Positions 1 to 50,112 of a stretch of DNA of 50,112 bases are shown here, in pieces. The stretch covers positions 1-50,112 of the forward strand of contig CAIZDL010000151.1 of the NCBI GenBank assembly GCA_903931735.1, in the 5' to 3' direction. Position 1 is the first letter of the stretch. Each line of letters opens with the position of its first letter. Source of the stretch: an uncultured Rhodospirillales bacterium. Lineage in GTDB: Bacteria > Pseudomonadota > Alphaproteobacteria > Azospirillales > Azospirillaceae. Under the pieces are notes generated by a model that was not told the DNA's origin, searched no databases, and saw only the letters and a program-made list of their open reading frames with translations. The translations under genes and the position numbers were made by a program.

Positions 1-48
1 CGTGAAGGGGTGGATTCACCCCTTCACGACCCACACTAAAATAAAAAG
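1..48. repeat. Palindromic intergenic repeat, copy C (cut by window edge)
   Basis: Bases 1-28 form a perfect 12-bp stem (CGTGAAGGGGTG) with a 4-base loop. The following bases up to about 38 resemble the repeat copies at 6637-6689 and 7551-7603. Shared blocks are GGGGTG, CCTTC.CGAC and a terminal CTA. An A-rich tail (AAATAAAAAGTTAG) runs into the stop codon of the STAS gene, and almost the same tail follows the copy at 7551. The element may also act as a transcription terminator for the minus-strand operon, but no T-run follows the stem inside the window. Confidence 0.55.
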
Positions 49-441
49 TTAGTTCGTCGTCCTGTGGGTAAAGAGTTCGGCGCGTGCCGAGGCGAAGTCG
101 CGGAAGATTGGCAGCCATTTGGTGATTCCGGCCAGCCGAAGCCGTTGCTCGGTCGCCTCGCGTGCGACGACAGCAAAGTTGGTGCCGCGTCTTTCACGAG
201 TGAGGCGAACCCAAAGCAGCAGCGAGTAAAGCGTCGCATCAAACATTAAAACATCTGTGAAATCAAGGGTGCAGCCGCCACTTAGCTCGCCAATGCAGGT
301 ATAAACAGCGCGAAGGGCGGGTTTGTCTTCGGCAACGATAATGCCGACAAAACGCAGGGCCTTTTCCTCGCCGTTTTGAATGAAGTCGCAGCGCAACCGC
401 TTGGTCGTCAGGATGATATCTTCGCAAAATTGATCTGTCAC
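49..441 (-). CDS. STAS-domain protein (anti-sigma factor antagonist-like)
   Basis: This 130-residue protein is a single STAS-type fold. The stretch at residues 58-105 (LDFTDVLMFDAT, then LLLWVRLTRERRGTNFAVV and LRLAGITKWLPIF) follows the SpoIIAA/RsbV pattern. In that family a strand ends in D-S/T, the Ser or Thr is phosphorylated, and a helix and a repeated LxLxGI segment follow. Here the usual phospho-serine position is Ala69 with Thr70 beside it, so classical phospho-switching is doubtful. The GTG start overlaps the TGA stop of the DUF58 gene (GTGA), which indicates translational coupling. It is the last gene of the minus-strand run. No sigma factor or anti-sigma kinase is nearby, so the partner is unknown. 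Confidence 0.7.
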   Translation of the reverse strand: MTDQFCEDIILTTKRLRCDFIQNGEEKALRFVGIIVAEDKPALRAVYTCIGELSGGCTLDFTDVLMFDATLYSLLLWVRLTRERRGTNFAVVAREATEQRLRLAGITKWLPIFRDFASARAELFTHRTTN

Positions 442-1310
442 GGCTGACTTAATGCTCCTTTAAGGGTAAGCAGGGCGGCTTCGGGGGGCCGGTCTGTGTG
501 ATGGATGTTGAAGCTCCAGCCTGCGGCGCGGGCGATGAAGGCCAACCCGGCGCGATGATCGGCTAGGCGGGCCATGTAGGCACTGCGCACCGCTTCCACT
601 CGCGGCACCAGCAGCGGGGCTTCGCCTTCAAAGCCGGTGAAGGCGACCCGGCCCGAGAAGGGCAGGGTCTCTTCTGCCTGGTCGAGGACCTGAAGCAAAT
701 GGCCGCGCACACCTTGGGCGGCCATTTGTTTGACCAGGCGTTCGATCTCGGGCAATGGCGAGAGAAAATCGCTCAGCAGCACCAAGCGGGCGTGGCGCGG
801 CAAGCCATCTGGCTCGGGCAGGCTTTGGGTGCGCCGGGGCAGCGTCGCCGCCAGCCGTTCAAAAGCGCGCTCACCGGTGTCTGGACGGGTCTGGGTGCCC
901 AAGACGGCCACCCGCTCCCCCGCCCGGATCAGCAGCAGGGTCAACGCCAGGAGCAGCACTTCGGCGTGGTCGCGCTTGCAACCGAGCATTGCTGCGGAGG
1001 AGCGATAATCCATCGATCCTGAGCGGTCCGCCCATACCCACACCGATTGCGCGGTGTCCCGCTCGGTTTCGCGGATATAGAGTGGCTGGGAGCGGGCCGA
1101 TTGGCGCCAATCGATCAGTGAGGCGGCATCACCGCTCTGGTAGCGTCGGAATTGCCAAAACCCCTCACCCCGTCCGGCGCGGCGCCGCCCGTGGCTTCCC
1201 GGCGCGACGGTGGCCGCCACCCGATAGGCCGCCACCAGCAGCGGCGGCAGGCGCGCCGCCAGCGCTTCAGCCCGGTGCCGGAGTTTTGTTGCTGGGGCGG
1301 TGGTGATCAC
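438..1310 (-). CDS. DUF58 domain-containing protein
   Basis: This 290-residue protein carries the DUF58 signature: R.Y..GD....IDW..SAR (about residues 55-75), then an ERE segment. It continues into a von Willebrand A-like core beginning VWADRSGSM, a DxSxS metal-site motif. Family members usually sit beside a MoxR AAA ATPase and are thought to act in assembly or maturation at the cell envelope. No MoxR gene is present here. The gene begins with GTG only three bases after the stop of the DegQ-type protease and overlaps the STAS gene by four bases, so the three are very likely co-translated. No signal peptide or membrane helix is visible, so it is probably cytoplasmic. Confidence 0.85.
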   Translation of the reverse strand: MITTAPATKLRHRAEALAARLPPLLVAAYRVAATVAPGSHGRRRAGRGEGFWQFRRYQSGDAASLIDWRQSARSQPLYIRETERDTAQSVWVWADRSGSMDYRSSAAMLGCKRDHAEVLLLALTLLLIRAGERVAVLGTQTRPDTGERAFERLAATLPRRTQSLPEPDGLPRHARLVLLSDFLSPLPEIERLVKQMAAQGVRGHLLQVLDQAEETLPFSGRVAFTGFEGEAPLLVPRVEAVRSAYMARLADHRAGLAFIARAAGWSFNIHHTDRPPEAALLTLKGALSQP

Positions 1311-1313
1311 GGC

Positions 1314-2393
1314 TCAGCGACCGATTCTCGCAAGGAGCATCTGTCGGGTGGAGCCGCGCAGCACTTCGAGCCGAACCTCGGTGCCCACCGGCAACAGGCC
1401 CACCCGGTTGCGCAAGTCCCCCGCAGTTCGAACCGGCTGCCCGTCGATGCCTGTCACGATGTCGCCCGGTCGCAAACCAGCCGACGCCGCCGGTGAGCCG
1501 GACAGCACTTTGGAAATAAGCGCGCCCTCGATGGCACCATCACCGCCGGCCGGGGTGTCGAAGGTATCGGCGAGATCGGGGGTGAGGTCCTGGATTTCCA
1601 CGCCAAGCCGGCCGCGCCGCACCTCGCCGTTGTCGGCCAACTGCCGGACCACCGCCTTGACCATGGCGCTGGGCACGGCAAAGCCAATGCCAACATTGCC
1701 ACCCGAAGGGCCGATGATCGCGGTGTTGATGCCAATCAGTTGGCCCTGAAAGTTGACCAGCGCCCCACCCGAATTGCCGGGATTGATCGAGGCGTCGGTT
1801 TGAATAAAATTTTCGTAGCCCTCGATCTTGAGGCCGCTCCGCCCCAGCGCGCTCACGATGCCAGCGGTCACGGTTTGACCAAGGCCGAAGGGATTACCGA
1901 TTGCGGCCACGAAATCACCAACCCGAAGCTGTTCGGAGTCGCCAATCGCCAGCGCGGTCAGGTTATCCGAGTCGATATGAAGCAGGGCAATGTCGGTGCC
2001 GGGGTCGGCGCCCACCAACTGCGCCCGAAAACGCCGCCGGTCCTTGAGCGTGACCATGATTTCGTCGGCACCCTTAACCACGTGGTTGTTGCTGACAACC
2101 AGCCCGCGCCCGGCATCGATAATCACCCCCGAGCCGGCGCTCATTTGCACCCGCTGTTGCGGGATGTCCTGCATATTGAAGAACTGGCGGAAAAACGGGT
2201 CTTGTAACAGTGGATTGTGCACTGTCGTGTGGGATTTCACCGCGATGTTCACCACCGCCGGTGTTACTTTTTCAAGCATTGGAGCGATGGAGAATCCGTC
2301 GGCGCCAGCAAGGGAAAACGCCGTTGCGGGCCAAGTCGCCAGCGCAATCAGCACCAAGCCAAACAAGCTCCCGACCACTCTTCGCACCCGCAT
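1314..2393 (-). CDS. DegQ/HtrA-family periplasmic serine endoprotease
   Basis: This is a trypsin-like HtrA protease of 359 residues with one PDZ domain. The N-terminus (MRVRR, then a hydrophobic stretch at residues 7-25) is a signal peptide or anchor. The triad is visible: His104 in SNNHVV, Asp134 in GTDIALL and Ser208 in GNSGG. The PDZ domain covers about residues 255-350 (GLRPGDIVTGIDGQPV). One PDZ instead of two makes it closer to DegS or short DegQ than to DegP. The start is the ATG with GGGAGG six bases upstream; a longer reading 12 codons earlier lacks this site. Its role is probably quality control of envelope proteins. It lies 68 bases after hisC and is tightly joined to the DUF58 gene. 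Confidence 0.9.
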   Translation of the reverse strand: MRVRRVVGSLFGLVLIALATWPATAFSLAGADGFSIAPMLEKVTPAVVNIAVKSHTTVHNPLLQDPFFRQFFNMQDIPQQRVQMSAGSGVIIDAGRGLVVSNNHVVKGADEIMVTLKDRRRFRAQLVGADPGTDIALLHIDSDNLTALAIGDSEQLRVGDFVAAIGNPFGLGQTVTAGIVSALGRSGLKIEGYENFIQTDASINPGNSGGALVNFQGQLIGINTAIIGPSGGNVGIGFAVPSAMVKAVVRQLADNGEVRRGRLGVEIQDLTPDLADTFDTPAGGDGAIEGALISKVLSGSPAASAGLRPGDIVTGIDGQPVRTAGDLRNRVGLLPVGTEVRLEVLRGSTRQMLLARIGR

Positions 2394-2461
2394 TCCCGCC
2401 TCCCGCACTGCAATTCTGCCGCAGCACAAAGGTGGGGAATTATCGGCGGCGGGTCAAGGGG

Positions 2462-3553
2462 CTAAGCGGTCAGCCTTGAATACCCTGCCAGCGCCTCAGC
2501 AACTTCGTGCATTTCGCTGGTGCGGCCAATGGTGATGCGCAGGCAGTGGGACAGTTTATAAACGCCCATTTGGCGCACCAGAATTCCCCGGTTTTTGAGA
2601 TAAAGGCGGGCCGATTCGGCGCTGCCCCAAGAGCTGAAATCCACCAGCACGAAGTTGCCGGCGCTGGGGTAAACGGTCAGCCCAAGAGCGGTTAACCGCG
2701 TCGTAAACCACTCCCGGCAAACTTGATTGTGCCGGCGGGCCGCATCAAGGAAGGGCAGATCGTCGAGAGCGGCGATGCCAGCGGCTTGGGCTGCGGCGTT
2801 GACGTTGAACGGCCCGCGCACCCGGTGTAACACGGCGGCGATCTGGGGCGGGCAATAGGCCCAGCCCAACCGCAACGCGGCAAGGGCGTAGAGCTTGGAG
2901 AAGGTGCGAACCATCACGACGTTGTTCGCGCCCCGCACCAGATTTTCTCCGGCGGTGTAGTCGTCGGCGTCGACAAATTCGGCGTAGGCGGCGTCGATCA
3001 CCAGCACGGCGTTGCCCGGCAGGCCGGCATGAAGCCGCGCCAATTCGGTTGCCGAAAGATAACTGCCGGTCGGATTGTTGGGGTTGGCCAAAAAGACGAT
3101 GCGGGTTCGGGGCGTCACCGCTGCCAGCAAGGCGTCGACGTTGGCGGTGAGGTTGGTTTCGGGCGCCGCCACCGGCGTTGCCCCAACTGTGCGTGCCGCA
3201 ATCGGGTACATCAAAAAGCCGTGGGCCGAATACAGCACCTCGTCGCCCGGGCCGGCATAAGCGCGGGTGATCAGGCTCAGCAATTCATCGGAGCCGGCGC
3301 CGGTCACGATGTGCCCGCCATCCAGGCCATGAACGCGGGCCAGCGCTTCAATCAACGCCGAGGAGCCGCCGTCGGGGTAGCGGTGCAGATCTCCCGCGAG
3401 CGCCTGATAGGCTGTGGCAGCGTTGGGGCTGGGGCCGAGCGCGCCTTCGTTGGAGGCCAGCCGAATCAACCGTTCGGCGCCATCCGACGTGGCTTCACCG
3501 CCAACATAGGGGGCGATATCGAGAATTCCGGGGCGCGGAGCCGGTGCGGTCAT
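2462..3553 (-). CDS. hisC: Histidinol-phosphate aminotransferase
   Basis: This is a fold-type I PLP aminotransferase of 363 residues. It converts imidazole-acetol phosphate and glutamate to histidinol phosphate; relatives also transaminate aromatic 2-oxo acids. Visible marks are LASNEGALGPSP near the N-terminus, ANPNNPTG (residues 156-163), the D187-Y190 cofactor region, the PLP lysine K220 in TFSKLYALAALR, and RITIGR near the C-terminus. The chosen ATG gives the normal length; an upstream in-frame extension would run through the tRNA-His gene and is rejected. It is read in the same direction as tRNA-His, whose 3' end lies 47 bases upstream. No other his gene is present, so a role as an aromatic aminotransferase is also possible. 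Confidence 0.93.
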   Translation of the reverse strand: MTAPAPRPGILDIAPYVGGEATSDGAERLIRLASNEGALGPSPNAATAYQALAGDLHRYPDGGSSALIEALARVHGLDGGHIVTGAGSDELLSLITRAYAGPGDEVLYSAHGFLMYPIAARTVGATPVAAPETNLTANVDALLAAVTPRTRIVFLANPNNPTGSYLSATELARLHAGLPGNAVLVIDAAYAEFVDADDYTAGENLVRGANNVVMVRTFSKLYALAALRLGWAYCPPQIAAVLHRVRGPFNVNAAAQAAGIAALDDLPFLDAARRHNQVCREWFTTRLTALGLTVYPSAGNFVLVDFSSWGSAESARLYLKNRGILVRQMGVYKLSHCLRITIGRTSEMHEVAEALAGYSRLTA

Positions 3554-3600
3554 TGCCGAACCACCAATGTGGAGGTGTGGGGGATGTGGAAAAAGGAGAA

Positions 3601-3678
3601 TGGGGCGACGGATGGGACTCGAACCCACGACCACTCGGACCACAACCGAGGGCTCTACCAAACTGAGCTACCGTCGCC
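3601..3678 (-). tRNA. tRNA-His (anticodon GTG)
   Basis: The minus strand folds as a complete cloverleaf: acceptor GCGACGG/CCGTCGC, D arm GCTC...GAGC, anticodon stem CTCGG/CCGAG around loop TTGTGGT, and T arm GTGGG-TTCGAGT-CCCAT. The anticodon is GTG. An extra 5' G pairs with discriminator C, which is the G-1:C73 identity pair of bacterial tRNA-His. The 3' CCA is encoded. Counting G-1 and CCA it is 78 bases. Confidence 0.98.
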
Positions 3679-3859
3679 GCAAGGAACGGCCGTGGTATGC
3701 CTCAATCCTCCGCGCTCGTCAAGAGCCGATATCTTCCGCGATCGAGCTTCATCTCGTGAGGCTGCACTCGGCATTGGCGCCTCGCCTTTGCAGGACCGGC
3801 CGTGCTCCGAAAGGCTTGGTGCGCCGGGGCATGATCGGCTATGGTCGCCGCCTTATCTT

Positions 3860-3885
3860 TTGAACAGCCACGATGACGTTATAAT
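3860..3885 (+). promoter_or_regulatory. Possible bioB promoter
   Basis: A perfect TATAAT lies at 3880-3885, four bases before the first bioB ATG. TTGAAC at 3860-3865 could be the -35 box, but the spacer is only 14 bases. If used, transcription would start near 3891-3893, giving a nearly leaderless message for the in-frame ATG at 3898. There is no Shine-Dalgarno before either ATG, which fits but does not prove this. Confidence 0.3.
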
Positions 3886-3888
3886 CCC

Positions 3889-4860
3889 ATGGTCCAAATG
3901 GAACCCTGTCCTGCTACGGCGCCGCGCGCTGATTGGACGGTAGACGAACTACTGGCGATTTATGAGACCCCGCTGCTCGATCTTATCGATCAGGCCAGCC
4001 GCGTGCATCGTCAGCACCACGATCCCCGCGCTATCCAGCGCGCCAGCCTGTTTTCAATCAAAACCGGGGGGTGCCCCGAGGATTGCGGCTATTGTCCGCA
4101 GTCGGCCCACCATGCCGAGGTTAAGCTCACCCGTGATAAAATCATGGACCCGGCCCAGGTGGTTGCGGCGGCTCGGGCGGCCAAGGCCGGCGGTGCCGCT
4201 CGTTTTTGCATGGGGGCCGCCTGGCGTGAGGTTCGCGATGGCACCGAGTTCGATGCCGTGGTCGAAATGGTGCGGGGTGTCGCTGGAATCGGCATGGAAT
4301 CTTGCGTTACCCTCGGGATGCTCAAACCTCATCAGGCCGAGCGCTTGGCCGAGGCGGGGCTGACCGCCTACAACCATAACCTCGATACCAGCCCCGAATT
4401 TTATGGCCGGGTGATCGGAACCCGCTCCTACCAGGACCGACTCGATACTCTGGCGGTGGTGCGTAAGGCCGGAATCAAGTTGTGTTGCGGCGGTATTATC
4501 GGCATGGGCGAAACCAATCGCGACCGCGCCGCGCTGATCCAGGTGCTTGCGGCCCAAACGCCTCACCCGGAAAGTGTGCCGATCAACACCCTCGTGCCGG
4601 TGCCGGGAACGCCGATGGCGTTGCGTCCGCCGGTCGAGGCGCTTGAGCTGGTGCGGATGGTCGCCACCGCCCGTATCGCAATGCCCGCCTCCCAAGTCCG
4701 GCTTTCCGCCGGGCGCCGGGATCTTTCGCCCGAGGCGCAGGTGTTGTGTTTCATCGCCGGCGCCAACTCGATTTTCGCGGGTGATCATCTGTTGACCACT
4801 CCCAATTGTGAGGAAGACGCCGACACCGCTCTGCTCCGGGCGGTCGGTGCCCACCCCTAG
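3889..4860 (+). CDS. bioB: Biotin synthase
   Basis: This radical SAM enzyme of 323 residues inserts sulfur into dethiobiotin. The CxxxCxxC cluster motif is C62-C66-C69 ([12 protein letters not shown]). Other BioB marks are YNHNLDT, ESC in the strand before [15 protein letters not shown], and the RLSAGR segment whose arginine bridges the [2Fe-2S] cluster. Length matches the family. No other biotin genes are nearby, so it stands apart from bioFDA. The start could be the first ATG or the one three codons later; neither has a ribosome-binding site. The biotin-dependent pyruvate carboxylase at 22.8-26.2 kb is an obvious consumer of the product. Confidence 0.96.
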
Positions 4861-4871
4861 GTCTCGCCCCT

Positions 4872-5663
4872 TTGAGTCATAAGCAAAAAGGCCCCGCCCG
4901 GGGTCCAAAAGGCCCTCGTACCGTCTGGTTGTTCGGGTTGCACCCGGTGGCGGCAGCATTGCTCAACCCTGCCCGCGAAGTGCGCCGCTTGCTGGCGACG
5001 CCAACCGGGTTGGAGGCGTTGGAAGGCATCCTCCACCAAGCCAAAGCCGAGGGGCTCAGCCGTCCGGTGCCGAATTCGGTTGGGCGGCCCGAGCTGGAAA
5101 AAATGCTGCCGGCCGGCGCCGTTCACCAGGGGGCTGCGGTGGAGGTGGACCCGTTGGAGGAGGTCGATCTCGAAGATATCACCGGCCTGCCCGAAGAGGA
5201 CCGTCCGGGTGCGGTGGTGGTCCTGGATCAGGTTACCGATCCCCACAATGTTGGCGCGGTCCTTCGGTCCGCCGCTGCTTTTGGGGCCGGAGCCGTAATC
5301 GTTACCGAGCGCAACGCCCCCGAGACCACCGGAACCCTGGCCAAAAGTGCCTCTGGTGCGGTGGATGCGATTCCGTTGATCCGGGTGACCAACCTTGCCC
5401 GCTCGCTCGGCGAGTTGCAGCAGGCCGGTTATTGGTGCGTTGGTCTCGATGAGCAGGGCAAGCGCACGTTGCCCGAGCTTAACCTTACCGGCAAAATCGC
5501 CATCGTGCTTGGGGCCGAGGGGACGGGCCTGCGCCGGTTGACCCAGGAGCGGTGCGACGAATTGGTTCGGCTGCCCACCGGCGGGGGACCAATCTCGACC
5601 CTCAATGTCTCGAACGCGGCGGCGGTCGCGCTTTACGAATGGGCACGCGCCCGCAAGCGCTGA
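4872..5663 (+). CDS. rlmB: 23S rRNA (guanosine-2'-O)-methyltransferase RlmB-like (SpoU/TrmH family)
   Basis: This is a SpoU-family SAM-dependent 2'-O-methyltransferase of 263 residues. An N-terminal substrate-binding domain (WLFGLHPVAAAL) precedes the knotted domain. The three SpoU motifs are present: DPHNVGAVLRSAAAFGA (motif 1), IVLGAEGTGLRRLT (motif 2) and LPTGGGPISTLNVSNAAAVALYE (motif 3, short form of the family pattern). RlmB methylates G2251 of E. coli 23S rRNA; other TrmH-type targets cannot be excluded. The start read here is TTG, 11 bases after the bioB stop, with no clear Shine-Dalgarno, so the exact start is uncertain. The 3' end overlaps the protease gene by 25 bases. Confidence 0.9.
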   Translation: MSHKQKGPARGPKGPRTVWLFGLHPVAAALLNPAREVRRLLATPTGLEALEGILHQAKAEGLSRPVPNSVGRPELEKMLPAGAVHQGAAVEVDPLEEVDLEDITGLPEEDRPGAVVVLDQVTDPHNVGAVLRSAAAFGAGAVIVTERNAPETTGTLAKSASGAVDAIPLIRVTNLARSLGELQQAGYWCVGLDEQGKRTLPELNLTGKIAIVLGAEGTGLRRLTQERCDELVRLPTGGGPISTLNVSNAAAVALYEWARARKR

Positions 5664-6640
5664 TCCTGCGGCTTTTGCTTCCGCTTCTTCTGCTGGTGTT
5701 GGGCAGCGGGGCAGGGGGCGCGGTTGCGGGCGAGCCTTTTGCGGTTAACGCCCTTGAATATCCCTGGAGCGCGATCGGCCGGCTTAATGTTGGCGGGCGC
5801 GGGCATTGCACCGGTGTGCTGGTGGGGGAGCGCCATGTTCTCACCGCGGCCCATTGTCTTTACGACAAACGGCAAAAGCGCTGGTTCCGGCCCGATGAGT
5901 TGCACTTTGTGGCCGGCTACCAGGGCAGCACCTTTCCGTTTCACGCGCGGGTCAAGGGGGCCACCCATGCCGACGATTATGGCTCACAGGCCCGGCCAGT
6001 CGCGGATAATGACTGGGGCCTGCTGGAGTTGGCGGCGCCAATTGGTCGCGGGGCGGGTTGGCTCGGTGTCTTGCCTCTAAGCGCCGCGACTCTGCCCACT
6101 TTGCGCCGGCCCGAGGTTGCGATCGTGCGGGCCGGTTACCGCGCCAACCGCGCCTATGTACTGACCATTGACCAAGGGTGCGAGCTTCGCGGTTTTTTTC
6201 AAAATAGCCGGTTGTTTATTCACGGCTGCGCGCCGGTTCAGGGCGATTCCGGCGGGCCGGTGTTGGCATTCGTGGATGGAGCGGTGCAGGTGATCGGCGT
6301 CACCACTCTTTTGCTATCCCGCTCGGGCGCGCTTTCCGGGGCGGCGATCTCAACGTCGGTTCTCACGCAAGGCCAGGAATGGCCCGTGGCGGCGGCGGAG
6401 ATCAAGGCCGAAGGGTTCACGCCCGCTCCTTTCGGCAACGCTCCGCCCCCCGGCGGTGCCGCCGCCTCCACTCCCGGAATGACGATAGCGCGGTTGTTGC
6501 GCATATCCATCGGTGATAGTTCTAAGAATGGCAACCGAGCACTGTCCTCAGCGATTGAAGCGGTTGAACACGCGCATGGGCTGCCGATTACCGGTGCGCC
6601 TTCACTCGGAGTGTTGGGGGTATTGCTCCGCGGGCGTTAG
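5639..6640 (+). CDS. Secreted trypsin-like (S1) serine protease
   Basis: This 333-residue exported protein has a clear signal peptide (residues 9-30, a leucine run ending in AGGAVAG) and a chymotrypsin-fold domain. The triad is His72 in LTAAHC, Asp125 in DNDWGLL and Ser204 in GDSGGP. Cys57/Cys73 and Cys181/Cys197 could form disulfides, which fits an extracytoplasmic location. No PDZ domain follows. The C-terminal part from about residue 260 is Ala/Pro-rich and unassigned. The ATG start lies inside the rlmB 3' end; earlier in-frame codons would spoil the signal peptide. It resembles the V8-like/glutamyl-endopeptidase group common in Alphaproteobacteria; the substrate is unknown. Confidence 0.85.
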   Translation: MGTRPQALILRLLLPLLLLVLGSGAGGAVAGEPFAVNALEYPWSAIGRLNVGGRGHCTGVLVGERHVLTAAHCLYDKRQKRWFRPDELHFVAGYQGSTFPFHARVKGATHADDYGSQARPVADNDWGLLELAAPIGRGAGWLGVLPLSAATLPTLRRPEVAIVRAGYRANRAYVLTIDQGCELRGFFQNSRLFIHGCAPVQGDSGGPVLAFVDGAVQVIGVTTLLLSRSGALSGAAISTSVLTQGQEWPVAAAEIKAEGFTPAPFGNAPPPGGAAASTPGMTIARLLRISIGDSSKNGNRALSSAIEAVEHAHGLPITGAPSLGVLGVLLRGR

Positions 6641-6689
6641 AGCGGATCATCGCTACGGGGTACATCCACCTTTTCGCGACCCGCTCTAA
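6637..6689 (+). repeat. Palindromic intergenic repeat, copy A
   Basis: The outer arms are TTAGAGCGG (6637-6645) and CCGCTCTAA (6681-6689), a perfect 9-bp inverted repeat. The interior matches the reverse complement of the copy at 7551-7603, with shared blocks GGGGT, CCAC, TTCGCGAC and CGCTCTA. About two thirds of aligned positions agree by eye. The left arm contains the stop codon of the protease gene. Confidence 0.65.
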
Positions 6690-6979
6690 GGCGCAGCTCT
6701 TAATTTCTTGCGCGCATTTCGGTTGCTTGATTCCTTTATGTCTAAAAACCCTGGACAGCAGGGTTTTGATGTGGTAGAGCTATTAGTTAACGGTGTCAGA
6801 AGACACTGTCGCTTTTGGAGAAGTCCAATGTCCGCAGACCCTAAGTCCGGCCAAGTGCTAGGCTTCGTCACCGGCAAGGCGCTCTCCCCGGCGTGGGGGG
6901 GTGCTACTCACGGCGCATCCCTGATATATCTCTGCTCCTTGGGAGCGGTTATGGCCCGCGAAAACGTGGGGGGTGTCGC
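6690..6979. other. Intergenic region upstream of the FlaG-like gene
   Basis: I see no convincing gene in these 290 bases. There is a hairpin at 6745-6767 (listed separately), a short GTGTC-AGAA-GACAC stem near 6794-6807, and a G7 run near 6895. A 92-codon frame on the plus strand overlaps the next start but has no recognisable protein features and no good start site. Confidence 0.5.
6745..6767 (+). terminator. Hairpin with flanking A/T runs
   Basis: AAAACCCTG and CAGGGTTTT form a perfect 9-bp stem around a 5-base loop. The A- and T-runs are part of the stem, which suits a bidirectional intrinsic terminator. It is 105 bases after the protease stop codon. Confidence 0.5.
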
Positions 6980-7396
6980 ATGGTAGACCTGAGCACAAGC
7001 ATCGGCATCACTCCGCACACCGCGGCTTATGCGGCCCCGACTCCGGCGCCAGCGCCAGCAGTCCCCGGGGCATCACAAGGTGTTCCACGAGTCGGCGCCG
7101 CCAATGGTTCGACCGCGCCCCCGACTCCGGCGGCTAGTCCCGCATCTGGGGCAACGCCCGCCGCGACGGCAGCCGCCGCCCGTCAGGCTCAAGGAGGAGC
7201 CGCTACCGCTACCGGAAAGCCCGAAAAGAGCGATATCACTGCCGGGTTCAACCCTTCGGTCACCATCGATCCCGATACTCACATCATGGTGATGACCATT
7301 CGCGCGCCGGACGGAGAGACCCTTCGTCAGATGCCGAACCAACATGAATTGGCCGCGTATAAGGCGAGCGCCGCCGAACAGAAGAAGTGTGTTTAG
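6980..7396 (+). CDS. FlaG-like protein with Ala/Pro-rich N-terminus
   Basis: This 138-residue protein has two parts. Residues 15-90 are low-complexity Ala/Pro/Thr, probably disordered. Residues about 95-138 (FNPSVTIDPDTHIMVMTIR, then GETLRQMPNQHELAAYK) follow the FlaG pattern of a two-strand hairpin, a (D/E)xxRQxP motif and a short helix. FlaG affects flagellar filament length in other bacteria. The match covers only the C-terminal motif, and no flagellar gene is near, so the function is tentative. The start has a G-rich sequence just upstream. The gene is bracketed by two copies of the palindromic repeat in inverted orientation, which suggests it may have moved as a unit. Confidence 0.55.
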   Translation: MVDLSTSIGITPHTAAYAAPTPAPAPAVPGASQGVPRVGAANGSTAPPTPAASPASGATPAATAAAARQAQGGAATATGKPEKSDITAGFNPSVTIDPDTHIMVMTIRAPDGETLRQMPNQHELAAYKASAAEQKKCV

Positions 7397-7550
7397 CGAG
7401 GCTCGCCTCCTGCTCCGAAAGGGGAAGGGGGCGGGCTTTTCGCGGTCGATTCCCGTCTTCTTGCTCAGGTTGCGGCCTTGCTTGGGCGCGGCCCAAAAGC
7501 GATTCGCTCCGGTGATTTCGCGGCGCGATTCGCTCCGTTGTTCCCGCCGC

Positions 7551-7603
7551 TAGAGCGAGTCGCGAAGGCGTGGGCTCACCCCAAGCGTGAAATCTGCTCT
7601 TAA
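7551..7603 (-). repeat. Palindromic intergenic repeat, copy B
   Basis: The ends are TAGAGC (7551) and GCTCTTAA (7596-7603). Reverse-complemented, it aligns with copy A over its full length and with copy C over about 38 bases. An A-rich tail (AAACAAAAAGTTAG) follows on the plus strand and joins it to the hairpin at 7612-7641; copy C has nearly the same tail. Confidence 0.65.
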
Positions 7604-7641
7604 AACAAAAAGTTAGAGCATGGATCGCACCATGCTCTAAC
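7602..7641 (-). terminator. Rho-independent terminator of etf-QO
   Basis: On the minus strand GTTAGAGCATGG pairs perfectly with CCATGCTCTAAC (12 bp, 6-base loop), and the stem is followed at once by a T-rich run (TTTTTGTTTT). It begins 8 bases after the etf-QO stop codon. The T-run is also the A-rich tail of the neighbouring repeat, so the terminator may derive from that element. Confidence 0.85.
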
Positions 7642-7649
7642 CCCGACGT

Positions 7650-9299
7650 TTACATGTTCGGATAATTCGGCCCGCCGCCGCCTTCCGGCACTGTCCAGTT
7701 GATGTTTTGCATCGGGTCTTTGATGTCGCACGTCTTGCAATGGACACAGTTGGCGGCGTTGATCTGGAGCCGGGGGCGTGAGCCGTCCGCCTCGGTGAAA
7801 AACTCGTAGACTCCCGCCGGGCAATAGCGGGCCTCCGGGCCGTCGTATACGGCGTAGTTGATTTTCACCGGCACCGTGTGATCGCGCAACTGAAGGTGGG
7901 CCGGTTGGTTTTCCTCGTGGTTGACGCTGGAAAAAGCAAGATTCGACAGCCGGTCGAACGTGATCACGCCATCGGGTTTGGGATAAGCGATCGGTTTGGA
8001 ATCAACCGCCTTTTTTAAGGTTTGGTGATCATGGTGCTGGAGATGCAGGGTATAGGGCGCCTTGCCGCGCCAGATAAAGGCATCGATCGCCGAGTGGGCA
8101 ATCCCCGCCACCAAGCCCCACTGGAACGCCGGGCGAATGTTGCGGGCGATCTGCAACTCCTGCCACAGCCACGTATGCTTGAGCCGGTTGGCATAGGCGA
8201 CGATTTCGGTTTCCACCGCCTCGGTGCGGAAATGATCAAAGATCGCCTCGGCCGCCGTCATCCCCGATTTCATCGCGGTGTGGGTGCCTTTGATCTTAGA
8301 GATATTCATGGTGCCGGCGCAGTCGCCGACCAGCATTCCGCCGGGGAAGGTCAACTTGGGGAGAGCCTGGATACCGCCCTCGATCAGCGCGCGCGCGCCA
8401 TAAGCAATGCGCCGCCCGCCTTCCAGCAATGGCCGCACCGCCGGATGAGTCTTGAAGCGCTGAAACTCCTCATAAGGAGAAAGATAGGGGTTCTGGTAAT
8501 CCAGCCCGATCACAAAGCCAATCGCAACCTGATTATTTTCAAGGTGATAGAGGAACGAGCCGCCATAAGTGCTGAAATCAACCGGCCAGCCGATGGAGTG
8601 GGAAACCCGCCCCGCTTTGTGCTTTGCGGGGTCAACCTCCCAGATTTCCTTAACGCCGAGCCCATAGGCTTGGGGGTCTGCGTCGCGGGCCAGGCCGAAC
8701 CGATCCATCACCACCTTGGTCATTGAACCCCGACAGCCCTCGGCAAACACGGTCTGACGGGCGCGCAACTCAACACCGGGGGTAAAGCGATCGGTCGGTG
8801 CGCCATCTTTGCCAATGCCCATGTCGCCGGTGGCGACGCCCTTGACCACTCCTGCTTCGTCGTAGAGCACTTCGGCCGCCGCGAATCCGGCATAAATTTC
8901 GACGCCCAGCGCCTCAGCCTGTTGCGCCAGCCAGCGGGCGAGCAACCCGACACTGGCGACATAGTTGCCCTTGTTGTGCATGGAGGGCGCGACCGGCAGG
9001 GGAATTTGCCAGCGCTTGGTCATGAAGTAGAAGCTATCCTCGCTCACCGGGGTGACTATCGGCGCGCCCTGGTTGCGCCAATCGGGGAGCAATTCATCAA
9101 GAGCCCTCGGCTCGATAACCGCGCCGGATAGAATATGAGCGCCGATCTCCGAGCCTTTTTCGAGAATGCAGACCCCAACCTCGTGACCATGCTCGGCCGC
9201 CAGTTGCTTAAGCCTGATCGCAGTGGCAAGCCCGGCCGGACCGCCACCGACGATCACGACATCGTACTCCATGACTTCCCGTTCGATAGTCCTCGACAT
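7650..9299 (-). CDS. Electron transfer flavoprotein-ubiquinone oxidoreductase
   Basis: This 549-residue inner-membrane flavoprotein passes electrons from ETF, and so from acyl-CoA and amino-acid dehydrogenases, to ubiquinone. The N-terminal FAD site is DVVIVGGGPAGLATAIRLKQ. The middle region has the FAD/ubiquinone-binding segments typical of the family (KEIWEV, SIGWPVDFSTYGGSFLYH, GDCAGTMN). The C-terminal [4Fe-4S] cysteines are in CPAGVYEF and CVHCKTC, with the conserved end QNINWTVPEGGGGPNYPNM. Length equals that of known ETF-QOs. The start has TTGAGG nearby, though a Met eight codons later is possible. It is a single gene with its own terminator; the etfAB genes are not in the window. Confidence 0.97.
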   Translation of the reverse strand: MSRTIEREVMEYDVVIVGGGPAGLATAIRLKQLAAEHGHEVGVCILEKGSEIGAHILSGAVIEPRALDELLPDWRNQGAPIVTPVSEDSFYFMTKRWQIPLPVAPSMHNKGNYVASVGLLARWLAQQAEALGVEIYAGFAAAEVLYDEAGVVKGVATGDMGIGKDGAPTDRFTPGVELRARQTVFAEGCRGSMTKVVMDRFGLARDADPQAYGLGVKEIWEVDPAKHKAGRVSHSIGWPVDFSTYGGSFLYHLENNQVAIGFVIGLDYQNPYLSPYEEFQRFKTHPAVRPLLEGGRRIAYGARALIEGGIQALPKLTFPGGMLVGDCAGTMNISKIKGTHTAMKSGMTAAEAIFDHFRTEAVETEIVAYANRLKHTWLWQELQIARNIRPAFQWGLVAGIAHSAIDAFIWRGKAPYTLHLQHHDHQTLKKAVDSKPIAYPKPDGVITFDRLSNLAFSSVNHEENQPAHLQLRDHTVPVKINYAVYDGPEARYCPAGVYEFFTEADGSRPRLQINAANCVHCKTCDIKDPMQNINWTVPEGGGGPNYPNM

Positions 9300-9361
9300 G
9301 CCTCAACCCCCTCGCCACCGGTTGGTTCGGACCAGATGTCCCGACCAGACGTAACGACATT

Positions 9362-9386
9362 ATACAAACTCCGGGCGGTTTTGTAT
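9362..9386. promoter_or_regulatory. Palindromic operator-like site upstream of etf-QO
   Basis: ATACAAA at 9362-9368 and TTTGTAT at 9380-9386 form a perfect 7-bp inverted repeat with an 11-base centre. It lies 63-87 bases upstream of the etf-QO start and 77-101 bases upstream of the uracil-DNA glycosylase start, between divergent genes. The spacing and symmetry suit a dimeric TetR- or GntR-type regulator. No regulator gene is adjacent. Confidence 0.4.
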
Positions 9387-9462
9387 CATCCGTATCCCGA
9401 TGCCCCAAGGCCAAAGCCCCAACCCTGAGATTTAACCATGACCAGCCATAGCTCGACCCGTC

Positions 9463-10272
9463 ATGCTCGACCAGAGTGAGATTATCGCGGCGCTTTGTTG
9501 GCAAGGGGAGATTGGCGTCGATGAGGCGCTGGACGATCAGCCTGCGGATTGGTCCAGCTTCACCGCTCGAAGCGGGACGGCCCAGCGCCCGGCCGCGCAG
9601 TCATCAGCGTTGGCGCCGGTGCCGACTCGGCCCCCCGCATCCAGTCGTCCCGTTATTTCCGATGCCCCGGTTCCAGGTTCGGCCGAGCTGCGCCAATCTC
9701 TTGCCGGGGTAACCGATTTGGCGGGGCTGAGGGCGGCACTCTCCCAGTTTGAGGACTGCTCTCTTAAGCATACCGCGATGACTCTGGTGTTTTCCGACGG
9801 CAACCCCGAAGCCCGGCTCATGCTGGTGGGAGACCCGCCGGGCGAAGACGAAGACCGGGCCGGATTGCCCTTTGCTGGCGCAAATGGCCGCCTGTTAGAT
9901 CGGATGTTGGCCGCGCTCGGGCTTGATCGAACCAAGGTTTACCTCACCAGCGTTCTGCCCTGGCGCCCGCCCGGCAACCGCAGTCCGACACACGCGGAGA
10001 TTGCTCTTTGCCTGCCCTTTATCGAGCGTCATATCGCGTTGGTCAAACCACAAGCCCTCGTGTTGTTTGGCAGCGTCGCCGCCAAGAGCTTGTTAGGTCG
10101 CTCCGAGGGACTTCCTCGTTTGCGTGGTCAATGGTTTGATTTTCGGCCACCCGGGACAACGCAAATACTACCGACGATGGCAACTTACCATCCCTCATAT
10201 TTGCTGAAATCTCCCCTTCATAAGCGGGAAGTCTGGCGCGATTTACTTATGATTAAGAGCAAGTTAACGTAG
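9463..10272 (+). CDS. Uracil-DNA glycosylase, family 4-like
   Basis: This base-excision-repair enzyme of 269 residues removes uracil from DNA. A variable Pro/Ala-rich N-terminus (to about residue 95) precedes the glycosylase fold. Motif A is LMLVGDPPGEDEDRAGLPFAG, with PFAG binding uracil. Motif B is HPSYLL near the C-terminus. WRPPGNRSPT matches the family 4 loop. Two oddities stand out. Motif A has GDPPG (residues 123-127) where family 4 normally has GEAPG or GEGPG. Only one of the four usual [4Fe-4S] cysteines (C99) is in place. Loss of the cluster cysteines is, as I recall, shared by alphaproteobacterial relatives. It is read divergently from etf-QO. Confidence 0.85.
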   Translation: MLDQSEIIAALCWQGEIGVDEALDDQPADWSSFTARSGTAQRPAAQSSALAPVPTRPPASSRPVISDAPVPGSAELRQSLAGVTDLAGLRAALSQFEDCSLKHTAMTLVFSDGNPEARLMLVGDPPGEDEDRAGLPFAGANGRLLDRMLAALGLDRTKVYLTSVLPWRPPGNRSPTHAEIALCLPFIERHIALVKPQALVLFGSVAAKSLLGRSEGLPRLRGQWFDFRPPGTTQILPTMATYHPSYLLKSPLHKREVWRDLLMIKSKLT

Positions 10273-10360
10273 ACAATCATTGTGCACCAAACGGCATCAC
10301 CTGTGATGCTGTTTGGACACATCGATTTTTTCCTGACCTTTGCCACTTGCCAAGAACGGC

Positions 10361-12385
10361 ATGTGGCGATATGTCGGCAAGATGGATGGAATTCGCCTCA
10401 TAACGAAAGCGCGTGGAGCGCGCACACGGTCATCGCCTTGGGGCGTGATGACGGCGGTTGTGCTCTGCGGTCTTTTGTCACCAGCAACGCCACCCCAACC
10501 GCAGGCGATGATCGGCGCGGCATTGCCGTCCGCAGCCCTCCGGCCTGCCACCAATGCGATTGCCGTCAACACGACGAATACGGTGGCCGACGGAGCGTCG
10601 CCGGCAGAAGGTATGTCTGACGACGATTTGATGCCGCCTCACCCCAAGGGGCCGGTGCAGGCCAGTGTTGCTCTTTTGGAAGCCGATTTGCCGGAATTGC
10701 GCGGCGTGCGCCTGGGCGACGACGATGCCCGCCGCTATCGGCATATTTTTGAGCTGCAAGCCCGCGCCGCCTGGGACGATGCCGACACCGAGATGACCGG
10801 CATTCATGACCGCCGGTTGATCGGGCAGGTGTTGCGCCAACGCTATCTTCACGCCGGCTCGGCCCGGGTTAGTTACGAGTCCCTGCGCGCCTGGCTCAAG
10901 CGCTACGGCGATCAGGCGGGGGCCGGGCGTATTCTTTCGTTAGCATCGGCTCGTCAGCCCAAAGGCGCGCCGCCTCCGCCCCAGCTCGCGGATATCGCCC
11001 GCCTTGATGGCGATCTTGAGGTTCAGGCAACATGGGGGTTTGGGGTTGCCCCCCGCTCGCGCTCAACCATGGGCCGGACCTCGGACGGCCCGGCCGTCGA
11101 GCGGATCGAGAATTTCCTGCACGCCGGGCGGCCTTCGGCGGCGCTGCGGGTGCTGGGAAACGACGAGGCCATCGGTGGCCTGAAAGACGCCGAGTTCGAT
11201 TCGCTCCGTGCCCGCATTGCTGCCGGGCTCTTTTACAGTGGCGACGCGCATACGGCGCTGGTTCTGGCCAAAGCCAGCGCGCACCGCTCTGGTAATGAGG
11301 TGCCGGGCGCGCACTGGATCGCCGGCCTCGCGGCATGGCGCACCGGAGATATCGAGACCGCCGGCCGCCATTTTTCAGCGATGGCTGCCACCAAATCGCT
11401 GGCGCCATGGGAGGCCGCCGCCGCCGCGTATTGGGCCGCGCTGGCCGAAAACCGCCTTGGCCACGCCGCGCTGGCCGATGCCTGGCTCAACCGCTCGGCC
11501 CGCTTCGATCGCACTTTTTATGGTCTGATCTCCTGCCGAACCCTTGGTCGCGACACGGTTTTTCAGTGGCAGGTGCCAACGCTGACCACCGCTCACCTCG
11601 CGGTTATCGCGGGCTCTCCCGGGGGCTCGCGTGCGCTTGGCTTACTCCAAATCGGCCAGTCGGACTTGGCGGAACAAGAGTTGCGCCGCGTTCATCCCCA
11701 CGACAACGCCCAGTTGGCCGAGGCCTTGGTGGCGCTGGCCGATGATGCCGGTTTGCCGGCGCTGGCTCTTCAGGTTGGCAACGCCGTTGCCGCACCCGAA
11801 GGCCGGACCTACGATGCCGCGCTCTTCCCCTTGCCCCACTGGACGCCGCTGGAAGGCTTCACCCTCGATCGGGCGTTGTTATTCGCGATCATGCGTCAGG
11901 AGTCGCGCTTTGAGCCGCGCTTGGTCAGCCATGCCGGGGCGACCGGGGTTATGCAGATCATGCCCGAGACCGCTCACGATGTCGCCAACGATGGCGCCGA
12001 TTATCAAGGCCTGGACCGACGACGCCTTTTCGATCCGCAATGGAACCTGTCGCTCGGGCAACGCTATATCGCCGGCCTGATGACCAGCCCTCGCGTTGCC
12101 GGCAATCTGGCCCACCTCACCGCCGCCTATAATGCCGGGCCATCGAACTTGCTCCGCTGGCGGCGCGATCTTGATGAAATATCCGATCCGCTGATGTTCA
12201 TCGAGAGCATTCCCATGCGCGAGACCCGCGACTATGTGCGCAAGGTTCTGACCAACTACTGGATCTATGAGACTCGTCTCGGCCAGCGCACTCCCACCCT
12301 GGATGCCCTTGCCACCGGCAATTGGCCGCTTTATACGCCGACCCCGGAGCAAACGACCCAGGTGGCCGATCGTGCAGGAAACTGA
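10361..12385 (+). CDS. Slt-type soluble lytic murein transglycosylase
   Basis: This large periplasmic transglycosylase of about 674 residues has the Slt70 layout. A signal-like hydrophobic stretch (VMTAVVLCGLL) comes first, then a long alpha-superhelical region with TPR-like helices. The C-terminal catalytic domain begins near residue 500 (ALLFAIMRQESRF, catalytic Glu about 514; GATGVMQIMPETA; AAYNAGPSNLLRW). It cleaves peptidoglycan between MurNAc and GlcNAc with 1,6-anhydro ring formation. The start is uncertain: a TTG seven codons upstream, this ATG, or an ATG seven codons downstream all read in frame, and none has a strong ribosome-binding site. The 3' end overlaps recX by 14 bases. Confidence 0.88.
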   Translation: MWRYVGKMDGIRLITKARGARTRSSPWGVMTAVVLCGLLSPATPPQPQAMIGAALPSAALRPATNAIAVNTTNTVADGASPAEGMSDDDLMPPHPKGPVQASVALLEADLPELRGVRLGDDDARRYRHIFELQARAAWDDADTEMTGIHDRRLIGQVLRQRYLHAGSARVSYESLRAWLKRYGDQAGAGRILSLASARQPKGAPPPPQLADIARLDGDLEVQATWGFGVAPRSRSTMGRTSDGPAVERIENFLHAGRPSAALRVLGNDEAIGGLKDAEFDSLRARIAAGLFYSGDAHTALVLAKASAHRSGNEVPGAHWIAGLAAWRTGDIETAGRHFSAMAATKSLAPWEAAAAAYWAALAENRLGHAALADAWLNRSARFDRTFYGLISCRTLGRDTVFQWQVPTLTTAHLAVIAGSPGGSRALGLLQIGQSDLAEQELRRVHPHDNAQLAEALVALADDAGLPALALQVGNAVAAPEGRTYDAALFPLPHWTPLEGFTLDRALLFAIMRQESRFEPRLVSHAGATGVMQIMPETAHDVANDGADYQGLDRRRLFDPQWNLSLGQRYIAGLMTSPRVAGNLAHLTAAYNAGPSNLLRWRRDLDEISDPLMFIESIPMRETRDYVRKVLTNYWIYETRLGQRTPTLDALATGNWPLYTPTPEQTTQVADRAGN

Positions 12386-12986
12386 GGACCCGGAGACCGG
12401 GAAAGCCGAGACCCGAAAGCCCTATCCTCATAAGCCGGCGCCGCCCACCCTTACCGCCGAGCGGTTGGAGCGGACGGCATTGCGGTATCTTGAGCGTTTT
12501 TCGGCCTCCGCCGCCAGTTTGCGGCGAGTGCTGGCGCGGCGGCTCGATCGCTCGATGCGCGACCATGGCACGGACCAAGCCGAGGGGGCCGCCTGGATCG
12601 AGGCGTTGATCGAGCGCTATCGGCAAAGCGGCCTGCTCGACGATGCGGTGTATGCGGAAGCCAAAGCCCACAGCCTGCGTCGCCGGGGCGCCTCGGCACG
12701 AGCGATTCGCGAGCGGTTGGCGGCCAAAGGTGTGGATGGGGAAACGGTGGCGAGCGCACTGGCTCGCACCGATCAGGATAGCGGCTATGCCGGCTCATCC
12801 GACCAAGCGGATCAAACAGCGGCCCATGCCTTAGCCCGCCGCCGCCGGCTTGGCCCGTTTCGTCCCGAATCGCAACGCGCGGAAAACCGCACCCGCGACC
12901 TCGCCACCCTAGGCCGCGCCGGCTTCAGTTATGAAACCGCACGGCGGGTGATCGACGGCGGAACCGATCTGGAAGACCAACCCTAA
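12372..12986 (+). CDS. recX: Regulatory protein RecX
   Basis: This 204-residue RecX-family protein modulates RecA filaments. It shows the three-helix repeats of the family: LERTALRYLERFSASAASLRRVLARRL, then ALIERYRQSGLLDDAVYAEAKAHSLRRRGASARAIRERLAAKGV, and a third near the C-terminus (RDLATLGRAGFSYETARRVI). The motif L(L/D)D..YA....S is clear. Translation probably begins at the GTG inside the end of the transglycosylase gene; the frame is open further upstream but without RecX-like sequence. The gene is not next to recA, and coupling to a cell-wall enzyme is probably only positional. Confidence 0.88.
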   Translation: MQETEDPETGKAETRKPYPHKPAPPTLTAERLERTALRYLERFSASAASLRRVLARRLDRSMRDHGTDQAEGAAWIEALIERYRQSGLLDDAVYAEAKAHSLRRRGASARAIRERLAAKGVDGETVASALARTDQDSGYAGSSDQADQTAAHALARRRRLGPFRPESQRAENRTRDLATLGRAGFSYETARRVIDGGTDLEDQP

Positions 12987-13018
12987 CGCACCCGCAACCC
13001 GATCGTGTATCAGGCTGC

Positions 13019-13028
13019 GGGGGGGGGG
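13019..13028. repeat. Ten-base G run between recX and rpmB
   Basis: An uninterrupted run of ten G lies in the 57-base space between two converging genes, 16 bases beyond the rpmB stop codon. No intrinsic terminator with a T-run is visible here. Confidence 0.9.
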
Positions 13029-13043
13029 TGGTTCAGATCCGCA

Positions 13044-13349
13044 TCACGCTGCTGCGGTGGCCTGCGCTGCTTCGAGAGCCTTGGCGATCTGACGCTTAAG
13101 GCGCCGGGCATCCAGGCTCAACACATCATCCTTGGCCTTCAGCAAAAAATTATCAAGCCCACCGCGATGCTCGATCGAGCGAATGGCGTTGGTTGAGAGG
13201 CGCAGACGCACCGACCGGCCCAGGACATCGCTCAGCAGCGAGGTTTCCTGGAGGTTGGGCTGAAACCGCCGACGGTTTTTGTTGTTGGCATGGCTGACGT
13301 TGTTGCCGAACTGAGTGCCTTTGCCAGTTACTTCGCACCGACGTGCCAT
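13044..13349 (-). CDS. rpmB: 50S ribosomal protein L28
   Basis: This 101-residue ribosomal protein begins [34 protein letters not shown], the highly conserved L28 start, and continues with [22 protein letters not shown]. It is part of the large subunit near the exit-tunnel side. The Ala-rich C-terminal tail is typical of alphaproteobacterial L28. rpmG (L33), a common partner elsewhere, is absent, so it is a single-gene unit. A palindrome CACCG-AA-CGGTG lies 43-54 bases upstream of the start in the leader. Confidence 0.97.
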
Positions 13350-13521
13350 CGGACGGTCCTCTTATTAAAAGCCGATCAAAACAAACCCAGCCACCGAACG
13401 GTGACCGATCGGCGTGAGGCAGTCCTTGTAATCCGCGTTGTCACCCGCCGTCAAGCCTTGCGTGTTCCGGCCTAGGCGCTATGGTCGTCTTTGACAGTCG
13501 TTTTCTATCTTGGATGGTCCC

Positions 13522-14076
13522 ATGATCACAGTTTTCCTGGCGCTCGGCAGTAATCTGGGGGACCGCGCGGGGCACCTGGGGCGGGCGGTGGCGGCGCTCG
13601 GGGCGCAGCTACGGGTCACCGCGATCTCGCAGCTCTGGCAAACAGCGCCGATGTATGTCCTTGATCAACCAGCATTTTTAAATATGGCGTTGGCCGCTGA
13701 AACCACCCTTGCACCGCTGGAGTTGTTGAAATTGGCAAAATCCATCGAGGCCGATCATGGGCGGCAACCGGGGCTTCGGTTTGGGCCACGGGTTGTGGAC
13801 ATCGACATTCTATTTTATGGCGAAGCCGTTATCGCGCTTCCGGATTTGGAAATTCCTCACCCCCGGCTTGGCGAGCGCGCTTTTGTGCTGGCGCCATTGG
13901 CCGAGATCGCCCCCGATTTTCGCCATCCGACCCTTGGCTGCCGAATCGCCGAGTTGCTGGCAGTCTTGCCCGGTTTTCATGGCAGCCCAAGAGAGGGGGC
14001 TCATGGGGGGGATAGCGGTGATGATGGTATTTGCGTGCGTTACTCCCTATTGTCCGGGGCACGAGCCCAACCCTGA
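13522..14076 (+). CDS. folK: 2-amino-4-hydroxy-6-hydroxymethyldihydropteridine diphosphokinase
   Basis: This folate-pathway kinase of 184 residues transfers pyrophosphate from ATP to hydroxymethyl-dihydropterin. Family motifs are FLALGSNLGDR at the start, QTAPMYVLDQPAFLNM, the HPPK signature RFGPRVVDIDILFYG, and IPHPRLGERAFVLAPLAEIAPD. The ATG start places the catalytic strand right at the N-terminus, as in other FolK proteins; a TTG four codons earlier is less likely. The last 30 residues (from GFHGSPREG) are Gly-rich and not part of the conserved fold. It is 21 bases upstream of folB, so the two form a folate operon. folP is not here. Confidence 0.93.
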   Translation: MITVFLALGSNLGDRAGHLGRAVAALGAQLRVTAISQLWQTAPMYVLDQPAFLNMALAAETTLAPLELLKLAKSIEADHGRQPGLRFGPRVVDIDILFYGEAVIALPDLEIPHPRLGERAFVLAPLAEIAPDFRHPTLGCRIAELLAVLPGFHGSPREGAHGGDSGDDGICVRYSLLSGARAQP

Positions 14077-14097
14077 GAGAGTGCGAGGATAGTTCCG

Positions 14098-14469
14098 GTG
14101 GCCGATCCCCTTCCTGCCGTTTACCGGATTTTTTTGCGTGATCTTGTGGTCCGGCTGTCGATCGGGGTCCATGACCACGAGCACCGACGCCCCCAACAGG
14201 TTCGGATCAATGTTGAGTTGACGGTGAGCCATCCCGGTCGCGGCTTTCGCGATGAGATTACCGCCGTCGTCTCCTATGAGGGGTTGGTGGATGGCATCCG
14301 GAGCGTCGCTGCCGATGGCCACATCAAGCTGATCGAAACCTTGGCCGAACGCATTGGCGACCTGTGCCTCGCAGACCCGAGGGTGGTCCGGGCCGAAGTT
14401 GGGGTGGAAAAGCTGGAAGTGTTCCCCGATGCGGCATCGGTGGGCGTGGTCATTATCAAAATTCGCTAA
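14098..14469 (+). CDS. folB: Dihydroneopterin aldolase
   Basis: This 123-residue enzyme splits dihydroneopterin into hydroxymethyl-dihydropterin and glycolaldehyde, giving the substrate of the upstream FolK. Motifs seen are IFLRDLVVRLSIGVHDHEHRRPQQVRINVEL (the IG.h..E...Q pattern with the pterin-site residues), VSYEGLVDGI, and HIKLIETLAERIGDLCL with the conserved Leu-(I/V)-Glu-Thr-Leu-Ala-E segment. The start is GTG, and the gene follows folK closely on the same strand. Substrate epimerase activity is also common in the family. Confidence 0.92.
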   Translation: MADPLPAVYRIFLRDLVVRLSIGVHDHEHRRPQQVRINVELTVSHPGRGFRDEITAVVSYEGLVDGIRSVAADGHIKLIETLAERIGDLCLADPRVVRAEVGVEKLEVFPDAASVGVVIIKIR

Positions 14470-14609
14470 AAGAAAAACGTCCGCCTGTCGTTTCGGGAGC
14501 CTTCACGGCGCACTTTTCACCCCATGTTATCGGGGGGCTGGCGTTGCTTGCTCGGGCTAAAGATATCCGTCACTTCTATGCGCTATGACCCCCGGGGGGG
14601 AGGGCACCA

Positions 14610-15623
14610 ATGGACGTTGTTGGAATGACGCGAAGGCTGGCGCTGGCGATGACGGCGGCCTTGGTGATGATTGCTCCCGGCGCCTGGGCCGAGACGACAT
14701 TGCTCAATGTCTCCTACGACCCAACCCGCGAGCTTTACGCCGCGATCAACAAGGCATTCGCGGCCAAGTGGCAGGCTGACACCGGAAATGGTATGCGCAT
14801 CAACCAGTCTCATGGTGGGTCGGGCAAACAGGCCCGCGCGGTCATCGATGGTCTTGAAGCCGATGTGGTGACGCTGGCGCTGGCCTACGACATCGATGCC
14901 ATTGCCGACTCAGGGCAGACCGCCCTCGATTGGCAGCGGCGCTTGCCCCAAAATAGCACCCCCTTCACCTCGACCATTGTGTTTTTGGTGCGAAAGGGCA
15001 ATCCCAAGCAAATTCACGATTGGGATGATCTGATCAAGCCCGGCGTTGACGTGATCACCCCCAATCCCAAAACATCGGGCGGTGCGCGCTGGAACTACCT
15101 TGCAGCTTGGGGGTATGCCCTAGCAAAAAACCAAGGCAATGAGGAGGCGGCTAAGGAATTTGTCGCAACATTGTTCAGTCATGTCCCGGTTCTCGACAGT
15201 GGCGCTCGTGGCTCGACCATTACTTTTACCCGGCGCGGGCTTGGTGATGTTCTGTTGGCCTGGGAGAACGAGGCGTATCTCGCGCGGCAAGAGCTTGGCG
15301 ATGATTTGCAGGTTGTGGTCCCGTCGATCAGCATCCTGGCGGAACCGCCGGTAGCCGTGGTGGATAAGATCGTTGATCACCGTGGTACGCGCGCGCTGGC
15401 CGAAGCCTATCTCAACTATTTGTTTACTCCTGAAGCTCAAATCATGGCCGCTGAAAACTATTACCGGCCCCGGTTGCCCGAAGTCGCCGCAAAATTTAAA
15501 GATCGCTTTCCCGAAATCAAACTTTTTACCATCGATGATAGCTTTGGCGGCTGGCGAATAGCCCAGCAGAAGCATTTTGTCGATGGCGGAGTCTTCGATC
15601 AGATTTTTCGTCCGCATCGTTGA
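14610..15623 (+). CDS. cysP: Sulfate/thiosulfate ABC transporter substrate-binding protein
   Basis: This periplasmic sulfate-binding protein of 337 residues begins with a signal peptide (hydrophobic residues 9-26, cleavage after GAWA). The mature part has the family signatures [53 protein letters not shown], and [20 protein letters not shown]. These residues surround the oxyanion in CysP/Sbp. It could equally be named sbp. A strong purine-rich ribosome-binding site (GGGGGGAGGG) precedes the ATG. It is the first gene of a four-gene importer; the permease frame is open from its stop codon onward. Confidence 0.94.
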
Positions 15624-15808
15624 TCGGAAAAACGAACCCGAGCGTAAGGAATTTGGGGGGCATGGAACCGCAGGAGGCCAGCATTTGCCTTGCGCCGCCG
15701 CTTTCAGCGGTGAAACCTCCGTGGTACGCCTTCGTTCTAGGGCTTGCCAAAGTGGTCAGTCTGTCCCATGAGAGAGGGCTATTTCGAGCCACCAGGGGAA
15801 GCAGGGGG

Positions 15809-16636
15809 ATGCTCGTCCGCTATTCAATCCTACCCGGCTTTGGCCTGACCCTGGGGATCTCCATGGCTTGGCTGGGGCTGATTGTGCTGGTACCGCTGGC
15901 CGCCCTTGCCATTCACGCCGGTGGGTTGGGATGGAGTGGTTTTTGGGCTGAGGTGTCGACGCCCCGGGTGCTTTCTGCCTTTCGGGTTAGTTGCACAACG
16001 GCGTTAGCGGCGGCACTTATCAACGTAGTGTTTGGTTTACTTGTCGCCTGGGTATTGGTGCGCTACCGCTTTCCCGGCCAACGGTTGGTCGATGCCCTGG
16101 TGGACTTGCCTTTTGCGTTGCCGACAGCCGTTGCCGGCATTGCGCTTACCTCGCTCTATGCCACAAATGGTTGGATTGGATCAATTTTAGCCGAATGGGG
16201 AGTGAAGGTGGCGTTCACACCACTCGGTATCGTGGTGGCGCTGACCTTCATTGGCCTGCCCTTTGTTGTGCGTACGGTTGAACCGGTGCTCCAGGATCTC
16301 GCGCCTGAAGAAGAAGAAGTCGCGATGAGCTTAGGGGCGAGCCGCTGGCAAACATTTATCCGTGTTATTTTGCCAGCCTTGACACCAGCCTTGTTGACCG
16401 GCTTTGCCCTGGCCTTTGCGCGCGGGCTTGGCGAGTATGGCTCCGTCATTTTTATCGCCGGAAATATGCCGGGTATTTCGGAAATTGTACCTTTACTCAT
16501 CATCATCAAGCTGGAGCAATTCAGTTACCAAGGGGCGACCGCCATCGGTACTTTAATGCTGGTGCTGTCATTCATTCTGCTGTTGGTGATCAACTTGCTC
16601 CAGGCGTGGATGAGGGGGCGTCATCATGTTAGCTAA
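15809..16636 (+). CDS. cysT: Sulfate/thiosulfate ABC transporter permease CysT
   Basis: This inner-membrane permease of about 275 residues (also called CysU) has six predicted membrane helices. The cytoplasmic loop that contacts the ATPase is [31 protein letters not shown], the EAA motif of binding-protein-dependent importers. The chosen ATG follows a G-rich site and gives the family length, starting at [15 protein letters not shown]. The frame stays open upstream to the cysP stop; an ATG at 15662 after GGGGGG would add 49 residues with no family likeness, so it is noted but not preferred. It overlaps cysW by 11 bases. Confidence 0.93.
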
Positions 16637-17501
16637 ATCAACCGCCTCGGCTTATGGCGGGCGTCCGGCGCTCCAAGACCCAGCATGGCTTCGCTGGACG
16701 CTGATTGGTACGGCGTTGGCCTTCCTTGCTCTCTTTGTCGCGTTGCCACTATTAACGGTATTCATCGAAGCATTGCACCGTGGCTTTGGTGCCTATTTTG
16801 CCGCGCTGGTCGAGCCGGATGCCCTTTCGGCAATGTGGTTGACCCTGTTGGTCGCGGGGATCGCGGTGCCACTTAATTTAGTATTTGGAATTCTTTCAGC
16901 GTGGGCCATCACCAAGTTTGAGTTTTTGGGAAAAAGCTTTCTGATCACACTGATAGATCTCCCATTTTCAGTATCCCCCGTGATCTCGGGCATGGTCTAT
17001 GTTTTGTTGTTTGGCTTGCATGGCTGGTTCGGACCGTGGCTGCGCGCCCATGATCTCCAAATCGTGTTTGCCGTTCCTGGCTTGGTGTTGGCCACAATTT
17101 TCGTGACCTTTCCCTTTGTTGCCCGTGAACTCATTCCTTTGATGCAGTCCCAAGGCATTGAAGAGGAGGAGGCCGCAGCGTCCCTTGGGGCTACCGGCTG
17201 GCAGATTTTTTGGCGCATTACGTTGCCGAACATCCGCTGGGCACTGCTTTATGGTGTGCTATTGTGTAACGCACGCGCAATGGGGGAGTTTGGCGCGGTA
17301 TCGGTGGTTTCCGGTCATGTTCGGGGATTGACCAATACCATGCCCCTCCATGTCGAAATTCTTTATAACGAGTACAACTTTGTTGCCGCGTTTGCGGTGG
17401 CCTCTTTATTGGCGCTCTTGGCGCTGGTAACGTTGGCCGTCAAATCGGTTGTGGAATGGCGTTGGGGTGAAGATATTTCCGGGCGCCGAGATCAGGGTTA
17501 A
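16626..17501 (+). CDS. cysW: Sulfate/thiosulfate ABC transporter permease CysW
   Basis: This is the second permease subunit, 291 residues, forming the membrane channel with CysT. Hydrophobic helices alternate with short loops, and the EAA loop reads [32 protein letters not shown]. The segment [44 protein letters not shown] is characteristic of CysW. Translation probably depends on the overlapping cysT, as no strong ribosome-binding site is seen. The cysA start follows 13 bases after the stop. Confidence 0.94.
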
Positions 17502-17514
17502 GGGGCAACACGCT

Positions 17515-18606
17515 ATGGCCATCAACATATCGGGCATTTCCAAGCGCTTTGGCGCATTCCTGGCGCTCGATAAGGTGGACCTTCATATTCAGTCGGGCGA
17601 GTTGTTGGCGTTGCTTGGGCCTTCTGGCTCTGGTAAGACGACATTGTTACGAATACTCGGTGGTTTGGACCGGGCTTGTGGTGGCACCATCACCTTTTTT
17701 GGCGAGGCGGCGCTGGGTCTTACACCGCGTGACCGGCAGGTTGGCTTTGTTTTTCAGCATTACTCACTTTTCCGCCATATGACGGTGCGTGACAACGTTG
17801 CTTTTGGTCTTGATGTTCGCCCCCGCCGCGACCGGTTACCGCGCGCCGTCATTTCAGAGCGAGTGGCGCGGTTGTTGGAGTTGGTTCAATTGGCCCCATT
17901 GGCCGATCGCTATCCCGCTCAACTCTCCGGCGGTCAACGACAACGGGTGGCATTGGCTCGTGCTTTAGCCATCGAGCCAAAAGTATTACTGCTAGATGAG
18001 CCCTTTGGGGCGCTGGATGCCAAGGTTCGAAAAGAATTGCGCCGCTGGCTAAGGCGCCTTCACGATGAAATGAATATTACCAGTATTTTTGTTACTCACG
18101 ACCAGGAGGAAGCTCTTGAAGTCGCCGACCGCGTAGTGGTAATGAATAATGGACGTATTGAGCAAGTTGGCGCGCCTGGGGAGGTATATGACCATCCGGC
18201 ATCGCCATTTGTTTATGATTTTCTTGGGAATGTTAATCGGTTTGAGTGTATTATTAGCGATGGCACTGCAAAAATTGTTTCTATTGGGCTGACCATGCCG
18301 GCAATTGGGGCCGAGCCCGGGCCGGCGTTGGCCTTCGTCCGTCCCCACGATATTGAACTGATTCGCCTCGATGCCGCAACTGGCGACGCGGGCGGGGGGG
18401 GGGTGGCGTGCGCCCGGGTGCGTCATATTCACGCCATTGGTCCGACCGCCCGAATCGAGTTGGATATTGAGGGGCACCGCTTTGAAGCGGTGATGGACCA
18501 GGATCGGTTGCGCTGCCTGGGGGTGCGCGCGGGCGATTGGTGCGGGGTTCGGCTTACGCGGCCGCGGTTGTTTTCATCAAATTCGGCGGCGTTGATTCAG
18601 GAGTAA
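17515..18606 (+). CDS. cysA: Sulfate/thiosulfate import ATP-binding protein CysA
   Basis: This ATPase of 363 residues powers sulfate and thiosulfate import. Walker A is GPSGSGKTT, the Q-loop is FVFQHYSLF, the ABC signature [16 protein letters not shown], Walker [13 protein letters not shown], and the switch His is in FVTHDQEEA. Residues from about 240 form the C-terminal regulatory TOBE-like part ([12 protein letters not shown]). AAGGGG precedes the ATG. A run of ten G at 18394-18403 encodes four Gly within the C-terminal part. A one-base slip there would replace the last 67 residues, leaving the nucleotide-binding domain intact. Confidence 0.95.
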
Positions 18607-18666
18607 CACCGGCCTGCATTTCGGAGTAGAGAAGGAGACTTTTCCCCGACTGAATGAGCCTGAGCC

Positions 18667-20208
18667 GTGTTGCGCAACATCCTTTCCGTGGGCGGGCTGA
18701 CCTTGGTCAGCCGGGTGGTTGGTTTCCTGCGCGATATTCTTATCGCGGCGATCTTGGGCGCGGGGCCGGTGGCCGACGCCTTTTTTGTCGCCCTGCGCCT
18801 GCCCAATCATTTTCGATCATTGTTCGCCGAAGGGGCCTTTAACTCGGCCTTTGTGCCTGTATTTGCTGAACGCTTGGTCCGCGATGGACGAGACTCCGCC
18901 CGCGCTTTCGCTCAAGAAGTTATGGCGGTCCTGGTTTCGGCGCAATTGGTGTTCTTGAGTGTGGTCATGGTAGCGATGCCTGGGTTCATTATGTTGTTTG
19001 CACCCGGGTTTGTCGATGATCCTGCAAAGTTTGATCTTGCTGTGTTGTTTACCAGAATCACATTTCCATATTTACCACTCATCTCAGTTGTCGCATTGCT
19101 GGGGGCGATGCTAAACAGCATTAAGCGTTTTACGGCAGCCGCTGCCGCGCCAATCTTGCTTAATCTTTGTCTAATCGGTGCTGTAGTTGGGCTGACGCCC
19201 TTTATGCCAACCGCCGGTCATGCCCTTTCTTGGGGTGTTCTTGGTGCGGGGGTGGTTGAGTTGGTCTATCTTGCCTGGGACGCCAAGCGCGCGGGCATGG
19301 GAATCGGGCTGCGGTGGCCGCGCTTAACCCCCGGAGTAAAGCATTTTTTGCGCGTTCTCGGACCGGCGGCGCTGGGTGCGGGGTTGGTTCAAATCAATCT
19401 CTTTGTCGATACCATCATCGCCTCGTTTTTGCCCACCGGCGCGGTATCTTATCTCTATTATGCCGACCGTCTTAATCAATTGCCGCTCGGTGTAATTGGA
19501 ATTGCCGTCGGTACTGTTTTGTTGCCAGAAATGGCGCGTCAATTGAAGAGTGGTGACAATATTGCCGCCTCCGACAGCCAGAACCGCTGTATGGAAATTT
19601 CGTTGTTATTGACCTTGCCGGCAACCGCCGTCTTCATGACATTGGCGACACCAATCATGGTTGTATTGTTTGAGCGCGGTGCTTTTCACGCTGTAGACGC
19701 TGCGGCCTCTGCCGCAACACTGGTGGCTTATTCGTTTGGCCTGCCGGCTTTCGTGTTGTTAAAAAGTCTGATCCCTGGTTTTCACGCCCGTCAAGATACT
19801 GTGACCCCCGTACGGATTGCGTTGGTTGCGGTTGCTATGAATGTTTCCCTAAAAATTGTCTTGATGGCGCCACTGGCTCAGGTTGGATTGGCCCTTGCCA
19901 CCTCGGCTTCGGCTTGGGTTAATGTCGTGCTGCTAAGCTGGGCGCTCGGTCGTCGGGGCTTCCTCAAAATCGATCAGCGCCTCTGGCATCGGGCACCGCG
20001 CATTCTGTTTGCCACGCTTGCTATGGGGGGGGCGCTTGCCGTGGGCCAGTATTGGGCCGCGCCGGCCCTTGCCGACCCGCATTTGTTCGTCCGCGCCGTC
20101 ACCCTTGGGGCGCTCTGTACCTTCGGGTTTGGGGTGTTCGGTGGGCTGATACTGCTAACCGGCGCTGTTTCCCGCCACGATCTCAACCGGTTGCGCCGCC
20201 GGGGATAA
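18667..20208 (+). CDS. murJ: Lipid II flippase MurJ
   Basis: This integral membrane protein of 513 residues (MATE/MOP superfamily, about 14 helices) moves lipid II across the inner membrane during peptidoglycan synthesis. The N-terminal segment RNILSVGGLTLVSRVVGFLRDILIAAILGAGPVADAFFVALRLPNHFRSLFAEGAFNSAFVP is nearly diagnostic and includes the conserved arginine and the RLPN..R.LFAEGAF motif. The start is GTG (or the adjacent TTG) 60 bases after cysA, so it may be co-transcribed with the importer. A run of eight G at 20025-20032 lies in the coding region near the C-terminus. Confidence 0.96.
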   Translation: MLRNILSVGGLTLVSRVVGFLRDILIAAILGAGPVADAFFVALRLPNHFRSLFAEGAFNSAFVPVFAERLVRDGRDSARAFAQEVMAVLVSAQLVFLSVVMVAMPGFIMLFAPGFVDDPAKFDLAVLFTRITFPYLPLISVVALLGAMLNSIKRFTAAAAAPILLNLCLIGAVVGLTPFMPTAGHALSWGVLGAGVVELVYLAWDAKRAGMGIGLRWPRLTPGVKHFLRVLGPAALGAGLVQINLFVDTIIASFLPTGAVSYLYYADRLNQLPLGVIGIAVGTVLLPEMARQLKSGDNIAASDSQNRCMEISLLLTLPATAVFMTLATPIMVVLFERGAFHAVDAAASAATLVAYSFGLPAFVLLKSLIPGFHARQDTVTPVRIALVAVAMNVSLKIVLMAPLAQVGLALATSASAWVNVVLLSWALGRRGFLKIDQRLWHRAPRILFATLAMGGALAVGQYWAAPALADPHLFVRAVTLGALCTFGFGVFGGLILLTGAVSRHDLNRLRRRG

Positions 20209-20228
20209 TCCTCCCCGCGCGTGCACCG

Positions 20229-21026
20229 CTATTTCGGGGACCGTGAGTCCGCCAAGCCAGGATAAATGGCCATGGCCGCTATCGGCTCGTAAGTAACAGC
20301 GGTGGGTTGTTGAAATGGATTTCCCTGGACCAACACAATCGAAGCCGTGGGGGCTGCTGCGGCGGCGAAGAGTAAAATCGCTAGAAACTCAGGCTTCGGT
20401 TGATCAATATGAACCATTACCAGCGAGACCATCATCAGCAGGCCAAGAAACGCCATGCCCAACCATTTTAAGGGGTTAACGTGGGTTTGGCTCAAGGCGA
20501 CGCGTAAATCCCGCAGGATGCGCACTTGAACCACCTGTTGTAGAATCAACGTATGAACGCTAGACCCCAAAGCAGCCCCCACCGCTTCACTTGCTAGATT
20601 TCCTAAAAGATTATCAAGTTCAGCCGTCGCTTCCAGACTACTCCGACGCTCGGCAAGAAGGGGCCATTCGGTGATTGTTGCAAGGCGAGCATAGTTGCGC
20701 ACGCTATGTTCAACTTTACTGCGGATCGGTGTTGGTAAATTGTCTGAAAGGGCAACGATAATGCGTAAAGCCCCGGCCTCTTTAAACACCGCATCAAGGG
20801 CCAAATCGTGAGCGTGCCAAGTATCGTTCGCCAAAAATACTAAGTTAAGCGCAAAAAGCACCCCAATTACGCTTAAAAAATTTGGCGCGACCCCGCGATA
20901 GCTGTGGAGCCAGGCGGCATACCGCGAATGATGGGTCAACCAAAGCAGCCCGGCCGCACCCAGAACGGTGCCGATCAGGCCAAATATCGCCAGAAAATAG
21001 TGATCGAACGCCCCGATGTCGATCAT
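20229..21026 (-). CDS. DUF4239-like integral membrane protein
   Basis: This 265-residue membrane protein has two N-terminal helices (FLAIFGLIGTVLGAAGLLWLT; FLSVIGVLFALNLVFLANDTW). A long soluble helical segment follows (about residues 80-180, with DAVFKEAGALRIIV), then two C-terminal helices (WLGMAFLGLLMMVSLVMVHI; FLAILLFAAAAAPTASIVLV). The pattern LFAL...F.ANDTW....ALDAVFKEAGALR fits DUF4239, a bestrophin-like fold family without assigned function. The ATG has GAGGGG before it; a longer upstream reading lacks such a site. It may belong to the minus-strand group after fumarase, 73 bases downstream of that stop. Its function is not known. Confidence 0.65.
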   Translation of the reverse strand: MIDIGAFDHYFLAIFGLIGTVLGAAGLLWLTHHSRYAAWLHSYRGVAPNFLSVIGVLFALNLVFLANDTWHAHDLALDAVFKEAGALRIIVALSDNLPTPIRSKVEHSVRNYARLATITEWPLLAERRSSLEATAELDNLLGNLASEAVGAALGSSVHTLILQQVVQVRILRDLRVALSQTHVNPLKWLGMAFLGLLMMVSLVMVHIDQPKPEFLAILLFAAAAAPTASIVLVQGNPFQQPTAVTYEPIAAMAIYPGLADSRSPK

Positions 21027-21099
21027 CTTGCCCCTCTTGTTACAAAGCAATACCCGGCCGTTGCATTGTAAAGCCCCAGCCGGGTTGCACATTTAATGA

Positions 21100-22704
21100 T
21101 TAGTGGTGGAAAAAGTCACCGCCCTTGTCATCGACGATAATAAAGGCAGGGAAATCGACGACTTCAATTCGCCAAATCGCCTCCATCCCCAGCTCGGGAT
21201 ACTCGATACATTCTACCTTTTTAATGCAGTCTTGAGCCAACCGTGCCGCCGGGCCACCGATCGAGCCGAGGTAGAAGCCGCCGTGTTTCTGGCAGGCTTC
21301 GCGCACGACCGGGCTTCGGTTCCCCTTGGCGAGCATCACCAACGAGCCGCCGGCAGCTTGGAACTGATCAACAAAGCTGTCCATCCGTCCTGCGGTGGTC
21401 GGACCAAACGAGCCCGAGGCGTATCCTTCGGGCGTTTTGGCCGGGCCAGCATAGTAAACAGGATGATTCTTGAAGTATTCTGGCAAGCCTAAGCCGGCAT
21501 CGAGCCGCTCGCGCAACTTGGCGTGGGCAAGGTCGCGGGCGACAATCACCGGGCCAGTCAACGAAAGTCGGGTTTTAATCGGATGTTTGGTTAGTTCCGC
21601 CTGAATTTCCGCCATTGGCCGGGTAAGGTCAATTTTGACAACTTCGCCCGCCAGCTTTTCCGGGTTGATATCGGGCAGGAACCGGGCCGGGTTAACCTCG
21701 AGAGCCTCGATGAACACGCCCTCACGGGTGATCTTGCCAAGGGCCTGTCGATCGGCCGAGCAAGAAACGCCAATGCCAATCGGCATAGAAGCGCCGTGGC
21801 GGGGCAGGCGGATAACTCGGACATCATGACAGAAATACTTGCCACCAAACTGTGCGCCGATCCCCAGTTCTTGGGTCATCTTGTGGATGATCGCTTCAAA
21901 TTCAATGTCTCGGTAAGCGTGCCCAGTCTCCGAGCCCTTGGTCGGCAGGCCATCGAAGTAGCGTGCCGACGCCAGCTTGACAGTTTTGAGGTTCATTTCG
22001 GCGCTGGTGCCGCCGATCACGATAGCAAGATGGTAGGGCGGACAAGCGGCAGTCCCGAGATAGTGAATTTTGGCCTTCAGAAAGTCTAGCAACCGATCGC
22101 GGGTAAGGAGCGATGGTGTTTCCTGGTAGAGAAAAGTTTTGTTAGCCGATCCACCACCCTTGGCCATAAACAGGAATTTATAATAATCCTCACCCTCCGA
22201 ATAGATATCGATCTGGGCAGGAAGATTATTACGTGTATTCTTTTCCTCAAACATTGAGAGCGGGGCAAGCTGACTGTAGCGGAGATTTCGCTTCAGGTAA
22301 GCAGCAGACGCGCCCTCGGCCAGGGCGTTTTCGTCGCCGCCATCGGTCCAGACTCGCCGGCCTTTCTTGCCCATAACAATAATCGTGCCGGTATCTTGGC
22401 ACATCGGCAGAACTCCACCCGCCGCGATATTGGCATTTTTCATCAGATCGTAGGCAACGAAACGATCGTTGGGCGATGCCTCCGGATCATCGAGGATGTT
22501 GCGGAGTTGTTGGAGGTGCCCAGGACGGGAGAAATGGTTAATGTCGCAAAAAGCCGTCTCGGCCAACAAACGCAACGCCGCAAGATCGACCTTGAGGACA
22601 TCCTGGCCGGCAAAGCGATCCACGGACACATGTTGATCGGTAAGTTTCCGGTAAGGCGTGGTGTCGGGACCCAACGGGAAGAGAGAAAAGCCTGCGTCGA
22701 CCAT
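21100..22704 (-). CDS. fumA: Class I fumarate hydratase (iron-sulfur)
   Basis: This [4Fe-4S] fumarase of 534 residues interconverts fumarate and malate in the TCA cycle. It is a one-chain class I enzyme with alpha and beta regions fused. Marks are [14 protein letters not shown] near the start, [17 protein letters not shown] (cluster Cys), [44 protein letters not shown] (cluster Cys), [14 protein letters not shown] (cluster Cys), and [14 protein letters not shown] in the beta part. The ATG chosen lets the protein begin just before [11 protein letters not shown]; an in-frame extension of 63 codons upstream reaches into the end of the next gene and looks unreal. It lies downstream of pyruvate carboxylase on the same strand. 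Confidence 0.94.
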
Positions 22705-22798
22705 CGTCCAATCCACTGATTTTTGTTGGCGGAAAAGCTTGCCGTTTATCGCACAGAGCGGGGGGCGCCCGCCACCATGACGCGCCCCATTTTCGCCA

Positions 22799-25700
22799 TC
22801 AATCCGCGAGGACCACCAGCAGGTCTTTGACATCAACCTGGGTTCCCACCGGGGCGACAATTGCCTCGATGTGACCGGCCCGCTCTGCTGCAATTGCGGT
22901 TTCCATTTTCATGGCCTCAATGGTCATCAGAATGTCGCCGGGCCGGATCGGCTGCCCAACCACCACCGCGACAGTGCCAATCACCCCCGGCATCGGCGCC
23001 GCAACATGGCGAGGATTCCCATCCTCGGCTTTGGGGCGGGCCTTGGCAACGGCGGTGATCTTCGTGTCGGCAACCTTGACCAGCCGGGGTTGGCCGTTAA
23101 GCTCGAAGAAAACCTCGCGCATCCCATCGGGGCCGGGCTCGCCCACCGCAAGGCACCGAATAACCAGCGACTTCCCCCGTTCCAGGTGAATCGAGATCTC
23201 CTCGTGGGGCGCCATGCCGTAAAAAAACACCGGCGTCGGCAACACCGACATATCGCCAAATTTCCGGCGGTGGCGAACATAATCGAGGAAGACTTTGGGG
23301 TACATCAGGTAGGAAGCAAATCCGGCATCATTGAGCGGACGGTGCGTTTCAGCCTCGGCCTTGCGGCGCAGCGCCTCCAGATCGGCGGGCGGCATACAGG
23401 CGCCGGGCCGGTCGGAAAGCGGCTCGGCCCCGCGCAACACCTTGGCCTGTAACGCCTTGGGAAACCCGCCCGGCGGCTGCCCGACATCACCCCGAAAGAA
23501 CGAAACCACCGAGTCGGGGAAGGCGATATCCTTGTGCGGGTCAAGAACGTCGGCCTCGGTGATACCACTGGTAACCATGTAAACAGCCAAATCCCCAACA
23601 ACTTTTGACGTTGGGGTCACTTTGATAATATCGCCGAACATACGATTGACGGCGGCGTAAGTCTCGGCAACCTGGGTCCAGCGATGATCAATACCAAGCG
23701 CCCGGGCCTGCTCACGAAGATTGGTATATTGCCCACCCGGCATTTCGTGGAGATAAACTTCTGAAGTCCCCGAGCGCAGATCGCTTTCAAACATATGGTA
23801 GCGGCGCCGAACATCTTCAAAATAACGTGATACACCACGCAAAACACGGCCATCGAGCCCTGTGTCGCGCTCGGTTCCGCGCAATGCTTCAACGATCGAA
23901 CCCAGATTGGGTTGGGAGGTGGTGCCACTCATGCTGTCGATGGCACAATCCACCGCATCGACACCGGCCTCAACCGCAGCCAGCACCGAGGCGGCGGCGG
24001 CGCCGCTGGTATCGTGGGTGTGAAAATGGATCGGCAGCCCCACCTCATCCCGCAGCGTCTGAACCAATTTGCGGGCGGCGCCGGGTTTGCAGAGCCCGGC
24101 CATGTCCTTAATTGCCAGAATATGAGCCCCGGCGGCTTCAAGGTCCTTTGCCATGCCGACATAGTATTTGAGGTCGTATTTGGCCCGGTTGGGGTCGTTG
24201 ATATCTCCGGTGTAACAAATCGCGGCCTCTAGCAACTTGCCACTTTCCAACACCGCATCCATGGCCACCCGCATGTTGGCCACCCAATTCAACGAATCGA
24301 AAACCCGGAATAAATCAACCCCACCCTTAGCCGCCTCGGCCACGAACAGGCGCACGACGTTATCGGGATAGTTGGTATAGCCAACCGCATTGGCCGAGCG
24401 TAGCAACATTTGGAGCAGTATATTTGGCACTTGCTTGCGAATTTGGGCCAAACGCTCCCACGGGTCTTCTTTCAAAAACCGCATCGCGACATCGAAGGTG
24501 GCGCCACCCCAGCACTCCAGCGACAAAAGCTCCGGCAATCCATGGGCGTAAGCGGGCGCGATTGCGGCCATGTCGAAGGTGCGTAACCGGGTCGCCAACA
24601 ACGATTGGTGGGCATCGCGCAACGAGGTATCGGTGATCAGCAACCGCTTTTGCTCGCGCATCCAGCGGCCAAATTTCTGTGGCCCCAGTTCCCCTAACAA
24701 TTGCCGGGTGCCGGGGCGGATCGTGGCCGGAAGATCGGTGGGCAGCAACGGGTCGGGGCCGGGGCTGGGCAAGGTGCCGCGTGCCTCGGGGTTGCCGTTG
24801 ATTCGGGTTTCGGCAATATAGCGCAGCAGGCGCGTCGCCCGGTCGCGGCTGTCGCTCGGCTTCAGTAGGTCCGGCGTTTCATCGATAAACCGGGTGGTGT
24901 AGTCGGCATTGAGAAAGCGCGGGTGGTTGATCAGCTTTTCGAGGAAGGTGAGGTTGGTGGCAACCCCACGAATGCGGAATTCACGCAACGCCCGATCCAT
25001 CCGCCGCGTCGCCTCTTCGGCCGTGGGCGCCCAGGCGGTGACTTTAACCAGCAGCGAATCGTAAAAGCGCGTGATCAGGGCGCCGGTATAGGTGGTGCCA
25101 CCATCGAGTCGGATGCCGAAACCGTTGGCGGCATGATAGGCGAGAATCTGGCCATAATCGGGGATAAAATTGGCTTCCGGGTCCTCGGTGGTGATTCGGC
25201 ACTGAAGGGCGAAGCCGTGGTGGGCGATCTCGTTTTGCCGGGGAATCCCGACACTGCCGATTTTGTAGCCCTCGGCAAGATGAATCTGCGCTTTTACCAG
25301 ATCGACGCCGGTAATTTCCTCGGTGATGGTGTGCTCGACCTGAATGCGCGGATTAACTTCAATGAAGTAAAAGGTGTTGGTCTCGGCATCAATCAGAAAC
25401 TCGACGGTGCCGGCGTTTTCGTACTTGGCTTTGGTGGCAAGGGCGAGGGCGGCGTCGCACAGGGCATTGCGCTGGCCCACCGTGAGGAATGAGGCGGGAG
25501 CCCGCTCAACCACCTTTTGATGGCGACGCTGCACAGTGCAATCGCGCTCAAAGAGGTGGATGACGTTGCCCTTGCGGTCGCCGAGAATTTGCACCTCCAA
25601 ATGGCGCGCCTGGCGCACCAGTTTTTCGAGATACACTTCGCCCCGGCCGCAGGAGAGCACCGCCTCCCGCCGGCCCGCCGCCACCGACGGGATGAGCTGG

Positions 25701-26248
25701 TCGGCAGACTCGATCACCCGCATTCCCCGGCCGCCACCGCCCCAACTGGCCTTCAGCATCAAGGGGTAGCCAATTTCTTCGGCGAGGCGCGCAACTTCGT
25801 GGTCGTCATCTTCGGGCAGGACTCCGGTCGCTGGCATCACCGGCACGCCCGCTTTAACCGCCAACGCCCGCGCCGCCACCTTGTCGCCAAGGGTGCGCAT
25901 GGTTTCGGTGCGCGGCCCGACAAAAATAATCCCAGCTTTGCGCACCGCCTCGGCAAAATCGGGGTTTTCGGAGAGAAAACCATAGCCGGGGTGGATGGCA
26001 TCCACCTTGGCCTCGCGGGCCACCCTGATAATGTCCTCGCTGTCGAGGTAGGCTTTCACCGGCCCACGCCCCTCACCGATCCGGTAGCTTTCATCGGCTT
26101 TGAAGCGGTGGAGGGCCAGTTGGTCCTCCTCGGAATAAACCGCGACGGTGGCGATTTTCAGCTCATTGGCGGCGCGGAGCACCCGGATGGCGATTTCGCC
26201 CCGGTTGGCGATCAAGAGGCGCCGGATCGGGGTGACGGTATCGGCCAT
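22799..26248 (-). CDS. pyc: Pyruvate carboxylase
   Basis: This biotin enzyme of 1149 residues makes oxaloacetate from pyruvate, bicarbonate and ATP. Domains in order: biotin carboxylase (residues 1-460; [43 protein letters not shown]); carboxyltransferase (about 535-830; [54 protein letters not shown]); the tetramerisation/allosteric region; and the biotinyl domain with the attachment lysine K1114 in EAMKMETAI. This is a full-length single-chain alpha4 enzyme. AGGAGAC lies nine bases before the ATG. It feeds oxaloacetate to the TCA cycle, alongside fumarase downstream, and depends on biotin, for which bioB is at 3.9 kb. Confidence 0.98.
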
Positions 26249-26442
26249 AGCGTTGGGTCTCCTCTTTGGGCATGAGCTTTGTGGAGTGTAGAGAAAATTG
26301 GGTCACAGAGAAATTCGCTTCGGTGTCTTTGCGCTATTTAAGCGGGCGCGGAGCAGGGGTGCGGGGCATATTGCCCCTTCATGCTTGCCAAGGAGGCACC
26401 GATGGTGATGTCTGGGGCCGATCAAAAAAAGGTGCTGCTCAA

Positions 26443-27252
26443 ATGACCTCCGACTCCGACACCATTCTCCGGCCCACCCTGCTTGGCCCAGTCAACTGGC
26501 TCGGCTTTTGGACGCTCTATTGCCGGGAGGTGAGGCGCTTTTTTAAAGTGCATATGCAGACCATTTTTGCGCCCGTGGTGACGACGCTGCTGTTTTATGC
26601 AGTGTTCGCTCTCTCGCTGGGGAGTAGCGTGCGCGTGGTTGGGGATGTGCCGTTTTTGATCTTTCTTGCTCCGGGCCTTGTGATGATGGCCATGACCCAA
26701 AACGCCTTCGCCAACACCTCGTCGTCGCTGATCATCGCCAAGGTTCAGGGCAACATCGTCGATGTGCTAATGCCGCCGCTCTCAGCGGGCGAACTCATGG
26801 CCGGCTTTGCTCTTGGGGGCGTCACGCGCGGTCTGGTGGTCGGGGTGGTTACCGGGCTGACGATCTGGCCGTTTTTGCCCATTGGCTTGCCTCACCCCGG
26901 CTTTGCGCTTTACCACGGCGTGATGGCGGTGACGATGCTTTCCCTTCTTGGGCTGATCGGCGGCATCTGGGCCGAAAAGTTCGACCACATCGCAGGCGTG
27001 ACGAACTTTATCGTCACGCCGCTATCGTTCCTCTCGGGCACCTTTTATTCGGTGAAAAGCCTGCCTGAGCAGATCCAATGGCTGGCCTATGGCGACCCAT
27101 TTTTCTACATGATCGACGGCTTTCGCTACGGCTTCACCGGTCATGCCGACGGCTCGCTGAATGCCGGCCTATTGGTGATGCTGCTGGGCGATCTCGGCCT
27201 TGCCACCCTCGCGTGGCGGATGCTGAAAACCGGCTACAAACTTAAGGCGTAA
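26443..27252 (+). CDS. ABC-2 type transporter permease
   Basis: This 269-residue inner-membrane protein is a permease of the ABC-2/DrrB type, with six hydrophobic segments and the loop EVRRFFKVHMQTIFAPVVTTLLFYAVFALSLG. Family marks include FLAPGLVMMAMTQNAFANTSSSLIIAK and VTPLSFLSGTFYSVKSLPEQIQWLAYGDPFFYMIDGFRYG, the latter typical of drug, lipid or polysaccharide exporters. No ATP-binding partner gene is next to it, so the ATPase must be encoded elsewhere. The ATG was preferred to longer readings because the hydrophobic core begins shortly after it and an AAAAAAAGGTG stretch lies 8 bases upstream. Its 3' end faces the glycosyltransferase, with four bases between the two genes. Confidence 0.85.
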   Translation: MTSDSDTILRPTLLGPVNWLGFWTLYCREVRRFFKVHMQTIFAPVVTTLLFYAVFALSLGSSVRVVGDVPFLIFLAPGLVMMAMTQNAFANTSSSLIIAKVQGNIVDVLMPPLSAGELMAGFALGGVTRGLVVGVVTGLTIWPFLPIGLPHPGFALYHGVMAVTMLSLLGLIGGIWAEKFDHIAGVTNFIVTPLSFLSGTFYSVKSLPEQIQWLAYGDPFFYMIDGFRYGFTGHADGSLNAGLLVMLLGDLGLATLAWRMLKTGYKLKA

Positions 27253-27256
27253 CGAA

Positions 27257-28435
27257 TCACCGGGGGCCGTAGGCCAGATCTCGGTAAACCTCCAGGGTTT
27301 CGCGGCACATTTGCTCTTTATGGAAATGAGAGGTGGCATGGGCCATGGCGCGCTCGGCCACCTGCATCCGCTCCTCGGCGGAGAAGGAGAGGGCGTGAGC
27401 CAGCGATTCGGCCAGCGCATCGGGATCGCAGGGCGGCACGATCTCGGCGGTCTCGCCGGGGATCACGGTTTCCATCACGGCGCCGATATTGGTAACGATC
27501 ACCGGCTTGCCCATGGCTTGGGCCTCGACAATCACCCGCCCAAACGCCTCGGGCTCGCGCGATGCCGAAACCACCACCGTCGATAGCATATAGGCCGCCG
27601 CCATATCCGAGCAGTGATCAACCAGATGTACGACGCTGCCCAGATCATGGTGGGCGATCCGGCGTTCCAACTCGGCGCGATACCGGCGGCGTCCCTGATC
27701 GCTGCCCACCATCAGGCAGACCACATCGCGTCGCTTCAGTTTTGCCAGGGCGTCGATCAGGTCGAGTTGGCCTTTCCAGCGGGTCAGCCGGCCGGGCAGC
27801 AAAATCACCGGACGATCATCGGGCAGGCGCCATTGCTGGGCAAGCTGGATCAAGCGCGGCTGGGTAACCCGGTCGGGATGAAAAATCGCATGATCAATCC
27901 CCCGGTGAATCACCCGAATAGCAGAGGGTGAAACATCGTAGTTCTCGAGAATGTGCGAACGGATGAATTCCGAGATGGCGATAATCCGCTCGCCCTTGGC
28001 CATGACTGAATTATAGCGGTGCTTCAGCGAGCCGCCCAAATTATAGGGGGCGTGAAACGTGGTCATGAAGCGGGCGCCGGTCCGCTCGGCCGCGAGCCAT
28101 GCGCTCCAGGCCGGCGCGCGCGAGCGGGCATGAACCACCTCGACCCCCTCATCGCGGATAATTTCGGCGAGTCGGTCGGCATTCCGCCAAATCGTCCACG
28201 GATTCTTGCTGTCGAGTGTCAGTTTTATGTGGCCAACCCCGGCGCGATCAAGCTCGCGGGTCATGGGGCCACCGGCCGAAGCCACCAGCGTTCGTACTCC
28301 GGTCGCGGCCAGAGCCACGGCCACATCGACGCACCCCCGCTCGGCGCCGCCGGTTGTGAGGCCAGGGACCACCTGTAAAACCACAGGCGGCTTGCCTTGG
28401 CTGTCTCCGGTGCTAAGCTGCACGCCTGAATTCAT
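27257..28435 (-). CDS. GT4-type glycosyltransferase
   Basis: This cytoplasmic GT-B fold glycosyltransferase of about 392 residues has the N-terminal acceptor-domain start VVLQVVPGLTTGGAERG. The C-terminal nucleotide-sugar domain contains ILLPGRLTRWKGQLDLIDALAKL, and the E(x7)E-type motif is in REPEAFGRVIVEAQAMGKPVIVTNIGA. This family builds lipopolysaccharide, capsule or other glycans; the sugar cannot be told from sequence. The start at the inner ATG is preferred; an ATG ten codons earlier overlaps the start of the divergent hydrolase gene. No other polysaccharide gene is adjacent, but an ABC-2 permease faces it. Confidence 0.87.
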   Translation of the reverse strand: MNSGVQLSTGDSQGKPPVVLQVVPGLTTGGAERGCVDVAVALAATGVRTLVASAGGPMTRELDRAGVGHIKLTLDSKNPWTIWRNADRLAEIIRDEGVEVVHARSRAPAWSAWLAAERTGARFMTTFHAPYNLGGSLKHRYNSVMAKGERIIAISEFIRSHILENYDVSPSAIRVIHRGIDHAIFHPDRVTQPRLIQLAQQWRLPDDRPVILLPGRLTRWKGQLDLIDALAKLKRRDVVCLMVGSDQGRRRYRAELERRIAHHDLGSVVHLVDHCSDMAAAYMLSTVVVSASREPEAFGRVIVEAQAMGKPVIVTNIGAVMETVIPGETAEIVPPCDPDALAESLAHALSFSAEERMQVAERAMAHATSHFHKEQMCRETLEVYRDLAYGPR

Positions 28436-28463
28436 GCCTGTCTCTTGCGAGGAACATCCGTTC

Positions 28464-29222
28464 ATGACGGAACGAGAGCACCATAGTCTGCGAATCGGTC
28501 CGGCTTCCATAGCTTTTCGTCGCACGGAAGGAACAAGTCCGGGAGTGATGTTTTGTGGTGGCTTTCGGTCGGACATGACCGGGACCAAAGCCACCGCGTT
28601 GGAGGCGTGGGCCATCGAGCACGGACGGGCCTTCGTCCGCTTCGATTATCAGGGGCACGGCGCTTCCAGCGGAGGGTTCACCGATGGCACCATCGGCAGT
28701 TGGGCGCAAGACGCGCGCACTGTGTTCGATCAGGTCACCAGCGGCCCGCAAGTGATCGTGGGGTCGTCCATGGGCGCGTGGATCATGCTGCTCGTGGCGC
28801 TCAGTCGGCCGGAGCGGGTGGTGGGTCTGGTTGGCATCGCCCCGGCGCCCGACTTTACCGAAGACCTGATCTGGGGCACCCTTTCCCCTGAACAGCGCTT
28901 GGAACTGCTCGATAACGAAGTCTTGTACCTGCCGTCCGAGTTTGGTGAACCGGAACCGATCACTCTTAAGCTAATCGACGAGGCGCGGCGGCACCTGTTG
29001 TTGCGGGGCCGGATTGGGCTTACCTGTCCGGTGCGGCTCATTCATGGGATGACAGATATGGACGTGCCGTGGATCACCAGCATTCGTCTGGCCGAGCGTT
29101 TTTCTAGTCTTGACGTTCGGCTCTCGCTGATCAAAGACGGAGATCACCGTCTTTCCCGCGATCAGGATATTGCCCTCATTCTCGAGGCCGTGTCGGAGTT
29201 GGTGGTTACGGCAGGGCGTTGA
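28464..29222 (+). CDS. Alpha/beta hydrolase (ABHD10-like)
   Basis: This 252-residue serine hydrolase has the nucleophile elbow GSSMGAW (Ser) and a GGFRSDM oxyanion loop. The acid is in HGMTDMDVP and the His in DGDHRLS. The order and spacing fit the canonical alpha/beta hydrolase triad. The FDYQGHGASSGGFTDGTIGSWAQDA segment resembles mitochondrial ABHD10 and bacterial serine aminopeptidase/S33-like thioesterases, so a thioesterase or carboxylesterase role is plausible. GAGGAAC lies eight bases before the ATG. It starts 28 bases from the divergent glycosyltransferase and its 3' end overlaps cobC by 17 bases, tail to tail. Confidence 0.85.
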   Translation: MTEREHHSLRIGPASIAFRRTEGTSPGVMFCGGFRSDMTGTKATALEAWAIEHGRAFVRFDYQGHGASSGGFTDGTIGSWAQDARTVFDQVTSGPQVIVGSSMGAWIMLLVALSRPERVVGLVGIAPAPDFTEDLIWGTLSPEQRLELLDNEVLYLPSEFGEPEPITLKLIDEARRHLLLRGRIGLTCPVRLIHGMTDMDVPWITSIRLAERFSSLDVRLSLIKDGDHRLSRDQDIALILEAVSELVVTAGR

Positions 29223-29835
29223 CCAGTTCCACGCCCCAGGCCGGAGCGGAGCCGTCGTCGGAAGCAAAATGGGTAAGACGGGTGAGCGAGAGGTTGCCGA
29301 CGCTGAAACGCAAAGCTGCCTCGGGGTCGATCCCAAGCGCCACCGCGAGCGCCGCGCGAATCACGCCGCCATGGAGCACGGCCACAATGTCGCGCCCGGC
29401 ATGGTCTTGCGAAAGCACCTCGATGGCCGCGCCGACCCGTTCCACCACTTCGGCGAAGCTTTCGCCGTTTTCCGGGTGCTCGCGGGCCGGGCTCAGCCAA
29501 AAACGGTGAGACTCGGCGGCCCGCTGTTCCTGAATTTCGGCGTGGGTCAGGCCTTGCCAAACGCCGAAATTCTGTTCCATGAGGTCAGCTTCAACCAACG
29601 GACTGACCAAGCCCGATCGCTCACCCAGCGCCGTCGCCAACGCCGCCAGGGTTTGAACCGTGCGTTTGAGCGGCGTTACCAGATAAATCGGCTGGGTTGG
29701 CAACATCGCCGCCAACGCTAAAAATGCCCGGCGGTCGCTGGTATCGGCATCCACATCAATGTGCCCGTAAACCCGCCCGCCATAGTTGACCACCGGCGCG
29801 TGCCGGATCAGCCACCAGCGCGTAACGATGGTCAT
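29206..29835 (-). CDS. cobC: Histidine phosphatase, probable alpha-ribazole phosphatase
   Basis: This 209-residue phosphoglycerate-mutase-like phosphatase has the RHG-type motif as WWLIRHAPV with the phospho-accepting His. The second His is in VLHGGVIRAAL, and the acid is in DLMEQNFGVWQGLTHAEI, the E-FG-W-G pattern of CobC. In the last steps of cobalamin assembly CobC removes phosphate from alpha-ribazole 5'-phosphate or adenosylcobalamin 5'-phosphate. Its ATG overlaps the stop of cobS (ATGA), so the two are coupled, which supports the cobalamin role over a general phosphatase. Confidence 0.82.
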   Translation of the reverse strand: MTIVTRWWLIRHAPVVNYGGRVYGHIDVDADTSDRRAFLALAAMLPTQPIYLVTPLKRTVQTLAALATALGERSGLVSPLVEADLMEQNFGVWQGLTHAEIQEQRAAESHRFWLSPAREHPENGESFAEVVERVGAAIEVLSQDHAGRDIVAVLHGGVIRAALAVALGIDPEAALRFSVGNLSLTRLTHFASDDGSAPAWGVELVNALP

Positions 29836-30755
29836 CGCACCCCCGCCATCATAACCAACACCAAAATTTCCACCACCTGCTGGGTGGCGCCGAGCAAATC
29901 GCCGGTTTGACCGCCGACATAGTGGTTGGTCAGCCGAATCATGCCCCAGATGGCAACCAGCACCACCGCCATAACCAGGGCTGCTTTGACGCCGAACAGC
30001 AAAAAGCCGATGCCAAGCGCCAGCGCCAGCGCCAGCATGGTGGCGCCCTGGGCCGGGCCGCCGAGGGTTGCCGAAAGGCCGTCGGTCCGGGCGGGACGCT
30101 GCCAGTGGCTTTGGGCGACCATGGCCGCCCGCGACATTGCACCTGCCAGCACCAACACCTTGATTGCGACCCACGTTGAGGGCAGGGCGGCGATAGCGGC
30201 GACCTTGATCGTTACCGCCAGCACCAAGGCCAGCACCCCAAAGGTCCCGACTCGGCTATCGTGCATAATTTCCAGCTTGCTCTCGCGGTCCTGGCCGCCG
30301 CCAAGCCCGTCCGCCGCGTCGGCCAAGCCGTCTTCGTGCAACCCGCCGGTGATCATCACCAACAAGGCAACCACCAGAGTCGCCGCAACCAGCGACGGCA
30401 CACCAAAAGTTCCGAGCAGGCCAAAAACGATCCCGGCAACGATGCCAAGCCCGGCGCCAATCAGCGGGAACCAGCCCATGGCCCGGCCAAAAAGCTCGGG
30501 CGTGAGCGGCCCCTTAAGAGGAAAGGGCAGGCGGGTGAGGAAGATGCCGGCCGCCAAAATCGCCGCCACCATCGGGTGATAGGCCGGCGGTTCATCCATC
30601 GGGTTCGGGGGCGGGGGCGGGTAGCTTTCCTCGGTCTCCACTCCCTCGCCCCCCGGTCCCTCGGCCCCGGTTTGCGCGGCGCTTGGGTCTTGGGGGGCGG
30701 CCTGGGGCTGCTCGAATTCAGGCTCAATATCGATTGGGAGCTTACGCTTAGCCAT
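29832..30755 (-). CDS. cobS: Adenosylcobinamide-GDP ribazoletransferase (cobalamin synthase)
   Basis: This integral membrane enzyme of 307 residues joins adenosylcobinamide-GDP with alpha-ribazole or its phosphate. The active-site region is ITGGLHEDGLADAADGLGGG followed by EIMHDSRVGTFG, both CobS hallmarks. Several helices (residues 62-85, 95-120, 125-145 and onward to the C-terminus) match the polytopic layout. Unusually, about 60 residues rich in Pro, Glu and Gln precede the first helix. An AGGGAA site before the first ATG supports this longer start, although an internal Met at 62 would give a standard-length protein. It follows the aldolase/dehydrogenase gene by 45 bases and overlaps cobC. 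Confidence 0.92.
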   Translation of the reverse strand: MAKRKLPIDIEPEFEQPQAAPQDPSAAQTGAEGPGGEGVETEESYPPPPPNPMDEPPAYHPMVAAILAAGIFLTRLPFPLKGPLTPELFGRAMGWFPLIGAGLGIVAGIVFGLLGTFGVPSLVAATLVVALLVMITGGLHEDGLADAADGLGGGQDRESKLEIMHDSRVGTFGVLALVLAVTIKVAAIAALPSTWVAIKVLVLAGAMSRAAMVAQSHWQRPARTDGLSATLGGPAQGATMLALALALGIGFLLFGVKAALVMAVVLVAIWGMIRLTNHYVGGQTGDLLGATQQVVEILVLVMMAGVR

Positions 30756-30800
30756 TATGGTTCCCTCGGGCGGGGGTCTTGGGGGCGGATGGAGCTGCGC

Positions 30801-32864
30801 TTAACGCAGGGCGGCGGCGATATTGCCGCCATCAACGGTGGTGATACTGGCGGTGGTGCGCAACGCAAGCGCCTGATGAACAAAAGCCTGCGCCACGTCT
30901 TCGGCGGTCACCTCGCGAGCGAGCAAGTTTCCGGCCATGTAGTCGCGCTCGTCAAGGCCCCGAGCCTGGGAGCGGTTGGCAATCATTTGAGGGGTTAGCA
31001 TTCCACCACGAATCCGGTCGGCGTTGACGCCGTTGGCGCGAATGCCATCCCGGCCATGATCGAGGGCATATTGCCGGGCGAGGAACAAGGTTGCCGCCTT
31101 GGGCAGCCCATAGGCGCCAAAGTCAGGGCCGGGATTAACCGCCTGCTTCGAGACGTTATAAAGCAACGCGCCGCCCGTGCCCTGCCGCCGCATCACCCGC
31201 ACCGCATTTTGAGAAACGGTTTGGTGGGCAAAGAAGTTGATCTCAAAGCTTCGGCGCAGCGTCTCATCGGGCAAATCCCCGATTCGGCCCTGAAGCGCGA
31301 TGCCGGCGTTAGAAACCACGATATCGACACCGCCGAAACGCTCGCAGGCGCGATCAAAGACCGCCCGCACCTCTTCCGGTTTGGTAACGTCGGCTCCAAG
31401 CCCAAGCGCGTGGGGACCAAGCCGGGCCGCTGCCGCAACCACCGTACTTTCATCCAGATCGACCAGCACCACCTCGGCTCCTTCGCGCTGAAAAGCGGTG
31501 GCGGTGGCAAATCCGATGGTGCCGGCGCCGCCGGTAATGATCACCACCTGCCGGGCCAGCGGCGGCTCGGCCGTCTTGCCCAGCTTGGCTTGCTCAAGCG
31601 ACCAATACTCCATTGCGAAAAGATCACGCTCGGAGATGGATTGAAAGGACCCGACCCGTTCGGCGTCGGTGATGGTGAGAACGGCGGAATGGGCGATATC
31701 GGCGGCAATGGCAGCGTCCGCCGCGCTTTTGCCAACCCCGAACAACCCAAGGCCGGGCACCAGAATCACCCGTGGCAACGGATCAAGCGCGATCAAAAGT
31801 CCGGCCCGCCCGGTGTCGTTGGCACGATTCCGGTCAAAATAGGTATGATAACGGGTGGCGTAATCGGCGATCGCCGTGCGGGCCCGGGCCTTGAAACCAT
31901 CCAGATCGCCATCAAGCGGCGGCGTCACGATCAGCGGCCAACCCTTGGTACGAATGACATGATCGGGAGTAACCACCCCCGCCCCCGCCATGCGTTCCAG
32001 CTCCGGCGAATTGACGTAGGCCAGAATCTCGGGGCTGGCCCGAAAATCGAGCACCCACCGCCGCCAGTCGCCATCGCCAAGGTCTACCGCCAAGGCACCG
32101 CGCAGGATCGGCGCGATCTGGGCCACCGGGGGCGGCGTTGGGGCAGGGCGCAGCGCTTGAACCAAACTCCGGCGGCTTTTGGCGAGCCGCGTCTCGGCGA
32201 GGCTGACCAGCATCACCATTCGTTCGTAGGCCTCACGGGCGCTGGCGCCCATGGTGAAAACGCCGTGGCGGAGCAAAACAAGCCCGATAACCGACGGGTC
32301 GGCCTCATAAACCTCAACGGCGGCAGAGGCTAGCGGTAACCCCGACATGACATAGGGCACCAGCCCAACCTGCCCGCCGAAAACCTCCTGGCAGATCGCC
32401 TCGCCATCGGGCTGCGCCGTCAGGGCCAGCACGGCGCGGGAATGGGTGTGATCGACATAGGTGTGGGGCAAAAAGGCGTGGAGCAACACCTCAACCGAGG
32501 GACAGGGCGCGCTGGCGTCCAGCAGGTTGGTCCGCAGCAGATTGACCATGTTAATGTCGGACAATTCGGGCAGCGCCCGGGCGCGCACCAACGGCTCCAG
32601 ACGGACCGCCGGCAACCCGGCGGGCTCCAGCGTCGACAGATCCCAGCCACTTCCCTTGATGCACAGTACGTTCACCCGGTCGCCAAGCAAATCGGTGGCC
32701 GTGGTCTTGACCGAGGTGTTGCCGCCGCCGTGCAGCACCAGTTGGGGGTCGCCTCCAAGCAGCCGCGAGCTATAGACCCGCAGCGCCACGTCTTCGCCGA
32801 TGCCCATGAAGGCATAGCGGGAAACCATTTCGGCGGCATCGGTATCGGACCACAGGCTCTTCAT
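30801..32864 (-). CDS. Bifunctional class II aldolase / short-chain dehydrogenase (RhaD-type fusion)
   Basis: This 687-residue fusion has two domains. Residues 1-250 are a class II (RhaD/FucA-type) aldolase with zinc ligands in DHTHSRA and an RHGVFTMG segment. Residues about 430-687 are a classical SDR with NAD site VIITGGAGTIGFATA, NAG in VVSNAGIALQG, catalytic Tyr and Lys in YGLPK, and a C-terminal VDGGN. Such fusions are known as rhamnulose-1-phosphate aldolase/lactaldehyde dehydrogenases, giving dihydroxyacetone phosphate and lactate. No rhamnose kinase, isomerase or transporter is here, so the sugar is not certain. It is placed ahead of cobS on the same strand and diverges from cobT. Confidence 0.88.
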   Translation of the reverse strand: MKSLWSDTDAAEMVSRYAFMGIGEDVALRVYSSRLLGGDPQLVLHGGGNTSVKTTATDLLGDRVNVLCIKGSGWDLSTLEPAGLPAVRLEPLVRARALPELSDINMVNLLRTNLLDASAPCPSVEVLLHAFLPHTYVDHTHSRAVLALTAQPDGEAICQEVFGGQVGLVPYVMSGLPLASAAVEVYEADPSVIGLVLLRHGVFTMGASAREAYERMVMLVSLAETRLAKSRRSLVQALRPAPTPPPVAQIAPILRGALAVDLGDGDWRRWVLDFRASPEILAYVNSPELERMAGAGVVTPDHVIRTKGWPLIVTPPLDGDLDGFKARARTAIADYATRYHTYFDRNRANDTGRAGLLIALDPLPRVILVPGLGLFGVGKSAADAAIAADIAHSAVLTITDAERVGSFQSISERDLFAMEYWSLEQAKLGKTAEPPLARQVVIITGGAGTIGFATATAFQREGAEVVLVDLDESTVVAAAARLGPHALGLGADVTKPEEVRAVFDRACERFGGVDIVVSNAGIALQGRIGDLPDETLRRSFEINFFAHQTVSQNAVRVMRRQGTGGALLYNVSKQAVNPGPDFGAYGLPKAATLFLARQYALDHGRDGIRANGVNADRIRGGMLTPQMIANRSQARGLDERDYMAGNLLAREVTAEDVAQAFVHQALALRTTASITTVDGGNIAAALR

Positions 32865-33045
32865 CGTGATGTCAGTTTCATCGTGGACCCCATCAAGGCT
32901 GACGGCAGCCGGCAGATTAGCGCGCCCGAGCCTTCGGGGCTACGATGTTCGCGGGGGTGCCACCGCCGGGGGAAACTTTCCCGCGCCGATCGTATCGGTT
33001 TTTGACGAAGGCCCCGGTTCCTGGCATGGTGCACGCTCATGGGCA

Positions 33046-33077
33046 CTCAATCTGTCGCACGCTCAATCTGTCGCACG
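33046..33077. repeat. Two-copy 16-bp tandem repeat before cobT
   Basis: CTCAATCTGTCGCACG occurs twice without a gap (33046-33061 and 33062-33077). The second copy ends 15 bases before the cobT start codon, so the repeat occupies the likely leader of the message. Confidence 0.9.
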
Positions 33078-33092
33078 AAGGCTTAGGCGATC

Positions 33093-34121
33093 ATGTCCGA
33101 TCAGGAAACCGTTCCGAATTTCGATGAGATACGCGCCATTTTGGCGGCCTTTCCCGGCCCCGATACCGCAGCCGGTAGCACCGCGCGTGCACGGCAAGAT
33201 TGCCTGACCAAGCCTCAGGGCTCGCTGGGCCGGCTCGAAGAGCTTGCGACCTGGATGGCCACGTGGCAGGGGCGCGCCGTCCCTGAATTGCGCCTGGCGC
33301 GGGTGGCTGTGTTTGCCGGCAATCATGGTGTGGTGGCGCAAGGCGTTTCGGCCTTTCCCGCCTCGGTCACCAAGCAAATGGTGAGCAATTTTTCCGCCGG
33401 GGGCGCGGCGGTTAATCAGATATGCGGCGTGGTCGATGCCGAACTCCGAGTCTATGAGCTGGACCTTGACACTGCCACCGACGACTTTACCACCGGCCCG
33501 GCGATGGCAGAAGAAGACTGCGCCCGGGCCATGGCCTACGGCATGATGGCGGTGGACGGTAATTTGCACCTTCTGGCGCTCGGCGAAATGGGCATTGGCA
33601 ACACCACCTCGGGGGCGGCGCTGTGTCTCGCTCTGTTTGGCGGCACCGCGGCCGATTGGGTTGGACGGGGAACCGGCATAGACGACGCCGGCGTTGGGCG
33701 GAAAATAAAGGCGATTGAAGCGGCGATCGCGGCAAATGGAGCCGCGCTCGGCAACCCATTGGAAGTGCTGCGCTGTTTTGGTGGGTTTGAACTTGCGGCG
33801 ATCGTCGGCGCCGTGATCGCGGCGCGGTTGGCTCGCACCCCGGTCGTGCTCGACGGCTATACCTGCACCGCCGCCGCCGCTGTGTTGTTCGCCATTGATC
33901 CGAGCTTCCTCGACCATTGCGTGGTTGGTCATTGCTCGGCTGAACCCGGTCATCTGCGGTTAATGCACAAGCTGGGAAAAACGCCGCTGCTCGATTATGG
34001 GATGCGGCTCGGCGAGGGCTCGGGCGCGGCGTTGGCGATTCCGATCATCCGTTCGGCCGTGGCCTGCCTCACCCGCATGGCGACCTTCGACCAAGCCGGG
34101 GTGAGTGGGCGGGCCGAGTGA
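33093..34121 (+). CDS. cobT: Nicotinate-nucleotide-dimethylbenzimidazole phosphoribosyltransferase
   Basis: This 342-residue enzyme makes alpha-ribazole 5'-phosphate from nicotinate mononucleotide and dimethylbenzimidazole, the lower-ligand branch of cobalamin synthesis. Seen are [15 protein letters not shown] near the start, [47 protein letters not shown] and the catalytic Glu308 in [10 protein letters not shown]. The ATG has a weak AGG-type site. It is read away from the aldolase/cobS/cobC group, with 228 bases between. No cobalamin riboswitch is apparent in that gap. It is followed by tpiA, 79 bases on. Confidence 0.95.
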
Positions 34122-34200
34122 GCGGAGAGGCTGGCGCTTCGGCCTGATTTTTATTAGACTTCGAGCAGGTTATTTTGCGGTAAAGGACGGGAGAGCGGGC

Positions 34201-34956
34201 ATGGGTGAGCGACGGAAGCTGATTGCGGGGAACTGGAAAATGAACGGGCTCCATGCCGATGGCGTGGCGCTGGCGGCTGGCATCGCTGAAAAGCTCAAGG
34301 CTGCCGGCGTGGTTTCCTTCGATCTGCTGATTTGCCCGCCCGCGACGTTGATTTGGCCGGTATCGGCGGTGGTCAAAGGGTGCGGAGTCGCGGTCGGTGG
34401 CCAAGACTGCCACCCCAAAACCAGTGGCGCCCATACCGGAGATATCAGCCCCTCGATGCTGGTCGATGCCGGGTGCTCTTACGTTATCGTCGGCCATTCC
34501 GAGCGTCGCCAGGACCACAAGGAACCCGATGCGCTAATTGCGGCCAAGGCGGCGGCGGCTCATGCGGCGGGCCTGACTGCGATCATTTGCGTTGGCGAAA
34601 CCTTGGCGCAGCGCGAAGCCGGGCAGGCGGGGGCCGTGGTGGCCAGCCAGTTAAGTGGCTCGATTCCCGCGGGCTCCACCGCCGCCAACACCGTGGTGGC
34701 CTATGAGCCGGTGTGGGCAATCGGCACCGGCCGCAACGCCACCCCCGCCGATGTTGCCGAGATTCATGCGGCGATTCGCGCCGATCTGATTAAACGGATT
34801 CCCGGCGGCTCGTGTGTGCGCATCCTTTACGGCGGGTCGGTCAAGCAATCCAATGCCGGGGACCTCATGGCGGTTCCCGATGTTGATGGCGCGCTGGTCG
34901 GCGGCGCCAGCCTCAAGGTCGACGATTTCTGGGGCATTGCCGCGAGTTGCTGCTAG
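34201..34956 (+). CDS. tpiA: Triosephosphate isomerase
   Basis: This glycolytic enzyme of 251 residues interconverts dihydroxyacetone phosphate and glyceraldehyde-3-phosphate. Catalytic residues are visible: Asn11 and Lys13 in AGNWKMNG, His99 in VIVGHSERR, and Glu169 in [13 protein letters not shown], followed by the mobile loop. The phosphate-binding end is [13 protein letters not shown] and GALVGGASL. An AGAGCGGGC purine-rich stretch lies just before the ATG. A weak stem followed by GATTTTTATT at about 34128-34155 may separate it from cobT. It starts the plus-strand run to eno. Confidence 0.98.
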
Positions 34957-35063
34957 CACTTACGGCCGGGATTGTTTAAGAAACACCGATGATCCACGGC
35001 GGCGTTGGCGCGGCCGGGGTCAGGTGGTGTTTGAGTTTCATTCTCAAAGTCTAAGGGCGGGCC

Positions 35064-35432
35064 ATGGAAACGGTGGTGCTGGTGATTCATTTGCTGATCG
35101 CGGTGTCGCTGGTCGGCGTCATCCTGATCCAGAAGTCTGAAGGCGGTGGTCTCGGCATCGGTGGCGGTGGTGGCATGGGCGGCATGATGACCGCGCGCAG
35201 CACGGCCAACCTGCTCACCCGAACCACCGGCATTCTGGCTGGCTGCTTCATGTTTACCAGTATCACCCTGGCGGTTATGGCCGGCCATCGCAATGTGCCG
35301 ACATCTTTGATCGACGCTATCCCCGCTGCGCAAAGCCCGGTTGCGCCGGCCGAGTCGACAGCGCCGCCAGCGTCGTCCGTCCCGGCTGCTCCAACGGAGC
35401 CCGCAAAGCCTGCCGCCCCGGTCGCTCAGTGA
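35064..35432 (+). CDS. secG: Preprotein translocase subunit SecG
   Basis: This 122-residue inner-membrane subunit of SecYEG has the two SecG helices (VVLVIHLLIAVSLVGVILIQ and LLTRTTGILAGCFMFTSITLAVMAG). Between them is the glycine-rich loop QKSEGGGLGIGGGGGMGGMM, where QKS.GGGL is the family signature. The C-terminal 45 residues are Pro/Ala-rich, as is usual in Alphaproteobacteria. GGGCGGG is before the ATG. It lies between tpiA and pyrG, a very common order. Confidence 0.95.
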   Translation: METVVLVIHLLIAVSLVGVILIQKSEGGGLGIGGGGGMGGMMTARSTANLLTRTTGILAGCFMFTSITLAVMAGHRNVPTSLIDAIPAAQSPVAPAESTAPPASSVPAAPTEPAKPAAPVAQ

Positions 35433-35446
35433 GTATTGCGTAGTAA

Positions 35447-37081
<1,635 letters not shown>

Positions 37082-37122
37082 AATATCCGGGCTTGAATCC
37101 GCGCTGTTTGTCAGGAGATGTC

Positions 37123-37968
37123 ATGCCCCCCCGCACCGTTACCATCGGCACCGTCGCTTTCGCCAACGACCGGCCGTTTTCCTTGATCGCCGGACCGTGC
37201 CAGTTGGAAAGCCGGCAGCACGCGCTGGAGATCAGCCAAGCGCTGGTCGAAATTACCGGTAAGCTTGGGATCGGGTTGGTCTATAAGTCTTCCTTCGACA
37301 AGGCGAACCGCACTTCGATTTCGGGGACGCGGGGTGTTGGTATGGCTAAGGGACTGGAAATCCTGGCCGAAATTCGGGAGCTTCGCGGTTGCCCGGTGTT
37401 GACCGACATTCACGAGATCAGCCAGTGCGACCCGGTGGCTGAGGTGGTGGATGTGCTCCAGATCCCCGCGTTCCTCTGCCGGCAAACCGATCTTTTGGTT
37501 GCGGCAGCGCGCACTGGTAAGACGGTCAATGTAAAAAAGGGGCAGTTTTTGGCGCCCTGGGACATGGTTAACGTTGTGAAGAAGCTAAGTTCCTCCGGCA
37601 ACGACAATATTTTGGTTTGCGAGCGTGGTGCCAGCTTTGGATATAACACGCTGGTTTCTGATATGCGCTCACTGCCCATTATGTCGAAGATGGGCTATCC
37701 GGTGATTTTTGACGCCACCCATTCGGTGCAACAGCCGGGGGGCCTCGGGGGCGCTTCGGGTGGCCAGCGGGAGTTTGTGCCGGTGTTGGCCCGTGCTGCG
37801 CTGGCCATTGGCGTCGCCGGCCTGTTTTTGGAGGTCCACGAGGACCCCGATCGCGCGCCCAGTGATGGGCCAAACATGATTTCTTTAAAAGACTTATACA
37901 ATCTTCTTGAGACATTGGTAGAATTTGATAAGCTCGCAAAGGCGCGGCCATTGCCGCCATTGATCTAA
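37123..37968 (+). CDS. kdsA: 3-deoxy-8-phosphooctulonate synthase
   Basis: This 281-residue KDO-8-phosphate synthase condenses phosphoenolpyruvate and arabinose-5-phosphate for the lipopolysaccharide core. Motifs are [69 protein letters not shown] and [19 protein letters not shown]. The Cys in AGPCQ and the His/Glu/Asp pattern resemble metal-dependent KdsA, although Asn/Cys typing needs alignment. AGGAGATGTC precedes the ATG, and pyrG ends 41 bases before. Confidence 0.97.
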
Positions 37969-37983
37969 TTTGGGGCCACCACC

Positions 37984-38826
37984 ATGGGAGCGTTTCGCTG
38001 GACGGGGATTGCAATCCTGGTGCTGGCGGCGTGCCTCGCGCTTCCCGCTGGTGCCACCGTGGTGCGCACGCTCGGTCAGGCGGGCGACGATAAAAATGAG
38101 CGACTGACCGTTCGGACTTATGAGGGCGCGGAAGTCGCCATCACCATGATTGCTCACGACTGTGCGCTCGCCGAGGGGGGCGATTCGGCGGCGGCTTACC
38201 GGCTTGGGCGGCGCTATCTTTTCGGCATGGGCGTGAAGCGCGACCAGCGTATGGGCGTGGCGTGGATGGCTGCATCCTCCTCGCGGGGGTATGCGCCGGC
38301 CCTTCGGGTCATGCTCCAGGTTCCGAGTAGCATTGGCCGCATCCGCCCATGGTGCCGGAACAATCTGGAACCGGTCCGCGCCGTGCAGGTCCCCGAGACC
38401 GATATTGTGGGGTTGGTCGAACGGATGGCTCCGGAATATGGCCTCGACCCGCGCTTGGTGTTGGCGCTGATTCAGGTCGAGTCGGCATATCGGACCGATG
38501 CGGTTTCACCGAAAGAGGCGGCGGGGTTGATGCAACTGATCCCGGCGACCGCGGCGCGATTCGGCGTCAGGGATGTTCTCAATCCGGTGGAAAATATTCG
38601 CGGCGGTATGGCCTATTTGCGCTGGCTGCTGGCCTATTTCCGGGGCGATCTTTCGCTGGTGCTCGCTGGTTATAATGCGGGTGAGGGTACGGTCGAGCGC
38701 TATCAAGGCGTGCCGCCATATGCCGAAACTCTCGCTTATCTCAAGCTAATCCGGGCAATTTATCCTGAAACCGCTCACAGTTATGACCCTGGTGCGTCGT
38801 CTTCATCCGCATCGTTTCTGCGTTGA
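37984..38826 (+). CDS. Lytic transglycosylase with Sel1-like repeat
   Basis: This is an exported protein of 280 residues. The signal peptide spans residues 1-24 (ILVLAACLALPAGA), with possible lipobox-like sequence LAAC at residues 14-17. Residues about 65-107 form a Sel1/TPR-like repeat (SAAAYRLGRRYLFGMGVKRD, AVAW-type ending). The C-terminal SLT domain has the catalytic Glu166 in ALIQVESAYR, then AAGLMQLIPATAARFG and VLAGYNAGEGTVERY. It likely cleaves septal or local peptidoglycan. The start lies 15 bases after kdsA. A second, larger transglycosylase is at 10.4 kb. Confidence 0.88.
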   Translation: MGAFRWTGIAILVLAACLALPAGATVVRTLGQAGDDKNERLTVRTYEGAEVAITMIAHDCALAEGGDSAAAYRLGRRYLFGMGVKRDQRMGVAWMAASSSRGYAPALRVMLQVPSSIGRIRPWCRNNLEPVRAVQVPETDIVGLVERMAPEYGLDPRLVLALIQVESAYRTDAVSPKEAAGLMQLIPATAARFGVRDVLNPVENIRGGMAYLRWLLAYFRGDLSLVLAGYNAGEGTVERYQGVPPYAETLAYLKLIRAIYPETAHSYDPGASSSSASFLR

Positions 38827-38912
38827 GGGAATCGGTGGCGGTATTGAGAAATCATCCGAGCTTGCCTCTCCCCCCCCCGTTGGGTCTATTTATTCTCCCG
38901 CCTTTCCCTCGT

Positions 38913-40259
<1,347 letters not shown>

Positions 40260-40273
40260 TTTGGCTTAGTCGG

Positions 40274-40311
40274 TTGGTTGGCGGCGTCAGCGTTTCGACG
40301 GCGCCAACCAA
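40274..40311. terminator. Hairpin between eno and the convergent proline-rich gene
   Basis: A 15-bp stem with a single mismatch (TTGGTTGGCGGCGTC against GACGGCGCCAACCAA) closes an 8-base loop. It covers the last codons of the minus-strand gene and lies 14 bases after eno. No T-run follows on either strand, so bidirectional termination is likely but not certain. Confidence 0.6.
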
Positions 40312-40934
40312 TTCATAGCCTTGGCGGTGTGCGCAGGCGCGCGCACCGGCGGGGGCGATGGCTGTGTTGGGTGGGGCTGCTGTAAGAGTTGCTGCGGGCC
40401 TGGGTTTGATAACGCTGGGGTGAGTGGCGGATTGAACGGTGCCGGAGTCTGGCGCGTTAATCGTTGTTCAATCGCCTGGCGCTGCTCATGAGCGGGGGGC
40501 GGGGCAGGGGGCGGCATAACCGGCGCGCTTCTTGGTGGCAGCGACGGAGCCGTTGGCTGTCGTTCGGTAAATGAGCGCCGCAGCGTTTGCTCGATCAACT
40601 CGGCCGCCGGGACCTGGGGTTTGGGGTCTGGGGTCCGGCGCGCGATGGAGGTTTCCAGCCGGCGCGAAGCGTCGCGAATTTCGGTCAATGCCGCCATGGC
40701 ATCGCTTAACAGCGGTGATAATTTGGCCGAATCCTGGCTCTCGGTCGCGTCAAGAGCGCCCAAGCGCTGGCGCACCCGCTCAACTTCGTTTTCAATCAAT
40801 ATTTGGAGATCGGCCGTTCCGGTCAGGATTCGGGTGATTTCCTGGCGCAGGGATGAAATCTCGCACGCCTGCCGGAGCTGGTGAAAGCCAAAGGTGGGCG
40901 CCGATTTCCGATCGGCCGAATCATTTTGGGACAT
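40287..40934 (-). CDS. Hypothetical coiled-coil, proline-rich protein
   Basis: I do not recognise this 215-residue protein. Residues about 16-100 are charged and helical with heptad-like spacing (LRQEITRILTGTADLQILIENEVERVRQRLGALD; LTEIRDASRRLETSIARR), consistent with a coiled coil. Residues 101-205 are very rich in Pro, Gln and Ala (MPPPAPPP, PSPPPVRAP) and likely disordered. There is no signal peptide. The start may instead be an ATG 11 codons earlier, which adds MHGFRVLAVIA; neither has a strong ribosome-binding site. It is read away from the helix-turn-helix gene 215 bases upstream, and both end in proline-rich tails, so it may work with that gene and its ATPase. Confidence 0.6.
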   Translation of the reverse strand: MSQNDSADRKSAPTFGFHQLRQACEISSLRQEITRILTGTADLQILIENEVERVRQRLGALDATESQDSAKLSPLLSDAMAALTEIRDASRRLETSIARRTPDPKPQVPAAELIEQTLRRSFTERQPTAPSLPPRSAPVMPPPAPPPAHEQRQAIEQRLTRQTPAPFNPPLTPALSNPGPQQLLQQPHPTQPSPPPVRAPAHTAKAMNWLAPSKR

Positions 40935-41108
40935 GGCAATTACCGCTAAAACCCGGAAGCCATGCACGAGCCTCCGCCGGGGCTATCATAGCTGATTTCG
41001 CCTTTGCCATAGAAGACGGTCGTTGAGGGCGGGAATCCATTTGCTTGCGCTCGGTCGATAATTTATCTATGCGCACTGGAGCCTCGCGAAGCCATCGCAA
41101 TCCCAGCC

Positions 41109-41133
41109 GAACCAATTGGTTCAGATTGTGAAC
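41109..41133. promoter_or_regulatory. Interleaved palindromes, candidate operator
   Basis: GAACCAATTGGTTC (41109-41122) is a perfect 14-bp palindrome. It overlaps a second one, GTTCA-GATTG-TGAAC (41119-41133). Together they cover 25 bases that end 17 bases before the GTG start of the helix-turn-helix gene. This position would let a bound dimer block transcription or translation start, so autoregulation by that gene's product is a natural guess. Confidence 0.6.
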
Positions 41134-41149
41134 TATTATCGGAGCGTCG

Positions 41150-42292
41150 GTGTCGCTAAAACTGACGGTACTGTGGAAAGGGAGCAAATCGGCCAGCGCC
41201 TCGCCGCAGGCGTTGGAGGATATTGTTTCAAATAATGTCGTTCAGGGCGTAATTCAGCAATCGGGGCGGGCAGCGGCTGTGACGATCAAACGCGATGATC
41301 TCGAAAAGTTATTGGCAACACGGACCGGTGGTGCGCGGAGTGCGCTTCAATCGGTTAAGGACGCGTACGCCGAAATTGGTTTGATGCGGGAAGAGGGCGT
41401 TTCCTGGGCCGAAATTGCCGAATTGCTGGGGCAGAACGGCGCGGTTGGTCGCGACGGGAAGCCTTTTGCTGCGGCGACGGTCCGGGCGGCATTCTTTCTG
41501 GTTGGCGCCGAGGTTCGCCAGGGGCAGGCCGAGGGTGAGGATGTTCCGCCCGATTCGTTTGCCGAGCCGGCAGCGATCAAACCTGTCGTGGTCGCCAAGG
41601 CGCAGACGGACGAGACTGAGAGCGCGTCGGGCTATGAGCCGGCCGAGTTGCCGCCCTTGCCCCCTCTCAGGTCCAGCGCGGCTTGTCTCGAGTCTGAGCC
41701 CATGAGTGCGCTCGATGTCCCCAAAGTCGTCGAGTCGGCTCAAATTGTGGAAAATGCGGTGGTGGAAGACGTGGTTGAGACACCGATCGCGGTTACCATC
41801 GCCGAATTGGTGCCCGATGACGAAGCAGCAGCTCTTGTTATCTCTGAGCCCGAACCCGAACGGGAGCCTGAGCCCGTTTTTGTTCGCGAGCCAAAGCCAG
41901 AGAGCGTCCGGCCAGCCCCGCCAATAGCGGCCCGCCCGGCCCCCTCTGCGCCGCCCCCCCTCCCGTCTGCGCCCCCCCCTCGCGCGTCTGTGAACGACAT
42001 GTGGTTGCTACGGCCGCTCAGTGAGCCGGTGAAGGAATGTTTGCCGAAAGACGAATCGGCGCCTTCGGTTGTTCGCCGGGTGGAGCCACCGCCGATTGTA
42101 AAACCCGCAGCGGCTCCCGCTCCGGTTCGCGTCGCACCGCCACCACCACCGTTCGTGCCCGTGGCTCCGGCGCCAGTCCCCGTTACTCCGCCGGCTGCGG
42201 TGCCCGAAAGACCCCGGGACAAGAGTTTATTTACACACGAAAGCGCGATGAGCTACGACTGGTGGACGCGGCGCATTGATAGCTCGACGTGA
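41150..42292 (+). CDS. Helix-turn-helix protein with long proline-rich tail
   Basis: This 380-residue protein of unknown function has three parts. Residues 1-65 are a mixed basic/acidic start (MSLKLTVLWKGSKS). Residues about 68-118 resemble a small helix-turn-helix module (VKDAYAEIGLMREEGVSWAEIAELL, then GKPFAAATVRAAFF). This pattern is seen in plasmid TraK/StbA/MobC-like DNA-binding proteins: a helix, a G-hS-x-x-x-I turn, then a dGkpft..tlr helix. Residues 140-375 are acidic then strongly Pro-rich (APSAPPPLPSAPPP, PVRVAPPPPPFVPVAP), ending in a Trp-containing tail (SYDWWTRRIDSS). The start is GTG with GGAG eight bases upstream. Runs of seven and eight C occur in the proline-rich part. Confidence 0.6.
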   Translation: MSLKLTVLWKGSKSASASPQALEDIVSNNVVQGVIQQSGRAAAVTIKRDDLEKLLATRTGGARSALQSVKDAYAEIGLMREEGVSWAEIAELLGQNGAVGRDGKPFAAATVRAAFFLVGAEVRQGQAEGEDVPPDSFAEPAAIKPVVVAKAQTDETESASGYEPAELPPLPPLRSSAACLESEPMSALDVPKVVESAQIVENAVVEDVVETPIAVTIAELVPDDEAAALVISEPEPEREPEPVFVREPKPESVRPAPPIAARPAPSAPPPLPSAPPPRASVNDMWLLRPLSEPVKECLPKDESAPSVVRRVEPPPIVKPAAAPAPVRVAPPPPPFVPVAPAPVPVTPPAAVPERPRDKSLFTHESAMSYDWWTRRIDSST

Positions 42293-42368
42293 CCATACCA
42301 ATTGCGCTAATAAAAATCTTACAAGATGCCGCGCAAGGACGACGGAAACATTTGAAAGGCTTCATCCC

Positions 42369-43190
42369 ATGCTTGGTTCGATACTTGTCCTGAATGATCG
42401 CGGGGGTGTGGGCAAGACGTTGCTGTCGCACCACCTCCTCGCCACCGCGATGCTGGAGGGGCTGGCCCTGCGCGTTGTCGAGTACGAGGTTAATGAACGT
42501 CTTGCTCGGCTGTTTGGTCCGGAAGTGGTGGAACATCGGCGAATTTCGCAGGATTTCGTCAACTTGATGGGGTCCGGCGGCGACGGGTTCTTTGAGTTCT
42601 GGGATAATATTGGCCCGGAACTTCAACGTGGCGGGCGGTTGTTTGATTTTGGCGGTAATATCAGTCAGTGGTTCTTCAATTGGGCCGAAGTTTCTGGCTT
42701 TGATTACTATGTCGGCGATGGCTCGCGCCTAGTGTTCATGGTGCCGGTCACTGTCGATCTCGCCTCCCTTCAAACCGGAATGGCAACGTTGGAGCGTATC
42801 GCGGCTATTGCGCCCGGAGCCAAGCGGGTTTTGGTCGAAAATGGCTTCTCCGGGTCGTTCTCTCAGCTTGAGGACACTCATTACGCCCGCCGCAAGGCGG
42901 AAATGGTCGAGCGTGAGAATGTTGCGGTGATCACCATGCCGGCCTGCACCGCGCCGGCTTGGGCGCGTTTGACCGGACATCGGTTGGATCAAATCGCGAC
43001 CATGACTCGTGAGGATTTGGTGAAGCTCGGTATGTCACCGCCGGTTGCATCGCGGTCGCTGATCGTGATTCATGATTGGTTGCGCTCGATTCGCCAGCAG
43101 TTGACCCCCTATCTCGCCGATGCTTTCCGTTCGACCCCCCCCGGTGCTGCGACGCGCACCGGCAAAGCCGGGCGGCAAGCGGTGGTTTGA
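42369..43190 (+). CDS. ParA/StbB/TraL-like P-loop ATPase
   Basis: This 273-residue protein has a deviant Walker A loop, NDRGGVGKT at residues 9-17. In ParA/MinD the loop begins with a signature lysine, here Arg11. The next strand ends VEYEVNERL (residues 37-45) where ParA has VDLDPQ and StbB/TraL has VDTDPVN; both Asp are Glu, but Asn42 is kept. The Walker B-like strand is LFDFGGN (Asp93). The remainder fits a SIMIBI fold. It lies 76 bases after the helix-turn-helix gene, on the same strand. Partition, transfer or polar positioning are plausible roles; none is shown. No ParB or centromere-like repeat is seen beyond the palindromes upstream. Confidence 0.65.
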   Translation: MLGSILVLNDRGGVGKTLLSHHLLATAMLEGLALRVVEYEVNERLARLFGPEVVEHRRISQDFVNLMGSGGDGFFEFWDNIGPELQRGGRLFDFGGNISQWFFNWAEVSGFDYYVGDGSRLVFMVPVTVDLASLQTGMATLERIAAIAPGAKRVLVENGFSGSFSQLEDTHYARRKAEMVERENVAVITMPACTAPAWARLTGHRLDQIATMTREDLVKLGMSPPVASRSLIVIHDWLRSIRQQLTPYLADAFRSTPPGAATRTGKAGRQAVV

Positions 43191-43393
43191 CTTTTATGTG
43201 AATCGCAGCACTCCCTCGACTCGTCGGCCGATTCATCGGCGCGACCGGTTGGGGGTGGTGGTGTGCGAACTTTCGCGGCGCGCAGACTTCCGTTGCCCAG
43301 GATTGCGACGGTTGGTAAACTCGGTGGCGAGGGGAGGCGGAAGCCATGCCCCATTGCCGTCCGCCCATAGAGGGTGGTGAAACGAGAGGAAGC

Positions 43394-43834
43394 ATGGCGC
43401 GGAACCTCGTGGCACTCGGTCTGTGGCGGAAAGCGCTGGTGGCCAGTGTCCGTCAAGATGGCCCAGATCTTTCGGCGCGCCAAATGGCGTTGTTGCTGAC
43501 GGTTTATCTGTGTGATCCTCCCCACACCGTGCGTGGCCTTGCTGAAGTTCTTAACATCTCCAAACCCGCTATTACGCGGGCACTGGATCGCCTTTCGGTG
43601 TTGGGTTACATCCGACGCAAGCGGGATACCGAAGATCGTCGGAACGTTCTTGTTCAGCGAACCGTACAGGGTTCCGTATTTCTTAGCGATTTCTCTGAGC
43701 TGGTCGTAAAAGCGGGTGCAGTCTCTCCCGGCGATCTTGCGGAAATCGTGAAGAGTGAGGAGCTGGGAAAGTTGGCGCAGGCTGAATTCAATCGTCTGCG
43801 CGCTCAGACGGTGGCCGGAGATGGTGCATCGTGA
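43394..43834 (+). CDS. MarR-family transcriptional regulator
   Basis: This 146-residue winged helix-turn-helix regulator has the recognition region LAEVLNISKPAITRALDRLSVLGYIRRKRDTEDRRNVLV; DRR in the wing is the MarR hallmark. An N-terminal helix (LVALGLWRKALVASVRQD) and a short C-terminal helix fit the dimer interface. GAGAGGAAGC before the ATG fixes this start over a longer reading 16 codons upstream. Its TGA overlaps the GTG of the NlpC/P60 gene, so the two are coupled. MarR proteins usually respond to small phenolic or oxidative signals; the ligand here is unknown. Confidence 0.85.
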   Translation: MARNLVALGLWRKALVASVRQDGPDLSARQMALLLTVYLCDPPHTVRGLAEVLNISKPAITRALDRLSVLGYIRRKRDTEDRRNVLVQRTVQGSVFLSDFSELVVKAGAVSPGDLAEIVKSEELGKLAQAEFNRLRAQTVAGDGAS

Positions 43835-44733
43835 CCGCACCGTTATGGGAGCCCGACCCGCGACGCCATCCTTGGCGTAATGATCTTGCCGCCATTGGGC
43901 TTGAAGGCCGGGTGCCGTCGTCTCGGTTCGTCGAAGGGCAGGTCCGGCAGGTTCGCCAAGGCTGCACCAGTTTAAAGGCCGCGCCCAACGACGGCGCAGT
44001 GCAAATAAGCCAACTCCTATTTGGTGAAATTATCACAATTTATGAAGACATAAATGGCTGGGTATGGGGCCAGAACAGTACAGATGGGTATGTTGGGTAT
44101 ATCTTATCGTCGGCATTGGCGGCAGATATTCACCGACCGACCCACCGTATTGCCGCACTGAGGAGTTTCCTTTATTCAAAACCGACTCTTAAGCTCCCCC
44201 CCCTTGATGTATTCAGCTTTACCACTGAAGTTCGGGCGGTTGGGGGGGCAGAAAATGGCTACGTTGAACTGGCCACCGGGGGGTGGATATTTGCCGGACA
44301 TCTGGCGCCACTGGCTATGGTTGAGCCCGATACTGTTGCAACTGCCCTGAGGTTGCTCGGAATACCCTATCTTTGGGGGGGGCGGAGTAGTCTTGGCATT
44401 GACTGTTCGGCATTAGTTCAACTTGTGCTTGCCGCTGCCGGTATTAAAGCGCCGCGCGATAGCGACATGCAGCGTGGTGAGGTGGGCATTTCGTGCGGCC
44501 CGGTGCGGCCCGATGGCGCGGGCCTCATCGTTCAGCGCGGAGATATCGTCTTTTTTCCCGGCCATGTGGGACTCATGATCGATCACGAGCATTTGGTCCA
44601 CGCCACCGCATTTGTGATGGCGGTGACGGTGGAGCCGTTGGCGGCTGTTATTTCGCGCACCGACCCGACGCGGGGTGGCGGTTTGCTGGCAGTTCGACGC
44701 CTCGGCTCACCTTCAGCGGTTCTGATGGGTTGA
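43831..44733 (+). CDS. SH3-domain NlpC/P60 (C40) peptidase
   Basis: This is a 300-residue cysteine peptidase. Residues about 35-160 form SH3-like cell-wall binding modules (FGEIITIYEDINGWVWGQNSTDGYVGYI and a second near 130-160). The C-terminal NlpC/P60 domain has Cys192 in LGIDCSALVQLVL, His245 in FPGHVGLMID and His257 in LVHATAFVM. It probably cleaves peptidoglycan peptide cross-links. No signal peptide is visible at the GTG start, as in the alphaproteobacterial C40 peptidases with this layout. The start overlaps the stop of the MarR gene. Runs of C8, G7 and G8 lie inside the coding region, at 44196-44203, 44242-44248 and 44375-44382. Confidence 0.88.
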   Translation: MTAPLWEPDPRRHPWRNDLAAIGLEGRVPSSRFVEGQVRQVRQGCTSLKAAPNDGAVQISQLLFGEIITIYEDINGWVWGQNSTDGYVGYILSSALAADIHRPTHRIAALRSFLYSKPTLKLPPLDVFSFTTEVRAVGGAENGYVELATGGWIFAGHLAPLAMVEPDTVATALRLLGIPYLWGGRSSLGIDCSALVQLVLAAAGIKAPRDSDMQRGEVGISCGPVRPDGAGLIVQRGDIVFFPGHVGLMIDHEHLVHATAFVMAVTVEPLAAVISRTDPTRGGGLLAVRRLGSPSAVLMG

Positions 44734-44788
44734 TTGCGCGAGGCATTCCTGTATAAGAGCCGGGGTGATATGGGTTAAGGAGGCTCCG

Positions 44789-45880
44789 ATGGACCTGGGT
44801 TTTCTAACGGTTCCGCTGACTATGGCGGCCATGGCATTTGGGTTCGCGGTGATTACCGACACTCAAACTGTCCACATTGAGAAGATCAACGTTCCAGCGT
44901 CGGTGTCCGGTCCAACGGGATACACGCCTGGCGTGATTATTGCTCACCTCGCCGATGAAATGCGGGTGATCGAGCGCGAAGCTCATACCGGAGCGCAAGC
45001 ACGGTCGATCCAACTTCAAGGGCAGAAAAATTGGCTGATGGTTTTGGCCGATTACGTCAAAGTAACGCCGCTTATTCGTGTGGCGCAGGAGTCGGCTGGT
45101 CTTATTCCGTTCAGCTTCAGTGGCGAAATTGTTTTACACGATAACGATCTGGAATTTGTACTGCGCGGTTTCGACGACAACAGTAAGCCAGAATATATCG
45201 CGACCAGGGGACACCCCGACCAACTCCCCGCTTTAATCAAAGAAACCGCCTATGAGGCGATGCGGGTAATTGATCCCTATATCCTAGCCGCTTACCAGTT
45301 CAAACATGATTACCGGACTCGGGATTTCTCGCCAACTCTCGAGATTATTCGGAGAGAACTTACCAATACCGATACCAGAAACCACAAGTGGATGTATAAT
45401 TTGTGGGGAATGGTTCTTTATCAACAGGCTGATCGGGCTGGCGCGATCGACAAGTTTAAAGCGGCGTTGGCGCTTGATCCGAACTTTGCCTCGCCATTGC
45501 TCAATTTGGGCGTTGTTCTAGCCCGCCAAGGCAATAATCTTGAGGCGATCGATAAGTTCAAACATGTTACAACGAATCGTCGTGGCGATGCCAATCAGGC
45601 GACCAAGGCCGCCGCCCATGCCGAGTGGGGGTTCTCGCTGGCGTTGCTGGGCCACTATGATCAGGCGTTTGCAAAGTTTAAAGAGGCTACGAGTGCCGAC
45701 CCCGGTTTTGCCGATGTCTATTCAAGTTGGGCCGAAGTGTTGAGCGTGCTTGGCCGCACTGAAGATGCGTCGAAGATGACGGCTCGGTCTTTGAAGCTGG
45801 CACCGAACGAAGTGGTCTACACCGAAAATTTGATCGGCTCCGTACAGAATCTTCCCGCCACGGCCTCGATCGTTAACTGA
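44789..45880 (+). CDS. Tetratricopeptide repeat protein
   Basis: This 363-residue protein has an N-terminal hydrophobic segment (FLTVPLTMAAMAFGFAVI) that could be a signal anchor. A middle domain follows (about residues 30-170, beginning HIEKINVPASVSGPTGYTPGVIIAHLADEM). This resembles an N-terminal domain I have seen in other TPR proteins with a VP..L...GYTPEV motif. Residues about 205-345 are three to four TPRs (NLWGMVLYQQADRAGAIDKFKAALALDPN; NLGVVLARQGNNLEAIDKFKHV; WGFSLALLGHYDQAFAKFKEATSADP; SWAEVLSVLGRTEDASKMTARSLKLAPN). AAGGAGG precedes the ATG. It is on the same strand as the NlpC/P60 gene, 55 bases on; its binding partner is not known. Confidence 0.75.
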   Translation: MDLGFLTVPLTMAAMAFGFAVITDTQTVHIEKINVPASVSGPTGYTPGVIIAHLADEMRVIEREAHTGAQARSIQLQGQKNWLMVLADYVKVTPLIRVAQESAGLIPFSFSGEIVLHDNDLEFVLRGFDDNSKPEYIATRGHPDQLPALIKETAYEAMRVIDPYILAAYQFKHDYRTRDFSPTLEIIRRELTNTDTRNHKWMYNLWGMVLYQQADRAGAIDKFKAALALDPNFASPLLNLGVVLARQGNNLEAIDKFKHVTTNRRGDANQATKAAAHAEWGFSLALLGHYDQAFAKFKEATSADPGFADVYSSWAEVLSVLGRTEDASKMTARSLKLAPNEVVYTENLIGSVQNLPATASIVN

Positions 45881-45891
45881 GGATTCCCGGT

Positions 45892-45919
45892 ATCCTTCCC
45901 CGCTTTGGCGGGGAAGGAT
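45892..45919. terminator. Perfect hairpin between the TPR gene and sodB
   Basis: ATCCTTCCCCGC pairs perfectly with GCGGGGAAGGAT across a TTTG loop (12 bp). It lies between two converging stop codons, 11 and 12 bases from each, and probably ends transcription from both sides. No T-run is present. Confidence 0.75.
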
Positions 45920-45931
45920 CGGGTGGTAAAC

Positions 45932-46531
45932 TTAGGCTGACGCGAGGCGGGCTGCGGCAGCGTTCCAGTCGACCAGATTTTCAAGGAATACCTTGAGGAA
46001 ATCGGCACGACGGTTTTGATAATCGACGTAGTAAGCGTGCTCCCAAACATCGGCGACCAAGATTGGTGTCTTGCCGTGGGCGAGCGGAGTATCGGCGTTG
46101 CCAGTCTTGGTCACCGCAAGCTTACCTCCATCCAAAACCAGCCATGCCCAGCCGCTGCCAAATTGAGTGAGTCCGGCTTGGGTGAATGCTTCCTTAAAGG
46201 TGGCAACACTACCAAAATCGGCGATCAATTTCGCTTCCAGTGCCGCAGGGATTTCTCCACCGCCCTGTGGCTTCATTGAATTCCAGAATAAGTTGTGGTT
46301 ATATACCTGACCGGCGTTGTTAAATATTCCCTGTTGATCAGCTTTGCCGGCGGTTGCCTTGACAACCTCTTCCAACGTGAGGGTCGCCAACGGCGAGTCT
46401 TTCGTCAGGTTGTTGAGGTTGGTCACGTAGGTCTGGTGATGCTTGCCATGGTGGAGGTGCAAGGTCTGCGATGAGGTGTAGGGCTCTAGAGCATCGTGAG
46501 CGTAGGGTAACGGGGCAAGTTCGAACGCCAT
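45932..46531 (-). CDS. sodB: Superoxide dismutase, iron type
   Basis: This 199-residue cytoplasmic superoxide dismutase has metal ligands His27 (LHHGKHHQTYV), His79 (VYNHNLFWNSMKP), Asp161 and His165 (DVWEHAYYVDYQNRR). Gln75 in NAGQVYNHNLFW is the second-sphere glutamine position of Fe enzymes, so Fe is the likely metal, although cambialistic use is possible. AAAGG lies upstream of the ATG. Single gene; the upstream 257 bases face the NDUFAF6-like gene. Confidence 0.96.
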   Translation of the reverse strand: MAFELAPLPYAHDALEPYTSSQTLHLHHGKHHQTYVTNLNNLTKDSPLATLTLEEVVKATAGKADQQGIFNNAGQVYNHNLFWNSMKPQGGGEIPAALEAKLIADFGSVATFKEAFTQAGLTQFGSGWAWLVLDGGKLAVTKTGNADTPLAHGKTPILVADVWEHAYYVDYQNRRADFLKVFLENLVDWNAAAARLASA

Positions 46532-46788
46532 GGGAAAACCTTTCGAGTGGCTGAGGAGATGGAAACTCAAAATGGCCGGGACGGGATCGTCTGGACACCT
46601 CGTCGGCTCGGGCCGATTATCGATGAGATATTGCGCATGATTGTGGATTTGGGAAGGCGCAAAAGCATTATCTGACGATAAAAAAACCAAACGGCCATCG
46701 CGATTTCAAAGATTTATCGCTAAGTTTCGAAGGAGTCCAGAGAAGGTACGCCGCCCCCGAAAAAACCCACCGTTGGAAAGGTGTTGTC

Positions 46789-47658
46789 TTGGCCCCAGCC
46801 CGCCTGTCGCCCTGTGGAGAGGAAGCCCGCAGATCTGATCACGACCGTTATCTTACCTGCCTGTTTGCCCCGGGCGATCGGCGCGAGGCGCTTTTTGCGC
46901 TATTGGTCTTCAACGCTGAAATCGCCCAAGTTCGCGATTCGGTGCGGGAGCCGATGATGGGCCGGATTCGGCTGCAATGGTGGCGCGATACCATTGACGC
47001 GCTCTGCGCGTCCGATGCTCCACGGCTAAATCACCCCGTCGCCAAACCGTTGGCCGATGCGATCGCTCGCCACGGCCTTAGCCGCCATCATTTTGAAACT
47101 TTAATCGACGCCCGGGACTCGACGATCGAGGGGCTGCCCACCGCCAACCTTGCTGATTTTATCGATTATGCCGAGGCCACCTCGGCGCCGCTGGCGGCGC
47201 TTTTTCTAGAGGTGTTGGGAGCGACCGATTGGCCCGAAGCGGGCAGGGCGGCGACCGCTGCCGCAGGGAGACATACCAGCATCGCTTGGGCGCTAACCGG
47301 CTTGCTGCGAGCACTGCCGTTCAACGCCGCCCGGGATCGGACGACTTTGCCGGCAGAGCTTTTTGCCCGCCACCGGGTTCTACCGTGCGCGGCCACAGGC
47401 AAGACCCACGATCCCCGCGCGCTGGTGCCGTTGGTGGCCGAGGTGGCGACCCTCGCTCATTCCCACATCGACGAAGCCCGGCGCTTGGCCGGATACGTCC
47501 AAAAAGCGGCCTTGCCGCTATTGTTACAAGCGACCCTTGCCAAACTATATCTCGATTCTTTAGCAAAATCCGGCCACGATGTTAGCGCTGCCTGTGTCCA
47601 GCGCCATCCGTTAGCGCCGTTGCTGCTAACATGGAAGGCCGTGTGGGGGCGCTATTAA
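46789..47658 (+). CDS. NDUFAF6-like squalene/phytoene-synthase-fold protein
   Basis: This 289-residue protein has the all-helical fold of squalene and phytoene synthases (DHDRYLTCLFAPGDRREALFALLVFNAEIAQVRD, then EPMMGRIRLQWWRDTID). The first aspartate-rich catalytic motif is absent: the DDxxD position reads NAEIAQVRD. Mitochondrial NDUFAF6, a complex I assembly factor, shows the same loss and the same RLQWWRD segment, so an assembly or chaperone role is more likely than prenyl condensation. The start read is TTG after GGAAAGGTG; no ATG is close. It converges on mazG, with an AT-rich 55-base gap. Confidence 0.75.
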   Translation: MAPARLSPCGEEARRSDHDRYLTCLFAPGDRREALFALLVFNAEIAQVRDSVREPMMGRIRLQWWRDTIDALCASDAPRLNHPVAKPLADAIARHGLSRHHFETLIDARDSTIEGLPTANLADFIDYAEATSAPLAALFLEVLGATDWPEAGRAATAAAGRHTSIAWALTGLLRALPFNAARDRTTLPAELFARHRVLPCAATGKTHDPRALVPLVAEVATLAHSHIDEARRLAGYVQKAALPLLLQATLAKLYLDSLAKSGHDVSAACVQRHPLAPLLLTWKAVWGRY

Positions 47659-47713
47659 ACGTTATAATGGGGTAGGGGGGCTCACTATATATACTACATA
47701 TTATACGACCCAC

Positions 47714-48559
47714 TCAGGTTCTTTCTTCACGCTTGGCCTGTTGCCAAAGGGCTTCCATTTCTTCGAGACTGGCATCGGGTGGGGCGCGATTTTGAAGCGC
47801 TAAAAGGGTCTCGATACGATGAAACCGACGCTCAAATTTGGCGTTAGCCCCCCGTATCGCGCCCTCGGGGTCAACGTCTAGCCGGCGAGCGAGATTAACC
47901 AAAACAAAGAGCAAATCTCCAAGCTCATCGGCCACCCGGTCATGGACGGCCCGGCTTGGCACCACCTGATCCGCCATCGCCCGTAGCTCGACTCGAAGCT
48001 CGCCAACTTCCTCCTCAATCTTATCAAGAATATCGATGGTTTCGATCCAATCGAAGCCAACCCGCGCTGCCCGTTTTTGCAGTTTTAATGCTCGGGTCAG
48101 GCCCGGCAGTCCGAGAATAACGCCGTCGAGAGCGCTGGGGACGCGGCCATTGACCGCAGCTTCGGCCGCGCGTTCTGCCGCCTTATGATCTTCCCACCGC
48201 ATGGTTTGTGCGGCGGCATCCGCGACCTGAACGTCACCAAAAACATGGGGATGGCGACTAACCATTTTGTCGCAGATCGCGGCTGCAACCGCGCTAAAAT
48301 CAAAAGCCCCCATCTCGCGCGCAATTTGAGAGTGAAACACCACCTGAAACAAAAGATCACCAAGTTCAGAGCGAAGCGCTGGCAAATCATCGCGCTCAAT
48401 AGCGTCGACAACTTCATAGGATTCTTCAATAGTGTGATGTGCGATGGTGCGGAAGCTTTGCTCTACATCCCACGGGCAGCCCGCCACCGGGTCGCGTAAT
48501 CGGGCCATGATCGCGAGCAACCGATCAATTTGGCTGGCGGCTAAAATTTCTGAGGACAT
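47714..48559 (-). CDS. mazG: Nucleoside triphosphate pyrophosphohydrolase MazG
   Basis: This 281-residue enzyme hydrolyses (d)NTPs to monophosphates and can lower ppGpp. Two MazG domains are seen: the first with LRDPVAGCPWDVEQSF, IEESYEVVDAIE and ELGDLLFQVVFHS, the second with EEEVGELRVELRAM and ADELGDLLFVLVNLARRLDVD. Both have the EExxE...ExxD metal-binding pattern. The ATG chosen gives the usual start shortly before the first domain; an ATG 14 codons earlier overlaps the HNH gene. It is in one run with the HNH gene, eight bases downstream of it. Confidence 0.95.
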   Translation of the reverse strand: MSSEILAASQIDRLLAIMARLRDPVAGCPWDVEQSFRTIAHHTIEESYEVVDAIERDDLPALRSELGDLLFQVVFHSQIAREMGAFDFSAVAAAICDKMVSRHPHVFGDVQVADAAAQTMRWEDHKAAERAAEAAVNGRVPSALDGVILGLPGLTRALKLQKRAARVGFDWIETIDILDKIEEEVGELRVELRAMADQVVPSRAVHDRVADELGDLLFVLVNLARRLDVDPEGAIRGANAKFERRFHRIETLLALQNRAPPDASLEEMEALWQQAKREERT

Positions 48560-48567
48560 AGCGTCAA

Positions 48568-48933
48568 TCACCGAAAACGACCCAAGAACGGCGCCCATCC
48601 TAGCAAATGTCGATCGCGGTGAGCGACCACTTCGTGGCAGGCTCCGCATAATGTTGTTAGCGCGTCGACGGTTTCGGTCCCCAACACCTCGGGATAATAC
48701 CGGTGATGCACCTGAAGCGCCCCGCCAGCGTTACAAAGACGGCAGCGCTTGCCGTCGCGCTCCACGGCTTCCCGGCGCAAACACCGCCATACTTCGGAGC
48801 GCATATACTCCCGATACGCCTTCTGACGCGCGCTGAGCCGATGCTGCCATACCACGGCAAACACTGTGCGCAGGACGAGCGCACCAATCAATAATCCACC
48901 CAAGAGCAGATATGGCTCAGAAGTTTCAGGCAT
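48568..48933 (-). CDS. Membrane-anchored HNH-type zinc finger/nuclease protein
   Basis: This 121-residue protein begins with a membrane helix (residues 8-29, YLLLGGLLIGALVLRTVFAVVW). After a short charged linker comes an HNH-type fold: RCRLCNAGGALQVHHRYYP, then TLCGACHEVVAH. The cysteine pairs CxxC and CxxCH would bind zinc, and VHH and the later His provide the ββα-metal residues. The topology would place the HNH domain on the cytoplasmic side (Lys/Arg-rich linker). It is eight bases upstream of mazG on the same strand. Whether it cuts DNA or only binds nucleic acid cannot be told. Confidence 0.7.
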   Translation of the reverse strand: MPETSEPYLLLGGLLIGALVLRTVFAVVWQHRLSARQKAYREYMRSEVWRCLRREAVERDGKRCRLCNAGGALQVHHRYYPEVLGTETVDALTTLCGACHEVVAHRDRHLLGWAPFLGRFR

Positions 48934-49156
48934 TAGCTGTCAAATCACCCATGTGTCGCATTTGGAGCGTGTTGCGAAACTAACAGAAAAGGTGTGGTGG
49001 TGACACTTACTAAAAAAATGCGGTGCTCCCTCACACACAAAAATTCGTCCCTGTGCGCGACATCACAGCGATTTCCTGAGATTGCTGTTATCAACGAGCA
49101 TAGTGAAGAGTTTCGGCTCAGTAACAGACGAAAAACAATGCAGGGAAGGTCCAGCC

Positions 49157-49984
49157 ATGCCCGATGACACCCACTTTACAACGGGTTGGACGACAACGTG
49201 CCGCCCCTCGCCGACCGTTCCGCCCTCTGTTCGCCCCGCCTCATCACCTCAGAATAAGCGCTGGGGTGATGATGAAGAACCTATCTATGAGCGTCAAACA
49301 CCGTCATTGATGCGGTATGCTGAGCCTTCGGCATTGGATCAACTCGACAGCGGGACCAACGAAAGCTGGAGCGTTATGTCGCTGATTGAAGAGTGTCGTC
49401 AGGGAGGTGTTTCTGCCGGATCCAAAATGTTCCCCTGGAATCGCCAGCAGATTGAAGCTGCTTGGAACACAATAATCGAAGGATGGAACATCGGCATCGT
49501 CGTCGCGGTTGACGCCAGCGATAGCGACACGCTCCCGGTTCAAAAGAGCTTTGGTCCATGGCGAACTCGGCCACAACGCCTCAAGCAAATCAGAATCATT
49601 TTGGGGGCAGAAAAGGTTGCGGCACTCGCCTGGAGCCTCAATACAGATATGGTAACATCATTGCAGCAGCGCCTATCTCCCGAGGAGAGCGCAATGTGGG
49701 ATGGATATAACCTTGTCGTTGAGCCCCGGTTTCGGCGGATACGGTTTATCAGTGGCGCTGCCGATCCGCGCTACCAATTGCCTGTCTCAGTTTTGCCGGA
49801 TGCAGGTCGGTGTGCCCGTGCGATGACGCGGATGGATATTACCCCCGTTGATCGCGAGTGGGTTAATCGCACCGCCCGCCGCTTATTAAAAGCCCGGATC
49901 GGCGTTTATCTTTTCAAATGGCAACACAGGGAAAAGATTGATCAAATGATCGAGAATCTTCGGCAGATTGGGGTGATCCCGTAG
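49157..49984 (+). CDS. Hypothetical protein
   Basis: I do not recognise this 275-residue protein. The first 50 residues are Thr/Pro/Ser-rich and probably disordered. From about residue 70 it is folded, with helices (WSVMSLIEECRQG, QQIEAAWNTIIEGW, RLKQIRIILGAEKVAALAWSL). Near the C-terminus is a basic helical region (VNRTARRLLKARIGVYLFKWQHREKIDQMIENLRQIGV). There is no signal peptide or membrane helix. GGAAGG is seven bases before the ATG. It is divergent from the HNH/mazG pair and has its own terminator. Confidence 0.6.
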   Translation: MPDDTHFTTGWTTTCRPSPTVPPSVRPASSPQNKRWGDDEEPIYERQTPSLMRYAEPSALDQLDSGTNESWSVMSLIEECRQGGVSAGSKMFPWNRQQIEAAWNTIIEGWNIGIVVAVDASDSDTLPVQKSFGPWRTRPQRLKQIRIILGAEKVAALAWSLNTDMVTSLQQRLSPEESAMWDGYNLVVEPRFRRIRFISGAADPRYQLPVSVLPDAGRCARAMTRMDITPVDREWVNRTARRLLKARIGVYLFKWQHREKIDQMIENLRQIGVIP

Positions 49985-50017
49985 CATTCCCGGAGTATGT
50001 AGAATGCTAATCTTTTT
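49982..50017 (+). terminator. Intrinsic terminator after the unrecognised gene
   Basis: TAGCATTC (49982-49989) pairs with GAATGCTA (50002-50009) in an 8-bp stem, 12-base loop, with a TTTTT run at 50013-50017. The first stem arm contains the stop codon. Confidence 0.7.
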
Positions 50018-50053
50018 GTAATTGGCGGCCTTTCCATATCCGCGCCAATCCGA

Positions 50054-50112
50054 TTAGTCGCTGTGATTCTTCAGCGCCTGTTTCATCGCCGATTGCATTG
50101 AATCGAATAGAC
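50054..50112 (-). CDS. Partial reading frame at the window edge
   Basis: The minus strand is open from the window edge to a TAA at 50056-50054 and reads LFDSMQSAMKQALKNHSD, a plausible end of a helical protein. A second minus-strand frame is open to 50007 and would overlap the terminator. Too little is present to name a family or to choose firmly. Confidence 0.3.
   Translation of the reverse strand, partial: LFDSMQSAMKQALKNHSD

Follow-up and report, generated by a model that had tools for sequence, protein, structure and literature searches.

The window, a stretch of 50,112 nucleotides from a metagenome-assembled genome of the Azospirillaceae (G000), carries three linked genes for a helix-turn-helix (HTH) protein, a P-loop ATPase and a coiled-coil, proline-rich protein, which are best explained as a domesticated StbA/StbB-type module that would anchor or position a chromosomal site, or control its own promoter. 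The more specific reading, that this chromosomal module anchors or positions a chromosomal locus with the coiled-coil protein as its adaptor, is put forward tentatively, at somewhat below an even chance. The original prediction was largely right and is partly supported here; the relation to TraK and the oriT-like layout that it also proposed did not hold.

Gene structure, distribution and chromosomal location

The coiled-coil and proline-rich protein (215 amino acids) is encoded on the minus strand at 40287..40934, from an ATG at 40934 to its end at 40287. Across the divergent regulatory region (40935..41278), the plus strand carries the HTH gene (41279..42292; 337 amino acids), the product of which combines a putative StbA-like DNA-binding domain at about residues 20-84 with a long proline-rich arm, and contains the C-terminal motif AMSYDWWTRR (plus strand, 42245..42289). 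The gene for the P-loop ATPase, assigned below to the StbB/TraL group, follows on the same strand (42369..43190; 273 amino acids; ATG at 42369), and its Shine-Dalgarno sequence GAAAGG (42354..42359) ends nine bases before the ATG. The ATPase contains a Walker A motif, NDRGGVGKT (42393-42419), in which Arg replaces the signature Lys of ParA/MinD, and a Walker-B-like motif, DFGGN (42645-42659). RGGVGKT, with Arg at the position of the signature Lys, was found in 20/20 ATPase orthologs.

The HTH gene was found to start at the GTG at 41279 and not at the GTG at 41150, because locus L023 has an in-frame stop within the aligned stretch upstream of this start, the Azospirillum orthologs begin at the equivalent GTG, and the substitutions in 41150-41281 follow a non-coding-like pattern. 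Differences between the window and locus L021 at the three codon positions were 9/6/12 in that stretch, 9/3/39 in the HTH domain and 15/1/84 in the ATPase. The spacer is therefore 344 bases long, not the 215 originally given, and all three predicted open reading frames are present around it. The ATPase shares 79-96% identity with 19 orthologs, and its codon differences from L021 were 92 synonymous and 3 non-synonymous, which indicates a real gene under strong purifying selection. Scans of the three proteins against Pfam, NCBIfam, PHROGs and PADLOC returned no family apart from P-loop fragments, and a consensus promoter and terminator scan of the window found nothing.

The HTH domain and the ATPase ortholog coincided in 48 of 82 genomes of the family, with a co-occurrence of 48/48. 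The pair was present in 43/45 genomes of genus g11 (Azospirillum), in 4/5 of the window's genus and in the one g8 genome, and was found in none of the ten other genera (of 13). All three genes were missing from G004, G085 and G094, though their genera otherwise carry the module; these are either natural knock-outs or assembly gaps. Since the pair is absent from 10/13 genera, and from two genomes of the Azospirillum genus and one of the window's own, it is not a universal requirement. The coiled-coil gene lies beside the pair in 46 of the 48 genomes and is missing from G001 and G003, so the expectation that the three genes are kept together in relatives was borne out. Orthologs were restricted to Azospirillum, nearby metagenome-assembled genomes and one strain filed as Roseomonas. 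The locus of this strain ('Roseomonas genomospecies 6' ATCC 49961; L047) is of the A. brasilense type and groups inside Azospirillum with the A. brasilense set, and the strain is probably misnamed. In one genome (G066:C1:2620768-2621572), the ATPase frame is in two pieces near its C-terminal part, a probable frameshift or sequencing error.

The flanks vary between loci, with eno and MarR/NlpC, ssb, murJ or other genes, and thus the gene group is conserved and its neighbourhood is not. The eno/MarR setting described for the window was seen only there and in its nearest relatives, and MarR, eno and NlpC were rejected as parts of the module. The locus lies on the main chromosome: its contig also carries rsmG in 11/13 genomes, and no ortholog was found among 72,556 plasmid records. 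The distance between the locus and rsmG, calculated from coordinates, was 0.39-0.49 of the chromosome in 10/11 genomes and 0.29 in G071. GC skew placed the origin near rsmG in the three genomes analysed, and agreed with a terminus-proximal location in G061 and G078 and not in G071. The terminus-proximal location in 10/11 genomes is thus suggestive, and may reflect inherited synteny.

Relationships of the ATPase and the HTH protein to plasmid systems

Profile comparisons (hhalign) related the ATPase to proteins of plasmid transfer systems well beyond the P-loop. The family profile matched ATPases of MobF plasmids with 99.5% probability over 242 columns and StbB with 95% over 123 columns, and also aligned over the whole length with two other chromosomal groups (PAR1 and PAR2). 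TraL was matched by a pooled ATPase profile (96.8% over 149 columns), and over 17 columns only by the family's own profile. VirC1 aligned over 46 columns with the family profile and over 182 columns, at 97.0%, with the pooled one, and is therefore not clearly more distant than TraL; the groups compared are small (1-20 sequences), which makes this ranking of relatives indicative. These results support that the ATPase belongs to a broad StbB/TraL-type group, as had been proposed. It scored 15.2 bits, at the P-loop only, against the NCBIfam StbB family NF041292, which has a curated cut-off of 200 bits. Assignment to ParA/MipZ was rejected: the matches were short, covering 35-36 columns with the family profile and 50-61 with the pooled profile around Walker A, and the KGG.GK[ST] signature is absent.

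The evidence for the HTH protein is consistent with a relationship to StbA. In a Foldseek search of the PDB, its model (core pLDDT about 85-92) matched best, though weakly, the DNA-binding domain of R388 StbA (7pc1; rmsd 2.1, TMt 0.58, E 2.0, probability 0.60), and its profile matched StbA with 53% probability. The profile probability was 0.89% for TraK and under 1% for MarR, and no Pfam family was matched (TraK is PF17273, DUF5338). Of the TraK/StbA-like identity first suggested, the StbA half thus agrees with these searches and the TraK half was rejected. Two other candidates were discarded as well. The match to a PHROG 'transposase' (E 6e-4) came from a sequence extended too far at its N-terminus and spans a generic HTH, and the PDB sequence match to BurrH, in which no single stretch passes alone, looks like repeat matching.

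TraK and TraL are plasmid stability and transfer factors of IncP plasmids, and share with the locus an HTH-ATPase pair; the HTH protein here is not recognisably TraK, and TraL is reached mainly through the pooled profile. StbA and StbB are likewise known as stability and transfer factors of R388, in which StbA binds the stbDRs and maintains an even distribution of the plasmid, and transfer requires StbB only in the presence of StbA (PMC3098194). The module resembles stbABC of R388 in the order of an HTH gene followed by a gene for a profile-related P-loop ATPase, and in the weak structural match to StbA. Unlike the R388 genes, it is chromosomal, lacks stbDR iterons, a relaxase and a coupling protein, encodes a long proline-rich arm, is fused in Azospirillum, and has the divergent coiled-coil gene in place of stbC. 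The ATPases of the MobF plasmids AZO_p1 (Azospirillum lipoferum) and pMaqPC3 (Methylobacterium aquaticum) match over their full length in profile comparison, whereas they are only 26-27% identical and lie near MobF relaxase genes.

These plasmid relatives raise the question of whether the locus is a mobilisation module, either still active or a remnant, that belongs to an integrated conjugative element. One distant ATPase homolog lies between an HTH-like open reading frame and genes for a T4CP and MobF (L056), and another lies near a MobF-like open reading frame (L054). However, no relaxase or coupling gene was found near the locus in the window, as originally noted, and none recurs near the orthologs; the linkage to oriT and relaxase and the plasmid location that characterise StbAB and TraKL were not found for this family, which occupies chromosomal contigs. 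Together with the strong purifying selection and the vertical pattern within Azospirillum, this makes a mobilisation module highly improbable.

Other relatives of the ATPase were observed in the family. The genome of the window encodes a second chromosomal StbB-like ATPase (NGKGGVGKS; L057, G000:C71, about 6465-10680). Downstream of it lie genes for an uncharacterised protein, a putative membrane protein and a ParA-like ATPase, and this set recurs in G001 and G004 (L063 and L061). Other genera of the family carry a third chromosomal group, with the motif AKTGGQGKT and no Pfam match (L064-L067, L069 and L071); in several of these loci, a MoaB-like and an FtsE-like ABC gene lie nearby. A further relative with a C-terminal extension (L058, G013:C163, 8620-9885) lies a few kb from open reading frames resembling cellulose synthase.

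HTH-ATPase fusion and the divergent promoter

The HTH and ATPase sequences form one continuous open reading frame in 29/29 Azospirillum loci read (L025-L053), joined by a variable linker rich in Ala, Pro and Glu, and are separate genes in the window and in L021-L024. The fused sequences group together in a single clade (support 94/99). All 33 orthologs retain the GAAAGG of the ATPase, even where it lies inside the fused frame. The codons ahead of the ATPase start were AAA GGC GAT in 29/29 fusions, with CGC in 27, although AAA makes up 14% of Lys codons and GAT 30% of Asp codons. Such frozen minority codons are strong evidence of nucleotide-level constraint on a ribosome-binding site within the fused gene, which is not proof because synonymous sites of the ATPase coding sequence are themselves well conserved (mean homozygosity 0.78). 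From the retained ribosome-binding site, two products are predicted: a long, DNA-anchored fusion and a free ATPase from the internal start. The DW(W)TRR tail of the HTH protein, found in the unfused relatives L021-L024, is absent from all 29 fused orthologs, and its loss on fusion would fit a tail that once held the ATPase.

The StbB-group ATPase would thus work with the HTH protein, covalently in Azospirillum through the fusion, and in the unfused species as a complex, possibly formed through the DW(W)TRR tail. One reading of the fusion is that the Azospirillum lineage domesticated a StbA/StbB pair of the plasmid type, with ParB-like and ParA-like parts placed in one polypeptide and supplemented by free ATPase from the internal start, and that this system now positions a chromosomal locus. 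Taken as a whole, we regard this scenario as rather unlikely.

In the divergent region, a perfect palindrome GAACCAATTGGTTC (41109-41122) is followed by AACTATTAT (together 41109..41139, plus strand). Alignment of 28 Azospirillum promoters revealed a shared arrangement TTGGAAACCGTTTGCGC-N9-GCTTGTACTATTTTT, and the AACTATTAT of the window is the counterpart of the Azospirillum element GCTTGTACTATTTTT. The operator-like TTGGAAACCGTTTGCGC occurs as one exact copy per genome, at this promoter. The exact 17-mer was found only there in 7/8 genomes, and in the eighth the copy at the locus has two mismatches. With two mismatches allowed, there were 1-3 matches per genome, near the control level outside the locus, and a dispersed centromere or regulon motif was therefore rejected. 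Repeats resembling stbDRs were found upstream in none of the window, L042, L026 and L036, and the same tool detected the iterons of R388 as a positive control, which speaks against the oriT-like layout once suggested. With a single operator-like copy and no stbDR-like direct repeats, the site does not look like a centromere, which counts against positioning.

The main rival explanation is a transcription switch, in which an autoregulatory HTH protein acts under its ATPase, in the manner of FleQ and FleN, on the divergent promoter and possibly also on a small regulon, and is tied in Azospirillum to a single-domain response regulator. It agrees with the one operator-like element in the module's own promoter, and with a same-strand receiver gene (PF00072) immediately downstream of the coiled-coil gene at 26 Azospirillum loci; a stand-alone receiver gene also lies near the HTH gene in L023. 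The best folds for the ATPase model were FlhG, FleN and MinD, in a model too poor for fold claims (pLDDT 63). However, the receiver gene is unlinked in the window, L021, L022 and L024, and the coiled-coil, proline-rich partner and the kinship of the ATPase with plasmid transfer proteins point to a spatial function. We consider such a switch possible, if somewhat doubtful.

The coiled-coil protein and a possible positioning role

The coiled-coil protein matched no Pfam or NCBIfam family, and has a conserved N-terminal motif FH.LRQA.EIS..R and a conserved C-terminal motif [DN]WL.P.(K/R)R, in which Trp-Leu is kept. The proteins that partner ParA/MinD ATPases vary enormously and link orphan ATPases to their cargo, and the genes of such ATPases are often near cargo loci (PMC10241942). 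In carboxysome positioning by McdA/McdB, a ParA/MinD-type ATPase works with a poorly conserved adaptor, McdB, the invariant C-terminal Trp of which binds its cargo (PMC11321042). The likeness to the present locus is architectural only, and no microcompartment genes were seen nearby. By this analogy, the coiled-coil protein, with its proline-rich arms and C-terminal Trp, may be an adaptor to a cargo or partner.

The same McdB-like build would suit positioning of a protein cargo, such as a pole, a chemoreceptor array or a secretion machine, with the HTH domain only as an autoregulator and the coiled-coil protein carrying the cargo. No constant cargo gene was found among the neighbours, however, and in two genomes the pair is found but the coiled-coil gene is not, which leaves this alternative unlikely.

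For the preferred reading of a module that anchors or positions a chromosomal locus, the HTH protein would bind a site in its own divergent promoter, and the ATPase, by dimerising on DNA or membrane in a nucleotide-dependent manner, would then hold or place the bound locus, with the coiled-coil protein as adaptor. Such a partition or positioning role is drawn by analogy with the plasmid and McdA/McdB systems.

In Azospirillum and its close relatives, a device for plasmid positioning may thus have taken on a housekeeping role. If so, the chromosomal, strongly conserved and naturally fused version would mean that the two StbA/StbB-type proteins function as a single unit. From the nested start, a simple design is predicted, in which the ratio of anchored to free ATPase exerts control. 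Azospirillum would offer a tractable, non-pathogenic host in which to ask what a StbB-type ATPase does without conjugation.
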